Positions 1 to 64,000 of a stretch of 64,000 nucleotides of DNA are shown one piece after another (position 1 is the stretch's first letter; every line of letters begins with the position of its first letter). The DNA is from an uncultured Methylophaga sp. GTDB taxonomy: Bacteria; Pseudomonadota; Gammaproteobacteria; Nitrosococcales; Methylophagaceae. A program made the position numbers and the translations under genes. The stretch lies in contig NZ_CAMYKO010000006.1 in assembly GCF_947259025.1 (NCBI RefSeq), positions 186,001 to 250,000 of the forward strand, read 5' to 3'. Under the pieces are notes generated by a model. The model saw only the letters and a program-made list of their open reading frames with translations, had not been told where the DNA came from and searched no databases.

Positions 1-1284
1 TTCCTGTTTATCGCCGTTATCTGGATGCTTGCTGGGCCGGTCGCCTATATTCCTCTGGCAGTGATTCCGCTGACTATTCTGGTCAGTCTGATTATCCAGA
101 TCCCGCTGGGTCGAACCATTCAGCACTTGTTCCGGCACTCCGGCCAGCGCAGTTCTACACTGATAGAGACGCTGACCGGGCTGGAAACCATTAAAAGTAT
201 TGGCGCCGAAACACCCGTTCAGCGCAAATGGGAGCAGACCGTCGGCTTTATGACTAAATACAGCCAGCGGGCACGCTTGCTGTCATCCACGGCCATAAAC
301 TTTACGTCTTTTCTGCAGCAGATGGCAACGATTTCAGTGGTGGTCTACGGGGTATATCTGATTACCGAAAACGAAATCACCATGGGTGCTCTGATAGCCA
401 GCACCATCCTTACCGGCCGTGCGCTGGCCCCGATGGCACAGATGGCCGGTATTCTGACCCGCTATCACCAGTCCAAGGCTGCACTGAAATCGCTCAACTC
501 ACTGATGAATCTGCCGGTGGAGCGGCCGACTGGCCGTGAGTTTCTGCATCGTCCTGAGTTCAAGGGCGGGGTAGAGTTTAAAAAAGTCAGTTTCCGTTAT
601 CCCGAGCAGCCGCTGGATGCCTTGAGTGAAGTGTCATTCAGCATCAAACCCGGTGAGAAAGTCGCTTTTATCGGTCGTATTGGCTCGGGCAAAAGCACTA
701 TCGAAAAACTGATCCTGGGTCTGTATGAGCCCGATGATGGGGCGATCATGCTCGATGGCACTGATATCCGCCAGGTTGATCCGGTCGATTTGCGGCGTAA
801 CTTCGGTTATGCACCCCAGGATGTAGTCCTGTTCTACGGCAGTATCCGTGACAATATCACCATGGTGGCGCCGTTTGCAGAAGATGAAGCCGTGCTCAAA
901 GCCGCTGATGTGGCCGGTGTTACCGAGTTTGTGAACCGCCACCCCTCCGGTTTTGATATGCCGGTAGGCGAGCGGGGCGAGGGGCTTTCCGGTGGTCAGC
1001 GGCAGAGCGTGGCTGTGGCCAGGGCCTTGTTGCTCAATCCGCCGGTGATCGTGCTGGACGAGCCTACGAACGCCATGGATAACAGCACAGAAGAGCGTTT
1101 TAAGGCCAAGCTATCACCGGAGCTCGAGGATAAAACCCTGCTGCTGGTCACGCACAAAGCTTCTTTGCTGAGCCTGGTCGATCGCATCATCGTGATGGAT
1201 CAGGGGCATCTGGTTGCCGATGGCCCGCGCGATCAAATCCTCGCTGCCTTGAAAAAAGGCCATATCAAAGTTTCAAAAGGTTAA
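1..1284 (+). CDS. Type I secretion ABC transporter, permease/ATPase (5' end outside window)
   Basis: Inner-membrane exporter half of a type I secretion system, which couples ATP hydrolysis to export of a large substrate, often a giant adhesin, straight to the outside. The reading frame is open from base 1, so the start and any N-terminal peptidase-like domain lie outside the window. Visible in order: the last transmembrane helices (residues 1-140), then a full nucleotide-binding domain with Walker A GRIGSGKST, signature LSGGQ, Walker B VIVLDEPT and a switch His (LLVTHK). An HlyD adaptor gene starts 3 bases after the stop, and a TolC-like gene follows. The closest known set is LapB-LapC-LapE or LssB-type exporters. 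Family is certain; the substrate is not visible here. Confidence 0.93.
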   Translation, partial: FLFIAVIWMLAGPVAYIPLAVIPLTILVSLIIQIPLGRTIQHLFRHSGQRSSTLIETLTGLETIKSIGAETPVQRKWEQTVGFMTKYSQRARLLSSTAINFTSFLQQMATISVVVYGVYLITENEITMGALIASTILTGRALAPMAQMAGILTRYHQSKAALKSLNSLMNLPVERPTGREFLHRPEFKGGVEFKKVSFRYPEQPLDALSEVSFSIKPGEKVAFIGRIGSGKSTIEKLILGLYEPDDGAIMLDGTDIRQVDPVDLRRNFGYAPQDVVLFYGSIRDNITMVAPFAEDEAVLKAADVAGVTEFVNRHPSGFDMPVGERGEGLSGGQRQSVAVARALLLNPPVIVLDEPTNAMDNSTEERFKAKLSPELEDKTLLLVTHKASLLSLVDRIIVMDQGHLVADGPRDQILAALKKGHIKVSKG

Positions 1285-1287
1285 GAC

Positions 1288-2619
1288 ATGGCCTGGTTCA
1301 AACGAGCACATCCCGAAGATATCGAGTTCATGTCCGAGGTCAGCGCCGCGACCATGGAAACCTCGCCACGAACCGGTCACTCTCTGTTGTTGCTGACGGC
1401 GTTGTTTTTTATTTGTGCTTTCTGGTGGGCCAGCCAGACCGAACTGGATGAAGTCACCCGTGGTGAAGGCAAGGTGATTCCATCGAGTAAGATCCAGGTA
1501 ATTCAGAATCTGGAAGGCGGAATCTTGTCCGAGGTGCTGGTCAATGAGGGGCAACTCGTTGACAAGGGCGATGTACTGCTGAAAATCGATGATACCCGCT
1601 TCTCTTCCTCATTCCAGGAAACCAAGCTTAAATACTGGGAGCTCAGAGCCCGTGCCGCCAGGCTAAGGGCTGAAGCCGAGGGGAAAACATTCGAGCTGCC
1701 TGAAGATCTCATTGAAGAGCGGCCGAAGCTTGCCACTGCTGAACGTAGCCTTTACGAGACCCGCCAGCGGGAAATGCAGAGTAATATTGATGTGCTCGAA
1801 CAGCAGGCACGTCAGCGTCAGCAGGAACTGGCTGAAAATCAGGCCAAGCTGAATAAACTGCGTACCAGTTACGAACTCAGTAATGAAGAACTGAAAATGT
1901 CGGAGCCGCTGGTGTCGGTGGGCGTGATCTCGGAAGTAGAAGTGCTGAGGCTTAAACGCACGGTCAATGATATTCGCGGTGAGATGGAAACCACGCGACT
2001 GTCGATACCTCGGATTCGTTCCAGTTTGTCGGAAGTGCGGCAGAAAATTGAAGATGTGAAAGCGCGGTTTCAATCGGAGGCGGCCTCACAGCTGAGTGAG
2101 GTGCAGGCAGAGCTGGATCGCACAGAGACCACGATTACCTCTGCTGAAGATCGGGTCAGCCGTACCCAGGTGCGAGCGCCGGTCCGGGGTAAAGTCAACC
2201 GCTTGATGATTAATACGGTAGGCGGGGTGATACAGCCCGGTGAGGACATTGTGGAAATCGTCCCGGTTGATGACAGTCTGCTGATAGAGGCCCAGATCCG
2301 GCCTTCGGACATTGCTTTCCTGCGTCCCGGTCAGGATGCCATGATAAAATTCACCGCTTATGATTTCTCCATATACGGCGGTCTGCCGGCTACTTTGGAG
2401 AGAATCAGTGCTGACACCATTACCAATGAAGAAGACGAAAGTTTCTATCTGATTTATTTGCGTACCAAAAAGAACTATATTGATAGCAGTAAGGGCGAGC
2501 TGGAGATTATTCCGGGTATGACCACCACGGTTGATATTCTGACCGGCAAGAAAACAGTGCTGGATTACCTGCTCAAGCCGATATTGAAAGCTAAAAACGA
2601 AGCGCTCAGAGAGCGGTGA
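1288..2619 (+). CDS. HlyD-family type I secretion periplasmic adaptor
   Basis: Membrane-fusion protein of 443 residues that links the ABC exporter in the inner membrane to a TolC-type channel. It has a short cytoplasmic N-terminus, one transmembrane helix at about residues 30-47, a first lipoyl half near residues 70-95 (QNLEGGILSEVLV), a long Glu/Gln/Arg-rich coiled coil at about 95-275, and the second lipoyl half (RAPVRGKVNRL) followed by the beta-barrel. Length is normal for the LapC/HlyD family. It starts 3 bases after the exporter stop, so the two are co-transcribed and probably translationally coupled. Confidence 0.93.
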   Translation: MAWFKRAHPEDIEFMSEVSAATMETSPRTGHSLLLLTALFFICAFWWASQTELDEVTRGEGKVIPSSKIQVIQNLEGGILSEVLVNEGQLVDKGDVLLKIDDTRFSSSFQETKLKYWELRARAARLRAEAEGKTFELPEDLIEERPKLATAERSLYETRQREMQSNIDVLEQQARQRQQELAENQAKLNKLRTSYELSNEELKMSEPLVSVGVISEVEVLRLKRTVNDIRGEMETTRLSIPRIRSSLSEVRQKIEDVKARFQSEAASQLSEVQAELDRTETTITSAEDRVSRTQVRAPVRGKVNRLMINTVGGVIQPGEDIVEIVPVDDSLLIEAQIRPSDIAFLRPGQDAMIKFTAYDFSIYGGLPATLERISADTITNEEDESFYLIYLRTKKNYIDSSKGELEIIPGMTTTVDILTGKKTVLDYLLKPILKAKNEALRER

Positions 2620-2636
2620 TGGACGGAATCATCTAG

Positions 2637-3287
2637 ATGAGAGAAATGACAATGACAGCGGCAACCCTGCTCGTGGCGGTTCCGGAGCATCAACAGGCCG
2701 ATGCAATCAAACGGGCCTTGCCGGATATCTATGCGGTGTCTGCATACAAGGACCTAGCTTCACTGCAGTCTGTCGCGGTAGAGGGAAAACCGCAGCTTAT
2801 TTTATGCCATCAGTGTTTTTTCGAGGCAGACAACAACAATCTGCTGTCGGAACTGGCGCGTCAATGTCCCGACAGCCGCATTATGATTCTGGGTCCGCCA
2901 CGACCGATGACCATACAAATCGCTGCGCTAAAACAGGGGGCACGCGGTTATTTTAATGAAGAACTGCCACTGGATAAACTGCACACCGCGCTACAGCTGA
3001 TATTGCATGGTGAAGTCTGGGTGGAGCGTCACGTGATCTCGGGACTGATAGATGAACTGACTCAACATCCCGAGATCAGCGAGCAACAGCAGCAGGCACT
3101 GGAAACCTTGTCTCCCAAAGAGATGGAGGTGGCCAAACTGGTCAGTCACGGTGCTACCAACAAGATGATTGCCCGGCAAATGGATATCACCGAACGCACA
3201 GTCAAAGCGCACCTGACGACGATATTTCAGAAGATGCAGCTGCCCGACCGCTTATCGCTGGCCATTTTCTTTCGTGATCTGAGATAG
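2637..3287 (+). CDS. LuxR-type DNA-binding regulator with degenerate receiver domain
   Basis: A 216-residue protein. The C-terminal part (about 152-216) is a LuxR/FixJ helix-turn-helix (LSPKEMEVAKLVSHGATNKM, then TERTVKAHL). The N-terminal 120 residues have the outline of a response-regulator receiver, but the strand that normally ends in the phospho-accepting Asp reads QLILCHQCFF, and the usual conserved Lys after GYF is Glu (GYFNEE). Phosphorylation-dependent control is therefore unlikely. It lies between the adaptor and the TolC-like gene and may regulate the secretion or adhesin locus (inference). In-frame ATGs at 2646 and 2652 are alternative starts; a GAGAG stretch upstream of 2652 makes that one plausible too. 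Confidence 0.8.
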   Translation: MREMTMTAATLLVAVPEHQQADAIKRALPDIYAVSAYKDLASLQSVAVEGKPQLILCHQCFFEADNNNLLSELARQCPDSRIMILGPPRPMTIQIAALKQGARGYFNEELPLDKLHTALQLILHGEVWVERHVISGLIDELTQHPEISEQQQQALETLSPKEMEVAKLVSHGATNKMIARQMDITERTVKAHLTTIFQKMQLPDRLSLAIFFRDLR

Positions 3288-3362
3288 ATAAGCCATTGCA
3301 GGCCGGCTGGTATTGTAATAAAGTTGCCGACAGCGCAATAAAAACAATTTTGGAAGTTTGAT

Positions 3363-3397
3363 TTGTGATGCCTGAGGGGCCGCCGAAAGCATCACAA
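3363..3397 (+). promoter_or_regulatory. Perfect 9-bp dyad in the leader of the TolC-like gene
   Basis: TTGTGATGC (3363-3371) is repeated in inverted form as GCATCACAA (3389-3397) with a 17-base spacer, 27 bases before the TolC-like start. An A-rich tract and the AGGAC ribosome site follow. It could be an operator (TGTGA is also the half-site of CRP-type regulators, though the spacing is far too long for CRP) or an RNA hairpin acting on translation. No U-tract follows, so it is not a standard terminator. Confidence 0.45.
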
Positions 3398-3423
3398 GAA
3401 TAAAAAAAATAGGACAAGCACAT

Positions 3424-4740
3424 ATGAAACCTTTAGCTATCGTCATCCCCTTGTGGATCTCCATGGGCATTGCCAATGCAGATACACTGCAGGAAGCCGT
3501 GGATGCCACTGTTAAAACCAACCCAGACGTTCTCGCGGCCACCCATGAACGTCAAGCCGTCTCTAAAGAAGTTGACCAGGCCCGTGCCGGTTATTATCCA
3601 ACTCTGGATTTAGCCGTCGGCACCGGCTGGGAAATGACCGATAATCCCAGCACCCGGGGCTCCGGCCGGGGTGAAGTTCACCTTAATCGTGATGAAGCCA
3701 GTCTGAATATGCGCCAGATGCTGTTTGACGGCCTGGAAACCAAAAACGAAGTGGCCCGTCAGGAAGCCAGAACCAACTCGCGTTCTTTCGGCGTTTACAG
3801 CTCAGCCGAAAATACCGCGCTGGATGCCGTACTGGCTTACCACAATGTCTTGCGTCAGCAGAAACTGGTAGAACTGGCGCAAACCAACCTTGAAGCGCAT
3901 GAGCGCACACATGATCAAATCATGCTACGTGCCGAGCGCGGTGTCGGTCGTAAAGCGGATATGGAACAAAGCCTGGGTCGTCTTGCACTGGCTGAAGCCA
4001 ATCTGAAAGCAGAACAGGCTAACCTGCGAGATGCCGAGACAGCCTATATTCGCGTCGTTGGCATGAGCCCTGAATCACTGAGTCTGCCTGACTCACCAAT
4101 CAGCCAGATTCCGCAAAGCCAGGATGAAGCCATTGCGATGGCGCTTGAGAACCATCCCACGCTGCGTCTGGCCAGCTATGATGTCGAGTCTGCCAAGGCA
4201 CAGCATGCCACTGCCAAAGCCCCGTTCTATCCGGATTTGCATCTGGAAGTCGGCACCCGTGCTGATCATGATATCGATGGCATAGAAGGCAAGGATAAAG
4301 ACATCACGGCGATGCTGCGTCTGCGCTACAACCTGTTCAATGGTGGTCGTGATACCGCCCGTCGTGAAGAAACCGCGTCCCTGATCAACCAGGCAGCGGA
4401 AATCCGCAATAATACCCATCGCCAGGTTGAAGAAAGCGTGCGCCTGTCATGGAACGCTTGGCAAACGCTGAAAAGCCAGAAACCGGCACGTGAGCAACAC
4501 GTGCAGTCAAGTGAAAAAGCCCGTGATGCTTATCAGCAGCAATTCAGCCTGGGTCAGCGCACGTTGCTTGACTTGCTGGACTCTGAAAATGAAGTTTTCA
4601 GAGCGCGTACTGCCTTAGTCAATACTCAGTATGACGAACTGTATGCGATGTACCGTATTCTCAACAGCATGGGTGTACTGCTGCAAAGCCTTGAGGTAGA
4701 ACTGCCTGAGGCTGCTGCGACTATTGCATCGAATGAATAA
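3424..4740 (+). CDS. TolC-family outer-membrane secretion channel
   Basis: A 438-residue outer-membrane efflux protein that would complete the type I secretion apparatus. It begins with a Sec signal peptide cleaved after about residue 19 (…MGIANA/DTLQEAV). Two homologous OEP repeats follow, with long amphipathic helices (for example EVDQARAGYYPTLDLAVGTG and its counterpart HATAKAPFYPDLHLEVGT), the internal duplication typical of TolC and LapE. It sits downstream of the exporter, adaptor and regulator genes with a 136-base gap containing a dyad, so it may have its own promoter. A strong terminator follows. Confidence 0.92.
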   Translation: MKPLAIVIPLWISMGIANADTLQEAVDATVKTNPDVLAATHERQAVSKEVDQARAGYYPTLDLAVGTGWEMTDNPSTRGSGRGEVHLNRDEASLNMRQMLFDGLETKNEVARQEARTNSRSFGVYSSAENTALDAVLAYHNVLRQQKLVELAQTNLEAHERTHDQIMLRAERGVGRKADMEQSLGRLALAEANLKAEQANLRDAETAYIRVVGMSPESLSLPDSPISQIPQSQDEAIAMALENHPTLRLASYDVESAKAQHATAKAPFYPDLHLEVGTRADHDIDGIEGKDKDITAMLRLRYNLFNGGRDTARREETASLINQAAEIRNNTHRQVEESVRLSWNAWQTLKSQKPAREQHVQSSEKARDAYQQQFSLGQRTLLDLLDSENEVFRARTALVNTQYDELYAMYRILNSMGVLLQSLEVELPEAAATIASNE

Positions 4741-4763
4741 ACCCGGTTGATTTTACCGGTAGC

Positions 4764-4796
4764 AAAAGCCACGGCTGAAATGCCGTGGCTTTTTTG
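4764..4796 (+). terminator. Rho-independent terminator after the TolC-like gene
   Basis: A 9-bp perfect stem AGCCACGGC (4767-4775) / GCCGTGGCT (4782-4790) with a 6-base loop is followed by six T. It ends the secretion gene cluster before fabA. Confidence 0.9.
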
Positions 4797-4893
4797 TAAG
4801 TGAGACAACAAAATTCAGGTAGCCAGTTTTTCTGGTTTGCAAACGTTCGTGCTATCATACGGAGCCCAATTAGCGGGATATTAAAGAGAGTTC

Positions 4894-5409
4894 ATGAGTA
4901 ATCAGTCATCATTTAGCTACGAAGAATTATTGCAGTGTGGACATGGAGAGATGTTCGGTCCCGGCAATGCCCAGTTACCTGTTCCCAATATGTTAATGAT
5001 GGATCGCATTACTCATATCGCTAACACCGGTGGTGCCTATGGCAAAGGGGAAATTATTGCGGAGCTGGATATTCATCCAGATCTGTGGTTTTTCGATTGC
5101 CATTTCCCCGGCGATCCAGTGATGCCGGGCTGTCTCGGTCTGGATGCCATGTGGCAGCTGGTTGGCTTCTTCCTCGCCTGGGACGGCAATCCGGGCCGGG
5201 GCCGTGCTTTGGGTTCGGGTGAAGTCAAGTTCACCGGACAGGTGCTGCCGACGGCAAAAAAGGTCACTTACCGCATCGACCTCAAGCGCGTGATCGCACG
5301 TAAACTGGTGCTGGCCATTGCCGACGGCACGGTATCTGTCGACGGGCGCGAAATCTACGTGGCCAAAGATTTACGGGTTGGCCTGTTTACCTCTACCGAC
5401 GATTTTTAG
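4894..5409 (+). CDS. fabA: 3-hydroxydecanoyl-ACP dehydratase/isomerase
   Basis: Dehydrates 3-hydroxyacyl-ACP and isomerises trans-2- to cis-3-decenoyl-ACP, the branch point of anaerobic unsaturated fatty-acid synthesis in the cytosol. It has 171 residues, as expected for FabA (172 in E. coli). The active site matches: His70 in [16 protein letters not shown] and Asp84 in LGLDAMWQL. The isomerase-competent FabA form rather than FabZ is indicated by this motif and by fabB starting 9 bases after the stop. Confidence 0.97.
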
Positions 5410-5418
5410 GATTTATCG

Positions 5419-6636
5419 ATGAGACGTGTTGTTGTTACAGGTTTGGGTATTACCTCCTGTCTGGGGCTTGATGTGGCAGCAGTGACAGAATCACTGCGAC
5501 AGGGGCGCTCCGGTATCCGTTTCAAGCAGGATTATGCCGATATGGGCTTTCGCAGCCATGTTGCCGGTACCATTGATATCGACTTCAAAGAATACATTGA
5601 TCGCAAAACGCTGCGCTTCATGGGAGATGCCGCTGCTTACAGTTATATTTCCATGCAGCAGGCGATTGAAGATGCCAATCTCACTGATGAACAAGTCTCC
5701 AACGTTCGCACTGGTCTGATTATGGGCTCAGGCGGCGCTTCTTCTGCCAATCAGGTAGAAGCAGCTGATATCCTGCGTAATAAAGGCCTCAAGCGTATTG
5801 GTCCCTACCGGGTGACACAGGTGATGGGCAGTACCACCTCAGCCTGTCTGGCGACGCCATTTAAGATCAAGGGCGTGAACTACTCCATGTCCTCTGCCTG
5901 CGCTACCAGTGCCCATTGTATCGGTACCGCGATGGAACAAATCCAGTTAGGTAAACAAGACATCGTCTTCGCCGGTGGTGGTGAAGAAGAACATTGGTCG
6001 ATGAGTTCACTGTTCGATGCGATGGGCGCTTTGTCGACCAAATATAATGACACGCCGGAAAAAGCCTCACGCGCCTATGATGCCGCTCGAGACGGCTTTG
6101 TGATTGCCGGTGGCGGCGGTGTTATCGTGCTGGAAGAGTACGAACATGCCAAAGCCCGTGGCGCCAAGATTTATGCTGAACTGACCGGCTATGGTGCGAC
6201 CTCGGATGGCCACGATATGGTGGCGCCATCGGGTGAAGGCGCCGAACGTTGCATGCAATTGGCGATGTCGACCAGCCGTGGCGAAGTGCAATATATCAAT
6301 GCTCACGGTACTTCGACGCCGGTAGGCGACCTGGCCGAGCTGGGTGCCATTAAAAACACCTTCGGTGATGCTATCCCCCATGTAGGCTCAACCAAGTCGC
6401 TGTCAGGCCATTCTCTGGGCGCTGCGGGTGTTCAGGAAGCAATTTACAGTCTGCTGATGCTGGAGAATGATTTTCTGGCAGCATCGGCCAATATTGAAAA
6501 CCTGGATCCGGAAGCGGAAGGCATGCCGATTGTGCAGCAGCGTATTGACAATCCCGGCCTTACCACAGTGATGTCCAACAGCTTCGGTTTTGGTGGCACC
6601 AATGCCTGTCTGGTGTTTGAAAAGCTGGATGGCTGA
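5419..6636 (+). CDS. fabB: Beta-ketoacyl-ACP synthase I
   Basis: Condenses malonyl-ACP with acyl-ACP and is needed to elongate the cis-3-decenoyl product of FabA. It has 405 residues with the complete thiolase-fold triad: Cys161 (SSACATSA), His296 ([11 protein letters not shown]) and His331 (SGHSLGAAG), plus Lys326. Immediately downstream of fabA in the same operon, the usual gammaproteobacterial pairing. The operon ends in a strong hairpin terminator. Confidence 0.97.
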
Positions 6637-6667
6637 TAAGCGCTGAGATGCCTTATCAGCAGTTTGA

Positions 6668-6705
6668 AAAGCCAGCCGCACGGTAATACGTCGGCTGGCT
6701 TTTTT
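6668..6705. terminator. Bidirectional terminator between fabB and a small reverse-strand gene
   Basis: AAAGCCAGCCG (6668-6678) pairs with CGGCTGGCTTT (from 6692); T6 follows on the plus strand and A-rich sequence precedes it. It can serve fabB on the plus strand and the 57-residue gene ending at 6708 on the minus strand. Confidence 0.88.
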
Positions 6706-6707
6706 GA

Positions 6708-6881
6708 TTATTGCAGATCGTCGTCAGTGACCGGACCACGTTTGCCTGCGATAGCTTCCTGTATCAGGCTGATAAGCTGTTTTTTCTTGTCGGGGTCATC
6801 AAGGTAATGAGAACTGAAAGTAATGCCGAACTTGTCCGCGTATTGCTTCACCAGCATCACCAGAATGGCTTCGTCTTCCAC
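6708..6881 (-). CDS. Small acidic protein, 57 residues, GTG start
   Basis: An unrecognised reverse-strand gene. It begins with GTG (6879-6881) preceded by CTGGAG at a good distance, reads MEDEAILVMLVKQYADKFGI, continues with a charged DDPDKKKQ segment and ends TDDDLQ. The start-side promoter, the ribosome site and a bidirectional terminator at its 3' end together support a real gene despite its size. It looks like a soluble helical protein with no signal or membrane segment. No function can be given. The next gene, ybfF, is divergent. Confidence 0.65.
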   Translation of the reverse strand: MEDEAILVMLVKQYADKFGITFSSHYLDDPDKKKQLISLIQEAIAGKRGPVTDDDLQ

Positions 6882-6910
6882 GATTTACTCCAGGTTAAAT
6901 GTAATCAGAC

Positions 6911-6916
6911 ATTATA
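6911..6916 (-). promoter_or_regulatory. Candidate -10 box for the 57-residue gene
   Basis: On the minus strand this reads TATAAT, about 30 bases before the GTG start. It lies in a 13-mer CATTATAACGTTT (6910-6922) that occurs again upstream of dapC (16625-16637). The -35 region is weak. Confidence 0.4.
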
Positions 6917-6935
6917 ACGTTTCATTTCTAGAACT

Positions 6936-7700
6936 ATGAAATTACACTACCAAGAAAGCGGCGAAGGCCGGCCGCTGCTGATTATTCACGGTCTGTTTGG
7001 CTCGGCAGATAACTGGCGCAGCATGGCGAAATATTTTGCCCGGTTTTACCGGGTGATCAGTGTTGATCTCAGGAATCATGGCCGTTCACCCCATAGTGAT
7101 GAGCAGGATTTTATGCTGATGGCACAGGATATCGAAAGCCTGTGCCGGGAGTTGTCTCTGAATAAAGTCCATGTTCTGGGACATTCGCTGGGCGGTAAAG
7201 TCGCGATGCAGTTCGCTGCCTTGCAGCCACAGTGGCTCGATAAACTGGTGGTGGTCGATATTTCACCGCGGCAGTATTTCAGCGAACACACGCCTTTAAT
7301 GGATGCGATGATGGCGCTGGATTTAGACCAGTACAACAGCCGCAAACAAGTTGACGAGGCTTTGGCTCATGATATTAAAGACCCGGGTGTACGCCAGTTT
7401 CTGCTGATGAACCTGCAAAGCAGCGATGCTGGACTCTACTGGCGCATCAACCTGCCGGGGCTTAAGGCGAACTACCGCAACTTGATGGCGCCGGTCTGCG
7501 AGCAGCAGATTCTCAGCATGCCCAGCCTGTTTGTTTACGGCGCCTTGTCTGAGTATGTCACCGAGGATGACCGGCAACTGATACAGCAGCATTTCACTGC
7601 CGCCGCGTTCAGCGCCATTGATAAAGCCGGCCACTGGGTACATGCTGAAAAGCCGCAGCGCTTTAAACAAGTCGTCGAGGAGTTTTTACGCAATGATTGA
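6936..7700 (+). CDS. ybfF: Alpha/beta-hydrolase, YbfF-type esterase
   Basis: Cytosolic esterase of 254 residues with an intact hydrolase triad layout: an oxyanion HGLFGSADNW motif near residue 19, nucleophile Ser84 in GHSLGG, and a C-terminal catalytic His233 in AGHWVHAEKP. Similar to E. coli YbfF, which hydrolyses short and medium acyl-CoA and other thioesters; the physiological substrate is unclear. Its stop overlaps the start of the MazG-like gene by 8 bases, so the two are translationally coupled. Confidence 0.88.
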   Translation: MKLHYQESGEGRPLLIIHGLFGSADNWRSMAKYFARFYRVISVDLRNHGRSPHSDEQDFMLMAQDIESLCRELSLNKVHVLGHSLGGKVAMQFAALQPQWLDKLVVVDISPRQYFSEHTPLMDAMMALDLDQYNSRKQVDEALAHDIKDPGVRQFLLMNLQSSDAGLYWRINLPGLKANYRNLMAPVCEQQILSMPSLFVYGALSEYVTEDDRQLIQQHFTAAAFSAIDKAGHWVHAEKPQRFKQVVEEFLRND

Positions 7701-8043
7701 GCCGAGGTTACTGGAAGAACTGATTGCATTTCGCCGTGAGCGTGACTGGGAACAGTTCCATAATCCCAAGGATATTGCGATTTCCCTGTCGATTGAAGCG
7801 GCGGAACTGCTGGAGTGGTTTCAGTGGCGTCAGCCCGATGAAGTCAGGCAAATGCTGGATTCTGATAAACGTGAACATCTGGAAGATGAAATTGCCGATG
7901 TTGCGGTTTACCTCAGCTACCTTTGCCACGATCTGGGTATCGACTTGAACCAGGTGGTGAAAAGCAAAATGGCGAAAAATGCCGCCAAGTACCCCAAGGA
8001 GCGGGTCAGGGGCCGCGCCGATAAATACAACGAATATTCATAA
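7693..8043 (+). CDS. MazG-like nucleotide pyrophosphohydrolase
   Basis: A 116-residue all-alpha NTP pyrophosphatase of the MazG/DCTPP1-like type, predicted to clean (d)NTP pools by releasing pyrophosphate. The metal-binding acidic motifs are present: EAAELLEWFQW and EHLEDEIADVAVYL. An upstream in-frame ATG at 7618 exists, but ATG 7693, just inside the end of ybfF, gives the family's normal N-terminus. The last residues (RADKYNEYS) are basic and polar. Specificity (dCTP or others) is not readable from the sequence. Confidence 0.88.
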   Translation: MIEPRLLEELIAFRRERDWEQFHNPKDIAISLSIEAAELLEWFQWRQPDEVRQMLDSDKREHLEDEIADVAVYLSYLCHDLGIDLNQVVKSKMAKNAAKYPKERVRGRADKYNEYS

Positions 8044-8112
8044 TTCACAGCCACAATGCTAGGATTTGGCATTTAGCCAGGCGGGCCGCTCCGCCCTGAA
8101 GGACAAAAACCC

Positions 8113-8970
8113 ATGAGTGCAATTGTTTTCCTGATTCAATGCCCCGACCGTAAAGGACTGGTGGCGGGTATTACCGGCTTTTTTGCTGAGCGTGAGTTCA
8201 ATATTCTGCATTGCCAGCAATACACTGATGTCGAGAACGGCCAGTATTTTATGCGGATCCGGCTGGAAGACGAGGGGCAATTACCGCACCAGCAACTGGA
8301 GCAGCAGTTCAACGCCTTTGCTGAGAACATGAACCTGACCTGGTCAGTGCGCTACAGCGATAAGCCTTATCGTGTCGCGCTGATGGTCACCCGTGCTTCC
8401 CACTGTGCCTATGACCTGCTGCTGCGCGAACTGGAAGGCGAGCTCAAGTGTGATATCCCGCTGATTATCGGCAATCACGCTGATCTGGAATATATGGCAA
8501 CGCAGTTCGACAAGCCTTTTTATCATCTGCCTATCACCAAAGACACCAAGGCCGAGCAGGAGGCCGCCATCAAAAAGCTGCTGGCCGAATTCGATATTGA
8601 TCTGGTGGTGATGGCCCGCTACATGCAGATTCTGTCAGAGCCGTTTATTGAAGAATTTTCCGGGCGGGTGATTAATATTCACCACGGATTTTTACCGGCT
8701 TTCCAGGGCGCCAAACCCTATCATCAGGCTTATGAACGCGGCGTTAAAATCATTGGCGCGACGGCCCATTACGCGACTGCTGAACTGGACGAAGGCCCGA
8801 TTATAGAACAGGATGTTGAGCGGGTCATGCACGATAACAGCCCCGATGATCTGGTGATGATCGGCAAGGATATCGAGAGACGGGTGCTGACCCGGGCAGT
8901 GCGGGCGCATATTGAGCACCGCATCATTATGAGCGGTCGCCGTACTATCGTTTTTTCGGAAGGCGCGTGA
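8113..8970 (+). CDS. purU: Formyltetrahydrofolate deformylase
   Basis: Hydrolyses 10-formyl-tetrahydrofolate to formate and tetrahydrofolate, balancing C1 units and supplying formate for PurT. It has 285 residues: an N-terminal ACT domain (about 5-85, FLIQCPDRKGLVAGITGFF) and a formyl-transferase domain (about 90-285) with INIHHGFLPAF and the catalytic Asp in ATAELDEGPIIEQD. A GC-rich hairpin, GGCGG…CCGCC, lies in the leader (about 8081-8096). It is transcribed alone or from its own promoter 69 bases after the MazG-like gene. Confidence 0.95.
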   Translation: MSAIVFLIQCPDRKGLVAGITGFFAEREFNILHCQQYTDVENGQYFMRIRLEDEGQLPHQQLEQQFNAFAENMNLTWSVRYSDKPYRVALMVTRASHCAYDLLLRELEGELKCDIPLIIGNHADLEYMATQFDKPFYHLPITKDTKAEQEAAIKKLLAEFDIDLVVMARYMQILSEPFIEEFSGRVINIHHGFLPAFQGAKPYHQAYERGVKIIGATAHYATAELDEGPIIEQDVERVMHDNSPDDLVMIGKDIERRVLTRAVRAHIEHRIIMSGRRTIVFSEGA

Positions 8971-9070
8971 TCAAAGTATCAGCGCTGGGTTTTCTATCCG
9001 CAGATCTTGCTGATTTCACAGAAAAATAAATCTAAGAACAAGCTGAATTATCAGCTGTAGAGGAGCAACA

Positions 9071-9832
9071 ATGAGCGTACCTCCTGTTATTATGATTACT
9101 GGTGCTACATCGGGCTTTGGTGAAGCCAGCGCCCGTTTGTTTGCCGACAAAGGCTGGCGCCTGATTATCACTGGTCGCCGTCAGCAGCGACTCGAGCAGC
9201 TACAACAGGAATTGGGCGGTGCTGAAAAAGTCCACACCTGCTGTTTCGATATCAGTGACCGGCAGGCCGTGGAACAGGCCTTTGTGGATCTGCCAGAAAG
9301 TTTCAGTCAGATTGATGTATTGCTGAATAATGCTGGTCTGGCTTTAGGACTGGAACCGGCGCATCAGACCAGCCTCGATGACTGGGAAAAGATGGTTGAT
9401 ACCAATATCAAAGGCCTGTTGTACTGTACCCGCACTGTGTTGCCACGCATGGTCGAGCGCAAGGCCGGTTATATCATCAATATTGGCTCGGTGGCGGGTA
9501 ACTGGCCTTATCCCGGTGGCAATGTCTATTGCGGCAGCAAAGCCTTTGTCCGCCAGTTTTCTCTGGCCGTGCGTGCTGATTTGCTGGGCACCAATGTGCG
9601 GGTGAGTAATATTGAGCCGGGCAATGCAGAAACCGAGTTTTCCATGGTGCGCTTCAAGGATGATCAAAGCCGTGCCGATAAGGTTTATCAAGGCACGATT
9701 GCGCTGACTGCCGGTGATGTCGCCGATACTGTCTGGTGGCTAGTCAATACACCGCCGCATGTGAATGTCACCACACTGGAATTAATGCCCACTCAGGAAG
9801 CCAACGGTCCGATGGCTTTTCACCGCGAATAA
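9071..9832 (+). CDS. ydfG: Short-chain dehydrogenase, YdfG-type (3-hydroxy acid dehydrogenase)
   Basis: A 253-residue NADP-dependent classical SDR. The cofactor motif GATSGFGEA is at residues 11-19, NNAG at 86-89 and the catalytic triad is Ser140, Tyr153, Lys157 (NVYCGSK). The stretch GNWPYPGGNVY and the following VRQFSL…DLLGTNVRVSNIEPG closely match YdfG, which oxidises L-allo-threonine/serine and reduces malonic semialdehyde. A clear GAGGAG ribosome site precedes the ATG, and a very strong terminator follows. Confidence 0.9.
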   Translation: MSVPPVIMITGATSGFGEASARLFADKGWRLIITGRRQQRLEQLQQELGGAEKVHTCCFDISDRQAVEQAFVDLPESFSQIDVLLNNAGLALGLEPAHQTSLDDWEKMVDTNIKGLLYCTRTVLPRMVERKAGYIINIGSVAGNWPYPGGNVYCGSKAFVRQFSLAVRADLLGTNVRVSNIEPGNAETEFSMVRFKDDQSRADKVYQGTIALTAGDVADTVWWLVNTPPHVNVTTLELMPTQEANGPMAFHRE

Positions 9833-9860
9833 AAAAACCGCGCCTTGGCGCGGTTTTTTT
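9831..9860. terminator. Bidirectional terminator, perfect 14-bp palindrome arms
   Basis: AAAAAAACCGCGCC (9831-9844) and GGCGCGGTTTTTTT (9847-9860) are exact inverted copies. It gives a GC stem with a T-tract in either direction and so serves ydfG (plus) and the membrane protein gene ending at 9878 (minus). Confidence 0.95.
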
Positions 9861-9877
9861 AATCTTCTTGATGCTAT

Positions 9878-10219
9878 TCAAAACATCCAGGTGCCGGGAT
9901 TAGGCGGTGCCTGTTGCTGATCCAGGTATTTCATACCTTTGACGCAGCGAATCACAACCCAGACCACCCAGAAAAACAGAATGAACCAGCCGATAAAGGC
10001 GGTCGTCAGGAACGCCCCGACCACGATGTAAAGCAGGCCAATCCAGAAGGTACGGATCTGGTACTGGTAATGACTTTGTAACCAGGCCGGTGCATCGCTT
10101 TTGTGGACATAAGCCACGACCACGCCAATGATACCCAGAAACTGAATGATGATATTGGCCAGAAACAACAGGTATACGATCTTGGCCGTGTTCTGACTAT
10201 TCTGCGCGTTATCCGACAT
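9878..10219 (-). CDS. DUF4870-like small membrane protein
   Basis: A 113-residue inner-membrane protein with three hydrophobic helices (about residues 13-36, 55-75, 78-100), short polar ends, and the HYQYQIRTFW motif between helices 1 and 2 that is typical of DUF4870-type proteins. Function is unknown. It is a single gene convergent with ydfG and downstream of the TonB receptor gene, from which it is separated by a GC-rich hairpin. Confidence 0.75.
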   Translation of the reverse strand: MSDNAQNSQNTAKIVYLLFLANIIIQFLGIIGVVVAYVHKSDAPAWLQSHYQYQIRTFWIGLLYIVVGAFLTTAFIGWFILFFWVVWVVIRCVKGMKYLDQQQAPPNPGTWMF

Positions 10220-10280
10220 GAGTTCCTATCCTTGAATGAGACCAGCCCTTAATCTAGCAAATTTTTGTGTGGATGTAACT

Positions 10281-10310
10281 GACAGGGGCTGGCCAATCCC
10301 AGCCCCTGTC
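10281..10310. repeat. Perfect 12-bp inverted repeat after the TonB receptor gene
   Basis: GACAGGGGCTGG (10281-10292) and CCAGCCCCTGTC (10299-10310) flank a 6-base loop, 10 bases beyond the receptor stop. It probably stops transcription of the receptor operon, although no T-tract follows on that strand. Confidence 0.6.
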
Positions 10311-10319
10311 GACAGCTTA

Positions 10320-12476
10320 TTAACCACCAAAGTCAAAACGCACACCGGCAATGACGGCACGGCCGATAATTGGTGCTTCATCTTTGAGGAAGCTCTGGTG
10401 ACGGCGACCGTCTTCATTAAGCAGGTTACGGCCCTGAATGTAGAAAGCCCCGCCTTTAAGACTGGCTGGCTGCCAGCTGGCGTCCAGTGAGACCAGGTTA
10501 AAGCCGCTGGTGTCATTTTCAAACTCGGCGGTTTTGCTTTGCTTGAACACATGACGGTAATCCATGCTCAGGCTGAAGTCGCGGTAGCCGGTATCAAAAC
10601 CAAAGCCCACACGTGCCGGGCTGATGCGTGGCAGATTACCGCCATCATCAAGTTTGGCCCGCACGTAATCACCGGAGACGCGCAGTGTTAATGGCACCTG
10701 GCCTTCAATCACATCCCAGGCTGCAGTCAGCTCGGCACCGTAGAAACGGGCATCATCCTGACGGTTAAACACCAGTGTGTCACCTTCAATCATCACCGGG
10801 CTGCCCGTACCATCATCGACTGAAGCCAGATAGATAAAGTCCTGCACATGGTTATAGAACAGCGTGGCATCAAAGCGGAAAGCCCCACTATGGCGATCCA
10901 GGCCGATTTCCAGGTTGGTATAAGTCTCTTCATCCAGACTGGAATCACCGATTTCTACCGTACCTGAAGCCGCATGGCTGCCAAAGGCATAAAGCTGTTC
11001 CGGCGAAGGCGCACGCTCTGAACGGGTGATCGCCAGACGCAGGTGATGCTTGTCATCCAAGTCAATAATGGAGCCGGCAGACAAGCTGAACGGGGTGAAG
11101 CTGCGATCGCCGAGATCGGCTTCCTGATGCAGTTCATCACCGCTTGGCAGATCAATATGGCGTTCTTCAGCTAAAGTGCTGGGATCGGAACGGACATGAT
11201 CAACACGCGCGGCAAACTCCAGACGACCGAAGTCAGTCAGACGTTCTTCCAGCACAAACAGGCCCAAAGAGCGGGTGTCATTATCACGGACATAAAATCC
11301 TTCAGCACCGTGATCGTGGCCGCCATGACCATGACCGCCATGTCCGTGTCCCTCGCCAACGGCGGAAAAGTCACGATCATTAAACTGCAGGCCCACAACC
11401 CCTTGCCACAAACCAATCGGGTTATGAACCAGCTCCAGACGGGCATCGGTTTCATCATTATCGAATTCGAGTTCGACTTCGCTTTCTTCAAGTTCACCAT
11501 CGTGGAAAGCGTAACCCACTTCCTGCTGGCTGAAGTTGGTATGAGACAGCTTCAGACGAGCAGTGCGAAAGCCGGGCAGGGGATCATTGAACTCACTACG
11601 GAAATCAACGCGATCGAAGTCGGCACGGATGCGTTCCTGTTCTTCTTCACCTTCAGCCAGAAAGACTTCAGGAATGCCGTAATTGGTGCGCCAGCGGCTG
11701 TAGCCCAGACCGGCATGGCCCCAGTCACCCTTAAATAAACCGGTCACTGAGAAAGAGTCAACATCGGTGTTACTGTTTTGCAGCGTATCCTTGTCACCCA
11801 CGGTCTGACCGCGTTGCTGGAAACCATCTATATCAAAGTCATGGCTGCGTCTCAGACCGTAGTCGGTGCGCAGCACAAAATTATCACTGACCGGTAATTC
11901 CAGGCCGATATTACCCTGACGCTCATCACCGTTATAGCCATAACCCAGCTGGCCATGGACTCGCGGCGCGTCACCGAATTCAGGGTTGAAACGGCCACTT
12001 TTAACATTGATCACACCACCGGCAGCACCACTACCATAGAGCAGGGTTGCCGGGCCACGGAAGACTTCAATCTGATCGGCACGGGATGGATCAATAGCGA
12101 CAGTATGGTCACTGCCCTCACCGGATACGTCAGCCGTTTTCAGGCCATCTTCCAATACCTGGACGCGTGAACCCTGCAGACCACGGACAACGGGACGACC
12201 CACGCCCGGACCAAAGTCAGAGTTGGCGACACCGGGCAGACCATCCAGGGTTTCACCCAGGGTACCGGCACGTTTTTGATCCAGTTTTTGATCAGCCAGC
12301 ACGCTGACCGGGAAGATCAATTCATCGGGACTGCGTGCGCCCAATGGGTCGGCTGTGACGGTGAGACTGGGGATTTCGACCGAATCTGAAGCATTTTCGG
12401 CGGCGAATAAAGCACTGGTGGGTAATGCTGACAATAAGGCACTGACCAACAGCACAGTTTGTTTTTTCTGAAACAT
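10320..12476 (-). CDS. TonB-dependent outer-membrane receptor, ZnuD-like (probable zinc uptake)
   Basis: A 718-residue outer-membrane beta-barrel. Signal peptide to about residue 26 (…ALFAAENA), TonB-box-like segment VEIPSLTVTAD, plug domain (GETLDGLPGV… VVRGLQGSRVQVLEDG … ATLLYGSGAAGGVINV), then a 22-strand barrel ending in Phe-Asp-Phe-Gly-Gly. An extracellular loop near residues 366-382 is extremely histidine-rich (repeated GHGGHGHGGHDHG), a metal-capture feature known in ZnuD of Neisseria and Acinetobacter. Zinc is the best guess; nickel or another metal is possible. A small His-containing membrane protein gene precedes it. I found no convincing Zur box. Confidence 0.85.
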   Translation of the reverse strand: MFQKKQTVLLVSALLSALPTSALFAAENASDSVEIPSLTVTADPLGARSPDELIFPVSVLADQKLDQKRAGTLGETLDGLPGVANSDFGPGVGRPVVRGLQGSRVQVLEDGLKTADVSGEGSDHTVAIDPSRADQIEVFRGPATLLYGSGAAGGVINVKSGRFNPEFGDAPRVHGQLGYGYNGDERQGNIGLELPVSDNFVLRTDYGLRRSHDFDIDGFQQRGQTVGDKDTLQNSNTDVDSFSVTGLFKGDWGHAGLGYSRWRTNYGIPEVFLAEGEEEQERIRADFDRVDFRSEFNDPLPGFRTARLKLSHTNFSQQEVGYAFHDGELEESEVELEFDNDETDARLELVHNPIGLWQGVVGLQFNDRDFSAVGEGHGHGGHGHGGHDHGAEGFYVRDNDTRSLGLFVLEERLTDFGRLEFAARVDHVRSDPSTLAEERHIDLPSGDELHQEADLGDRSFTPFSLSAGSIIDLDDKHHLRLAITRSERAPSPEQLYAFGSHAASGTVEIGDSSLDEETYTNLEIGLDRHSGAFRFDATLFYNHVQDFIYLASVDDGTGSPVMIEGDTLVFNRQDDARFYGAELTAAWDVIEGQVPLTLRVSGDYVRAKLDDGGNLPRISPARVGFGFDTGYRDFSLSMDYRHVFKQSKTAEFENDTSGFNLVSLDASWQPASLKGGAFYIQGRNLLNEDGRRHQSFLKDEAPIIGRAVIAGVRFDFGG

Positions 12477-12657
12477 GTTCTTTCCTCAACTGATATGTCT
12501 GTCTGTTTTGCAGGCCGGGCGGTCAACATGCCATCGCTGACATTAAGTCAGCCTACAAAGACGGCTGATACAGGCTGCAGCGGCTTGTAAAACAGCAGAC
12601 ACATCGCCGATGTAAACGAGCACCGGCGATCTTTTATATAAAAATGGATTGAAAGGT

Positions 12658-12948
12658 TCAGGAAAGAACAGGGGGGGCGCGAATCGCGTGTTGCTCGCGC
12701 GGCAGTACAGGCAAAGCAAAGGTATAGAGCGGCGTTTGGTCAACGCTGTACTCGCTTTGCAGGCTGATAGCCAGTTCCGGGAGAATATCCACCGCTGGCA
12801 GGTGATTGATCGCATTGAGGCGTTCACACTGTGCTTCGGCGGCGTGGAAGGCGTGTTCGGCATCATGCCAGACAGCAAACGACTGCAACAGCAACACGAT
12901 TGCTGCCAGTGCATAAAACCATTGTCGTTTGAGAGGGATGTTGAACAC
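12658..12948 (-). CDS. Small membrane-anchored protein preceding the TonB receptor
   Basis: A 96-residue protein with a GTG start, 6 bases after the dapE stop. It has a single N-terminal hydrophobic helix (about residues 9-26), then a short segment with three His, several acidic residues and one Cys (WHDAEHAFHAAEAQCERLNA), and a Pro-rich tail. It could be a periplasmic, inner-membrane-anchored or secreted accessory of metal uptake, because it sits directly upstream of a ZnuD-like receptor; this is inference. The ribosome site is weak. A longer frame on the same strand (12543-13073) overlaps dapE and lacks any protein-like features. Confidence 0.6.
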   Translation of the reverse strand: MFNIPLKRQWFYALAAIVLLLQSFAVWHDAEHAFHAAEAQCERLNAINHLPAVDILPELAISLQSEYSVDQTPLYTFALPVLPREQHAIRAPPVLS

Positions 12949-12954
12949 GGGTGA

Positions 12955-14429
<1,475 letters not shown>

Positions 14430-14561
14430 GGCTTGTTTCCTGTTTATCTCAGGCCAGATGACCTCAGGTAAGGAGAGAATAACTGTCCGCAGATGCCGCC
14501 GATGTTCGCAGATAACTCATAGGCTCTTCCGCGATCATCGACGAAATCTGTGGATGCAATA

Positions 14562-15383
14562 TTAAATATCGCGCAGCAGTTCGTTGATGCCCACTTTACC
14601 GCGGGTTTTCTCATCAACCTGTTTGACGATCACCGCGCAGTAGAGGCTGTAGCTGCCGTCTTTGGATGGCAGATTACCAGAAACGACTACCGAACCGGCA
14701 GGAACACGGCCATATGTGACTTCACCGGTCATGCGGTTGAAGATCTTGGTGCTTTGACCAATGTAAACGCCCATTGAAATAACCGAACCTTCTTCGACCA
14801 CCACGCCTTCTACGATTTCAGAGCGGGCGCCGATAAAGCAGTTGTCTTCAATAATGGTAGGGCCGGCTTGCAGCGGTTCCAGAACGCCGCCGATACCCAC
14901 GCCGCCTGACAGGTGAACATTTTTACCGATTTGCGCGCAGCTACCGACAGTGGCCCAGGTGTCCACCATGGTGCCGGAATCAACAAAGGCACCGATGTTA
15001 ACGTATGAGGGCATCAGCACGACGCCTGGTGCGATGTGAGAACCGCGACGTACGGCTGCAGGCGGCACAACACGAACGCCGGCTTTGGCAAAATCGGCTT
15101 CAGTGAAGTCAGCGAACTTGGGCTCAACTTTATCGAAGTACTGGGTTTCGCCACCGGCCATCGGGTGGTTGTCGTTAAGACGGAAAGACAGCAGCACGGC
15201 TTTTTTCAGCCACTGGTTGACCACCCAGTCACCACCTTGTTTCTCGGCAACACGGGCGCTGCCATCGTCCAGCATCGCCAGCGCTTCGTTGACCGCGTTG
15301 CGGACTTCGCTGTCAGCGTTGGCCGGATTGATATCGGCGCGGCGCTCAAAGGCTTCTTCGATAATAGCTTTAATATCGCTCAT
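14562..15383 (-). CDS. dapD: Tetrahydrodipicolinate N-succinyltransferase
   Basis: Transfers succinate from succinyl-CoA to tetrahydrodipicolinate, the committed step of the succinylase branch. It has 273 residues (274 in E. coli). The left-handed beta-helix of hexapeptide repeats is seen from about residue 100 to 230 ([20 protein letters not shown] … IGGVLEPLQ). ATG 15383 is preferred to ATG 15395 because GGAG lies 6 bases before it and the length then matches the family. A 132-base gap separates it from the Spx-like gene. Confidence 0.96.
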
Positions 15384-15399
15384 CAGGTTCTCCATAAAC

Positions 15400-16596
15400 T
15401 TATTTTAAATTTTCAATCAGGCTGCGAATGCGCTTCGCAGCTTCAATACATTCATCCAGCGGTGCCACCAGGGCCATACGCACCCGGTTGGCGCCAGGGT
15501 TGCCTTCTGCCGTATCCCGGCCCAGGTAACTGCCCGGTAAAACCGTCACATTCTGTTGTTCAAACAGCTGTCTGGCAAATTCGGTGTCAGCAATCGGCGT
15601 TTGTGCCCACAAGTAAAAGCTGGCTTCGGGCATCGTGACATTCATGACCGGTGACAGGATCTCCAGCACCGCTTTGAATTTTTCCCGGTACAAATCGCGG
15701 TTATGGGTGACATGGGCTTCATCACTCCAGGCGCTGATAGAGGCAGCCTGGGTTGCCGGTGGCATCGAACAGCCGTGATAGGTCCGGTAGCGCAGGAATT
15801 GTTTGATAATGCCGGCATCGCCAGCCACGAAACCACTGCGCAGGCCCGGCGCATTGGAGCGCTTGGACAGACTGTGGAACACCATGCAGCGGCTCAAGTC
15901 GGTGTAACCGGCAGCATGAGCAGCTTCAAGCAGACCGACTGGTGGCTGGTCTTCATCCTGATAGATTTCCGAGTAGCACTCATCAGCCGCAATCACGAAA
16001 TCGTATTGGTGGGCCAGTTCGATCAGCTTGGTTAAGGTCTGCTGATCAATCACTGCGCCGGTCGGGTTGCCCGGGCTGCAGAGATAAATCAACTGGCAAC
16101 GCTGCCAGGTCGCTTCGCTGACAGCATCGAAGTCAGGAATAAAATCCTTGTCCGCATGGCAGTTCAGATAAATCGGCTCAGCACCGGCCAGGATCGCTGC
16201 CCCTTCATAGATTTGATAGAAGGGATTGGGCATCAGCACGGCGGGATCGCTGTTGCGATCGATGACCGCCTGTGCAAAAGCAAACAGGGCTTCGCGGGTG
16301 CCGTTGACCGGTAATACCTGGGTCATGGCATTGATATGGCCGTCCAGTTTGAAGCGCTGATCCAGCCAGGTCGCAATCGCATGACGCAGTTCATTAGTAC
16401 CGGCTGTGGTCGGATAACTCGACAAGCCGTGCAGATGGGTAATCACCGCTTCGGTGATAAAGCCTGGAGTCGGGTGTTTGGGTTCACCAATCGACAGGGC
16501 AATATGCGGCAAATCCTCAGGTGGCTGACAGCCCTGCTTGAGCTGTGCCAGCTTTTCAAAGGGATAAGGGTGAAGTTTTGCCAGTTCCGGATTCAT
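15400..16596 (-). CDS. dapC: Succinyldiaminopimelate transaminase
   Basis: PLP-dependent class I/II aminotransferase of 398 residues that makes N-succinyl-L,L-diaminopimelate from the keto acid. N-terminal [13 protein letters not shown], the Asp of the cofactor pocket in [10 protein letters not shown], the Schiff-base Lys in [15 protein letters not shown] and C-terminal NRVRMALVA are visible. It lies 16 bases upstream of dapD, which favours DapC over ArgD or AlaC. It is the first gene of the dap operon, with a candidate -10 box upstream. Confidence 0.94.
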
Positions 16597-16625
16597 AGTT
16601 ACCAGGATGAATGAAAAATCAGGCC

Positions 16626-16631
16626 ATTATA
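16626..16631 (-). promoter_or_regulatory. Candidate -10 box of the dapC operon
   Basis: Minus strand TATAAT, about 30 bases before the dapC ATG, inside the 13-mer CATTATAACGTTT that is also found at 6910-6922. No good -35 box is visible 17 bases upstream. Confidence 0.4.
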
Positions 16632-16667
16632 ACGTTTTGCACGCCGCTCGTGTTATAAGGTCTGCCC

Positions 16668-17552
16668 ATGATGATGACGAATAACAAAGAATACTCCCTC
16701 GCGGTCAGCGCCATTTTGTTCTCAGCAGCCATGTGGGGCCTGATCTGGTATCCAATGCGACTGTTGGAACAGGCGGGCATGCCGGTGGTCTGGACCACGC
16801 TGGCGGCTTATCTTGCCGCGGCGGTGGTTGCCAGTGTGCAACTCTGGTGGATGCGTCAGCGCATTCAAGGTATCTGGCCGCCGACATTGTGGGCGCTGGC
16901 ACTGGCGGCGGGGCTGACCAACCTGTCATTCCTGGTAGCCCTGATCGAAGGTGAAGTGGTGCGGGTGATGTTGCTGTTTTACCTGTCACCTTTGTGGTCG
17001 GTGTTACTGGGCCACTGGTGGCTGGGCGAGAAGATTTCCCCGTTATCAATGCTGTTGATCCTGATCGCCATGTCAGGCACCTTCATGATGCTCTGGCATC
17101 CGGAAGTCGGTTTTCCCTGGCCGCATGGGCTGGCTGACTGGCTGGCCCTGTTTGCCAGTTTTATGTTTTCGGTGAATAACGTATTAAGTCGAAAGCTGGC
17201 TGCGGTGCCGATGGAAATCAAAACCACCGTGGTTTACTGGGGCGTGGTGATGGTGGCGCTGGCAGTATTGCTATTGCAGCAGTCAACGCTGCCAGAGGTT
17301 TCCCTGAATCTGTGGTTACTGGTCGGTGTATTTGGTGGGCTTTGTTTTATTGCGATGACCGTGACCGTGCTTTATGGTTTGGCCCGGCTGGCGGTGTTCC
17401 GCGCTGCGATTTTAATGCTGTTTGAACTGCTGGTCGCTGCGGTGTCTGCCTGGATATTGACTGATGAGCGCATGACTTCGATGGAATGGGCTGGTGGTGC
17501 CCTTATCTTTGTCGCCGCTTACGGCATGGCCAGACTGGGCAAAGGTGTCTGA
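16668..17552 (+). CDS. EamA/DMT-family transporter
   Basis: A 294-residue inner-membrane protein with ten predicted helices arranged as two EamA repeats, the second one ending in the MEWAGGALIFVAAYGMARL pattern typical of the drug/metabolite transporter superfamily. Such proteins usually export amino acids or other metabolites. The substrate is unknown. It is divergent from dapC (71 bases apart); a link to lysine or diaminopimelate export is conceivable but not shown. Confidence 0.88.
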   Translation: MMMTNNKEYSLAVSAILFSAAMWGLIWYPMRLLEQAGMPVVWTTLAAYLAAAVVASVQLWWMRQRIQGIWPPTLWALALAAGLTNLSFLVALIEGEVVRVMLLFYLSPLWSVLLGHWWLGEKISPLSMLLILIAMSGTFMMLWHPEVGFPWPHGLADWLALFASFMFSVNNVLSRKLAAVPMEIKTTVVYWGVVMVALAVLLLQQSTLPEVSLNLWLLVGVFGGLCFIAMTVTVLYGLARLAVFRAAILMLFELLVAAVSAWILTDERMTSMEWAGGALIFVAAYGMARLGKGV

Positions 17553-17647
17553 ACTTGGGGTAAGCAGCCGGGCGCGTTAAAATAGTGAGTGTTGGTTCTG
17601 CGGCGCTTCGCCGTGGTGTTTTTTGCTGTACTACACAGGTTTTTAGC

Positions 17648-18040
17648 ATGATTAAATCCATTGCACACGCCAGTTTTCTGGTTGAGGACGTTCCCCGCTC
17701 ACTGAAATTCTATTGCGATGTGCTGCAAATGCCGCTCAATCCCAATCGGCCCGACTTTGCCTTTGACGGTGCCTGGCTGGATATTGGCGATGATCAGATG
17801 ATTCACCTGATGCAGTTGCCCAACCCGGATTCCAACCAAGGTCGTCCCGCTCACGGTGGTCGTGATCGTCATGTCGCGCTGGTCGTAGAAGATCTGGAAG
17901 CCCTGGCTGAAAGACTGGAACAGGCCGGGATTGAATTTTCACGCAGTAAATCAGGCCGGGCCGCTTTTTTCTGCCGCGATCCGGATGGCAATGCGCTGGA
18001 GTTTGCCGAGGATTTCACCCCGCCACCGCTGACAAAATAA
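17648..18040 (+). CDS. VOC-family (glyoxalase/dioxygenase-like) protein
   Basis: A 130-residue vicinal-oxygen-chelate protein with two beta-alpha-beta-beta-beta modules. It starts IKSIAHASFLVEDVPRSLKF, has conserved metal-ligand-like His near residues 7 and 77 (RDRHVALVVEDLEALAERL) and Glu in DGNALEF. The substrate is unknown. ATG 17648 is chosen over an upstream in-frame GTG-type start at 17585 because the family begins here. The gene converges on ttcA across a DnaA-box-rich intergenic region. Confidence 0.83.
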   Translation: MIKSIAHASFLVEDVPRSLKFYCDVLQMPLNPNRPDFAFDGAWLDIGDDQMIHLMQLPNPDSNQGRPAHGGRDRHVALVVEDLEALAERLEQAGIEFSRSKSGRAAFFCRDPDGNALEFAEDFTPPPLTK

Positions 18041-18086
18041 ACAGTTAGTGTATTGATCAGTGACTTACAGAGTTACTCACATTTTC

Positions 18087-18120
18087 TGTGGATAACTCTG
18101 TGGTTAACTGCTGTGGACAA
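18087..18120 (+). promoter_or_regulatory. Three tandem DnaA-box-like 9-mers
   Basis: TGTGGATAA (18087-18095) is an exact complement of the high-affinity DnaA box TTATCCACA. TGTGGTTAA (18099-18107) and TGTGGACAA (18112-18120) each differ by one base. Spacing is 12 and 13 bases, all in the same orientation. The region lies between convergent genes, so it is not a promoter. Candidate titration or reactivation locus (datA/DARS type) rather than oriC. Confidence 0.6.
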
Positions 18121-18221
18121 CGCTAAGTCATTATTCTGTAACAGCCTGCCCGCTGATGGTTAAATTCTCACCATTAGAAAATTACCATTAAGAAACAAAG
18201 ACTTATCACTGTTTCTGCGAG

Positions 18222-18234
18222 ATTCAATAACTTA
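18222..18234 (+). promoter_or_regulatory. IHF-like site, one mismatch
   Basis: ATTCAATAACTTA fits the IHF consensus WATCAANNNNTTR except at position 2. It lies about 100 bases from the DnaA-box cluster in the same non-coding region; IHF sites accompany DnaA boxes in E. coli datA and DARS2. Weak on its own. Confidence 0.3.
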
Positions 18235-18285
18235 GCGGCGATAGTTATCATCAGTTTGTAACATCGTCGCTAACTGGTGATAACT
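18232..18285. repeat. Two interleaved inverted repeats
   Basis: Arm A (18232-18242) matches the complement of 18263-18273 at 10 of 11 bases. Arm B, AGTTATCATCAGTT (18243-18256), matches the complement of AACTGGTGATAACT (18272-18285) at 13 of 14. The order A-B-A'-B' allows two mutually exclusive hairpins or a pseudoknot. It sits just past the ttcA stop, so it may act as a terminator structure or as a protein-binding locus. Confidence 0.6.
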
Positions 18286-18302
18286 TTGCTTGCAAATACC
18301 TT

Positions 18303-19169
18303 TTAGCGGGCCAGTACCGGCTGCTGCAGATCGTCGAGCATCGGATTATCGGCTTCCGACGGTGCCTGCCGCTGCTGTTCCAGATCGGCAAAGTTAAACA
18401 GGTCGCTGTCGGCCAGTTGTGATGGCGCCACATTCTGAATACTGCGGAAGATATTTTCCAGTCTACCCGGTGTTTCCCGCTCCCAGGTCTGCAGCATTTC
18501 TTTGATTTTCTGGCGTTGCAGATTTTCCTGCGAACCACAGAGGTTGCAAGGGATAATCGGGAACTGCATAGCCTCGGCATACTCGGCAATATCGGCCTCG
18601 CGGGCATAAGCCAGCGGCCGGATCACTATATTGCTTTTATCATCACTGAGCAGCTTGGGCGGCATCGCCTTGATTTTACTGCCGTAGAACATATTCAGAA
18701 ACAGCGTTTCGATAATATCGTCACGGTGATGGCCCAGCGCTATTTTGGTAATGCCGTTTTCACGGGCATAGCCGTAAAGTGAGCCTCGGCGCAGCCGTGA
18801 GCAGATACCGCAAGTGGTTTTGCCTTCGGGGACGACTTCCTTAACGATGCTGTAGGTGTCTTTTTCGATGATGTGATAGGGCACATCGATAGAAGACAGA
18901 TACTCGGGCAAGACATGCTCGGGAAAGCCCGGCTGTTTCTGATCCAGGTTGACCGCGATCAGCTCGAAATTAATCGGCGCGTGATCGCGCAGATTGAGCA
19001 GAATGTCGAGCATGGTGTAACTATCCTTGCCACCGGACAGGCAGACCATGACCTTATCGCCATCTTCAATCATGTTGTAATCCGCAATAGCCTGACCGAC
19101 GTTACGGCGCAGACGTTTACGCAGCTTGTTAAATTCGCGTTGTTGTTTGGCTAGAGTGTGTTCTGTCAT
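18303..19169 (-). CDS. ttcA: tRNA 2-thiocytidine biosynthesis protein
   Basis: Makes 2-thiocytidine at position 32 of certain tRNAs using ATP, an Fe-S cluster and a sulfur carrier. It has 288 residues with the PP-loop SGGKDS (45-50), the cluster-binding cysteines Cys120/Cys123 ([13 protein letters not shown]) and a second CxxC at Cys208/Cys211 (CNLCGSQ). It overlaps the end of moeA by 4 bases and is the last gene of a mobAB-moeA-ttcA unit. Confidence 0.96.
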
Positions 19170-20440
19170 ACCAGACCTGCAAAAGGTTGAACGGTAACGA
19201 TAGTGCCAGCTTCGATACCGTTGCAGTGTTCATCAATTAATATAAAGCAGTTGGCCACGCTCATTGAGCGCAAAATCCCCGAGCCCTGCTGCCCGGTGGT
19301 TTGCACCTTAAGCTGACCCTTGTCATCTTCAAACAGGATACCGCGCTGAAATTCGAAACGTCCCGGACGCTTGCGGATCTTGCTGGCGGTTTCAACCTGC
19401 ATCAATGGCAGTGGGTGATCGTTTTCACCGGCCATTTTTTTCAGTGCCGGTTGCACAAACTGGTAGAAGGTCACCATCACCGATACCGGATTGCCCGGCA
19501 GGCCGAAGAACAGGGCATTGTTCACCTGACCGAAAGCCAGAGGCCGGCCCGGTTTCATGGCGATTTTCCAGAAATTGACCTGACCCAGTTCGGCCAGGAT
19601 TTCCTTGACGTAATCAGCATCACCCACTGACACGCCGCCGGAGGTAATGACCACATCCGCTTCCTCGGCAGCCTGCCGCAGTGCCTGTTTCAGGGCCACT
19701 CTTTCATCGGGCACCACACCCATATCCAGCACGTCGGCATCCAGACGTTTGAGCATGCCGTACAGCGTATAACGATTGCTGTCATAAATCTGACCGGCTT
19801 TCAGCGGCTCGCCGATGGAACGCAGTTCATCACCTGTCGAGAAAAAGGCCACCCGCAGCCGGCGTTTCACCCTGATTTCTCCGATGCCCAGCGAGGCAAT
19901 CAGGCCCATATCAGCCGGTGTAATACGATGTCCGGCTGGCAATACGCTATCACCCTGCTGGATGTCCTCACCGGCCATACGTACGTTCTGCCCCGGGTTT
20001 TGCTGGCCATGCACGGTGATGCTGTCACCTTCTGCCTCGACCTGTTCCTGCATGACTACGGTGTCGCATTCTTCTGGCACCATGGCGCCGGTCATAATAC
20101 GCACACATTCATTCACGCCAACCTTGCCATTAAAGGGTTGGCCGGCATAGGCCGTACCCACCATTTTCAGCGTGAAAGGCTGCTCTTGAATGGCTTTGCC
20201 GTGAATGGCATAACCATCCATGGCGGAGTTGTTGTGCGGTGGCACCTGCAAAGGCGAGATGATGGGCGCGTGCAGCACCTGACCCAGCGCTTCACGCAGG
20301 GCCAGTTTCTGCCAACTGCTGACTGGTTTCAGCAGTTGCTCAATCTGGGCACGCGCCTGGTCTACACTGAGACTTTGCTGATCCTGCGGATCGGCACAAC
20401 TGGGATCGGGGATAAATTCGGCCATAATCAGGCGGTCCAT
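19166..20440 (-). CDS. moeA: Molybdopterin molybdenumtransferase
   Basis: Inserts molybdate into adenylated molybdopterin to form molybdenum cofactor. It has 424 residues, with the MoeA N-terminal signature ([13 protein letters not shown]), the central MoCF-binding domain ([27 protein letters not shown]) and the C-terminal domain. ATG 20440 is inside the end of mobAB; ATG 20425 (MAEFIPD) is an alternative start. Overlap at both ends (mobAB upstream, ttcA downstream) indicates one coupled operon. Confidence 0.95.
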
Positions 20441-21543
20441 GAAGAAATAAATTGTTCAATAAAGTCGGCTATCGCATGGACATCGTTGAGATCCAGGCAG
20501 AGCAAATCGCCTTTGTCCTGAATCTCGGCATCACTGGCGATAGCTATAATGTGCGGATCATCCCTGAAAAGTAAGGGTTTTCCAAGACTGGGCCGGTGTA
20601 ATTCGATTTTGGGTATGGCTTCGTGCTTGAAACCTTCCACCAGGATGAGATCGAGTTTACTGCAGTCGAGTCTGGGTAAAAGCTGATTCAGCCGCGGCTC
20701 GCTGTCAATGTCAGAGTTTTTCTCCATCAGCGCCATCATCCGTGATGAGGCAATCAGCATCTGCTGGGCACCGGCCTCACGGATTTCATAACTATCCTTG
20801 CCGGGTTTATCGATATCAAAATTGTGATGCGCGTGTTTGACTACCGCAATCTGCAGGCCGCGACGTTTGAGTTCAGGCAACAGGCGGGTCAGCAATGTGG
20901 TCTTGCCGGTGCCGCTGAAGGCTGAAAAGCCGAGCATCGGCTGCGGACTTCTGAGCTCAGCGGCTTGTTGCCAGTCTTCCGGGTGGTTGAAATTAATGAA
21001 GGTCTGCGGCTGGTCGGAAAAATCTACTTCTGCCATTTTGTATTGGCTCAGCCAACGATCAATCTTGCGCTCACCCTGTTCGAGAAAAGCGCGTAAATCG
21101 GCTTTCAGGCGGGTGGGAATCAGGCTGAAGACTGGTTGCAAACGTTGCTCGTCTTTAGCCACGGCCAGCTCGCTCTGACTGTGCAGCAGGGTTTCCATCA
21201 TGCGGCGGCGCAATAGTGCTGAAATCTGCGGACAATCACAGGGGGCGGTCAGAATATAATCAGCATCGGTATTTTCCATGGCCGTCAACATGCCGGCCAG
21301 CGGCCCCTGAAAGCCTTCGATTGAGTCGGCAATGACCGGATATCCCAGTTGCTGGTACTGGTCAATATTTCGATTAGCGTTAATAATGAGGCTGTCTACC
21401 TGAGGCAGCATGGCCGCAACGGCATGACGGATCATGGCACGGCCCTGATAATGAATAAGACCTTTATCATCACCGCCCATGCGCCGGGCTCGGCCGCCGG
21501 CCAGGATGACACCAGCTACAGTCGGGTAGGGTTGAGCTCGCAT
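20428..21543 (-). CDS. MobA-MobB fusion, molybdenum cofactor guanylylation
   Basis: A bifunctional 371-residue protein. Residues 1-190 are MobA, the GTP:molybdopterin guanylyltransferase (LAGGRARRMGGDDKGL near residues 14-29, Asp in APCDCPQI). Residues 195-371 are MobB, a P-loop GTP-binding adapter (Walker A FSGTGKTTLL, VVKHAHHNFDIDKPGKDS). In E. coli these are two genes; here one frame reads through without a stop. Together with moeA this supports synthesis of bis-MGD cofactor for DMSO-reductase-family enzymes, none of which is in the window. Confidence 0.94.
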   Translation of the reverse strand: MRAQPYPTVAGVILAGGRARRMGGDDKGLIHYQGRAMIRHAVAAMLPQVDSLIINANRNIDQYQQLGYPVIADSIEGFQGPLAGMLTAMENTDADYILTAPCDCPQISALLRRRMMETLLHSQSELAVAKDEQRLQPVFSLIPTRLKADLRAFLEQGERKIDRWLSQYKMAEVDFSDQPQTFINFNHPEDWQQAAELRSPQPMLGFSAFSGTGKTTLLTRLLPELKRRGLQIAVVKHAHHNFDIDKPGKDSYEIREAGAQQMLIASSRMMALMEKNSDIDSEPRLNQLLPRLDCSKLDLILVEGFKHEAIPKIELHRPSLGKPLLFRDDPHIIAIASDAEIQDKGDLLCLDLNDVHAIADFIEQFISSWTA

Positions 21544-21563
21544 ATCAACAGGTTTGCTTATCT

Positions 21564-22220
21564 ATGAAAAATAAAAGGGTTCAATACGGTTTCAGTGCGC
21601 TCATTATACTGTTATTCAGTAGCCTGGCGTTGGCGGACAAGCTGGATATACAGGTTGTCGGTCTGTTTTCAGGCCAGGCGGTGCTTGAAGTCAATGGCCA
21701 GCAGCACCTGCTGAAAATTGGTCAGTCCACTGATGAGGGCATCACCCTAATTGCGGCTAACAGTAACGAGGCAGTGCTTGAGTTTAACGGCCGACAACAG
21801 ACATTTCCATTGGGAAACCGCATCAGCAGTGAGTTTTCGGCGGCAGCTGCCCAACCCAGCGTGAGTTTGTGGCCGACCAACGGTATGTATCTGACACCGG
21901 GTACCGTTAACGGTTACAGCGTTGATTTCCTGGTCGATACCGGTGCCTCGGCAATCGCGTTCAATGCGGCTACAGCCAGGAGACTGGGGCTGGAGTTTTA
22001 CCGCGGTGAGCGGGTGGGTATTCGGACTGCCTCGGGTCAGGAAGTCGGTTACCGGATCACGCTGGACGTGGTTCAGCTCGATGAGATCAAACTCTATAAT
22101 GTCGCCGCAGTGGTGCTTGATGGGTCTGAGCCATCCACTGCGCTTTTAGGCATGTCGTTTCTGGGCCAGTTGGATATGCAGCGCAATGGCGAGCGCCTCG
22201 ATCTGAAACAAAAGTTCTAG
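21564..22220 (+). CDS. Retropepsin-like aspartic protease, exported
   Basis: A 218-residue periplasmic protein. Its N-terminal signal or anchor (about residues 9-24) is followed by an SH3-like region (30-95) and a single retropepsin domain with catalytic DTGAS (Asp125) and hydrophobic-hydrophobic-Gly flap ALLGMSFLGQL near the C-terminus. The family (clan AA, TIGR02281-like) acts as a dimer; substrates are not known. It is divergent from mobAB with only 20 bases between, and ends at a shared terminator. Confidence 0.88.
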   Translation: MKNKRVQYGFSALIILLFSSLALADKLDIQVVGLFSGQAVLEVNGQQHLLKIGQSTDEGITLIAANSNEAVLEFNGRQQTFPLGNRISSEFSAAAAQPSVSLWPTNGMYLTPGTVNGYSVDFLVDTGASAIAFNAATARRLGLEFYRGERVGIRTASGQEVGYRITLDVVQLDEIKLYNVAAVVLDGSEPSTALLGMSFLGQLDMQRNGERLDLKQKF

Positions 22221-22224
22221 ATAC

Positions 22225-22252
22225 AAAAAAGCCCGGCTCGGCCGGGCTTTTC
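22225..22252. terminator. Bidirectional terminator
   Basis: AAAAAGCCCGGC and GCCGGGCTTTT flank a short loop. It serves the protease gene (plus) and the end of the xseB-to-folE2 operon (minus). Confidence 0.92.
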
Positions 22253-22266
22253 AGTGCAATTTAATA

Positions 22267-23076
22267 TCAGTCGAAGCCTTTGCTGATAAGCGCATAGGCC
22301 GAGTGATTGTGGATCGACTCGAAGTTTTCTGATTCGACGATGTAGGCGCTGATGCGTTCGTCTTCGTTCAGTTTGGCCGCGATATCACGCACCATGTCTT
22401 CCACGAATTTCGGATTATCGTAGGCGCGCTCGGTCACATATTTCTCGTCAGGACGTTTGAGCAGACCGTAGATTTCACAGGAAGCCTGTTTTTCTACCAA
22501 ATCGATCAGATCTTCAATCCAGACAAAGCTGTCGACACGAACAGTCAAAGTCACATGTGAACGCTGGTTGTGCGCGCCGTAGTCCGAAATGTTCTTGGAG
22601 CACGGGCACAGGCTGGTGACCGGCACGATAACCTTGACTGTCATCGCGGTGTCTTCGCCTTTGATTTCACCGATAAAGCTAACGTCGTAATCCATCAGGC
22701 TGCGAACCTTGGAGATAGGCGCTTCCTTATTGACGAAGTAGGGGAAGTTCATCTCGATGTAACCAGACTCAGCATCCAGGCGCTCGGTCATTTCACCCAG
22801 CATTTCGCGGAATGATTTAACCGTGATTTCGCGTTCATGTTGGTTCAGAATTTCAACGAAACGTGACATGTGCGTACCTTTAAAGTGGTGCGGCAGATTC
22901 ACGTACATATTGAAATTGGCAATCGTATGTTGTTCACCGGCATTGCGGTCGCTGACCTTAACCGGGTGTTTGATATCCTTGATACCGACTTTATCAATTG
23001 CAATTTTGCGTTTGTCGGCGATATTCTGGACGTCTTCAATCTCGTCGTGTTTGGTGCTGGCTTGAGTTGTGCTCAT
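22267..23076 (-). CDS. folE2: GTP cyclohydrolase FolE2
   Basis: Converts GTP to 7,8-dihydroneopterin triphosphate, the entry to folate and, with QueD, to queuosine. It has 269 residues, of the type IB (COG1469) family, with catalytic Cys157 in [19 protein letters not shown] and the conserved His/Gln ligands. FolE2 works with metals other than zinc and often replaces or backs up FolE under zinc limitation. queD lies 4 bases upstream. Last gene of the operon. Confidence 0.95.
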
Positions 23077-23080
23077 TCAG

Positions 23081-23461
23081 TTATTCCTCGCTATATTTCA
23101 CACAGGCGCGGTCTGTTTCCCAGAGGGTGACACCTGAAATCCTGGCTGTATCGTTATTCAGCGTGTCGCTCAGCTTGCGATAGAAATACTGGGCGATGTT
23201 TTCAGCCGTCGGGTTGATGGTATCGAATGGCGGGATGTCATTCAGATACCGGTGATCCAGGGTCTTGGCCAGTTCTCGGGTCGCGGTTTTCATGGTCTTG
23301 AAGTCCATTCCCATACCGTGCTCGTTCAGCGCGGTGGCAGTGACTTCAACCTCCAGCTTCCAGTTATGGCCATGCATGCGGCTGCAGTCGCCCGGGTAAT
23401 CTCTCAGGGTATGCGCCGAAGCAAAATCAGCCAGGATCTTAAGGGTATAAATTGCGCTCAT
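23081..23461 (-). CDS. queD: 6-carboxy-5,6,7,8-tetrahydropterin synthase
   Basis: Converts dihydroneopterin triphosphate to 6-carboxytetrahydropterin in queuosine (7-deazaguanine) synthesis. It has 126 residues with zinc ligands His17, His30, His32 and catalytic Cys26 in CSRMHGH, the QueD rather than PTPS form, and a WETDRAC C-terminal motif. It is next to folE2, which makes its substrate, so the pair is a functional unit. Confidence 0.94.
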   Translation of the reverse strand: MSAIYTLKILADFASAHTLRDYPGDCSRMHGHNWKLEVEVTATALNEHGMGMDFKTMKTATRELAKTLDHRYLNDIPPFDTINPTAENIAQYFYRKLSDTLNNDTARISGVTLWETDRACVKYSEE

Positions 23462-23505
23462 AATGTTGACTATTATACTCAGGAATTCATCGGGTTAACA
23501 GGACA

Positions 23506-25332
23506 TTATGCCGAAAAGAATCGATTAATCATATCGATAATTCCTGTCGCATCGAGTCCGCAGTCCGCCAACATTTGCTTGTGCACGCCGTGATCAATGA
23601 ATTTGTCAGGTAATCCCATATGTTGGACAGGTACAGCGTGGTTGATATCCCGCAAATATTCACTGACCGCGCTGCCGGCCCCACCCATCAGGGCATTTTC
23701 TTCGATGGTCAGCAGCAAATCATGGTTATCGGCCAGTTGCTGCACCATGGCGGTATCGAGGGGTTTGACGAAGCGCATATTGACCACGGTGGCGTTCAGT
23801 TGCTCGGCCGCCTTTTCCGCTTCTGCCACCATGCTGCCGAAAGCCAGAATGGCGACCTTCTCGCCCTGTCTGCGTAGTTCGGCTTTGCCGATTTCCAGGG
23901 TATTCAAAGCAGGGTCTATCTCTCGACCGACACCGCCGCCACGCGGATAACGCACTGCGCTGGGGCCGTTATGATGAAAGCCCGTGGTTAGCATCTGCCG
24001 GCATTCATTTTCATCGGCCGGTGTCATCACCACCATGTTAGGAATACAGCGCAGGTAGCTCAGATCAAAGCTGCCGGCATGGGTGGGCCCGTCAGCCCCG
24101 ACCAGACCAGCGCGGTCGATGGCAAACAACACAGGCAGATTCTGCAGCGCCACATCGTGAATCAATTGATCGTAGGCACGCTGCAGGAAGGTGGAATAAA
24201 TCGCTACCACCGGTTTTTTGCCTTCACAGGCCAGCCCGGCGGCCAGGGTCACTGAATGCTGCTCGGCAATGCCCACATCAAAATAGCGATCCGGGTAATC
24301 CTCAGCAAAACGGTTCAGGCCCGAGCCTTCACACATGGCCGGGGTAATGCCGATTAAATCGGCATCCTGTTTGGCCATATCGCAAAGCCAGCGGCCAAAC
24401 ACCTGGGTGTAACTGGGGCCGCCAGACTTGCTGTTACTGGCAGGACTGACACCGTGATATTTGCAGGGTTGCTGCTCAGCGGGTTCAAAGCCTTTGCCTT
24501 TTTTGGTCACCACATGCAGGAATTGTGGGCCTTTACGCTGCTTGAGGTTACCGAGCGTGGCGATCAGAGTATCGATATCATGGCCGTCAATCGGGCCGAT
24601 GTAGTTAAAGCCCATTTCCTCGAACAGGGTGCCGGGGATCATCATGCCTTTAACATGCTCTTCGGCACGGCGGGCAATTTCCCAGGCCGAAGGGATTTTT
24701 TCCAGCACTCTTTTACTGCCTTCACGCGCTGAGGCATAAAAATTACCGGACAGGAGTTTAGCCAGGTAATTGGCCATGCCGCCGACGTTACGCGAGATCG
24801 ACATCTCATTATCGTTCAGGATCACCAGCAGGTTGGCATCCAGATCGCCGGCATGGGCGAGGGCTTCAAAGGCCTGGCCGGCAGTGAGGGCACCATCACC
24901 GATAATGGCGACACTGTGGCGTGGATCATCATTGGCCTGAGCAGCAATCGCCATCCCCAGGGCAGCACTGATCGAGGTGCTGGAGTGGCCCACACCAAAG
25001 GTATCGTATTCACTCTCACAGCGTTTGGGGAAGCCTGAGAGCCCGCCGGGCTGGCGCATGGTGTCCATACGGTCCCGGCGTCCGGTCAGGATTTTGTGTA
25101 CATAGCTTTGATGACCCACATCCCAGACCAACCGATCTTCGGGAGTGTCATAGACGTAATGCAGCGCCAGCGTCAGTTCGATAACGCCCAGATTGGAGGA
25201 AATATGACCGCCGGTTTGCTGCACACTGTCGATAATCAGGGTACGCAGTTCTTCGGCCAGTTGCGGCAACTGCTTTTTGTCCAGCTGACGTAAATCGTCC
25301 GGGCTGTTTATGTGAGCGAGTAAATTATCCAT
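23506..25332 (-). CDS. dxs: 1-deoxy-D-xylulose-5-phosphate synthase
   Basis: Thiamine-diphosphate enzyme joining pyruvate and glyceraldehyde-3-phosphate, first step of the MEP isoprenoid route. It has 608 residues. N-terminal [16 protein letters not shown]-binding [14 protein letters not shown] … [10 protein letters not shown]-terminal transketolase domains ([15 protein letters not shown]). ATG 25332 is preferred to a TTG one codon upstream. It lies 12 bases after ispA, as in the common xseB-ispA-dxs operon. Confidence 0.97.
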
Positions 25333-25344
25333 CAAATCAATCTA

Positions 25345-26241
25345 TTAATGGGAGCGTTTCACCACGAACTGGGCCAACGCGGCCAAAGCTTCGGTGTCAA
25401 AAGGTAACTCTGCCAGTTGACCGAGGGCTTTTTCAATCAGCGCCACGGCTTTTTGCTGGGCTTTTTCCAGCCCCAGCAGTGCCGGGTAAGTGGGTTTGTT
25501 GAGCGCAATATCGGCACCCTGAGTTTTGCCCAGCGTCTCGGTATCAGCAATCACATCCAGCACATCATCCTGCACCTGGAAAGCCAGACCAATACAGTCA
25601 GCATAACGTTCCAGCCGCGCCAGGGTTTGTTGGTCACAGTCGCCAGCAGACAAAGCGCCCAGCACCACACTGGCACGGATTAAAGCGCCGGTTTTGAGCT
25701 TATGCATCGCTTGCAGGGCGTTGAGATCGAGTTTTTGTCCCACCGATTCCAGATCAATCGCCTGGCCGCCGGCCATGCCGAAAACGCCGGCAGACTGAGC
25801 CAGCTTATTCACCATCGCCACTTGTTGCGCCGGGTTTAATGCCGACTGACACAGGGTTTCAAATGCCAGTGACTGCAACGCATCGCCGACCAGTAACGCT
25901 GTTGCCTCATCAAAAGCCTTGTGACAGGTAGGACGGCCGCGACGCAAATCATCATCGTCCATCACCGGCATATCGTCGTGCACCAGCGAATAGGCATGAA
26001 TCATTTCCACCGCGGCCGCAGCGGCATCCATGTTCTGGTTCTTGGCGTTGAGTGCCTGACCGGTAGCATAGACCAGCAGGGCACGCAGTCGTTTACCACC
26101 ACCCAGCGTGGCGTAGCGCATCGCTTCCAGCAGGCGTGTTGAACTGATTTGTTCGCCAGCGCTTAGCTGTTTATCCAGCACAATTTCTATCTGTGCCTGG
26201 TGCGCCTGCATCCAGTCTTCAAGCGGGAATTTGGGATTCAC
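25345..26241 (-). CDS. ispA: Farnesyl diphosphate synthase
   Basis: Makes C15 farnesyl diphosphate from C5 units for quinones, undecaprenyl phosphate and others. It has 298 residues with first Asp-rich motif DDMPVMDDDDLRRG (near 94-107) and second motif FQVQDDVLDV (near 219-228). It overlaps xseB by 4 bases. Confidence 0.96.
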   Translation of the reverse strand: MNPKFPLEDWMQAHQAQIEIVLDKQLSAGEQISSTRLLEAMRYATLGGGKRLRALLVYATGQALNAKNQNMDAAAAAVEMIHAYSLVHDDMPVMDDDDLRRGRPTCHKAFDEATALLVGDALQSLAFETLCQSALNPAQQVAMVNKLAQSAGVFGMAGGQAIDLESVGQKLDLNALQAMHKLKTGALIRASVVLGALSAGDCDQQTLARLERYADCIGLAFQVQDDVLDVIADTETLGKTQGADIALNKPTYPALLGLEKAQQKAVALIEKALGQLAELPFDTEALAALAQFVVKRSH

Positions 26242-26483
26242 GATGGATCGGATTCAGAATCAAAATCGACCATTGTGTTCTGGCCGGATTGTTGTAACAG
26301 CATCTGTACTTTCTGCTCTGCCGCTTTCAGTGACTCCTGGCAGTCGCGGGTCAGCAACACGCCGCGCTCGTAGAGTTTTAAAGATTCTTCCAGGCTGATA
26401 TCACCTTGTTCCAGGCGTTCTACCAGCGCTTCCAGCTCCTTGACAGCTGCTTCGTAATCCAGCTTTTTTTGCTTCGACGCCAT
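26238..26483 (-). CDS. xseB: Exodeoxyribonuclease VII small subunit
   Basis: An 81-residue helical subunit of exonuclease VII, which degrades single-stranded DNA together with XseA. The family motif YEAAVKELEALVERLEQGDI followed by LEESLKLYERG is complete. It is the first gene of the xseB-ispA-dxs-queD-folE2 operon. xseA is not in the window. Confidence 0.93.
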   Translation of the reverse strand: MASKQKKLDYEAAVKELEALVERLEQGDISLEESLKLYERGVLLTRDCQESLKAAEQKVQMLLQQSGQNTMVDFDSESDPS

Positions 26484-26522
26484 GCGGGCCTCTGAATTAA
26501 ATCTAAACCGATGTAACCTTCT

Positions 26523-26528
26523 ATTATA
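26523..26528 (-). promoter_or_regulatory. Candidate -10 box of the xseB operon
   Basis: Minus strand TATAAT, 40 bases before the xseB ATG in the 131-base divergent region with ribF. The -35 is poor. Confidence 0.35.
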
Positions 26529-26614
26529 AGGGAATCCTGACGGCCTTGCCCGCTGGAATGTTTTTTTATTTCTGGTTAGTCTGTTGGGCTTGATTGTCGG
26601 TTTGCAAGCGAGCC

Positions 26615-27550
26615 ATGCCTAAAATTATCCGCGGTTTACATAATCTGCCAGAGTCACCCCAGGGTTGCGTTGCCACTATTGGTAATTTTGATGGTGTTCA
26701 TCTCGGCCATCAGGCGGTGCTCACACAACTGGCGATGAAAGGCGATATGCTGGGGCTGCCGGCCGTTATCATTACCTTCGAACCGCAGCCTTTCGAGTTT
26801 TTTGTCCCCGAAAAAGCGCCGGCGCGGCTGACCCGTTTCCGTGAAAAAGTTGAGGCTTTGCGGGCCTATTCCATTCAGCAACTGTGCGTGTTGCGTTTTA
26901 ACGATGCCTTGGCGCGGATGAGCGCTGAAGACTTTATTCAGCAATTGCTGGTGGACGGGCTTGATGTCCGCTACCTGGTGGTGGGCGACGACTTTCGTTT
27001 TGGTCGCCATCGTCAGGGCGATTTTGCGATGCTCCAGCAAGCGGGCCACGACCATGGTTTCCAGGTGGTCAATATGCATACTTTTGCTATCGACCACGAG
27101 CGGGTGAGTAGTACCCGGATCCGCGATGCTCTGCGCGTCGGTGATCTGGAAACTGCAGAACGCCTGCTGGGACGGCCTTACCGGATGAGTGGCCGGGTGG
27201 CCCATGGTGACAAGCGTGGTCGCGAGATGGGGTTTCCTACAGCGAATATTCACCTGCACCGGCAAAAGACGCCACTCAATGGCGTGTTTGCGGTGCAGTT
27301 ATTTGGCCTCAATGAAGAGCCGGTTAACGGTGTTGCCAATATCGGTATCCGACCGACGATAGGCGGAGACAAGGCCTTGCTGGAAGTGCACCTGTTTGAT
27401 TTCAACCGCGATATTTATGGCGAACATGTGCAGGTACATTTTCTGCACAAGATCCGTGATGAGCAGCGGTTCGAGGGTCTGGAAGGACTGATGGCGCAGA
27501 TTGAAAAGGACTGTGACCAGGCCAGAACCTTTTTTGCAGAGGTGTTCTAG
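26615..27550 (+). CDS. ribF: Bifunctional riboflavin kinase/FAD synthetase
   Basis: Makes FMN and then FAD. It has 311 residues from ATG 26615 (E. coli RibF has 313); an in-frame TTG at 26594 is less likely. The FAD synthetase domain at about 1-180 has GNFDGVHLGHQ and the VSSTRIRDAL segment; the flavokinase domain at about 185-311 has GDKRGREMGFPTANI. Divergent from xseB. Confidence 0.96.
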   Translation: MPKIIRGLHNLPESPQGCVATIGNFDGVHLGHQAVLTQLAMKGDMLGLPAVIITFEPQPFEFFVPEKAPARLTRFREKVEALRAYSIQQLCVLRFNDALARMSAEDFIQQLLVDGLDVRYLVVGDDFRFGRHRQGDFAMLQQAGHDHGFQVVNMHTFAIDHERVSSTRIRDALRVGDLETAERLLGRPYRMSGRVAHGDKRGREMGFPTANIHLHRQKTPLNGVFAVQLFGLNEEPVNGVANIGIRPTIGGDKALLEVHLFDFNRDIYGEHVQVHFLHKIRDEQRFEGLEGLMAQIEKDCDQARTFFAEVF

Positions 27551-27583
27551 CTTTCATCGCCCCAGCAGTGGTGGCGATGAAAG
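27551..27583. repeat. Perfect 11-bp inverted repeat right after ribF
   Basis: CTTTCATCGCC (27551-27561) and GGCGATGAAAG (27573-27583) begin on the base after the ribF stop. No T-tract follows, so intrinsic termination is doubtful. A second GC-rich imperfect inverted repeat (CCCCGG…CCGGGG) lies at about 27606-27630, before the end of the YbaK gene. Confidence 0.6.
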
Positions 27584-27657
27584 ATAAGCAGGCCCTAGGC
27601 CTGGCCCCCGGAAGCATAACGCCCCCGGGGACAAGAAATAACACTTATCTGCTGAAC

Positions 27658-28128
27658 TTAGTGAATGCTGTATTGACCGTGGCGGCAATCGCTGAGCAGC
27701 TTGTGAAAGTCGATACCACTGACGTGGATTAGATGCTCATGATCACCGGCCTCAAAATAGACATCGGTGAGGCTGGCCAATGAATCATCAACCAGCGTTT
27801 CCACTCCATAGGCACGGCCAATCGGCGGTATGGCACCGGGCACACAGTCATTGAGCATCGACTCAACCTGATTCTGCGGGGCAAGCTGATAATGCGTGCC
27901 CATTTCTTTGTCGATACGGCGATTATCAACGCGGCTGTTAGCCGGTACCACCACCATCAGATACTCGCCGCCATGATTCATCAGCACGGCTTTCGCCACC
28001 TGATTGGCTTTTACATGTGCGGCGGCGGCTGACTGACGGCTGGTTGCCGTTTTACGGTGGGCGCTGAGTTTGTAGTCGATACCACGATCATCCAGATAAG
28101 TTTTGACAACGTCAGACATCATCATCAC
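27658..28128 (-). CDS. YbaK/EbsC-family aminoacyl-tRNA deacylase-like protein
   Basis: A 156-residue single-domain protein of the YbaK/ProX superfamily, which hydrolyses mischarged tRNA (for example Cys- or Ala-tRNA-Pro) in trans. The conserved Lys of the active site lies in NQVAKAVLMNHGGEYLMVVV, and the GxxxPxG region is PGAIPPIGRAYG. It starts with four Met codons in a row; the second to fourth may be used equally well. A second member of the family is at 52962-53456. Substrate not readable. Confidence 0.82.
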   Translation of the reverse strand: MMMMSDVVKTYLDDRGIDYKLSAHRKTATSRQSAAAAHVKANQVAKAVLMNHGGEYLMVVVPANSRVDNRRIDKEMGTHYQLAPQNQVESMLNDCVPGAIPPIGRAYGVETLVDDSLASLTDVYFEAGDHEHLIHVSGIDFHKLLSDCRHGQYSIH

Positions 28129-28266
28129 GTTACCCTCCCAGCCGGCATTCAGAGCCTGAATGCCAGCTAATACGTCGCTGCTGGAAAAGCAGCTAAGTTC
28201 AGAATATACCCATTCAAATCAGAAGTATATGACCGGCGGGGCGCAGGATGCCTGATGACAGATCAT

Positions 28267-28935
28267 GTCATGGCGAGGAGGCACGACGAAGCCATCCAGT
28301 CCCGTGCTCAATTATTGAAACCCGTGCAGTCCAAAAGCCTGCCGGCTTTACTGGATCGCCACAGCCTGCGGCCTCGCGATGACGGGACATGTCATGGCGA
28401 GGAGGGACGACGAAGCCATCCAGTCCAGTGCGCAATAGTTGAAACCCGTGCAGTCCAAAAGCCTGCCGGCTTTACTGGCTCGCCACGGCCTGCGGCCTCG
28501 CGATGACGGGACATGTCATGGCGAGGAGGGACGACGAAGCAATCCAGTCCAGTGCGCAATGGCAAAACCCGTGCAGTCCAAAAGCCTCACGGCTTTACTG
28601 GATCGCCGCGGCCTGCGGCCTCGCGATGACGGGACATGTCATGGCGAGGAGGGACGACGAAGCCATCCAGTCCGGAGCGAAATGGTTAACCCAGTGCAGT
28701 CCAAAAGCCTATCGGCTTTACTGGATCGCCACGACCTACGGCCTCGCGATGACGGGACATGTCATCGCGAGGAGGTATGACGAAGCCATCCAGTCCGGAG
28801 CGAAATGGTTCACCCTGTGCAGGTCAAAAGCCTGTTGGCTTTACTGGATCGCCGCGGCCTGCGACCTCGCGATGACGGAGTCTGTCATGGCGAGGAGGTA
28901 CGACGAAGCCATCCAGTTCCAGTGCTCAATTGATA
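28267..28935. repeat. Tandem repeat array 1, period 123-124 bp, about 5.4 copies
   Basis: Left modules (GTCATGGCGAGGAGGGACGA…) start at 28267, 28391, 28515, 28638, 28761 and 28884. In each full unit the left module is followed by a core of about 50 bp (containing AAAGCC-tgcc-GGCTTT-like hairpin) and by a right module (ACTGGATCGCC…CTCGCGATGAC) that is the near-complement of the left one, so each unit can fold into a long imperfect hairpin. The array fills most of the 28129-29042 gap between the YbaK and LprI-like genes. Long frames crossing it are repeat artefacts. Confidence 0.95.
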
Positions 28936-29042
28936 ACCCAAATTAAGCGCCAGCAGCCGGGCTTACTGAATGACCATGCTCACATAGACATAGCAAATAA
29001 CTATCTGATAACCCGCTGACCCAATGAGTCAGATCTCAATTA

Positions 29043-29414
29043 TCAATCCCCAAGCTGATAGGTCTCACGCAGTATCTGATTACGCTCACGGGCCAGCTGA
29101 ATGGCGCAGCTCATGGTCATCAAATTCTGAATACGGGGCTGGCTGTAAATCATAAATACGCTCTGACACTGACGCTTACGGTAGGCATCCCAGTTTTTCT
29201 GGCCCAGCTCAATCAATTGCAGCAGATCCGGGTCGCCGGCAAATTTTTGCCTGATGTGATCCAGGTTGCTGTCCAACTCATCCACCGCCCGCTCAAGCTT
29301 GGTATCCAGGCACTGATTCATGGCTTGCTCACCTACTGTCTGCGGACACAAAGCCCGAGCCTGGGTGAGGGATGGAGCGAACAGCACAAATAACAAAATA
29401 ATTCTGAACATCAT
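29043..29414 (-). CDS. LprI-like (DUF1311) periplasmic protein
   Basis: A 123-residue exported protein with a signal peptide cleaved near residue 20 (…LTQARA). The mature part carries four Cys and the DUF1311 pattern CLDTKLERAVDELDSNL … KNWDAYRKRQCQ … CAIQLARERNQIL. DUF1311 includes the mycobacterial lysozyme inhibitor LprI; an inhibitor role here is only a possibility. It ends just before the repeat array and starts 2 bases after the hypothetical gene ending at 29417. Confidence 0.8.
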   Translation of the reverse strand: MMFRIILLFVLFAPSLTQARALCPQTVGEQAMNQCLDTKLERAVDELDSNLDHIRQKFAGDPDLLQLIELGQKNWDAYRKRQCQSVFMIYSQPRIQNLMTMSCAIQLARERNQILRETYQLGD

Positions 29415-29416
29415 GG

Positions 29417-29815
29417 TTATTGTTTGAGAGTAAATAAAATCTGTCTGGCCAGCTTTTCCATTGTTTCCAGGCTGATATCGGCCTGCTGCAGAAAAGTGGC
29501 ATCATAAAAATCCGGTTCGGCCCAGTGCTTGCCAGTAATATGGCAGCGCTTGGCCAGCTTGTTCAAACCCAACTCTTCCAATTCAAAGCCAAGCCGGGTC
29601 CAGACCAGGGCGAGGTCCTTTTCACTACTGTGGTCAACCTGTCCGTTTTCGATCTGGCGCAGGTAAACGCTGGTCTCCCTGGCAGCCAGCACCACATTCT
29701 GCAGTGCTTTGACTGACTGTTGCTGACGTGCCTGACTGGCCCGGTTCAGGTTGGCAAGCCAGCGGCGCACATGTTTGAAAATCGCCCACCATGTCTGGGG
29801 GCTGAGATTATCCAT
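29417..29815 (-). CDS. Uncharacterised helical protein, 132 residues
   Basis: Not recognised. The likely start is ATG 29815, which overlaps the GNAT stop by 8 bases (coupled translation); the frame is open further upstream, but that part overlaps the acetyltransferase gene. The protein is rich in Gln, Leu and Arg, has a basic N-terminal half with two Trp (SPQTWWAIFKHVRRWLANLN), and contains no signal or clear membrane segment. Predicted mostly alpha-helical and soluble. Confidence 0.6.
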   Translation of the reverse strand: MDNLSPQTWWAIFKHVRRWLANLNRASQARQQQSVKALQNVVLAARETSVYLRQIENGQVDHSSEKDLALVWTRLGFELEELGLNKLAKRCHITGKHWAEPDFYDATFLQQADISLETMEKLARQILFTLKQ

Positions 29816-30275
29816 TATCCTGCTCCAGGCTGAGCCGCATCGGCACCATCGCGGAAAAGCTGAAACCCTGCTGTTGGTAGAATTGCTGTGCTGATTTGTT
29901 ATCCCTGTCAGTGAGCAGGGTGATGCGCAAACAGTCTCTCTTGCGGGCATGCGCGATAGCCGCACTGAGTAATTGTCTGCCGTAACCGCTACCTCGAAAG
30001 TTTTCATTGATAATCATATCTTCCAGCAGTGCAACCCGGCCACCCATGGCGGTGGAAGGTAAATAAAGCAGACTGACCATGCCTATCACCTGGTGTTGTT
30101 GGCGGGCCAGTAAAATCTCTCCCTGCTCGGGGTGTGCCAGCTGGTCACGCACTGCCCGTTGTTGGCGGGGTGGGTCCGGTTTGAAATCAGCTTCCTGTTC
30201 AAACAGGGCTGTCAGTAGTGCCACGATGGCATCAATATCGTTATTACTGGCCAGACTGAAATGCAGTGCAGTCAT
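29808..30275 (-). CDS. GNAT-family N-acetyltransferase
   Basis: A 155-residue acetyl-CoA-dependent acetyltransferase. The acetyl-CoA loop motif is RGSGYGRQLLSAAIAHA, preceded by the beta-4 strand LLEDMIINENF and followed by the NKSAQQFYQQQGF motif B. ATG 30275 is chosen for its AGGA ribosome site and family-typical length over an upstream in-frame start at 30338. Acceptor unknown. Confidence 0.88.
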   Translation of the reverse strand: MTALHFSLASNNDIDAIVALLTALFEQEADFKPDPPRQQRAVRDQLAHPEQGEILLARQQHQVIGMVSLLYLPSTAMGGRVALLEDMIINENFRGSGYGRQLLSAAIAHARKRDCLRITLLTDRDNKSAQQFYQQQGFSFSAMVPMRLSLEQDNG

Positions 30276-30361
30276 GATTTTTCCTGTCGGTGAACGCGGG
30301 TTCGTTTCCGGGGTCGATTGATAGTAGCATGAGTCCAAGAATCCCTTTAAATGGAGGCAAC

Positions 30362-31108
30362 ATGGCGAAGTGGCTTGAGGCGACCGTCGTTGAAAACAAG
30401 CAGTGGAATGAACGGCTGCATTCTTTACGTTTGCAGGCGGATTTCCCGGAATTCAAAGCCGGACAATTTGCTCGCCTGGCACTGGACATTGATGGTGAAC
30501 AGGTCATTCGACCTTTTTCGCTGGTCAATGCACCTGATGAGACACCCTTGGATTTTTATTTTATCGAGGTGCCTGGCGGACAGCTATCTCCGCACCTGGC
30601 CAGACTTGAGGCGGGGGATGCCGTTCAGCTTGCGCCCAAAGCCGCTGGGCTACTGACCGTGGATCAATTGCCCGAGGCGAAACATCTTTACCTGCTGTCT
30701 ACCGGTACCGGCATTGGCCCGTTTTTGTCGATCATTAAAAATGCCGAGACCTGGCAGCGTTTTGAAAAAGTGGTGCTGGTACATGCCGTGCGTTATCAGG
30801 ATGAGCTGACCTATCAGGACACCATTGCCGAAGTTCAGGCCAAGCAGCCGGAAAGCTTTGTCTATGTGCCCATGGTGAGTCGTGAACAGTGTGATTTCGC
30901 CTTGTCCGGTCGCATTCCCCAGGCAATAGAAGATGGTAAGTTGTCACACTGGACCGGGCTTGATATCACGCCGGAGGACAGCCAGATTATGCTATGCGGC
31001 AACCCGGCAATGATTCAGGAGACCATGGACCTTCTGATAGATAATTATGGACTGACCAAGCACAGCCGCCGCGAGCCGGGGCACATCAGTATTGAGAAAT
31101 ACTGGTAG
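30362..31108 (+). CDS. fpr: Ferredoxin/flavodoxin-NADP reductase
   Basis: FAD enzyme moving electrons between NADPH and ferredoxin or flavodoxin. From ATG 30362 it has 248 residues, the same as E. coli Fpr, with GGAGG 4 bases upstream; the frame is open further up to 30290. FAD-binding RPFSLVNAPDE (Arg-x-Tyr-Ser variant RPFS) and NADP-binding LLSTGTGIGPFLSI are visible, and the C-terminus is EKYW as in bacterial class FNRs. Its stop codon abuts that of the convergent VOC gene. Confidence 0.93.
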   Translation: MAKWLEATVVENKQWNERLHSLRLQADFPEFKAGQFARLALDIDGEQVIRPFSLVNAPDETPLDFYFIEVPGGQLSPHLARLEAGDAVQLAPKAAGLLTVDQLPEAKHLYLLSTGTGIGPFLSIIKNAETWQRFEKVVLVHAVRYQDELTYQDTIAEVQAKQPESFVYVPMVSREQCDFALSGRIPQAIEDGKLSHWTGLDITPEDSQIMLCGNPAMIQETMDLLIDNYGLTKHSRREPGHISIEKYW

Positions 31109-31576
31109 TCAGCCCTGCTGGTAGGCCGCTTCCAAGGCGGGCAGGTCCAGTTTACTCATCTTCAGCAAAGCTGACATGACAGCCGGTGCCCGCTGTTTAT
31201 CCTGCAGCATAGTATCCAGTGATCGCGGCACAATTTGCCAGTAAACACCGAACTGATCCTGCACCCAGCCACAGTGCAGGCTGCGACCGCCATTGGCGAG
31301 TAGTCTGTCCCACAACTGATCAATTTCCTGCTGATGATCACAGTTCACAAACAGCGATAGGGCATGATTAAAGCTCACTTCATCGCCGCCATTGAGGGCG
31401 ATAAAAGTCTGACCATACAGGCGGAAATTGATCGATAAAACGCTGCCAGCCGGTCCCGGGCCAGCGCTGTTGTAGTAAAGCCTGTCTATTTCCTCACCAT
31501 CAAACACTGACAAGTAAAAGGCCACAGCCTGTTCGGCATTGCCGTCAAACCATAAACAAGGCGAAATCTTGTCCAT
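31109..31576 (-). CDS. PhnB-like VOC-family protein
   Basis: A 155-residue protein of the PhnB/3-dmu-9_3-mt group within the VOC superfamily. It contains KISPCLWFDGNAEQAVAFYL at the N-terminus and WGRxxLxHC-like CGWVQDQFGVYWQIVP in the second half. Members bind metal weakly or not at all and have no agreed function. Stop-to-stop contact with fpr leaves no room for a terminator between them. Confidence 0.83.
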   Translation of the reverse strand: MDKISPCLWFDGNAEQAVAFYLSVFDGEEIDRLYYNSAGPGPAGSVLSINFRLYGQTFIALNGGDEVSFNHALSLFVNCDHQQEIDQLWDRLLANGGRSLHCGWVQDQFGVYWQIVPRSLDTMLQDKQRAPAVMSALLKMSKLDLPALEAAYQQG

Positions 31577-31650
31577 TACTCCCTCCCTTATGCGCCGCTC
31601 TCAGCCGCCAGTCGGGGTGACGTGGAGCTGGTGAAGCGCAGATAATGCGT

Positions 31651-31674
31651 GACTTAATGATCGATGATTAAGTC
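31651..31674. repeat. 24-bp near-perfect DNA palindrome
   Basis: GACTTAAT and ATTAAGTC flank GATCGATG; 22 of 24 positions are symmetric. It lies between the end of the SDR gene (31692) and the start of the VOC gene (31576), both on the minus strand, so it may be a terminator stem or an operator of the VOC gene. Confidence 0.5.
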
Positions 31675-31691
31675 CAGCCATTGCCTGTGAC

Positions 31692-32354
31692 TTATCCCAG
31701 CCGTCCCCGCACGGCCTTGATAAAAGCCTCGGCAATGGGCATGTCTCCCTGGTAAAGCTCGTCAATCTGGTTAATGGCTTCAGAGTGATCCAGGCACTGC
31801 ACAATACAGGCTGCCACATCGGCGCGGGAGATGATTTGTTCATCCTTGTTCAGCGGTCGTTGTGTGGTGATACGCCCGGTGGCGGCATCATCCGTCAAAC
31901 GACCGGGCCTCATAATGGTGTAGGGGACGCCACTTTCCAGCAGATGCTTGTCGGCAAAATGCTTGCAGATATTGTAGTGCTTGATGGCCGGGGTGCCGTT
32001 TTCCGGGTCACCGGCATCACGGCTGCTGATCATGACAAATTGTTTGACCTTATGCTTATGCGCCATATCGATGGCTTTCACCGCGCCCCACAGGTCAATC
32101 AGGATGGTTTTATCCGGTCCGGTCTTACCGCCCGAACCAGCGGTGAAGACGACCTTATCGCAGTCGGCAAAGGCCTCATCCGGCAAAGGCTGCTCCAGAT
32201 CGGCAAGATAAGTCTCAGCGCCCAGTTTTTCCATGATTTGAGCCTGTTCCTGATTTCTGATCATCGCCCTGACTGGCATTTTCGCCAGTGCCATCAGTCC
32301 GATCAGTTGCTTACCAATCTGGCCATTGGCTCCGATTACCAGGGTTTTATCCAT
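31692..32354 (-). CDS. Atypical SDR, NAD(P)H-binding protein
   Basis: A 220-residue Rossmann-fold protein. The nucleotide loop is GANGQIGKQL (residues 8-17), followed by RAMIRN at beta-2, and the mid-domain VVFTAGSGG and VMISSRDA strands. It lacks the YxxxK of classical SDRs in the usual place (AIKHYNICKHFAD is a possible equivalent). Similar proteins act as stress-linked oxidoreductases or NAD(P) sensors. Divergent from arsR, so a shared control region is possible. Confidence 0.83.
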   Translation of the reverse strand: MDKTLVIGANGQIGKQLIGLMALAKMPVRAMIRNQEQAQIMEKLGAETYLADLEQPLPDEAFADCDKVVFTAGSGGKTGPDKTILIDLWGAVKAIDMAHKHKVKQFVMISSRDAGDPENGTPAIKHYNICKHFADKHLLESGVPYTIMRPGRLTDDAATGRITTQRPLNKDEQIISRADVAACIVQCLDHSEAINQIDELYQGDMPIAEAFIKAVRGRLG

Positions 32355-32426
32355 AGCGGACTCCTTTGCTTTGACTCGGTTAATGACAGATTATCACGCC
32401 TGAAAAGCACTATCATGATGCGTTAT

Positions 32427-32469
32427 ATGTCGATAAATGTTGACATAAAATATAAATGTCCATTATTCT
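32427..32469 (+). promoter_or_regulatory. Putative arsR promoter/operator
   Basis: A perfect -35 TTGACA (32440-32445) overlaps an inverted repeat ATGTC-N10-GACAT (32427-32446), and a weak -10 TATTCT lies at 32464-32469. This leaves only about 6 bases to the arsR ATG, so the transcript would be nearly leaderless; an alternative -10 is TATAAA at 32451. ArsR repressors bind such AT-rich dyads over their own promoter. Confidence 0.45.
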
Positions 32470-32475
32470 GGAAAT

Positions 32476-32826
32476 ATGGAAATACAAAAAGCCACAGTGA
32501 TCTTTGATGCCCTGTCTCAGGAAACCCGCCTGAAGGCATTCCGGCTGCTGGTGGAATCCGGACCCGAAGGCCTGCCAGCCGGAGCCATCAGTGAACAACT
32601 GCAAACACCACACAACACCTTGTCATTTCATCTCAACCAGTTATCACATGCCGGCATTGTGACCTCACAAAAACAGGGCCGCTCCGTGATTTACGCGGCC
32701 AATTTCGAAGCCATGAACGCTTTGATTAGCTTTATGGTGAAAGATTGCTGTAGCCGCGATATGGCACAGATTCGGGAAGATGAAAAAACCGGCTGTTCTA
32801 TTATTCAACTATCAAACTGCTGCTGA
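32476..32826 (+). CDS. arsR: ArsR-family metalloregulator
   Basis: A 116-residue winged-helix repressor, expected to release the ars promoter on binding As(III). The HTH is PAGAISEQLQTPHNTLSFHL with the wing KQGRSVIYAANFE. Cysteine pairs lie in the C-terminal part (KDCCSRD near residue 94, and the terminal SNCC plus GCS), not in the ELCVCDL site of the classical E. coli protein, so it is a C-terminal-Cys type ArsR. First gene of the arsR-arsI-arsC-acr3 operon. Confidence 0.92.
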   Translation: MEIQKATVIFDALSQETRLKAFRLLVESGPEGLPAGAISEQLQTPHNTLSFHLNQLSHAGIVTSQKQGRSVIYAANFEAMNALISFMVKDCCSRDMAQIREDEKTGCSIIQLSNCC

Positions 32827-32845
32827 AAAGCCAGCGAGGTAAACC

Positions 32846-33331
32846 ATGAAAACCATGCATATCCACGTCGGTGTGGACAATATAGAGCAGGGCGTTCGCT
32901 TTTATTCAGCGATGTTCGCTGCAAAACCGAGCAAACTAAAAGACGATTACGCCAAGTGGGAATTGACTGACCCAAAGCTGAACTTTGCCATCTCAACCCG
33001 CAGTGGCAAACAAGGCCTCGATCATCTGGGCCTGCAGGTCGAAGATGACGTTGAGCTGACTGCCCTGCGTGATCAACTGACAGAAGCGGATATCAGCACT
33101 TTTGATGAAGGCGAAACGGTGTGCTGCTATGCCGAGTCCGACAAGTCCTGGGTTGAAGATCCGGCCGGAATTGCCTGGGAAGCCTATCGCACCATGGGGG
33201 AAGCCCAGCTTTTCTCCGAGCAGAAAAACGAGTCTGACAGTGCTTGCTGTACGCCAGTCAATATTCCTGTGGTATCGGCCGCCAGTGACTGCTGTGAACC
33301 TTCTGATAACAACAATTCCGGATGCTGCTGA
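32846..33331 (+). CDS. arsI: ArsI/CadI-family VOC protein (probable C-As lyase)
   Basis: A 161-residue VOC protein of the ArsI/CadI group. ArsI is an Fe(II) dioxygenase that splits the C-As bond of methylarsenite and aromatic arsenicals. The N-terminus has HIHVGVDNIEQGVRFYSAMF, the central His-Gly-Leu metal site is LDHLGLQVED, and the vicinal cysteines that bind trivalent organoarsenicals are in ETVCCYAESDKSW. A Cys-rich tail with three further CC pairs (DSACCTP, SDCCEP, SGCC) is present. CadI-type cadmium binding is the alternative. The stop overlaps the arsC ATG (TGATG). Confidence 0.85.
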   Translation: MKTMHIHVGVDNIEQGVRFYSAMFAAKPSKLKDDYAKWELTDPKLNFAISTRSGKQGLDHLGLQVEDDVELTALRDQLTEADISTFDEGETVCCYAESDKSWVEDPAGIAWEAYRTMGEAQLFSEQKNESDSACCTPVNIPVVSAASDCCEPSDNNNSGCC

Positions 33332-33738
33332 TGAAAAAAGTACTGGTTTTATGCACGGGTAATTCCTGCCGTTCGGTCATGGCCGAAGCCCTGATTAATC
33401 AACTTAAAGACGACTACCAGGCCGTTAGTGCGGGTAGTCAGCCTGCCGGTTATGTCCATCCCAAATCGATTGAAACGCTGAAACGCCACGGCATCGACCC
33501 CGGTCAGCCAAAAAGTCAGTCCTGGGATGACTTTGCTGATACGGCTTTTGATTATGTGATCACGGTGTGTGATAACGCAGCCAATGAAGCCTGTCCGGCT
33601 TTTATGGGCGATTTCAAACGACTGCACTGGAGCACACCTGATCCCGCCAAGGCCGAGGGCACTGAAGCGGACATTGAAGCCGCCTTTGATGAAGCCTTCA
33701 ACATGCTCAAAACACGTATCGAACAGGAGCTACCATGA
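33331..33738 (+). CDS. arsC: Arsenate reductase, low-molecular-weight phosphatase type
   Basis: Reduces As(V) to As(III) with thioredoxin. It has 135 residues, an LMW-PTP-like P-loop CTGNSCRS (from Cys8) and the downstream redox cysteines in [12 protein letters not shown]. The phosphatase Asp loop is TPDPAK. An in-frame ATG at 33322 is too far inside arsI to be likely. The last 4 bases overlap the acr3 start. Confidence 0.94.
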
Positions 33739-34781
33739 GCGAATCGAGCGCCCCGATCGGCGTCTTTGAACGTTTTTTATCAGTCTGGATTGCGTTGGCC
33801 ATCATCGCCGGTGTCAGTTTGGGCTGGTTCTTTCCCGGTGTCTTTCAGCAGATTGCCGCGCTGGAATTTGCCAATGTCAATCTGGCCGTTGCCGTATTTA
33901 TCTGGCTGATGATTTTCCCGATGATGGTCAATGTCGACTTTGCCTCTATTAAGGATGTTGGCAAAAAGCCTAAAGGCCTGTGCCTGACGCTGGTGGTCAA
34001 CTGGCTGATCAAGCCGTTTACCATGGCCGGGCTGGGGATATTGTTCTTCGAGTTCCTGTTTGCCGGCCTGGTCGATCCGCAAACTGCTAAGGAATATATT
34101 GCTGGCATGATTCTGCTGGGCGTGGCGCCCTGTACCGCGATGGTGTTTATCTGGAGCCAGCTGGTGCGCGGTGATGCCAATTACACGCTGGTGCAGGTGT
34201 CGATCAACGACATCATTATGGTGTTCGCTTTCGCGCCAATAGCTGCCTTTCTGCTGGGGATGACCAATATTATCGTGCCCTGGGAGACGTTGTTATTGTC
34301 GGTGGTGCTGTACGTGGTCACACCATTGATGGCCGGTTACTTCACTCGCCGTAAGCTGGATAAAAGCAACGATCACCACGAGATTGCCGAGTTTACCGAG
34401 AAGGTCAAACCCTGGTCGATTCTGGGTCTGCTGGCGACCGTGACCTTGTTATTCGGCTTTCAGGCCGAAACCATTCTCGCCAAGCCAATGGTGATTGTTT
34501 TAATTGCTATCCCTTTATTGATTCAGAGCTACGGCATTTTTGCCATTGCCTATGGCTGGGCCTATTTGTGGAAAGTACCGTTCAATGTCGCCGCTCCCGC
34601 TGCCCTGATTGGCACCTCTAACTTCTTTGAATTGGCAGTGGCGGTGGCTATCAGCCTGTTTGGCCTCAACTCTGGTGCAGCGCTGGCTACCGTGGTCGGC
34701 GTGCTGGTGGAAGTACCGGTGATGTTGTCACTGGTGGCTCTGGCGATCAAAACCAAGCCTTTGTTTGCACGGTTTGCTTAG
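33735..34781 (+). CDS. acr3: Arsenite efflux permease, ACR3 family
   Basis: A 348-residue inner-membrane protein with ten helices that extrudes As(III). The family signature Cys in helix 4 ([15 protein letters not shown]) and the conserved Glu in helix 9 ([14 protein letters not shown]) are present. Sometimes annotated as arsB, but it is the ACR3/BASS-fold type and not ArsB. It ends the arsR-arsI-arsC-acr3 operon and is followed by a repeat pair. Confidence 0.95.
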
Positions 34782-34795
34782 GGGCATGTTGTAAG

Positions 34796-34884
34796 TACTG
34801 GGACTGGATCGCCGCGGCCTGTGGCCTCGCGATGACAGAGGGGTGTCATTGCGAGGAGGTACGACGAAGCAATCCAGTACCGTG
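34796..34884. repeat. Inverted pair of the dispersed 34-bp module
   Basis: A right module (34803-34836, ACTGGATCGCC…CTCGCGATGAC) is followed after 8 bases by a left module (34845-34880, GTCATTGCGAGGAGG…CAATCCAGT). The two are near-complements and give a long hairpin 15 bases after the acr3 stop. Confidence 0.92.
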
Positions 34885-34937
34885 CTTAAAACAATCACCA
34901 CTTGTCCCTAAATCACCCCAGCCAGCCGACAGAAAGC

Positions 34938-35786
34938 TTACTCTCGTATCGGCAACAAGCCATGCTCCTCAACACGGCCCGTAATCAGCCGGGTGGCAAT
35001 CACTTCAAAGTAGGTATTATTGCCACTGATACCTTTTGCTCCGGGCAGGTTTAGCTTATCCAGAGGGAGGGTTTCCAGGCTCACAGTCTGATGGGTCTGC
35101 AAACTGTTCTTGAAACTGTCGGCCAGCACCCAGAACGGTTTGCCGAAATGGCGTGCGGCCAGCGCCTGTAGCAGGGTACCGGTTTTATTAACAAAGTGAT
35201 GGTCACTCAGCCAGTTGTCACAGCCGACGATATTCATATCCACATTGGGCATGGTCTGGCCCATTTCGGCATCGGTAATTACCGTGACCGGCACGTCCAT
35301 ACGGTTTAGTTGTGAGGCAACCATCAGCCCCTCATTCCCCGGCGCGCTGATGGTGATAATCACGTTGAAATCCATATGTCGCTCAAGCAGCTGTTCGAAC
35401 ATTGCCATCACCTGTGAACTGCGGCTATGGGTCATCACGGTCATGCCGGGTTTAATCAGCTCTGCTGCGTTTTCAGCAACTTGTTCCGATGCCTGAGCAA
35501 GCTGGCGATAAACATTCAGCAAACCATCCAGGTATTGCTGCCGATAGTTATCAGCCCCGGGATCAAGGCGCTGCTGCCAGCGGTGCAGGGCATTGCCCAG
35601 CGGCACCATACTGGCGCGGGCATGGCTCAGATCTTCCACGATCATTTCAATCTGTTCGGGTGTTTGTTCGCCAGTCTCGAAAAGACAGTCCTTGAGCCGC
35701 GATAAGGTCAGCAAAGCCAGTTCGGTTGCACCGGCGCTGCGGTTCTCCTGCAGCGAAGTGAGCAGGTGTTGATAAGCCTCTGACAT
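34938..35786 (-). CDS. eIF2B alpha/beta/delta-like Rossmann protein
   Basis: A 282-residue protein of the initiation factor 2B/ribose-1,5-bisphosphate isomerase/MtnA superfamily. The helical N-terminal half is followed by the sugar-phosphate-binding half with TVMTHSRSSQV, VGCDNWLSD and NKTGTLLQALAARHFGKPFW. In bacteria and archaea such proteins are sugar-phosphate isomerases or uncharacterised. ATG 35786 (AAGGTGG site) is chosen, but the frame continues up to 35855. Specific substrate unknown. Confidence 0.78.
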   Translation of the reverse strand: MSEAYQHLLTSLQENRSAGATELALLTLSRLKDCLFETGEQTPEQIEMIVEDLSHARASMVPLGNALHRWQQRLDPGADNYRQQYLDGLLNVYRQLAQASEQVAENAAELIKPGMTVMTHSRSSQVMAMFEQLLERHMDFNVIITISAPGNEGLMVASQLNRMDVPVTVITDAEMGQTMPNVDMNIVGCDNWLSDHHFVNKTGTLLQALAARHFGKPFWVLADSFKNSLQTHQTVSLETLPLDKLNLPGAKGISGNNTYFEVIATRLITGRVEEHGLLPIRE

Positions 35787-36013
35787 GGCGCGCCACCTTT
35801 TCCTTAATTGCAATAAAGCATAGGACTGATTGTGACATGCCATGGGCTTGGTCAACCAGCTTCAGGCTTCATCAGCACCTGGGGTGATGAGTAGCCTATT
35901 CAGCGTCTGATTAAATTTCACTCATCCATTTTGTCGTTATAATGGACGATACGCAGGCTAGAAGTCACGTGCCAGCCATATCATCAGATCGGCGATCTGA
36001 AAGGAGTGGGATG

Positions 36014-36283
36014 ATGAGTAACAGGCAAAACCCCGGCATTTACGTGGAGTGTCTGGCTGATTATCGGGCGGAACAAGAGCCCGGCCGTTTCTTTTATGGC
36101 GACAGACAAATCCTGGTCAGCGAAATCCTGGATCGCTGGCTGGATCCTTCTCATGGCTATTACAAACTACGTGGAGATGATGATGCGCTATATATTCTGC
36201 GCCATGATGTCATTCTTGATAGTTGGGAGCTGATCCTGTTCGACAGCGGAAAATACGAGCCCACGCGGCTGTCATCGACATAG
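36014..36283 (+). CDS. Uncharacterised small soluble protein, 89 residues
   Basis: Not recognised by name. The start at 36014 is supported by AAGGAG 7 bases upstream (36001-36006); an ATG directly before (36011) also exists. The protein reads PGIYVECLADYRAEQEPGRF and continues with a beta-rich pattern of aromatic and charged residues (VSEILDRWLDPSHGYYKLRG, LYILRHDVILDSWELILFD) ending in a short polar tail. No signal or membrane segment. It looks like a small, conserved, cytosolic beta-rich domain. Confidence 0.65.
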   Translation: MSNRQNPGIYVECLADYRAEQEPGRFFYGDRQILVSEILDRWLDPSHGYYKLRGDDDALYILRHDVILDSWELILFDSGKYEPTRLSST

Positions 36284-36322
36284 CCTGACTTGATGACAGC
36301 GCACCAACCTCTAAGACAAACC

Positions 36323-37075
36323 GTCACTGCGAGGAGCGATAGCGACGCGGCAGTCCAGCCTCGATCTATATTCAAGTCCGGGCTGGTCGTGCTTGTGGGT
36401 TTTGATTGCTCAACTGAGGCCTGGATTGCTTCACTTCGTTCGCAATGACGGCGCTTAGAAAAATCATCACTGTGAGGAACGATAGCGACGCGGCAGTCCA
36501 GCCCCGATCTATATTCAAGTCCGGGCTGTTTGTACTGGTGAGTTTTGATTGCTGAACTGAGGCCTGGATTGCTTCACTTCGTTCGCAATGACGGCGCTTA
36601 GAAAAATCGTCACTGTGAGGAACGATAGCGACGCGACAGTCCAGCCCCGATCTATATTCAAGTCCGGGCTGTTTGTGCTTGTGGGTTTTGATTGCTGAAC
36701 TGTGGCCTGGATTGCTTCACTGCGTTCGCAATGACGGGACGTAGGAAAAATCGTCACTGCGAGGAGCGCTAGCGACGCGGCAGTCCAGCCCCGATCTATA
36801 TTAAATCCCAGGCTGATTGTACTTGTGAGTTTTGATTGCTGAGCTGTGGCCTGGATTGCTTCACTTCGTTCGCAATGACGGGACTTAGAGAAAATGTCAC
36901 TGCGAGGAGCGCTAGCGACGCGGCAGTCCAGCCCCGATCTATATTAAATCCCGGGCTGATTGTACTTGTGAGTTTTGATTGCTGAGCTGTGGCATGGATT
37001 GCTTCACTTCGTTCGCAATGACGGGACTTAGAGAAAATGTCACTGCGAGGAGCGCTAGCGACGCGGCAGTCCAGA
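36323..37075. repeat. Tandem repeat array 2, period 143-144 bp, about 5.3 copies
   Basis: Left modules (GTCACTGCGAGGAGCGATAGC…CAGTCCAG) start at 36323, 36466, 36609, 36753, 36896 and 37039. Each full unit has a core beginning CCCCGATCTATATT and a right module GCCTGGATTGCTTCACTTCG…CGCAATGAC. The module is the same family as array 1, but the core is unrelated and the internal part of the module differs (TAGCGACGCGGC). The array fills the 36284-37140 gap between the small protein gene and the CaCA antiporter gene. Confidence 0.95.
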
Positions 37076-37140
37076 TCCAGATCTCAATTCCACGCACCAT
37101 CATTGATATTCACCCCCCCCCAAGACCGCCAGAAAAAGCC

Positions 37141-38160
37141 TCAAGCATTCACCACAATCATACCAATCGCAGCAGCATAAACCGCCAGAATCAGCGCACT
37201 TTCAAAACCGATGCGACCAATGCCATAGGTTTCACGCCGCACCATACCCATCAGCAAAATGGCGGTCATTAGAATACTGACCAATCCCCAGGTCATCTGC
37301 AGCGGTGCCATTGCTGAATAGATTGACCCATCGGGATAAGCAACATCCGCCGCAGCGACGACCAGCATATTAAAGCAGTTGGTGCCAAAGATATTACTGA
37401 CCGCCAGGGTCAGTGCGCCATAGCGAATAGCCGCGATGGTTGTCACCAGCTCAGGCGCCGAAGTCACCAGCGCGGTCAGCAGACCACCGACCAGCGTGTC
37501 TGAGAGCCCGGTCTCATCAGCAATGAGTTTGGCGGATTCCATCAGGGTCCAACCGGCGAGCCCGGTGACCACCGCCAGCGCCACAAACAACAGCCATCTT
37601 GCCAGCAGACTGCCACTGCGTTTTTGTTTGGGGCTATCCGGCACAGTTTGCTTTGTGCGCCGTGGAAACCACATCGGTTTGGCCTCGGTGTGACGCACCA
37701 GTTGAATGCCGAACAGATAGGCAATAATGATCACAAAAGTGACCGGATGCAGAAGCCACTGGGATGAGACCGGCGTCACAATGGCAAGCAGGGGCAGGGT
37801 AAGCAGAACGATCAGCAGCCCGGCCAGCATCAGGTTCACCGGCGAGGCAGCGGCATGTTCCAGGTTGGCTTTGCGGTAAACGATATCAGCGATGCCCAGA
37901 AAGGCCAGGTTCACTGCCATACTGCCCATCACATTACTCATTGCCAGATCGGGGCGGGCATCCATTGCTGCACTTAAGGTCGCGGCGAAGTCAGGCAGGG
38001 AAGTCACCCCCGCCAGTAGCAGAATACCGAACAAGGCTTCACCCATACCGGTGCGGTCAGCCAGTTCATCGGCCAGTCCCGCCAGACGGCTGCCAGCGGC
38101 GACGATAATGACTGCCGCCAAGGCAAACGCAATAATGCTGAGCAGCAATGATGAAAACAT
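37141..38160 (-). CDS. CaCA-family cation antiporter (Na+/Ca2+ exchanger type)
   Basis: A 339-residue inner-membrane antiporter with about ten helices in two inverted halves. The two alpha-repeat motifs with acidic ion-binding residues are visible: GVTSLPDFAATLSAAM…NVMGSMAVNL (residues 50-86) and ALVTSAPELVTTIAAI…NIFGTNCFNM (near 237-271). Both repeats begin T-S-x-P-[DE], so it is competent. Calcium/proton or calcium/sodium exchange is likely. It is downstream of the PepSY gene, 93 bases away with a dyad between them. Confidence 0.87.
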   Translation of the reverse strand: MFSSLLLSIIAFALAAVIIVAAGSRLAGLADELADRTGMGEALFGILLLAGVTSLPDFAATLSAAMDARPDLAMSNVMGSMAVNLAFLGIADIVYRKANLEHAAASPVNLMLAGLLIVLLTLPLLAIVTPVSSQWLLHPVTFVIIIAYLFGIQLVRHTEAKPMWFPRRTKQTVPDSPKQKRSGSLLARWLLFVALAVVTGLAGWTLMESAKLIADETGLSDTLVGGLLTALVTSAPELVTTIAAIRYGALTLAVSNIFGTNCFNMLVVAAADVAYPDGSIYSAMAPLQMTWGLVSILMTAILLMGMVRRETYGIGRIGFESALILAVYAAAIGMIVVNA

Positions 38161-38191
38161 GCGGGTGTTTAACCCCCGTGCTGTTGAAAGT

Positions 38192-38232
38192 CCATAATCA
38201 AAATGTCTGAGGACGATTCTGCTTGATTATGG
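38192..38232. repeat. Perfect 10-bp inverted repeat upstream of the antiporter gene
   Basis: CCATAATCAA (38192-38201) and TTGATTATGG (38223-38232) with a 21-base spacer, then TGTTTTT on the plus strand. It lies between the end of the PepSY gene and the start of the antiporter gene, both on the minus strand. Operator or leftover terminator. Confidence 0.5.
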
Positions 38233-38253
38233 TGTTTTTCAAAACCCCTGCGC

Positions 38254-39639
38254 TTACTTGAAAATCAGCCGTAGTCGCTCGACTCTTGAGATCAGCACTA
38301 AATCTACGGCGATAATGACCGCTATGGCTGCCGCTGAGAGCGGAAACAGCAAGGCCACGACCAGCATCAGAGCCACCACGGCTCTATTGGCAGCGGGATG
38401 TGCGGGTGGCGGGACAATAGCGCGGGTTTTTTGCGGGCGACGCTTCCACCACATCACGGTACCGCCGACAATCATCAACATCACCAGTGCGCATAGCACC
38501 AGGTTCGTGATCAGATTCCACAGTCCCAGATCCCCCTGATGCAGGGGAATGCCCGCTGTCATGGCCTTACCCATCAGTGGATAATCTGCAAAGCGGACAT
38601 CACCCAATACCTCACCGGAGTGACGGTCCAGATGCAAAGTACGTTCTTGCAGCGGATTGGTCAGATCGCCGGCCATGGTAGTGGTAGAAATCGTCCACAC
38701 ACCGGTGTCATCGGCCGGAAGGTGAACACGGAAGCTGTCAAAACCCTGCTCTTGAGCCATCTGCGCTACCTGATCCAGGTCCAGCGCTTTCGGCTTGTCA
38801 GGCGCACTGTCCGATTGTGGCATCGGCGTCTGTTCCAGCGTCCAGGGCACATGTTCCATACCCTCATGGTTCATACTTTGATGCGTGGTTTCTGTTGCCG
38901 GGGCAACGAAGCTGGTGCTGGGCACCGAACTCCAGGCCTGCACCAGTTTTCCGCCCCAGATATTGGTCCAAGACATCCCCGAGAGCAGGAAAAACAGCAG
39001 TGGCAGCGCCAGTACAAGACCAATAAAACCGTGCAGACGACGCCAGTCGGTGCGACTGCTTAAACGGGCTCGTGGCAACATATCGCGCCAGCTTTGACGC
39101 TGAAAGGCCAGATAAATACCACTGAGCACCATCAATATCGCCAGCCCGGCAGCAATCTCGATCAGACTGTCACCCAGGTCGCCCAGATACAGCTTGCCGT
39201 GAAAGGTTTTGATCGCCGAATAAATACTATCGCCCGGATCATAGGTGCCCAGTACTTCGCCGTTATAAGGGTTCACAAAAGCCGTGGTGCTGGGCGCACC
39301 GTGGCCGCCATGACCGCCAGCGTGATGGGCAACCAGCGAAAACTGAGCCGACTGTGTCGGTTCAGATGGCGGAATATAGAGCTTCACTCTGGCGTCAGGA
39401 AATGACTCGCGAACTGTCGCCAGCAATGTTGTCGCGGGCAGCGCATCACCTTCAACACTGACCTGGGTCATATCCTTGATCAGCCAATTATCGACAGGCT
39501 TGCTCAACAGCATCATCAGGCCGCTCGCCGACAACGCCAGCAGAAATGGCATCACCAGCAGCCCGGCATAAAAATGCCAGCGCCAGAGTGCGCGGTAAAA
39601 AGCACCATCACGTGGGGCAGTAGAGTTAGCAGTGTTCAT
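38254..39639 (-). CDS. PepSY-domain membrane protein (PiuB-like)
   Basis: A 461-residue protein with four transmembrane helices and periplasmic PepSY segments, PepSY_TM family. N-terminal FYRALWRWHFYAGLLVMPFL is the family signature; the mid part has DWRRLHGFIGLVLALPLLFF. A His/Gly stretch (HHAGGHGGHGA) lies near residue 108 and a second Met/His-rich segment (HQSMNHEGMEHVPW) near 260, suggesting metal contact. Family members are often tied to ferric-siderophore or copper handling. Not proven for this one. Confidence 0.83.
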   Translation of the reverse strand: MNTANSTAPRDGAFYRALWRWHFYAGLLVMPFLLALSASGLMMLLSKPVDNWLIKDMTQVSVEGDALPATTLLATVRESFPDARVKLYIPPSEPTQSAQFSLVAHHAGGHGGHGAPSTTAFVNPYNGEVLGTYDPGDSIYSAIKTFHGKLYLGDLGDSLIEIAAGLAILMVLSGIYLAFQRQSWRDMLPRARLSSRTDWRRLHGFIGLVLALPLLFFLLSGMSWTNIWGGKLVQAWSSVPSTSFVAPATETTHQSMNHEGMEHVPWTLEQTPMPQSDSAPDKPKALDLDQVAQMAQEQGFDSFRVHLPADDTGVWTISTTTMAGDLTNPLQERTLHLDRHSGEVLGDVRFADYPLMGKAMTAGIPLHQGDLGLWNLITNLVLCALVMLMIVGGTVMWWKRRPQKTRAIVPPPAHPAANRAVVALMLVVALLFPLSAAAIAVIIAVDLVLISRVERLRLIFK

Positions 39640-39766
39640 TTAAGATTTTGTCTTGTGGGGAAATTTAGATTAATCAGCTCGGGGAAATCAGCAGCAACGG
39701 CAAGCTTAAACGTCGCCTGAACCCAAGTCCAGCGGTTTTCTATTGAGAGAGGGATTAAGCGGGTAG

Positions 39767-40225
39767 TTAGATATAAGCAGGCGAACTGGCAAAAATCTCA
39801 GGGTTCAGGGCTTTGAACACGGTCCAGATTCGGCTGGTGATAGTTTCGGACTGCTTGATTAGCTCAGCTTCAGCAGGCTCATCACTGAACAGGCCATCGA
39901 TGTATGTCTGAACCAGCCTGTCATTGTTTTGCAGCTTAAAGTCCTGTTCAATCTTTTTCAGCTCAGCAGCGTCGAATTGATTGACCCGGCGTTTGGCCAG
40001 ATAGCCTTCAGCATCCAGAGTCAGATACCAGAGCTTAATGCTGCGTAACACTTCAGCCCCGTCTTTATCTGCCACAATCTGTGCTTCAATCAGTTGAATA
40101 TCCTGGTTGGCATTTTTCCACAAAACCCGCTGCCTGGAAGTGATACTCGACAGATAGCCGTTGGGAACCAGCTTGATTCGCTCGCTTTCTGGGGTGTAGA
40201 GATAAGTGCGATAGGCGATATTCAT
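39767..40225 (-). CDS. Uncharacterised protein, 152 residues
   Basis: Not recognised. A soluble protein with a beta-rich first half (YRTYLYTPESERIKLVPNGY, then WKNANQDIQLIEAQIVADKD) and a helical charged second half. No signal peptide. It is 53 bases downstream of parA on the same strand and may be part of the same transcript; a role in segregation or as a ParA partner is possible but unsupported, as it lacks any ParB-like HTH. Confidence 0.6.
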   Translation of the reverse strand: MNIAYRTYLYTPESERIKLVPNGYLSSITSRQRVLWKNANQDIQLIEAQIVADKDGAEVLRSIKLWYLTLDAEGYLAKRRVNQFDAAELKKIEQDFKLQNNDRLVQTYIDGLFSDEPAEAELIKQSETITSRIWTVFKALNPEIFASSPAYI

Positions 40226-40278
40226 TGATTTGTCTTTGCCTGGTTGCCGTGTGCTCTCACAAGCTGCCTGCGACTGGC

Positions 40279-41097
40279 TTAAGAAGCCCGCCGGGCAGGA
40301 AGGTCAGGAATGATGAAAGAATCATCTTGTTTCGATGGCGCTTGTTGCAGCCTCTCAAGTAATGCCTGATATGCTCTGACACCATGACTCTGGCTGTCGT
40401 AACGCGATGGCGTTTCACCCTGTTTACTGGCTTCACGAAAAGACGTATCCACCGGAATCACCGAAGACCAGGTGTGCTGGGCATAATCCGTACGCAGAGT
40501 TTCCAGCGTCAGCACTGAGGCCCGTGTTCGCTGGTCATACATAGTGGGGATGATGGTGTAGTCCAACGCCTGCTTAAGAGATTTGGTCACCATAGTGATG
40601 GTTCTGAGCATACGCTCCAGGCCTTTAAGTGCCAGAAACTCGGTCTGTACAGGAACCAGCAGGTGATCACTCGCGGCCAGGGCATTAATCATCAAAGCGC
40701 CGAGTCCGGGCGGACTGTCGATAATGACATGATCAAAATCATGACTGACCTGAGCAATGGCTCGTGTCACTTTCAGCCCCATGCCACCCTGTGTGGCTTT
40801 GCGTTCAACCGTAGCGAGGCCGATGCTGGCCGGCATCAAATACAGACCTTCACTGTTGGTGGGGCGAATCAAGGCCTGCACTTCGCTGCGGCGGATTTTA
40901 TCTGTGCTGAACAGATTGGTGCTGCTTGTATGAATATGTTCAGGATCATGGCCAAAGTAGGAAGTCATCGAACCCTGTGGGTCGATATCAATTAACAGAA
41001 CCCGCTGTCCCTGGTCGGCCAGTAAGCCTCCCAGGCTGATAGCCGTTGTGGTTTTTCCTACCCCACCTTTCTGATTGGCTACCGCCCATGTTTTCAT
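40279..41097 (-). CDS. parA: ParA/Soj-family ATPase
   Basis: A 272-residue deviant Walker-type ATPase. KGGVGKTTTAISL (residues 10-22) carries the signature Lys of ParA, followed by LLIDIDPQGSMTSYFG and VIIDSPPGLGALM. No N-terminal DNA-binding domain, so it resembles chromosomal Soj-type or orphan ParA proteins that position cellular cargo. No parB gene or parS site was seen in the window. An AT-rich 305-base region lies upstream. Confidence 0.88.
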   Translation of the reverse strand: MKTWAVANQKGGVGKTTTAISLGGLLADQGQRVLLIDIDPQGSMTSYFGHDPEHIHTSSTNLFSTDKIRRSEVQALIRPTNSEGLYLMPASIGLATVERKATQGGMGLKVTRAIAQVSHDFDHVIIDSPPGLGALMINALAASDHLLVPVQTEFLALKGLERMLRTITMVTKSLKQALDYTIIPTMYDQRTRASVLTLETLRTDYAQHTWSSVIPVDTSFREASKQGETPSRYDSQSHGVRAYQALLERLQQAPSKQDDSFIIPDLPARRAS

Positions 41098-41402
41098 AGC
41101 GAGTTCCTCTCAATATTCCCTGAACTATTTGTGACAAAATTTAAACCGCTTTTTAGGCGTTTGCAAGATAATATTAACTTTTAAATTAGGTGTATAACTC
41201 AAGTTACTGAATATTAATTAAAAACTGATTTAAATGGTTTCGTGACTGAGAAAAGATTTTTGATGTATCGGTGTGCTGATCTGAGTTCTGAAATGGCGAA
41301 AATCGGCTTGAACGCAATAATCCCCGCCGCTGGTCAGACGAACCGCTGGTAATTTAGCCGGCAAAGCGTGACACTGACTATCTCATTATCCAGGGAGTTG
41401 AT
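41098..41402. other. Divergent intergenic region of parA and an SDR gene, no gene seen
   Basis: The first 150 bases are strongly AT-rich (41120-41250) and may hold promoters. A direct repeat CCGCTGGT occurs twice near 41329-41351. CAGGGAG is the ribosome site of the next gene. I see no terminator or small gene here. Confidence 0.5.
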
Positions 41403-42035
41403 ATGCAAACGGTTGTTGTCTTCGGTGCCGCCAGTGGTCTGGGCGCGGCAATGTTGGATTATTTTCATGATGCGGGCTACAACGTTATCGCTGTCGCCCG
41501 TGACCCGTCGAGAAATCCACGCCTGGCTGAATTGAATCTGGACAGCTTCAGTTGTGATGCCACCGATGAGATGCAGGTCGAACAGACCGTTGCCAAGCTG
41601 CCCAAAGACGTCTGGGTTATCTCAACCATGGGCAGTTACCGGGCTGAAGTTCCGGTCGATTACATCGGTCATCGTCATCTTATCAATGCCCTGGAAGCCA
41701 ATTCTATCCAGCGCTTTCTATTGGTGACATCACTGGGCTGCGGCGACTCCTGGCAGTATCTTTCAGCGCGATCCAAGCAGGGCTTTGGTGCAGCCGTACG
41801 GGAGAAATCGCTGGCCGAATCCTGGCTGCAGACCAGCACCCTTGATTACACCATCCTTCGCCCCGGTGGCCTGAAAGACGGTGAAGTGACTCACACAGGC
41901 CAATTATCACAGCATCAGGAAGTTCATGGCCTGATTTACCGCAGTGAAGTGGCAAGGCTGGCTGAAATGTTACTCAACAAAGCAGAGAGTGTCGGTCAGG
42001 TCTATCAGTGTGTTGACCCAGAACTGAGCTGGTAG
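41403..42035 (+). CDS. Atypical SDR, NAD(P)-binding protein
   Basis: A 210-residue Rossmann-fold protein with GAASGLGAAML (residues 8-18), VIAVARDPSR at the end of beta-2, and RFLLVTSLGCGDSW plus LDYTILRPGGLKDG in the second half. It resembles the NAD(P)H-binding group (NmrA/YwnB-like) of oxidoreductases or redox sensors. A second relative is at 31692-32354. Function unknown. Confidence 0.83.
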   Translation: MQTVVVFGAASGLGAAMLDYFHDAGYNVIAVARDPSRNPRLAELNLDSFSCDATDEMQVEQTVAKLPKDVWVISTMGSYRAEVPVDYIGHRHLINALEANSIQRFLLVTSLGCGDSWQYLSARSKQGFGAAVREKSLAESWLQTSTLDYTILRPGGLKDGEVTHTGQLSQHQEVHGLIYRSEVARLAEMLLNKAESVGQVYQCVDPELSW

Positions 42036-42097
42036 GTGGGGAGCGAGTATCACGGCTTCCAACAGCGGATTCAATTAGAAAATAGGGACGAGAAAAA

Positions 42098-42538
42098 ATG
42101 AAATCTTCAAAGTGGCTACTTATTGCTTCAACCTTATTAATTTCAATATCAGTCAAGGCTGAACCAAGCAAAGATGCGCTTATTGGCACATGGTATGCGA
42201 ATATTCATACCAGTATGTCTGAATCGACTATGTGGTTGCTTCAACTCAGGGAAGACAACAGCTACCTTTCTCAGAAAATGCTGTGTCAGACAAAAAAATT
42301 AATCTGGGTCGATGAAACAACCGGCACCTGGAAGTTAGATAAATCAGCATTAATCCAGATGCCGAAAACCCGTAGTGATTTCAATAAGTATGAAGAAACG
42401 GAATCAGGCGAAACCATTACCTTTACCGATGTCACGGTGAAAGAAGACTCATTGAGTTACAAAAATGCCAACCAGAAAAAGCTCACATTCAAACGCCATG
42501 ATGGTTTTTTCAGAATGCGTTGCAGTGGGTTGATGTAA
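42098..42538 (+). CDS. Uncharacterised secreted protein, lipocalin-like outline
   Basis: A 146-residue protein with a signal peptide to about residue 21 (…ISVKA/EPSKDA). The mature part begins LIGTWYANI, a pattern common in lipocalin-type proteins, and continues as alternating beta strands with two Cys (MLCQTKK and MRCSGLM) that may form a disulfide. Composition is more AT-rich than the neighbouring SDR gene, and it borders the cassette region, so horizontal origin is possible. Function unknown. Confidence 0.65.
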   Translation: MKSSKWLLIASTLLISISVKAEPSKDALIGTWYANIHTSMSESTMWLLQLREDNSYLSQKMLCQTKKLIWVDETTGTWKLDKSALIQMPKTRSDFNKYEETESGETITFTDVTVKEDSLSYKNANQKKLTFKRHDGFFRMRCSGLM

Positions 42539-42685
42539 GGTTTGTGAGTCAGTATTAACAATTAAACTTGGCCAGGTTTCTGGCTAGCAGCCAATTTCAA
42601 ACGAGGTCTGTGAACGGCTCTTCGAAATCACCTGCATCAAGGCTGGTTGAGACTCTGATTCTCTAGCAGTCCGCTTCAGGATATT

Positions 42686-42692
42686 GTTAGAT
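42686..42692 (-). repeat. attC-like R box overlapping a stop codon
   Basis: On the minus strand ATCTAAC AAT begins in the stop codon of the 42687-43133 gene. A possible partner ATTGTTA lies at 42557-42563, about 130 bases on, but it fits poorly. The weakest of the proposed sites. Confidence 0.35.
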
Positions 42693-43133
42693 TTTCCCTC
42701 TCTTTTTCATACTCTCGAACTGTTTTCTTGCCAGGTATCCATAAGATAGATAAAGAACACCTACATAAAATACAGTGAGAAAAGCCAGTATCCCGATCAA
42801 GATTAATGGATTGGATTTCATGAAATTGATGACTTGATAATGTTCACTTGTCAGTGTCACAAAAATGCTCACTATAAGCAGTGAAACCAGCCATGAAGTC
42901 AGATAGGAAAACCAGACGAGTTTTGTTTTTTCTGATGAGGTTGGAACGCGCTTGTTGTCCTGAATAAATTTTGCCACAGCGAATATAGCTGCCCCCATCA
43001 GAGCGCCAATTGTCACGCCTGACCCAGACTCTATCTCCAGTAACGCCGACACGATTGATAAGACAATAAGGAGGGCTAGGTTGACCAACCCAAATCTGAG
43101 GATATATTTGCTGAGTTTAACGTCCTGTGTCAT
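42687..43133 (-). CDS. ABZJ_00895-like membrane protein
   Basis: A 148-residue inner-membrane protein with four helices. The pattern LEIESGSGVTIGALMGAAIF followed by KRVPTSSEKTKLVWFSYLTS is typical of the family named after ABZJ_00895, which is seen often in cassette arrays and accessory DNA. Function unknown. Last cassette of the array in the direction of reading. Confidence 0.75.
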   Translation of the reverse strand: MTQDVKLSKYILRFGLVNLALLIVLSIVSALLEIESGSGVTIGALMGAAIFAVAKFIQDNKRVPTSSEKTKLVWFSYLTSWLVSLLIVSIFVTLTSEHYQVINFMKSNPLILIGILAFLTVFYVGVLYLSYGYLARKQFESMKKRGKI

Positions 43134-43268
43134 TCAATAATTCCTTTTGATGCTTTTAAATTTTGAGTGGAGATGCAGCCTGAATCGGGAGCTGTGCTCT
43201 ACTGGGTGCTCTTGCTTTAAACCTGACTATTCGTCACTGTCTGGAGTAGTTTGATGAGGCTAGTGCAA

Positions 43269-43805
43269 TCACGGTTTCGAGATCACCTCAACGCTATCAG
43301 CAAGGCAAGCCGTTTTTTTCCTGTCAAAGCTCTGAACCGGGTTGGTGACATACCGAACCCCGGTTACCCTGACGGTGGCGCCCTTGGGAACAGACCACGG
43401 TGTAGGCGAGTTGATATCGCCGATTAAAGCTGATGAGCCGCAGTAACGCTTCCAGTCATCGCGGCCTTGTGCAGCCACCAGGGCCCCGCGAAACACACCC
43501 ACCACATCCGGAATAGGCGCGTACACTGGCTTCCAGGTCTCAGGTTTGGCTACTGGCTCAAGCTTGGCATGGCCAATTCGACAGGCCTCAATGTCGGCGT
43601 CAGACGCCTCATAGCCACGCGCCAGATTACGAGCGGGTCTGACGCACGTGCTATAGCATTCGCTGTTTGCAGCACGACAGTCCATAGACATTTGTTGTAG
43701 TTCCTTTGCCAGGTCCTGTGCTGAAACAGCCGTTGAAACAATCGCTGCCAGGAGCGCTAAAGCTACTGCAGCGGCGGGAATCATACGAAAAGCATTTGAA
43801 TTCAT
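43269..43805 (-). CDS. Uncharacterised exported Cys-containing protein
   Basis: A 178-residue protein with a signal peptide (about 1-29, ending STAVSA). The mature part has six or more Cys (MDCRAANSECYSTCVRPA, DIEACRIGH, KRYCGSS, TACLADS) and a C-terminal domain with an SH3-like or NfeD-like look (VPKGATVRVTGVRYV). Likely periplasmic with disulfides. Not recognised. Within the cassette array; no clear attC follows it. Confidence 0.65.
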   Translation of the reverse strand: MNSNAFRMIPAAAVALALLAAIVSTAVSAQDLAKELQQMSMDCRAANSECYSTCVRPARNLARGYEASDADIEACRIGHAKLEPVAKPETWKPVYAPIPDVVGVFRGALVAAQGRDDWKRYCGSSALIGDINSPTPWSVPKGATVRVTGVRYVTNPVQSFDRKKTACLADSVEVISKP

Positions 43806-43847
43806 TGAGGTTCCTTTCTCAGTTGGAAGGTTGGCTTACACAGCGTT

Positions 43848-43854
43848 GTTAGGT
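43848..43854 (-). repeat. Isolated attC-type box
   Basis: Minus-strand ACCTAAC AACGC, in the 151 bases between the VOC cassette and the exported protein gene. No matching second box is seen, so this is a remnant at best. Confidence 0.3.
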
Positions 43855-43956
43855 GGAACTGAGTTAAGGTTACCAGGACGTATGTCTCCATGGTGTGTGA
43901 ATAGAGGCTGAGCCAAAGAGGTCGGCCGGACACTGACAGTGATGTTAACAGCATTC

Positions 43957-44316
43957 TCAGGCAACGGGCTCAGACCAGACAGCGAACTCATTCCCACTGG
44001 GATCGGTGAAGTGAAACCGCCGACCGCCGGGGAAATCGAATATATCTTTAACTATCATACCGCCCGCTGAGATAACGCCTTCAAGTGTTGCCTCAAGCTC
44101 TGAGCTGTAGAGCACGACTAAAACGCTGCCTTTCTCAGGTGAAGCTATTTGGTCTGACTTGTAAAAGCCGCCATCTAATCCCGCATTCTCAATCGCTACA
44201 TAGTCGGTGCCATAATCAACAAACGACCAGCCAAAAGCCGAAGTAAAGAATGCCTTCGTCGCCTCAAGATCCCGTGATGGCATTTCGACATAATTGATTT
44301 TTCCTGTTTCCTTCAT
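43957..44316 (-). CDS. VOC-family protein, cassette-borne
   Basis: A 119-residue glyoxalase/bleomycin-resistance-fold protein (GKINYVEMPSRDLEATKAFF … FHFTDPSGNEFAVWS). VOC proteins of this kind are very common in integron cassettes. The missing His at the first metal position (Tyr-Val-Glu instead of His) suggests a binding rather than a dioxygenase role. Substrate unknown. Confidence 0.83.
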   Translation of the reverse strand: MKETGKINYVEMPSRDLEATKAFFTSAFGWSFVDYGTDYVAIENAGLDGGFYKSDQIASPEKGSVLVVLYSSELEATLEGVISAGGMIVKDIFDFPGGRRFHFTDPSGNEFAVWSEPVA

Positions 44317-44416
44317 CGAGCTGTCCTTTATGCTTGACGTATTACCAAGCTCATTTTACGTAGTCCTGCGGAGTATGCCTTGGCCGACGGTGAGTATGAG
44401 CTACTCATCAGGTTGT

Positions 44417-44626
44417 TTATGAGCCATAGCCAAAAAACCGTAAGACTTCGATTATTGCTATAACAACAGTTGATATCGCGCCTGAAATGATGGCTATATT
44501 CAGCCAACTTTCTAGTTCAATTTTTTGTTTTATATGCACGGGTTTCCCATGCCAATAAAGGTTGTTATCTTCGTCTATGCCCAAATGATCAAGCTCATCT
44601 ATTGTTATGCTTTTGATTTCTGGCAT
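44417..44626 (-). CDS. Small single-helix membrane protein, 69 residues
   Basis: A soluble N-terminal half (ITIDELDHLGIDEDNNLYWH, GKPVHIKQK) followed by one membrane helix (about 44-66). The motif LYW-x-GK-P-V followed by W and a C-terminal helix is known to me from small proteins of cassette arrays and accessory islands, but no function is recorded. The next site upstream is the best attC of the array. Confidence 0.65.
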   Translation of the reverse strand: MPEIKSITIDELDHLGIDEDNNLYWHGKPVHIKQKIELESWLNIAIISGAISTVVIAIIEVLRFFGYGS

Positions 44627-44636
44627 TGAGAATTGT

Positions 44637-44720
44637 CCTTAACTTTAACTAGAAATGACGACTTAAGGCTGTCAGCAAGGGTGCCGCTTTGCTGCGTCCC
44701 TCTGGCTGGCCTTGTTAATG
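44637..44720 (-). repeat. attC-like site (84 bp)
   Basis: Bounded by CCTTAAC (44637-44643) and GTTAATG (44714-44720), directly after the stop of the 44721-45704 gene. Within it AAGGC…AGC…GGG and CCC…GCT…GCCTT on the minus strand pair as an imperfect hairpin with a small central loop, the architecture recognised by IntI on folded single strands. Box consensus is imperfect. Confidence 0.6.
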
Positions 44721-45704
44721 TTATTCATCATCTGACCTTAGGTTCAGCATAATATCGCTACAAGATGCGTAAAAGTAATTCGGGACTTCGGTTTTCATGA
44801 TGGCTCTGTAAGTATTCTTTGGTTTATCGTTCTTCCCGTATTCAAATTCGAAGTTAAGAGAATGGTAATACTGCTCATCCATATAGAGCTCTGAAGGGCC
44901 ATGCGTGCCGTTCTTTATTGCAGACTTTGCTGCACTCTCAATCGCAAGTAACTCAGCGAATGGGACTCCTAAGCTATTCAAGCAAATATGATTCTTTGAT
45001 TGTGATATATGTAGAAGAGGCTCTTCGTAATACTCATTACTACCCTGAGTTACTACGGAATATATATCCAACCCTAAAACATCACGGTATATTTCTCGTA
45101 TCTCGCAAATTATTTTAAGAATTGACTCAGGCTCGTAAGAGCACTCGATTCCTTTATGGAAATAACCGACAGACCAATTGCTTTTTAGAATCAGGCTATC
45201 CGCGAATGAAATAAACGATATGTCACTATGTTGTTCTGCTAGGGCATCTATTCTGTTACGCAGTTCAACAAGCAACTCCTTAGTAAGCAAGTTGTTTCGA
45301 ATTGCCTCTTTAACGCCAATGGCATCAATGAGAGCAAAAACTGAGTATTCCCTTGTATATAGGCGCTCTAGCCAATCGTCTTTGACAAATATGTAAGGAT
45401 TAAGATCATATTGCCAGCAACCTATGCAAGTTATAATTCTGTCCTTTGGTAAACTTATAGAGACTTCGTGAAATCTCGTGTGAGTATTTGGGTACCACGA
45501 AAGATCAAGTGAGTTATCGTTTATCTGTCTTCCGGCGACAAAAGTTACATAACCAACCTCGTGGGGACTGTTGTCTTTACCTTCAAGCATGCTTACAAGA
45601 GCATTGCTAAATTCCTCCATGTACTTCTCACTCATCAAGACACAGTCCTGATTTAGTGGAATATCTTTGAAAGAGTACTTATCTATATCCTTATGCTCGA
45701 ACAA
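44721..45704 (-). CDS. Uncharacterised protein with a nucleotide-cyclase-like core pattern
   Basis: A 327-residue soluble protein, AT-rich compared with its neighbours, so recently acquired. The central part reads VFALIDAIGVKEAIRNN and then ISFISFADSLILKSNW; a hydrophobic-Asp-hydrophobic-Gly strand followed by a Phe-[AS]-Asp-Ser strand about 50 residues later is the layout of class III cyclase/GGDEF-like palm domains, where the Asp residues bind metal. This is a weak structural guess. No signal or membrane segment. No confirmed function. Confidence 0.55.
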   Translation of the reverse strand: MFEHKDIDKYSFKDIPLNQDCVLMSEKYMEEFSNALVSMLEGKDNSPHEVGYVTFVAGRQINDNSLDLSWYPNTHTRFHEVSISLPKDRIITCIGCWQYDLNPYIFVKDDWLERLYTREYSVFALIDAIGVKEAIRNNLLTKELLVELRNRIDALAEQHSDISFISFADSLILKSNWSVGYFHKGIECSYEPESILKIICEIREIYRDVLGLDIYSVVTQGSNEYYEEPLLHISQSKNHICLNSLGVPFAELLAIESAAKSAIKNGTHGPSELYMDEQYYHSLNFEFEYGKNDKPKNTYRAIMKTEVPNYFYASCSDIMLNLRSDDE

Positions 45705-45725
45705 TGAGGTTTACTCCGTCTTGAA

Positions 45726-45763
45726 CATTAACTCCTGAGTTCAGCTGCAACGATTTGTTAGGC
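45726..45763 (-). repeat. Truncated attC-like site
   Basis: Minus-strand GCCTAAC AA (plus 45757-45763 GTTAGGC) and GTTAATG (plus 45726-45732), only 38 bases apart. The first box is a perfect consensus box; the central stem is missing or very short. Confidence 0.45.
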
Positions 45764-45788
45764 GCACACTCACCTGCCTTAACGCCGC

Positions 45789-46781
45789 TCACATCGAACG
45801 CCCAACGGTAGATAAGACATCAATTATGTCGAAAAGCCGACCGGCATACTTTTCCCTCAGATTGAAGTCTGTACCCGCTTTGCCGCTAAGGTCGCTCCCA
45901 ACCGCACTCACCAGCTTTTTCAACCTCTTCTGATGAATTCCAAGCTTCGCCTGTAGTGGATCGGTCAAAATACCAATGAACGTTGATACAAGCGCAAGGA
46001 CAATAGCGATAGCAGCTGTGACAGCCACAAACAGCCTAGCGGAAGCCGCAACCGGAAAAACCGCGTAGTAGTATGAACCAGCCGTTGAACCCAACCAGAA
46101 GTTGGATGCGGCCGCGGAGTTCGCCACAGTTGCAGAAACTGCAGTCCCAGCACTAAGTGTGCCAAATGAGGCCTGGCCAAGGGCAATTTTGCTAGTTACC
46201 AGTAGCATGGCGTTGCTTGCCAAGTCTGATGATGCTGTGCGAGTTGCGCCATACTCAGCCAGCTTTGCGTCAAGCTTGTCTCTGAACTCAGGCGATTTGG
46301 CAGGCTCAGAGAATGTATCAAGAACCTCGTTTAGCAACGACCGTAAATCCGGATCTTTGAGAATTTCTGTCATCAAAGCATCTTTGTCGCTACTGTTTTG
46401 ACCCTGTTGATACGGAAGTTCCAGAAGCTCGGTGACGATGAGCCAACTAATTTGCCGATCCATATCAGTTTCCCAACCTGGGGGAATTTTCCTAATCCAG
46501 TGCTGTAGCTTTTTCAGCCTGATAAGGCCGGCAACGAATCCAACCAGCGCGAGGAAGATGTTTGCAACCGACCAGATGATGTTGACCGGCACACGAACCA
46601 CATCCCAACCAAGTGCGTGGCTGTGAATCTTCAGCGCTCCGCGGAAAGAATAATGGCGGCGAACGAACTCACCAATACGATTTTCCCGCTCACAAATATA
46701 GCTTTCAGAAGCAGCGGTAATTGCTTTTCTGATGATGGCAAGCACCTCATCTTCATTAAGCTTTTTGTGTAGTCCTCTCAA
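45789..46781 (-). CDS. Uncharacterised membrane protein, 330 residues
   Basis: It has two membrane regions, one near residues 63-90 (IIWSVANIFLALVGFVAGLI) and one in the Ala-rich stretch near 195-275. The N-terminal motif RRHYSFRGALKIHSHALGWD reminds me of DUF6635 proteins, but I cannot verify this. A DUF-like C-terminus rich in Lys and Leu follows. No enzymatic motif. Cassette-borne, followed by a short attC remnant. Confidence 0.6.
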   Translation of the reverse strand: MRGLHKKLNEDEVLAIIRKAITAASESYICERENRIGEFVRRHYSFRGALKIHSHALGWDVVRVPVNIIWSVANIFLALVGFVAGLIRLKKLQHWIRKIPPGWETDMDRQISWLIVTELLELPYQQGQNSSDKDALMTEILKDPDLRSLLNEVLDTFSEPAKSPEFRDKLDAKLAEYGATRTASSDLASNAMLLVTSKIALGQASFGTLSAGTAVSATVANSAAASNFWLGSTAGSYYYAVFPVAASARLFVAVTAAIAIVLALVSTFIGILTDPLQAKLGIHQKRLKKLVSAVGSDLSGKAGTDFNLREKYAGRLFDIIDVLSTVGRSM

Positions 46782-46807
46782 TCTCTTCCCCCCCCCATTT
46801 CCTGTGC

Positions 46808-46895
46808 GCCTAACACCCTCATTTGGGGCCGTAGTGAAGCGCAGCGGAACCGAGGTCCCAGCCCCGCAGGGGCCAACAACATGCGCTTGTTAGGA
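46808..46895 (-). repeat. attC-like site (88 bp), best-matching boxes
   Basis: Plus-strand GCCTAAC (46808-46814) and GTTAGGA (46889-46895) fit RYYYAAC and GTTRRRY almost fully. GGGGC and GCCCC in between can pair. It lies immediately after the stop of the lipoprotein gene, as expected for a cassette. Confidence 0.7.
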
Positions 46896-46898
46896 GTG

Positions 46899-47180
46899 CT
46901 ACTTGCACCTTACTAGCATTGAGCGCTGCATTACTGTACTACCAAAAACTGTACCTTGATCGGCGCTAATAACCGCACCTTTTTCCGAGCCTCCCGCTAT
47001 AATCTCATACCCTTTGGCACCACATAATTCACCAGCTTTTTCATAGCACTTACCCCATGTCAAGGCAGTGCCCGAGCAATCAATACTGTGCCCCTGCTCC
47101 CCACTTGGGAGATACGTTGTGTTTGAGGTAGCACAACCACTAAGAATAGCTACAACAATAATCAATGGAATCTTCTTCAT
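46899..47180 (-). CDS. Small lipoprotein, cassette-borne
   Basis: A 93-residue protein with a lipobox signal peptide (VVAILSGC, Cys16). The mature part is a compact Cys/Gly-rich domain (IDCSGTALTWGKCYEKAGEL, CGAKGYEIIAGGSEKGA) ending MLVRC. Probably anchored in the outer or inner membrane; Lys/Thr at +2/+3 (CATS) do not signal retention in the inner membrane. Function unknown. First cassette of the array, next to where attI and the integrase would be expected. Confidence 0.7.
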   Translation of the reverse strand: MKKIPLIIVVAILSGCATSNTTYLPSGEQGHSIDCSGTALTWGKCYEKAGELCGAKGYEIIAGGSEKGAVISADQGTVFGSTVMQRSMLVRCK

Positions 47181-47187
47181 GTGTAAC

Positions 47188-47235
47188 TCCTAACAGTCTG
47201 TTTATGAGGCCGCTGGCCTCATAATAATGATTAGC
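47188..47235 (-). repeat. Array boundary: attC/attI-like box and hairpin
   Basis: TCCTAAC (47188-47194, minus strand GTTAGGA) is followed by a perfect 10-bp hairpin TTATGAGGCC-gct-GGCCTCATAA (47202-47224) and ATTAGCG (47229-47235). It could be a very short attC or the worn remnant of the attI site. Confidence 0.4.
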
Positions 47236-47505
47236 GTGAATAGATCATAATTACTCATGCAAAGATTGATGCTTTGTAATTACTTGATTTTATGGCGAAA
47301 TAAGAAGCTGAAAATAGATAGGGTGCTAAAGAGGAACAAGGCCTCTTTAATTGCTGGTGGTGAGAGCTAGGAAATGACCGGTTTGAAACCATAATAGAAA
47401 TCCTTTTCTGGTGAAGTTGCTAGAATTAAATCCTTATAAAATCAGCGTAGTAACTGATGACCGTTTTGTGAACTATTTCACAATCAATAAGATAGCGCAA
47501 CTGAA
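47236..47505. other. Non-coding stretch beyond the cassette array
   Basis: AT-rich, with no integrase remnant in any frame that I can see. The only open frame (from 47411, plus) runs into the MFS gene and has no family-like features or ribosome site. Possibly the scar left by loss of intI. Confidence 0.5.
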
Positions 47506-48723
47506 TCAGGCAGCGGGGCTGTTATGCGCCTCCCGAATAGGCCCTTGCGCCATCAGCCAGGCAATGATCAGAATCACCAGCATGCCAATCAGGATGGACT
47601 GGAAGCGGACACCGGCATCAAGCATATAGCCTAAAAAGGCCGGGGCCAGGCCGGTTGAGAACACCAAGAAGGCTGATTTTAAGGAGCGCACCTGGCCCAG
47701 GTGTTCCCGGCCCCAGAGTCTGACCAGCAGGCTGTCACCGATGGGGGAGGACATACCCAAAGCGGTCCCCGCGCCGAGCATAATGATCCAAATCGCAGCA
47801 TTGCCGCCGACCAGCACAGCAGCGAGCAGGGCGAGTGCAAACGGCAGAAGGTAGAGGCGGGCCAGTGCTGTCACGCCAAACTCATCTATCCAGCGGCCAC
47901 CGAGCAGCGCACCAGGAAAACGGGAAATCCCCAGTCCGGTCAGGGCAAAGGCATAGGCGGTGGCAGTGGCACCCAGATCTTCGGTCATTTGCGCCTGGTA
48001 GATAAAGATACCGGTCAGGGTGATGGGCAGGATCATGAGCATGGGTATCAGCATCCAGAAGCGACGCTCACGCATGGGTGACGGGCCTTTATCCTGGTGG
48101 CTGTTTTTATCTTTTTTCTTTCTGGGGGCTTCAGGCCAGTCAACAAACAAAAGTAATAAGCCCCATAACAGCGCCAGCACCACGAGCAGGCCCCACCAGA
48201 TTTGCTGCCAGCTCAAGACGCCCACTAACAGAGCGATGGCTGGGGGCAGAATGATTTCACCGGATGGCATGCCCAGGCTGACCAGGCCCAGAGCCTTGCC
48301 ACGATTGAGGGCAAACTCGCGTCCCGCTAAGGTGCTGCCGAAGTGGGTCATCAAACCCTGACCACAAAGGCGTTGTAGGCCCAGGCCGAAAACAGCGAGT
48401 CCCCACCAGGGTGAGAGGGTGAGCATCAGTACGCCGATAAAGAGAACAGATAACACCATCAATACATAACGGCGCGGTGCAACCCAGTCGATCTTGGGTC
48501 CGAAATGCATCACCAGAAAGCCACTGGTCATGGTAATGGCGGCGTAAATACTGCCAAATTCACCGGCAGAAATATCGAGGTAGGCACTGATATCGGCCTG
48601 GAACAGCCCGATAAAAAAGCTCTGACCCAGATTGCCGGTAAACACGGCCAGCCAGGCAGCCGCGATCAGGCCGAAATGACGACTTAACAGGCCGCCGTAA
48701 CCAAGACGTGTATCCGAGTCCAT
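47506..48723 (-). CDS. MFS transporter
   Basis: A 405-residue inner-membrane protein with twelve helices and a long charged central loop (PRKKKDKNSHQDKGPSPMRE near residues 200-222). Motifs AITMTSGFLVMHFGPKIDW after helix 2 and GKALGLVSLGMPSGE near helix 5 match the nitrate/oxalate-like or YnfM-like branch of MFS. No substrate can be given. It is followed (downstream) by the array remnant and preceded by the YjdF-like gene on the same strand. Confidence 0.87.
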   Translation of the reverse strand: MDSDTRLGYGGLLSRHFGLIAAAWLAVFTGNLGQSFFIGLFQADISAYLDISAGEFGSIYAAITMTSGFLVMHFGPKIDWVAPRRYVLMVLSVLFIGVLMLTLSPWWGLAVFGLGLQRLCGQGLMTHFGSTLAGREFALNRGKALGLVSLGMPSGEIILPPAIALLVGVLSWQQIWWGLLVVLALLWGLLLLFVDWPEAPRKKKDKNSHQDKGPSPMRERRFWMLIPMLMILPITLTGIFIYQAQMTEDLGATATAYAFALTGLGISRFPGALLGGRWIDEFGVTALARLYLLPFALALLAAVLVGGNAAIWIIMLGAGTALGMSSPIGDSLLVRLWGREHLGQVRSLKSAFLVFSTGLAPAFLGYMLDAGVRFQSILIGMLVILIIAWLMAQGPIREAHNSPAA

Positions 48724-48750
48724 TTTTATCCTTACAGTGAAATCAGGCTG

Positions 48751-49413
48751 TCAGCTTTGTCTGAACAGGCGTGGATTACTTTTGATAAATTTGCGGATCC
48801 AGCGGCGGAGAAAGGATTCATCGCGCTTGGCCTTGAGGTAGCCATAACCGAGTACGCTGATGATAAGTGCACCGACTGTATCGACAATCAAGTCCCACAT
48901 TGTATCAGTGAGGCCGCTGCTGTCGCCAAGCATGGTTTTCTGCATATCGGTGCCGAACAGGCTGTCTACAGTGAACTCGAAGATTTCCCACACTGCCCCG
49001 GTGCCCAACGCAAACAGAAAGGCAAAAAAGGCGACAAAGCCGGGGCGCATCTTGAGTTGGATCTGCTCGGTTTCATTCAGCACATAGACCAGCAAAAAAC
49101 CGATGATGCCCAGCAAAAACCCGGAGCTGGTATGCAACACGATATCCCACCACCAGAAGCGCGTGTAGTAACCGTGCACCTCGCCCAGAAACAGGGAAGC
49201 AAACACAAATCCGATGGTGAGGAGCTGAAATTCGGCGGGGATAACAACATGAAAACGCCGGGCCAATAGTTGCGGCAACAGGGTAATCAGAATAATGCCG
49301 CTGATAATGACGGCGTTGAACCATTGCTGTTCCCAGACAGCGCCCACAGCCCCGGCAAGCAGGATGATTTGTAGCAAAGTTGTCAAGCGGCTGTGGAGCG
49401 TGGACTCGTCCAT
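48751..49413 (-). CDS. YjdF/DUF2238-like membrane protein
   Basis: A 220-residue inner-membrane protein with six helices. The conserved pattern WWWDIVLHTSSGFLLGIIGF, then ALGTGAVWEIFEFTVDSLFG and DTMWDLIVDTVGALI is that of the YjdF (DUF2238) family, whose acidic and His residues inside helices suggest ion or proton transfer. Function unknown. Lies 27 bases upstream of the MFS gene. Confidence 0.8.
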   Translation of the reverse strand: MDESTLHSRLTTLLQIILLAGAVGAVWEQQWFNAVIISGIILITLLPQLLARRFHVVIPAEFQLLTIGFVFASLFLGEVHGYYTRFWWWDIVLHTSSGFLLGIIGFLLVYVLNETEQIQLKMRPGFVAFFAFLFALGTGAVWEIFEFTVDSLFGTDMQKTMLGDSSGLTDTMWDLIVDTVGALIISVLGYGYLKAKRDESFLRRWIRKFIKSNPRLFRQS

Positions 49414-49567
49414 TTTCTTCCGTTATCGGTGAACTCACCTCATCATAATCAGTCCCTTGAGAAAGTTAAACCGGTCGCCGCCGCGGTTTGTTTTGTCATG
49501 GCCGTATTGTTATGGTTGTGACCGTTTATCTGTCGCACAACCTTTAAATCATGCAGGGAGATTGATT

Positions 49568-51928
49568 TTGAATACACCAGCCGTGAGTTTCTTCAAAGCC
49601 ATGTCTGTGCTGCTTTTAAGCAGTATTTTGCTGTTTGCCAACCCGCTGCAGGCAGGCGCTACAGCCGCTGCTACCAATAGTGACTCAGGGGCAAATAACT
49701 ATCAGGCGCTTGCCGATGTGCTCTCCGATCCGGCCAGTCGCGATAAGCTGATTGAAGAATTGCGTAATTTATCTGAGCAGGGTGAGCAGCAAAGCCAGCA
49801 ACAGGGAAGTGGCGAAGCTCAGGACCAACAGAGCGTAGATGCATCCGCTCAGGTTGATGATGCGGCCACTGATGTCGCCAAGCAGACTCAATCCGTGGTT
49901 GAAGTGATGGTCACTACCCTGACCAGCAGTTGGTCAGCGATGACTGTTCTGGTGACTGGCGATAATAATAAAGTGGGCAGCTTTATCAGTACCCTGCTCA
50001 AACTCGCTGTGGTTATCGCTGCGACTATCGTGACTTATATGGTGCTGCGCGTGCTGGCGCGGCTGCTTTTCCGCCGTGCCGACTCCATGGTAGCTAACAA
50101 TAACGGCAGCAACCCGCTGATGATTAAAGCCGGTGCGATTGTGCTTGGTGTGATTACCGATGTGGTGGTGGTACTGCTGGCCTGGCTGGCAGGTTACGCG
50201 GCAGCCTTGCTGTTTGTCGGTGAGATGGGCGAAGTCACCGTGGTGCAGACCCTTTTCCTCAATGTGTTCCTCGCGGTCGAGTTCTTTAAAGTGCTGGTTC
50301 GTGCGGTGTTTGCGGCCCGCGATGACAGCCTGCGACTGTTACCGATGACCACACCCACAGCCCGTTTCTGGAGTGGTTTCATTACTTCGCTGGTCAGCCT
50401 GGTTGGTTACGGCACGCTGCTGGTGGTGCCAGTCATCAGTAATCAACTTTCGGCGGAACTGGGTGCCCTGACTAATCTTCTGATCGTGCTGGTCGCGCTG
50501 AGCTTTGCGCTGACCGTGGTCAGACGTCAGCGTGACCATGTTCGTGATGGGCTTTCAAAGCTGTCACAACAAGCGAATTTCTCCATGACGCGAGTGACGC
50601 TGGGCGTTTTATCCCGCAGCTGGCACTGGCTGGCTTACCTGTATTTCCTGGCGATGTCCGCGGCCCTGCTGATTCAGCCTGAACAGGCTCTGCCGCAGAT
50701 GCTGATGGCAACGCTGCAGACCGTGCTGGCCGTGCTGATTGGTATGTCATTGATTGGTCTGCTACAGGCCACGCTGGGACAGCAGGTTAAGGTACCTGCG
50801 ATGATCAGTGCCCGCCTGTCCACCTTTGAACAGCGGCTGAACCAGTTTCTGCCGACCCTGAACAAGGTACTGAAAGGCATCATTCTGGTGATGGTGATCA
50901 GTGCGGTGCTGGACGCCTGGGGCGCAGTGGATTTACCGACATGGTTGGCCTCACCGGCAGGCACGCATGTGCTGTCGACTATTATTTCAGTGCTGTTTAT
51001 TCTGGCTTCTGCCACTCTGTTCTGGATGGTGCTGGCTAGCTGGATTGAGCACCGCTTGAATCCTGAAGAAGGCCGGGGTGAGCCCAGTGCCCGCGAGAAA
51101 ACCCTGCTGACGATTTTCCGTAACGCCACGGCTATCGCGATTATCGTGATGACGCTGATGATTGTGCTGTCGGAAATCGGCATTAATATCGGGCCATTAC
51201 TGGCCGGTGCTGGTGTTCTGGGTCTGGCCATTGGTTTTGGTGCTCAGAAACTGGTGCAGGATGTCATCACCGGTGTGTTTATCCAGATGGAAAATGCCAT
51301 TAATGCCGGTGATATTGTCACTGCCGGTGGCCTGACAGGCACCGCGGAAAAGCTGACTATCCGCTCACTGGGGCTGCGTGATTTGTCTGGTACTTATCAT
51401 GTGATTCCTTTCTCCTCGGTGGATACCGTGTCCAACTACATGCGTGAGTTTGCTTACCATGTGGGTGAATATGGTGTGGCTTATCGTGAAGATACCGATG
51501 AGGTCGTGATTAAGCTGCGTGAGGCCTTTGCCGAGTTGCTGTCGATTGATGAGCAGCGTGAGAAAATCCTTTCTGACGAACTGGAAGTGCATGGTGTCAC
51601 AGCGCTGGCAGACAGCTCAGTGAATATCCGTGTCCGCATCAAGACGCTGCCGGGCAATCAGTGGGCAGTTGGCCGTGAGTACAACCGTCTGGTCAAACGT
51701 CATCTGGATGCTGCCGGTATCGAAATTCCGTTCCCGCATCTCACGCTTTACTTCGGTGAGGACAAGCAGGGACAGGCACCCGCCATGCCGCTCAAGATGC
51801 TCAATGAGGTGGAAGTGGTCAATGATGCCCAGGTCGAGCAACTTGGCGCTCAGAAAAAGGCAAAAAGCGCTGACAAATCAGCCGAGTCCAATCCCACCGA
51901 GAAGGGCGATTTTGATGATGGCGAATAA
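49568..51928 (+). CDS. Large MscS-family mechanosensitive channel
   Basis: A 786-residue protein starting at TTG 49568 with GGGAG 7 bases upstream; no ATG with a good ribosome site exists nearby (ATG 49601 would cut into the signal peptide). Signal peptide to about residue 33, then a Gln/Ser-rich periplasmic region, ten or more helices (about 150-560), the pore helix and MscS signature GLAIGFGAQKLVQDVITGVF near 590, the beta-domain VGDIVTAGGLTGTAEKLTI and a cytosolic C-terminus with a Lys-rich tail. Similar in size to YnaI/YbiO and the YjeP group. It would act in osmotic downshift. Confidence 0.9.
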   Translation: MNTPAVSFFKAMSVLLLSSILLFANPLQAGATAAATNSDSGANNYQALADVLSDPASRDKLIEELRNLSEQGEQQSQQQGSGEAQDQQSVDASAQVDDAATDVAKQTQSVVEVMVTTLTSSWSAMTVLVTGDNNKVGSFISTLLKLAVVIAATIVTYMVLRVLARLLFRRADSMVANNNGSNPLMIKAGAIVLGVITDVVVVLLAWLAGYAAALLFVGEMGEVTVVQTLFLNVFLAVEFFKVLVRAVFAARDDSLRLLPMTTPTARFWSGFITSLVSLVGYGTLLVVPVISNQLSAELGALTNLLIVLVALSFALTVVRRQRDHVRDGLSKLSQQANFSMTRVTLGVLSRSWHWLAYLYFLAMSAALLIQPEQALPQMLMATLQTVLAVLIGMSLIGLLQATLGQQVKVPAMISARLSTFEQRLNQFLPTLNKVLKGIILVMVISAVLDAWGAVDLPTWLASPAGTHVLSTIISVLFILASATLFWMVLASWIEHRLNPEEGRGEPSAREKTLLTIFRNATAIAIIVMTLMIVLSEIGINIGPLLAGAGVLGLAIGFGAQKLVQDVITGVFIQMENAINAGDIVTAGGLTGTAEKLTIRSLGLRDLSGTYHVIPFSSVDTVSNYMREFAYHVGEYGVAYREDTDEVVIKLREAFAELLSIDEQREKILSDELEVHGVTALADSSVNIRVRIKTLPGNQWAVGREYNRLVKRHLDAAGIEIPFPHLTLYFGEDKQGQAPAMPLKMLNEVEVVNDAQVEQLGAQKKAKSADKSAESNPTEKGDFDDGE

Positions 51929-51935
51929 AGCCTGA

Positions 51936-52877
51936 TCAGCGTGCCTCGTCGATAAGGCGGCCCAGACTGTTAACCGATGAACAGGATTGACAGTAATTGG
52001 CCGCCACGTCGAGGGCACGGTTGGCGTCGTCATAGCGACCACTCAGGTAGAGCAGTGAGGCAGTCATCATCGCATCACCCTGGTAACTGAGCAGCAGTTC
52101 CTCTACCACCAACAGTAGTGGCTCGCCGGGGCGGAAATAACGCACATCCGACGTATCCGACAGCCAGGCATCTTCCATGGCAAAGGCGCCGGCATTCAAG
52201 TCTCCGGATAAAGCCGTACTCAAAGCCAGCCCGATACGCGGCAGCGAAGCATGCGGCTGTTGCTGGATCTGTGCCTCAAAGGCATAACGGGCAGTGTTAA
52301 TTTGATAGTCGGCCAGTGCCCGCCAGGGATCAACACCACGGTCGACAGGCGGCCTTTGAACAGATCGGCTGGGTCGGTATGTGCCACCGGTCACTGTTTC
52401 GCGTTCATAACGATAATCACGATAAGTCGACGGCGCATAATAAATGCTCACACCAGCGCCGTTGCCCCGATAAATCAGCCCGCGGTTTTTGTCATGGTGA
52501 TGATACTTACGGCGTGGATGAGGATCGCTGTAACCAAATGAGCGATGGCCGCGAATGCCTCCCGAAGGCCCGTTGTAATGCCGATAATGCTTTTTATGGT
52601 GGCGGTCACGCTGTGGCTTGTTGTGGCTATGCTGACGTTGTTTATACTCGGGGCGGCCAGTGATGCCGTAACTGTGATGATCCCCACGACTGATGCCATG
52701 TGAATGATGCTGGCCGCGTGACCAGCTTCGATCCCCCGGGTCCTGTCTTGACCAGGAACGTGAAGCCGGGGACTCTCGCGACCAGCCGCTGTTATCGGCA
52801 TAAGTCGCGGCGGGCAGCAGGCCAGTGGCCAAGATCAGGCCGAGGCTGTATATCAGGGGAGACAAGCGGTGAAACAT
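51936..52877 (-). CDS. Secreted His/Arg/Tyr-rich protein with SWSR repeats
   Basis: A 313-residue protein with a signal peptide (to about residue 27, …AATYA). The first part carries the repeated WSRESPASR, SWSRQDPGDR, SWSRGQHH motif and is extremely rich in His, Arg and Gly (HHKKHYRHYNG, RKYHHHDKNR) to about residue 140. The C-terminal half (about 180-313) is a helical repeat domain of TPR-like type (ALADYQINTARYAFEAQI … RYDDANRALDVAANYCQSC). ATG 52877 has AAGGTGG upstream; a GTG at 52886 lies inside that site. Function unknown; low-complexity part may bind metal or the cell surface. Confidence 0.7.
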   Translation of the reverse strand: MFHRLSPLIYSLGLILATGLLPAATYADNSGWSRESPASRSWSRQDPGDRSWSRGQHHSHGISRGDHHSYGITGRPEYKQRQHSHNKPQRDRHHKKHYRHYNGPSGGIRGHRSFGYSDPHPRRKYHHHDKNRGLIYRGNGAGVSIYYAPSTYRDYRYERETVTGGTYRPSRSVQRPPVDRGVDPWRALADYQINTARYAFEAQIQQQPHASLPRIGLALSTALSGDLNAGAFAMEDAWLSDTSDVRYFRPGEPLLLVVEELLLSYQGDAMMTASLLYLSGRYDDANRALDVAANYCQSCSSVNSLGRLIDEAR

Positions 52878-52961
52878 AATGACCACCTTTATTTGCAGGG
52901 CATTAGTTAGGACTGCAAACCGGGGCCGAGGTTCAACCGCCTGAAATACCTGTCAAATTGT

Positions 52962-53456
52962 TCAGGCTTTGATGAACTGCCCTTGATCCACACCACTCAT
53001 CAGCGATTTCAGATCGGCGGTTTTCAGGCCCAGTGCGTAGCCCAGCACACCGCTGCCGATCACCACATTGTCAAAGTCATCGACGCTGTTATCGAGCAAC
53101 ACGATAATCTCTTCAGGCAGCGCCACTGGCGGCACCGCGCCCACTACATAACCGGTGGCTTCAGGCACCTCATCAAACTCGGCCATACGCAGTTTCTTTT
53201 CACCCAGGTGCTTGCGTAATGTGCCCCAGTCAGCGCGGCCACCGCCGGCTACGCCCAGCAAAACAAACTTATCCGAGCTGGTTTTAAACAGCAGGCTGCG
53301 AACGACAGAGTTCGGGTCATGCCCCTGGTTACGCAGAAGTTCTTCCAGGTTGCGGATCGGCTTTTTATCCTCGGTCAGTGGAATTTCAATAAGCTGATAA
53401 TCGATACCGTTGGCTGATAGTAGTTCAGTGACCGGGGAAGAAATGCTGTCGCTCAT
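52962..53456 (-). CDS. YbaK/EbsC-family deacylase-like protein (second copy)
   Basis: A 164-residue protein of the trans-editing deacylase superfamily. Pattern VVRSLLFKTSSDKFVLLGVAGGG (Lys in the active-site strand), EVPEATGYVVGAVPPV and a C-terminal VLGYALGLKT. It is quite different from the one at 27658-28128, so it probably has another substrate. Some members (ProXp-type) hydrolyse Ala-tRNA-Pro. Not more can be said. Confidence 0.8.
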   Translation of the reverse strand: MSDSISSPVTELLSANGIDYQLIEIPLTEDKKPIRNLEELLRNQGHDPNSVVRSLLFKTSSDKFVLLGVAGGGRADWGTLRKHLGEKKLRMAEFDEVPEATGYVVGAVPPVALPEEIIVLLDNSVDDFDNVVIGSGVLGYALGLKTADLKSLMSGVDQGQFIKA

Positions 53457-53564
53457 GGTAGCTCCTGCTGGTTTGTTGACTGTGATTTTTGAAAGACTTA
53501 AGGATACTGGATTTGCCGGCCGGGTTCATCCTTGTGGGTGTTGGGTTTTTTGTTCTGCACTGGG

Positions 53565-53732
53565 ACTGGATTGCTTCGTCGTGCCTCCTCGCAATGACGG
53601 TTTTCGAGTGTTTGGTATTGCAGGGGCTTTCGGCTGTGGTGATCTGGCAAAGCTGGTGGTGTTTTGGCCATTGTGGAGGAGTGTTTTTTGAACTTGGGAC
53701 TGGATTGCTTCGTCGTACCTCCTCGCAATGAC
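53565..53732. repeat. Two direct copies of the 34-bp module
   Basis: ACTGGATTGCTTCGTCG…CTCCTCGCAATGAC occurs at 53565-53598 and 53699-53732, 134 bases apart, differing at one or two positions. Both lie in the 53457-53776 gap, directly past the 3' end of the GIY-YIG gene. The intervening sequence also shares GTGTTTTT-type motifs with the flank but no gene. Confidence 0.92.
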
Positions 53733-53776
53733 GGGCTCAAAACTAACTGATGGTTATGGTCGGCTTGTCAGTTTTA

Positions 53777-54067
53777 TTACTGGATGATTTCAGGATAAAG
53801 ATCATGCCATTCGGGATTGAAGCTTTCTATCAGGCGGATTTTCTTTTTCCTTGAACCGCCTTTAATTTGTTTCTCCCTGGCAATCGCTGAAATCATATCT
53901 TCACACTGCTCAAAATAGACCAGTTTGTTGGTTTTATATTTGAAGCTGAATCCCTCACACAAACCTTCTCTATGCTGCCAAACCCGCTGAATCAGGTTGG
54001 AAGTGACGCCAGTGTAGAGCGTACCGTTTCTTTGATTGGTCATGCTATAAACCGCTGGCTGTTTCAA
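53777..54067 (-). CDS. Single-domain GIY-YIG nuclease
   Basis: A 96-residue stand-alone GIY-YIG endonuclease of the UPF0213/YhbQ-like type. Catalytic residues are all present: Tyr7 (VYSMTN, GIY position), Tyr18 (LYTGVT, YIG position), Arg28, His32 (RVWQHR), the metal-binding Glu in AREKQIKGGSRKKK and the Asn of FNPEWHDLY. It is flanked on both sides by the dispersed repeat module (53699-53732 downstream, 54123-54159 upstream). Family function is unresolved; a link to repeat mobility is inference. Confidence 0.88.
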   Translation of the reverse strand: MKQPAVYSMTNQRNGTLYTGVTSNLIQRVWQHREGLCEGFSFKYKTNKLVYFEQCEDMISAIAREKQIKGGSRKKKIRLIESFNPEWHDLYPEIIQ

Positions 54068-54122
54068 TTATGAACCTCCGTGTACTCAATCAAACTCCCT
54101 AATGTGTGACTGTATTAGCCGG

Positions 54123-54159
54123 ACTGAATCGCCGCGTCGGCTCGCCTCCTCGCGATGAC
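54123..54159. repeat. Divergent single copy of the 34-bp module
   Basis: ACTGAATCGCCGCGTCGG…CTCCTCGCGATGAC, in the same orientation as the two copies on the other side of the GIY-YIG gene. The gene is thus bracketed by modules in direct orientation. Confidence 0.8.
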
Positions 54160-54235
54160 ATTAAAGGTGGTTTTCCCTCGCTCTATGCCACTCAACGTCC
54201 AATGTAATCTATAACAATGCCCAACTTCCATCCCC

Positions 54236-54621
54236 GTCATTGCGAGGAGGTACGACGAAGCAATCCAGTCCAGCGCCGGGTGAAAAAAACCGTTTTGAAC
54301 AAAGCCTGAAAGCTCAAGAGAGCGACACCACTAAGAGTCTCGCGAACCCACCGTCATTGCGAGGAGGCACGACCGAGCAATCCAGTCCAGTGCCAGGTGA
54401 AAAAACCAGTTTTGAACAAAGCCTGAAAGCTTCAGAGAGCGGCACCACTAAAAGCTACGTAAACCCTCGTCATTGCGAGGAGGCACGACGAAGCAATCCA
54501 GTCCAGTGCCGGGTGAAAGAACCAGTTTTGAACAAAAGCCTTAAAGCTTAAGAGATCGTCACCACTAAAAGCTACGTAAACCCTCGTCATTGCGAGGAGG
54601 TACGACGAAGCAATCCAGTCC
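54236..54621. repeat. Tandem repeat array 3, period 116-117 bp, about 3.3 copies
   Basis: Left modules (GTCATTGCGAGGAGGTACGACGAAGC…) start at 54236, 54353, 54469 and 54586. The core (CAGTGCCGGGTGAAAAAACC … CCACTAAAAGC…) is unrelated to the cores of arrays 1 and 2 and no right module is present. It lies in the 54068-54644 gap between the GIY-YIG and metallopeptidase-like genes. No gene. Confidence 0.93.
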
Positions 54622-54644
54622 CCAGCTTAAAACCAGACACAAAC

Positions 54645-55160
54645 CTAAACCTGTCTCACCTGCCAGGTCGGCTCAAGCGATGAATTGATAATGCCATAAG
54701 CGATCAACCACTCACGGGCATCGTCGGCATCGTGCTCGAACCAGGCCTTGGCACTGCCCAGGCGGAAGGTGTAACCCCAGCGGTCCATATCGCGGAGCAT
54801 TTTGGCCCGGCCCAGCTTGTCGATAAACCCGGCCAGCAGGATTTGCAAAAAGCAGACGCCGTTTTCTTCGTCGTAGTCACCCTCGGCATCGGTATCCAGC
54901 AGGGCACGACGGTCTGGATCCATACAGATATAGTGACCGGCTTCGTGCAAAGCCGAGTGTACCGGGGTGTCGTTTCGCAGAAACAGTCGATTGCCAGACA
55001 GCCCGGCTTCGCGTTCACCAAAGAAACTGCCGGGAATGGCCTTATCATCGGAAACGCTGACAATTTCAATGCCATAACGGCTAAGCAATGCAGCCAGCTT
55101 TTGCTGCATGGCCTGATCGCAGTTGATAACGTCGGTGGGATCAGACACGCCGCGAGTCAC
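54645..55160 (-). CDS. Putative zinc-metallopeptidase-like protein (HExxH)
   Basis: A protein of up to 171 residues with HSALHEAGHYICMDPDRR, a HEAGH zinc-binding motif, in the middle. Glu and His residues after it could complete a metal site (DAEGDYDEENGVCFLQIL). No signal peptide. The start is uncertain: GTG 55160 or GTG 55148, both within the end of tcdA. Conserved but uncharacterised in gammaproteobacteria as far as I know. Probably co-transcribed with tcdA. Confidence 0.7.
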   Translation of the reverse strand: MTRGVSDPTDVINCDQAMQQKLAALLSRYGIEIVSVSDDKAIPGSFFGEREAGLSGNRLFLRNDTPVHSALHEAGHYICMDPDRRALLDTDAEGDYDEENGVCFLQILLAGFIDKLGRAKMLRDMDRWGYTFRLGSAKAWFEHDADDAREWLIAYGIINSSLEPTWQVRQV

Positions 55161-55881
55161 CGACGATATGATTGACCACCATCCCGGCTAGTGTCAGCCC
55201 GAAAATGGAAGGCATATAACTGACTGTGCCATTAACCGCCCGGGCCCTGCCGCGGCTGACTGGTTCGGGAGGGAGCGGGGGAAGCGGGGATTCCAGGGAA
55301 TAGACGGTCTGAATACCGCGGCCGACTCCGCGTCTGCGCAGTTTGCTACGCAGTTGTTTAGCCAGTTTGCACATGCTGGTATCCATCAGATCACCGCTGC
55401 GGACCTGGGTCGGATCCAGTTTGCCGCCTGCACCCATACTGGCGAAGACCGCCATGCCCTCACGCCAAGCCGCTTCCAGCAGGGTGGCTTTGCTACTGAG
55501 GCTGTCGATAGCGTCGATAATCACATCGTAATCAGCGCTGCTCAATACTTCGGGAATACTGCTCGGGGTAAGAAATTCAGTCAGCAGGGTTAACTCACAA
55601 TCGGGGTTGATATCACGGATGCGGTTGGCCATGACCTCTGCTTTGAGTGTGTCCACGGTCGAGTTGAGGGCGACCAGTTGGCGGTTCATATTGGAGCCGG
55701 ACACCACATCATGATCGACCAGCGTCATTTTACCCACGCCCATCCGGGCCAGGGCTTCGGCGGTAAAAGAACCGACGCCGCCCATGCCGGCAAGAAACAC
55801 GTGTGACTGTTGCAGTTTGGCAATGCCCTCATCGCCAATCAGGATGTGGGTGCGTTCAAACAGGGGGTTGGAATGTGCCAT
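55141..55881 (-). CDS. tcdA: tRNA threonylcarbamoyladenosine dehydratase
   Basis: E1-like ATP-dependent enzyme that cyclises t6A37 in tRNA to ct6A. It has 246 residues from ATG 55881 (GAGG upstream). The ThiF/MoeB fold is clear: nucleotide motif GMGGVGSFTAEALARMG, LVDHDVVSGSNMNRQ with the conserved Arg, and catalytic Cys in the SMCKLAKQL region. The frame is open a little further upstream to 55893. It sits 78 bases after tgpA. Confidence 0.93.
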   Translation of the reverse strand: MAHSNPLFERTHILIGDEGIAKLQQSHVFLAGMGGVGSFTAEALARMGVGKMTLVDHDVVSGSNMNRQLVALNSTVDTLKAEVMANRIRDINPDCELTLLTEFLTPSSIPEVLSSADYDVIIDAIDSLSSKATLLEAAWREGMAVFASMGAGGKLDPTQVRSGDLMDTSMCKLAKQLRSKLRRRGVGRGIQTVYSLESPLPPLPPEPVSRGRARAVNGTVSYMPSIFGLTLAGMVVNHIVGDSRRV

Positions 55882-55959
55882 GGAAGACCTCAAAGCGACG
55901 TAACTGGCACACTATTTTCCTGATCTCCGCCAGAATTGGCAAAATATTCAGGCCGAGTT

Positions 55960-58014
55960 TTAGCGGCGCGGACGAAACGCTTTGATCTGATCAGCCAGTT
56001 CGTTGAGTAAGGCGCTGTTGTCACGGCGATAGCGCAGTCGGGCATAGAGCTCGGTAATTGACTGAATCTGGCGCTGATAAGCGGGTAATTGCTGTTCTGC
56101 CCGCCGGGCAAAATCCTGCGGGCCTTCGTGGGCTGCTTTGTGGATCCCCAGCCGTGCCAGTTTGTAACAAAACCGCTGGTAATAGGCGACAACGGGTTCT
56201 GTTGGCTGGCGCCGATAGAACGATAAAAACAGCATGATAATCCCGGTCAGCGCCAGCAGCGCAGTCAAGACGGCAATCATCTTGCGCCAGTCCGGGTTAC
56301 TCATGCCCAGCCGGGACAGCAGTTCTTTCTGGATTTGTGAATCAAAACCGACGACCCAGATATCCCAGGCAGTATTGAAGGCATCCCAGTTATTTTTCAT
56401 GTCCTGCCACAGTTCGACCAGCATGTCGTTATTGGCAATCATGCCGGGTGAGCGACGTGAGGCGGGCAACAGATCATTGATGCCGTTTTCCAGTCTCTGA
56501 CTGGAGACCGCGGCAGTCGGATCAACCCGGATCCAGCCCTGTTCGGGCAGCCAGACTTCGGTCCAGGCATGGGCATCGCGCTGGCGCACGGTGAGCACAT
56601 TATCCACCGGATTCAGGTCGCCGCCCTGGTAGCCGGTCACAATTCTCGCCGGTATGCCTGCAGCTCGCATCAAAATAGTGAAGCTGGCGGCATAGTGCTC
56701 GCAGAAGCCTTCGCGGGTTTCAAACAAAAAGCTGTCCACGATATCACCGCGCAGTTGAGGCGGAGACAGGCTGTAGACAAAGTCCTGCTGATTAAAAAAG
56801 GCCAGCGCCCGGTCAATATAATCGCTCTGGCCCGTGCTTTCCTCCAGCCAGCTTTCTGCCAAAGCCCGGGTTCTGGGATGCTCGCCGGCAGGCAATTGCA
56901 ATGCCGCCCATAAATTACGGTCGCCGCTGGCATTTAACTGGTATTCGGTGCTTGATGACAACTGGTACTGGCGGCGGTTTCGCATCTTTTCGGCACTGTT
57001 GAGACCACCATCGGGCGCAAAATAACTGGCCAGGCCCTGCGGTTTACCGGTGGGGAAGTCGAGGGCAAACAGCCAGCGTTTGTTATGCGGCTCCAGGGTG
57101 ATGGTGTAGTCCACAGCCTGAGACTGGTAATCAACCTGCAGTGCTTGCTCATTCAGTTGCGAAGTCTGCAGTGGCGACCAGACCGTGCCATCGCTCTGCC
57201 ACAACACCGGGCCGCGCCAGTAGAGCTGTTTGTTGGGGGGAACGTTGTCGTCTTCAAACTGCACCCTAAAGGCAATGGCATCAGACTGTATCAACTGGCT
57301 GATTTTACCCATCTGGATTTCATCGTTGATGCCACTGGTGCCGCGGTTCTGATCGGGGGGGATTTCACCCAGCGTCAGTTGTTCGGACATGGTGGCCGCT
57401 CCATTGCCACCGGCATCTTCCGGCAAGCCCCAGATAGGACCTGGAATGCGTGGGAACAGCATAAACAGAAACAGCATCACCGGCAGTGCTTTCAGCACCA
57501 TTTTGCCTGACAGGCCCAACCTTTTTTTCAGGCTCTGTGCGCTGGTGCTGGTATTAACGCTGATAAGGCAGCTGTTAAGCAGCACAATCACCAGCATCAT
57601 CAGCACCACAATAAACAGGCTCTGGGTGTAAAAAAAGTTGGTGATGACCAGAAAATAGCCGAGATAACAGGTCAGATAATAATCCCGCAAAGAACGGATC
57701 TCGACCACTTTGAAGGCCAGCATAATAGTCAGCAGCGCCGCACCGGCATCGCGGCCGATGGTGAGCCCGAAGTGGCTGAAAATAATAACAATCATCAGCG
57801 CGGCAGCCCCGTTATGAAGCACCCGCAGCCAGATGCTGGAAGCCGGCAGCGGCCAACCACGCAGGTTGTGCAGCAAACGCCAGCTGATCATCATCGTAAA
57901 AGCCAGCCCTACCCAGAAAGGCTGGTAAATAAAGTGGGGCAGCGCGGCGATAAACAAGGCCGCTACCAGCCCGTTGATGGTGCGGTGATCGGGAGACAGA
58001 TCCGGTCTAGCCAT
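55960..58014 (-). CDS. tgpA: TgpA-type transglutaminase-like membrane protein
   Basis: A 684-residue inner-membrane protein: about six N-terminal helices (DUF3488), a periplasmic transglutaminase-like domain and a C-terminal helix with a DUF4129 tail. The triad is visible: Cys in GFCEHYAASFTILMRAAGIP, His in RDAHAWTEVWLPEQGW, Asp in RVDPTAAV. TgpA is essential in Pseudomonas; substrate unknown. It overlaps the DUF58 gene by 8 bases and is followed by tcdA, forming a MoxR-DUF58-TgpA operon. Confidence 0.93.
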   Translation of the reverse strand: MARPDLSPDHRTINGLVAALFIAALPHFIYQPFWVGLAFTMMISWRLLHNLRGWPLPASSIWLRVLHNGAAALMIVIIFSHFGLTIGRDAGAALLTIMLAFKVVEIRSLRDYYLTCYLGYFLVITNFFYTQSLFIVVLMMLVIVLLNSCLISVNTSTSAQSLKKRLGLSGKMVLKALPVMLFLFMLFPRIPGPIWGLPEDAGGNGAATMSEQLTLGEIPPDQNRGTSGINDEIQMGKISQLIQSDAIAFRVQFEDDNVPPNKQLYWRGPVLWQSDGTVWSPLQTSQLNEQALQVDYQSQAVDYTITLEPHNKRWLFALDFPTGKPQGLASYFAPDGGLNSAEKMRNRRQYQLSSSTEYQLNASGDRNLWAALQLPAGEHPRTRALAESWLEESTGQSDYIDRALAFFNQQDFVYSLSPPQLRGDIVDSFLFETREGFCEHYAASFTILMRAAGIPARIVTGYQGGDLNPVDNVLTVRQRDAHAWTEVWLPEQGWIRVDPTAAVSSQRLENGINDLLPASRRSPGMIANNDMLVELWQDMKNNWDAFNTAWDIWVVGFDSQIQKELLSRLGMSNPDWRKMIAVLTALLALTGIIMLFLSFYRRQPTEPVVAYYQRFCYKLARLGIHKAAHEGPQDFARRAEQQLPAYQRQIQSITELYARLRYRRDNSALLNELADQIKAFRPRR

Positions 58015-58969
58015 GATATAGCGCCAGCTTTTTCAGGCATTGATGTTGATGGGCATCGCCCTGTGACGGTGGCAGCCAGCTATCCGGCAGTTCCAGTCCA
58101 TAGCGGTGACCGGCAGATTCGGCTTCCAATACCCAGCGGCAAAGCTGAGACAGCCGCGCTTCGGTGTCATTAAGATCAGCCAGATCCTGCCAGCGCAATA
58201 TCAGTTGGTGGCCCTCGGGGCTGGAAAACTGTTTGCTGCGCATGACTTCATCGCGGGCCAGGGCTTTCCAGGCAACCCGGTGCAAAGGTTCGCCTTCGCG
58301 GTAATTACGCAGGCCGGAAAAGTCATCATCGCCACTGTGCTCACGCTGCGTGCGTTGCCTGTCGCTGCCAGGCGGTTCGGGCAGTGGCCGCTTGCCAGCG
58401 GGCTCGGGATAGACCAGCACACGTGCATTTTGCTGATACACGGTCCAGGTATAAAACAGTCCCAGCGGATAAAGACTGGCCAGTCTCAGCTTGCCGATTG
58501 ATTGCCAGCCGCGCTGATGGGTGTCCCTGCTGAGGTTGATGCTGCGCGTATTATCGGCTTCAACGTGCTCCAACAGGCCGGTCTTTTCATAGGCTTTGAA
58601 GAACTGCCAGCGTGACCAGTTGCCGGGTTTTTTGCCGGCGATTTCAATCTGGTACTTGTCATGTTCGTCATGGTTGTTGACGGTCAGCCGGAAACGGGCA
58701 GGCTGGCCTTTAAACACAGGGTCCAGCGCGGTCACCTTAAGGGTCAGCAAGCGCAGGTTGGTGTGGCTTTGATGCATGGTCACATGACCGATGCTGGCCA
58801 GCAGAAAGCAGAGCAGGTGGCCCAGGCTGTTGTTGTAATTGATGGCGCCCAGCAGCATCAATAACAGCAGCGCGACATAACCATATCCGGCCCGGCTGGG
58901 GATGATGTAAATCCGCTGTTTCTGGCTTTGTCGCCAGCGTTGCCAGAGTGCTGTGATTGCCTCAGTCAT
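58007..58969 (-). CDS. DUF58-domain protein
   Basis: A 320-residue protein with two N-terminal membrane helices (YGYVALLLLMLLGAINYN and the following) and a DUF58 domain with the signature GLRNYREGEPLHRVAWKA (near 230). This is a vWA-related partner of MoxR ATPases. It overlaps tgpA by 8 bases and starts 7 bases after the MoxR gene. Confidence 0.9.
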   Translation of the reverse strand: MTEAITALWQRWRQSQKQRIYIIPSRAGYGYVALLLLMLLGAINYNNSLGHLLCFLLASIGHVTMHQSHTNLRLLTLKVTALDPVFKGQPARFRLTVNNHDEHDKYQIEIAGKKPGNWSRWQFFKAYEKTGLLEHVEADNTRSINLSRDTHQRGWQSIGKLRLASLYPLGLFYTWTVYQQNARVLVYPEPAGKRPLPEPPGSDRQRTQREHSGDDDFSGLRNYREGEPLHRVAWKALARDEVMRSKQFSSPEGHQLILRWQDLADLNDTEARLSQLCRWVLEAESAGHRYGLELPDSWLPPSQGDAHQHQCLKKLALYHG

Positions 58970-58976
58970 AGCTTGA

Positions 58977-59888
58977 TTAAGGAATAGCCACCTGGTGAAT
59001 CAGTTGTTCAATCCAGTCCTGGTTTGTCTCTTGTTCGCGGCGCTGCAGGCGATGACTGACGATGCTGGGCAGTACGGCCTGAATATCTTCCGGCAGTACA
59101 TGATCACGACCCTCAATCATCGCCCAGGCCTGACCGGCACGCAGCAGGCCCAACCCCGCGCGCGGTGACAGGCCGGTCTGATAGAGCCCGGATTCGCGGG
59201 TGTGGTTGAGGATACGTTGCACATAATCAACCAGGGCATGGCTGATATGCACCTCAGCCACCGCCTGTTGCATTTGTAACAGCTCATCAACAGTGATGAC
59301 GGCCTGCAACTGCTGTAACAGTTCGCGCCGATCCTGGCCCAGTAATAAGTCACGTTCAGCGCGGGCATCCGGGTAACCCAGTTCGATCCGCATCAGGAAG
59401 CGATCCAGTTGCGACTCGGGCAAAGGGAAGGTGCCAATCTGGTTGGCGGGGTTCTGGGTAGCAATCACAAAGAAGGGAGATGACAGCGACTGGGTCTGGC
59501 CCTCGACCGTGACTTGCTGTTCTTCCATGGCTTCCAGCAGGGCGCTCTGGGTGCGGGGCGAGGCCCGGTTCACTTCATCAGCCAGAATCAACTGATTGAA
59601 AATCGGGCCGGGGTGAAAATTGAATTTAGCGGTTTCACGTTCGTAGATGGATACGCCGATAATATCCGCCGGCAGCATATCACTGGTGAACTGAATGCGT
59701 TGAAACCTGAGTCCCAGGGTGGTGGCCAGGGTGTGGGCCAGTGTCGTTTTGCCTACGCCGGGGAGATCTTCTATCAGCAGGTGGCCTTTTGCCAGCAGGC
59801 AGGTCAGAGCCAGTTTGATGGGGTGCTGTTTGCCTAAAATGATGTCGTTGACGGTTGCCAAAATGGCGGCGAGCTGGGCTTGGGCCAT
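58977..59888 (-). CDS. MoxR-family AAA+ ATPase
   Basis: A 303-residue AAA+ ATPase from ATG 59888 (AGGA upstream; the frame is open to 59945). Walker A DLPGVGKTTLA, Walker B LILADEVNRASPRTQ, sensor 1 VIATQNPANQIGTFPLPES and the GL-rich arginine-finger region LSPRAGLGLLRAGQAW are complete. MoxR proteins act as chaperones that mature or assemble partners, here the DUF58/TgpA products. TatD lies upstream. Confidence 0.92.
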   Translation of the reverse strand: MAQAQLAAILATVNDIILGKQHPIKLALTCLLAKGHLLIEDLPGVGKTTLAHTLATTLGLRFQRIQFTSDMLPADIIGVSIYERETAKFNFHPGPIFNQLILADEVNRASPRTQSALLEAMEEQQVTVEGQTQSLSSPFFVIATQNPANQIGTFPLPESQLDRFLMRIELGYPDARAERDLLLGQDRRELLQQLQAVITVDELLQMQQAVAEVHISHALVDYVQRILNHTRESGLYQTGLSPRAGLGLLRAGQAWAMIEGRDHVLPEDIQAVLPSIVSHRLQRREQETNQDWIEQLIHQVAIP

Positions 59889-60009
59889 AAATAATCCTGT
59901 GCCTTGATTCCTGTGACTCAGTAGGTCTGAGATGATATCTTCCAAACAGACACACTATGTCGCCCTTGGTTCGCTGTAAAGCTGAAGATCAGAGAAAAAG
60001 CGGGCTCAT

Positions 60010-60777
60010 TCAGTCGAGTGCAAATAGCCGCTGGCAGTTGGCCGTGGTGACGCTGGCCACCTCTTTGCTGTCCACACCACGCAATTCGGCCAGCTTTTCC
60101 ATGATCTGCGGAATCATGGTGGGCGCGTTGCGCTCGCCCTGGTGTCCGGCCAAAGGCATATCAGGGGCGTCAGTTTCCAGCACGATGGCTGTTAAAGGCA
60201 GTTCGCTGAACAGGCGCTGTAGCTTCTGTGCTCGCGGATAGGTTAAAGCGCCGCCTACACCAAATAAAAAACCCTGTTTCATGTAGTGCTCAGCCTGCTG
60301 CATACTGCCGTTAAAGGCATGCACGATACCGCCGGGCACGCTGGACTGGCGCAGGATCTTCAATACTTCGTCATGAGCTTTACGCACATGCAGAATCACC
60401 GGCAGATTAAACTGCTCGGCCAGTTCTATTTGTGCTGCAAACAGGGCGGTCTGGGCTTTTTTATCGTGGCCCGGCACAAAAAAGTCGAGGCCGATTTCGC
60501 CGACTGCGATAGGCTGGTGCTGCTCTAAAGCCAGTTTCAGCGCCGCTATATCTGTGTCCTTGTGATGCTGCATAAACATGGGGTGCAGGCCCAGGGCCGG
60601 GGACAGCAGCGGTGATTGATCACAGCATGCGATCAGCGCCGGCCAGCGTTCAAGGCTGACACCGGGCACGATAATGCGGGTTAAGCCCAGTTGAATACAG
60701 CGCTCAATCACCGCGTCACGATCATCGTCAAAATGACTGAAATCAAGATGACAGTGACTGTCGATCAGAGGCATCAT
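60010..60777 (-). CDS. TatD-family metal-dependent hydrolase (YjjV type)
   Basis: A 255-residue TIM-barrel hydrolase with metal ligands IDSHCHLDF (His8/His10), the Glu of GEIGLDF, HVRKAH and LETDAPDMPLA (Asp). The ALGLHPMF motif is typical of YjjV. TatD proteins have DNase or D-aminoacyl-tRNA-deacylase-like activity; the exact activity is not known. A short Met-Met start. Confidence 0.92.
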   Translation of the reverse strand: MMPLIDSHCHLDFSHFDDDRDAVIERCIQLGLTRIIVPGVSLERWPALIACCDQSPLLSPALGLHPMFMQHHKDTDIAALKLALEQHQPIAVGEIGLDFFVPGHDKKAQTALFAAQIELAEQFNLPVILHVRKAHDEVLKILRQSSVPGGIVHAFNGSMQQAEHYMKQGFLFGVGGALTYPRAQKLQRLFSELPLTAIVLETDAPDMPLAGHQGERNAPTMIPQIMEKLAELRGVDSKEVASVTTANCQRLFALD

Positions 60778-60936
60778 AGCTACAATCCTGATAAATAGGG
60801 TTGAGTATTACAAAGGCTTGCCAGCCATTTTATGCCCGCAGCCGGGCACAATGCCAATGCTCGCTATCAGGGCTCGCTGTTTTGAAACCTGTTTTGGTGT
60901 TAACAGTCAAATAGCCCAGCTAAGGTGGAGGATAGG

Positions 60937-61407
60937 ATGACGGAAGAAGCTAAAATCGCCAGCGACGCCCATGAGCGCTTGTTATTCAATTTGTCAGTGG
61001 TGCACTTTTTGTTGCCTGCTTTGCTATTCAACACTGAAATATTATGGTTGATAGTGGGCTTACCGATGCTGATATCAACCGGGTTTGTGGTGTCGATTAT
61101 GCGCCGTGCAGGCCGACGGCAGCAACCTGATTTGATCCACGCTCACTGGCTATTGGCCTGGCGTCGCAGCCGTTATCTGCTGCTGTCCTACCTGGTTTCA
61201 CTGATCGTATTTTTTACAGGCTGGCTGTTTTTGATGTTGCAGCCCGATGAGGTGATGCGAGGCATTCAACTGGCGGTAGTGGGCTGGTTCAGCCTGCTAC
61301 CGATATCGCTGACGATTGTGTTGCTGTTAATCCTGGAAACAGCCTCGCTGGCTCAGTCACGGCAGGGCATGATGCCCAAACAGATTACCTGGTGGTTCAA
61401 GGCCTGA
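60937..61407 (+). CDS. Uncharacterised four-helix membrane protein
   Basis: A 156-residue inner-membrane protein with four hydrophobic helices (about 20-38, 40-58, 80-105, 112-137). Start ATG 60937 has GGAGG 6 bases before it; an in-frame GTG at 60925 lies inside that site. Contains the motif DLIHAHWLLAWRRSRYLL in the loop before helix 3. No family recognised. Its end overlaps the convergent ggt gene by 11 bases. Confidence 0.7.
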   Translation: MTEEAKIASDAHERLLFNLSVVHFLLPALLFNTEILWLIVGLPMLISTGFVVSIMRRAGRRQQPDLIHAHWLLAWRRSRYLLLSYLVSLIVFFTGWLFLMLQPDEVMRGIQLAVVGWFSLLPISLTIVLLLILETASLAQSRQGMMPKQITWWFKA

Positions 61408-63055
61408 TAGTTTTCACCTCTGCCAGGCCTTCACCGCGGGGATCGCTGGCGGCATCCAGCTCACCGGTTGCCAGATTGACGGTAATGATCTGCATATCCC
61501 CATACTGGCGGGACAAGGTTTTCACTTTATGGCCACGCTGTGTCAGAGCAGAAATGGTTTCCTCACTGAAGCCTTCTTTTTCTATCTGCACTTGGTCTGG
61601 CAGATACTGATGGTGATAGCGCGGGGCAGACACAATCTGCTCGGCATTCTTACCTTCAACAAAGTCCAGCAGACTCAGCAAAACCATGCTGATAATCCGG
61701 CTGCCGCCGGGAGTGCCGGTGATCATCAGTTTGTTGGGGTTTTCAATGAAGCTCGGTGACATGCTCGATAACGGTCGCTTATATGGCGCGATGGCATTGG
61801 CCTCGGTGCCGACCAGGCCGTAGGCGTTGGCGGTGCCGGTCTTGGCCGAAAAGTCATCCATTTCGTCATTAAGCAAAACCCCGGTGCCTTCGGCGACAAA
61901 GCCGGAACCAAACGGATAGTTGATGCTCAGCGTCGCTGCCACGCGATTGCCGTGTTGATCAACGATGGAAAAATGGGTGGTATTTTCGCCGCCTGATTTG
62001 GCCGGTTTGACGGGTTCACTGACGCCGGCGCGGTGATTATCAATGGTTTTCGCCTGTTGCCGGGCATAAGCTTTGGTGGTCAGCAGGCGCGGCACCGCCA
62101 CAAAGTCGCTATCACCCAGATGACGGCTGCGGTCACGGTAGGCCCGGCGCATGGCTTCAATTACCCAGTGTTGTTGTTGCAGTTTATCGGCGCCTTGCAA
62201 ATCAAAATGTTCCAGAATGTTGAGTGCCAGGGTCAGCACAATGCCACCGGAGGACGGCAGCGATGCCGAGGTGATCTGATAGTCATGATAGACAGCTTTG
62301 ACCGGCTTACGGGTTTTGACGCGGTAGTTGGCCAGATCCTCCAGGGTCCAGATACCACCATTATCCTGTACCGATTGAACCAGCTTTGTGGCGGTCTCAC
62401 CCTGATAAAATCCGGCTTTACCTTGCTCGGCAATCGCTTCCAGGGTATCAGCCAGATCGGGTTGTTGCAGGCGGTAACCCAAAGCCGGAACCTCACCCTC
62501 ATCCAGGAAAATGGCCGCCGTCGCCGGATAGCTCTGCATCACCTCATGACGAAAACCGGCCAGCCGACGGTAGCCTTCGCTGATGGCAAAGCCCTCGCGG
62601 GCATAGCGAATCGCAGGCTGCAGCACTGTAGATAAAGGCAACTGGCCGTAATGACGGCTGAGATAGTCGATTGCGGCCGGTACACCGGGAATACCGGCAG
62701 CCAGCGGGCCATTGAGGGAGGACTTGGGATTGAACTGTCCCTTCTGGTCCAGATACATATCGGCATGGGCCTTACCCGGTGCCATTTCGCGGCCATCGAT
62801 CATGATCTGATGGGCATCTCTGGCGCGGTGTAACAGCCAGAAACCACCGCCGCCCAGACCGGAACCTGCGGGTTCAACCACAGCGAGTGCCGCGGTGACC
62901 GCGATGGCTGCATCAAAAGCGTTGCCGCCCTGTTCAAGTATTTCCATGCCGGCCTGGGTGGCCAGCGGATGTGCCGAGGCAATGGCAGCTTGTCTGCCCT
63001 GTGCCTGGGCAGAGAAAGACAGAAAGCACAGCCATAAAATCAGAATATGTCGCAT
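61397..63055 (-). CDS. ggt: Gamma-glutamyltransferase
   Basis: Periplasmic enzyme that hydrolyses or transfers the gamma-glutamyl group of glutathione. It has 552 residues from ATG 63055, whose signal peptide (MRHILILWLCFLSFSAQA) is evident; the frame is open upstream but overlaps trhO. Ntn-hydrolase processing site: Thr in GENTTHFSIVD, with the preceding large subunit (GGNAFDAAIAVTAALAVVEP, SGLGGGGFWLL) and downstream small subunit (GTEANAIAP, PLSSMSPSF). It starts one base after the trhO stop, so the two are coupled. Confidence 0.95.
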   Translation of the reverse strand: MRHILILWLCFLSFSAQAQGRQAAIASAHPLATQAGMEILEQGGNAFDAAIAVTAALAVVEPAGSGLGGGGFWLLHRARDAHQIMIDGREMAPGKAHADMYLDQKGQFNPKSSLNGPLAAGIPGVPAAIDYLSRHYGQLPLSTVLQPAIRYAREGFAISEGYRRLAGFRHEVMQSYPATAAIFLDEGEVPALGYRLQQPDLADTLEAIAEQGKAGFYQGETATKLVQSVQDNGGIWTLEDLANYRVKTRKPVKAVYHDYQITSASLPSSGGIVLTLALNILEHFDLQGADKLQQQHWVIEAMRRAYRDRSRHLGDSDFVAVPRLLTTKAYARQQAKTIDNHRAGVSEPVKPAKSGGENTTHFSIVDQHGNRVAATLSINYPFGSGFVAEGTGVLLNDEMDDFSAKTGTANAYGLVGTEANAIAPYKRPLSSMSPSFIENPNKLMITGTPGGSRIISMVLLSLLDFVEGKNAEQIVSAPRYHHQYLPDQVQIEKEGFSEETISALTQRGHKVKTLSRQYGDMQIITVNLATGELDAASDPRGEGLAEVKTIRP

Positions 63056-63056
63056 A

Positions 63057-64000
63057 TCAGCCTTGCTTGTTGCGCATCGCCAGCCGATCCTGTTCGCGAC
63101 GCTGGCGTTTTCTCTCACGGTTCATTTCTGCGGTTTCGGTGGTTTCCACGCCGATATGGGCTTCACCGCGCTGGTGGGCCAGGCGAATTTGTTTTTCACG
63201 CTCGGCAAAACGCTGTTTCTGCTCGTCACTGGTCTGGTGATAACAGTGGGGGCAGCTGACGCCTCTCTGGTAGAGCGGGCTCTTTTTATCCTCTTCAGTG
63301 ATAGGCAGGCGGCAGGCATGGCACTGATCGTAATCGCCTTTTTCCAACTGGTGGTTGACGGTGACCCGTTCGTCGAAGACAAAGCATTCACCTTGCCACA
63401 GAGACTCTTCCTGCGGCACTTCTTCCAGGTATTTGAGAATACCGCCTTCCAGGTGATAGACCTCGTCAAAGCCCTGTTCTTTTAGAAAGGCTGTCGACTT
63501 CTCACAGCGGATACCGCCGGTGCAGAACATGGCGACTTTCTTGTGTTTGCCCGGATCAAGGTGACTTTTCACATAATCCGGAAACTCGCGAAAGCTGTCG
63601 GTCTTGGGATTCACGGCATTTTTAAAGCTGCCAACCTGGACTTCGTAATCATTGCGGGTATCGACCAGCAGCACATCGGGCTCGGAAATCAGCTGGTTCC
63701 ACTCTTTGGGCTTCACGTAGGTGCCGACAACCTGTTTAGGGTCGATGCCCTCAACGCCCATGGTGACGATTTCTTTTTTCAGTTTGACGCGGCTGCGCAG
63801 AAACGGCGGGGTATCGGTGTAAGACTCTTTAAAGCTGATTTCTGCCAAACGGGGATCCTGACGCAGGTAGTCAAGCAGGCCATCAATGGCATCACGGGAC
63901 CCTGCCACGGTGCCGTTCACGCCTTCGTGGGCTAGCAGCAATGTGCCACGTACCTGATGTTTGAGCATAAAATCCAGCAGCGGCTGTTTCAGCGCCTGGT
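63057..64000 (-). CDS. trhO: tRNA uridine 5-oxyacetic/5-hydroxyuridine synthase TrhO (5' end outside window)
   Basis: Oxygen-dependent tRNA uridine(34) hydroxylase. The visible part (about 314 residues; the frame continues past base 64000) has the ferredoxin-like N-terminal domain end ([13 protein letters not shown]), a rhodanese domain with catalytic Cys in [12 protein letters not shown], and a C-terminal zinc-binding segment (QCHACRLPI … SCPHCYHQ) with a Arg/Lys-rich tail. Formerly YceA. Immediately upstream of ggt. Confidence 0.93.

Follow-up and report, generated by a model that had tools for sequence, protein, structure and literature searches.

An attI-like element heads an integrase-less cassette array in Methylophaga and recurs across its genome and many marine genera

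We analyzed a stretch of 64,000 nucleotides from an uncultured Methylophaga sp. (the window, to which all coordinates refer unless another contig is named). Seven minus-strand ORFs span 42687-47180 in its ORF listing and lie beyond the 3' end of a transporter gene, with an attI-like site at their head. The features are as follows.

47506..48723, minus strand: MFS transporter gene, a conserved flank, its 3' end towards the attI-like site and co-oriented with the cassettes.
47254..47505, minus strand: position of intI by comparison with contig C5; no intI and no detectable remnant (tblastn, 16 IntI proteins).
47191..47253, minus strand: attI-like element, about 62 bp conserved, -59 to +3 around the crossover G at 47194; core TATTATGAGGCCAGCGGCCTCATAAACAGACTGTTA.
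47206..47220, minus strand: palindrome GAGGCC-AGC-GGCCTC, directly upstream of the simple site ATAAACAGACTGTTAGG.
46814..47193, minus strand: cassette 1, gene 46899-47180, predicted 93-aa lipoprotein; its first bases GTTAGGAGT and R'' ACTCCTAAC (46889-46897) are perfect reverse complements.
46808..46895, minus strand: attC1, well formed; covariance model 30.4 bits, E 4.2e-5 over 115 kb, E 9.7e-4 over the whole genome.
45732..46813, minus strand: cassette 2, gene 45789-46781, DUF6635 protein (1.1e-41); its first bases GTTAGGCGCACA and R'' TGTGCGCCTAAC (45757-45768) are perfect reverse complements over 12 bp.
45726..45768, minus strand: attC2, collapsed, about 43 bp, without a central hairpin (sequence and folding).
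44661..45731, minus strand: cassette 3, gene 44721-45704, 327 aa; the start GTTAATGTT pairs with R'' AACATTAAC at 44714-44722.
44661..44720, minus strand: attC3, decayed; R' is CTTAAGT, without GTT; 14.3 bits, E 0.5.
42687..44626, minus strand: degenerate tail, genes 44417-44626, 43957-44316 (VOC), 43269-43805 and 42687-43133 (ABZJ_00895 family).

A genuine cassette opens with bases (GTT...) that are reverse-complementary to the R'' box in the attC of that cassette. Exactly three such start/R'' pairs of at least 9 bp occur in the window, and they form one contiguous chain from the attI-like site: GTT 47194 to 46889-46897 (9 bp), GTT 46814 to 45757-45768 (12 bp) and GTT 45732 to 44714-44722 (9 bp). 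Block-shuffled sequence gave a mean of 0.5 such pairs anywhere. Judged by this identity, cassettes can be demonstrated for three of the seven genes. A covariance model built from 50 attC sites of contig C5 and relatives, with the window excluded from training, returned one clear site in the window (attC1), the next best being the weak match at attC3. Neither this model nor the start/R'' test revealed a demonstrable attC in the tail, where the sites are absent or decayed. With one usable attC and a decaying tail, the window platform looks mostly frozen. An earlier reading made from the letters and ORFs alone (the sequence-only reading) had placed seven consecutive minus-strand genes between attC-like sites, several of them beginning at a stop codon. 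The seven genes are present, the start of several sites indeed coincides with a stop codon or lies close to one, and the covariance search that it suggested recovered attC1; the placement between attC sites holds for the three contiguous cassettes, with a single clean site, and fails for the other four genes.

The 327-aa protein of cassette 3 matched no Pfam family. Relatives of the protein encoded at 43269-43805 occur on the attI cassette side in a Porticoccus MAG (L197) and in two Methylophaga genomes (G022, G007). The VOC protein is 58% identical to a protein encoded beside the KHM-1 metallo-beta-lactamase gene on IncC plasmids, and a search of plasmids with the window cassettes returned only VOC-gene similarity. 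An Rfam search gave no matching family, and the window contains no tRNAs.

The MFS gene is present in 20 of the 24 genomes of the genus, and in the relatives examined the array is missing beside it; thus, the array is not part of the stable core genome. With attC1 recovered and the array absent there, the integron-like character proposed in the sequence-only reading stood up. The array forms part of an interval of about 11.6 kb (35855-47506), together with genes for an Na/Ca exchanger, a PepSY protein, a ParA-like ATPase and an SDR. The genes that bound this interval are adjacent in one relative (G015), and the interval is also variable in other relatives.

The genome (2.7 Mb) encodes an intact IntI on contig C5 (TIGR02249, 441 bits against a cut-off of 265), as part of a complete chromosomal integron with intI, about 14 cassette genes and well-formed attC sites (G000, L009:10277-17245). 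The C5 intI lies 144 bp from the same attI motif, and the attI-like site of the window is matched by the sequence that C5 has in the attI position, ahead of its first cassette (TTATTATGAGGCCAACGGCCTCATTAACATGCTGTTATAT between C5 intI and the first cassette, ATTATTATGAGGCCAGCGGCCTCATAAACAGACTGTTAGGA upstream of the first window gene). This comparison indicates that the window has an attI-like site without intI, and tblastn with 16 IntI proteins found neither intI nor a remnant of it in the 2 kb upstream of the site. The region beyond 47235, previously described as the non-coding place where intI should be, does lack intI; it is not empty, since it holds the attI-like site. An integrase elsewhere in the genome, which the same reading suggested looking for, is the full IntI on C5.

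In the element a short GC palindrome precedes TAAAACA-N-GTTAGG, a layout like that of attI1 (palindrome GGGC-AGTC-GCCCTAAAACAAAGTTAGG); we treat this as a resemblance and not as a membership criterion. The sequence used for the comparison, which we take to be that of attI1, is present in at least 5000 plasmid records. A search for a sigma-70 promoter in the window attI-like site gave nothing above chance, and from weak matches the element perhaps contains a cassette promoter.

The window element and the C5 attI have different leader types (TTATGATC..ATTCACGC in the window), so the window attI may originally have been paired with an IntI other than the resident one. The leader type of the window also adjoins intI or intI stubs at three loci elsewhere (L049, L187, L188), and hence the window platform may descend from another integron lineage. 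Three attI leader types, AATTAAAAGGCCGCC, TTATGATCCATTCACGC and GAATTATAAGGCCGCC, coexist in Methylophaga, at times two per genome.

The main point, absent from the sequence-only reading, is that the attI-like element is dispersed, both within the genome and among many marine genera. There are four copies in the window's genome, where only the C5 platform keeps intI, and one to six per genome in most of the genus. Scanning 84,980 species genomes, with the search conditioned on the central palindrome and, around the crossover, on the TGTT anchor only, we found the motif in 96 stretches. These belong to Methylophaga, Marinobacterium, Nitrincola, Neptuniibacter, Neomelitea, Porticoccus, Spongiibacter, Parahaliea, one Alteromonas and several MAGs. 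Viral contigs held no exact copy. Sixteen genomes reached via loci of other genera carry one to six copies each (a reversed-pattern control gave 0), and IntI is single in 12 of them, present twice in one and not found in three. Within Methylophaga, where relatives include M. aminisulfidivorans, M. sulfidovorans, M. thiooxydans, M. lonarensis and M. muralis, a single intact IntI is present in 6 of 24 genomes and a truncated one in 1 more; many genomes are drafts, which makes IntI absence uncertain except in near-complete genomes such as G022. IntI was not detected in several genomes with many platforms, among them G022 (one contig, six copies).

Usually one copy per genome adjoins intI, and attI-like copies lie 90-200 bp from intI, which starts upstream of them, in G000, G006, G012, G014, G019, Marinobacterium, Porticoccus and Spongiibacter. 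Across 101 aligned copies the conserved stretch begins about 59 bases upstream of the crossover G, carries mostly 1.6-2.0 bits per position through the core to GTTA, and drops to 0.0-0.6 bits, close to random, from the fourth base after G. Four loci (L051, L074, L083, L081) contain second or third attI-like copies in one array, in the same orientation and 0.2-4 kb apart.

The copies without intI are accompanied by attC-like sites on one side and one strand. At a score of at least 44, 303 kb of the cassette side held 51 sites on the strand of the cassettes, and the opposite strand had 0 in 303 kb; upstream, five sites were found in 311 kb, confined to two copies. The score had C5 as its training set, and the covariance model had sites chosen with that score, so attC counts at other places should be read as relative. 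This training has no bearing on the controls by strand and side or on the start/R'' test. In the window's genome, a covariance scan gave eight matches at E<0.01, all adjoining attI-like copies. The first cassettes showed the 9-bp start/R'' identity at 37 of 87 intI-less copies (43%) and at 11 of 17 copies with intI, compared with 1.8% when starts were paired with other platforms. In several Marinobacterium platforms, intI-less ones included, elements of the IS110/IS1111 type sit inside attC sites (TAAC|AAGTGACTG; L155, L167, L140, L176, L191, L145, L161), consistent with the attC-targeting IS group. Shared blocks in Marinobacterium were considered as cassette copies and rejected, as they are IS110/IS1111-type transposase genes that start inside attC.

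Most copies follow the 3' end of a core gene at a distance of 95-450 bp and in the same orientation. Several platform positions recur from species to species, with six genomes having one behind bioD, four behind recD and two to four behind other genes. At the orthologous bioD and recD platforms the spacer and attI are conserved and the first cassettes differ between species. Tblastn detected no intI remnant at the six bioD platforms and no clear one at the recD platforms, with one doubtful match (E 0.008) at a single platform. The conserved right flank of the bioD platforms resumes 3.4-4.4 kb further on; at this border (L052, L063, L065, L068, L075, L081) it starts AAAACAGRCTAGTTTT, resembling the attI end AAAACAGACTGTT. 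We found no clean empty site, and where the platform is missing bioD and recD have other right-hand neighbors. The same cassette, bordered by GTT, also occurs at non-orthologous platforms of different species (L050/L075 92.8%, L076/L092 86.6%, L048/L061 90.9%); the L050 copy is joined to an attI-like site and the L075 copy to an attC.

We propose that the dispersed platforms are former integrons which have lost intI and kept attI, some of them being served in trans by the remaining IntI, and give this reading a probability of about 0.7. From sequence comparison, the window array would be one of four integron platforms in its genome, all headed by the same 62-bp attI family. Complete integrons, mostly downstream of core genes, would have lost intI, of which a stub persists at about 20 copies; this origin is more tentative for the roughly 80 of 118 copies that show no stub. 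The resulting platforms would keep attI, and perhaps also a promoter for the cassettes. In genomes that have one, the only IntI left would then insert and excise cassettes in trans at the dispersed sites, by attC x attI recombination between G and TT. The wider proposal, that in many marine Gammaproteobacteria one integrase serves several dispersed attI platforms as a distributed integron, seems to us evenly balanced. If true, platforms behind core genes, perhaps with a promoter each, would allow cassettes to be inserted and expressed at several chromosomal sites simultaneously.

A less likely explanation, although the most serious competitor, is that the platforms are relics only, each once a complete integron filled in cis by its own integrase before intI was lost, with the resident IntI inactive there. 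IntI fragments of 20-217 aa, mostly N-terminal, adjoin about 20 further copies of the 118 searched by tblastn; these stubs lie on the intI side only, with none on the cassette side. The decaying attC sites of the window and the existence of platforms in genomes without detected IntI also fit relics, and cassette turnover at intI-less sites could date from the time of a local intI or reflect homologous recombination. However, the bioD platforms of six species lack remnants yet differ in their first cassettes, so that exchange probably continued after intI was gone from this site. At 43% of intI-less copies the first cassette is clean and its start/R'' identity exact, which likewise counts against relics.

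An ordinary CALIN, formed without attI by random attG insertion through IntI or by rearrangement away from an integron, is very improbable. The missing adjacent intI and the decayed attC sites would fit, and there are known routes to CALINs, namely off-target insertion, intI loss and rearrangement (PMC8618304; also PMC12444791). Against this, the window array and dozens more begin at an element that closely resembles the one linked to intI, whereas attG-type insertion requires just a short core and would give no upstream homology. We dismiss as least probable of all an unrelated repeat (MITE, REP or terminator) near cassettes by chance: the element is multicopy and contains palindromes, but in many genera it occupies the place of attI, 90-200 bp from intI, its conservation ends at the GTTA crossover, cassettes start at its GTT with a matching downstream R'', and a search for a terminator-like site found none.

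CALINs are common and their origin is debated. With an explicit attI motif, many seemingly orphan arrays are seen to be attI-headed platforms, several per genome and often at orthologous positions with exchanged cassettes, which suggests that integron capture capacity is undercounted. The one to six landing sites per genome, each usually with different captured genes, suggest that a single integrase may supply several gene-capture platforms simultaneously, and the action of IntI in trans on distant platforms becomes directly testable. Apart from those of class 1 integrons, attI sites have received little description, and they escape standard software (PMC9024848). In the open literature, to which our search was confined, we found no description of dispersed attI sites.

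We compared the dispersed platforms to known systems. The conserved-position CALINs of Xanthomonas are likewise intI-less arrays at conserved chromosomal positions, interpreted as remnants of ancestral integron activity, and the available text of PMC12444791 gives no description of a shared attI heading several loci per genome. Off-integron insertion at attG (Loot et al. 2024, as cited in PMC12444791) resembles our proposal in placing cassettes outside the integron by IntI acting at a distance; its target is a short degenerate genomic site, in contrast to the conserved 62-bp attI-like element here. CALINs in general share the cassettes without an adjacent intI, and to this extent the sequence-only reading, which had called the window array a CALIN, was right. 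CALINs are, however, defined irrespective of attI, and the window array has an attI-like head, one well-formed attC and three demonstrable cassettes. Since the default CALIN threshold of IntegronFinder, as given in PMC12444791, is two attC sites, the array would probably not be called a CALIN by that convention. The sedentary chromosomal integron shares the IntI family, the attI x attC architecture and the cassettes running in one direction from attI, and differs in that the genomes described here have several attI platforms each, away from a single intI.
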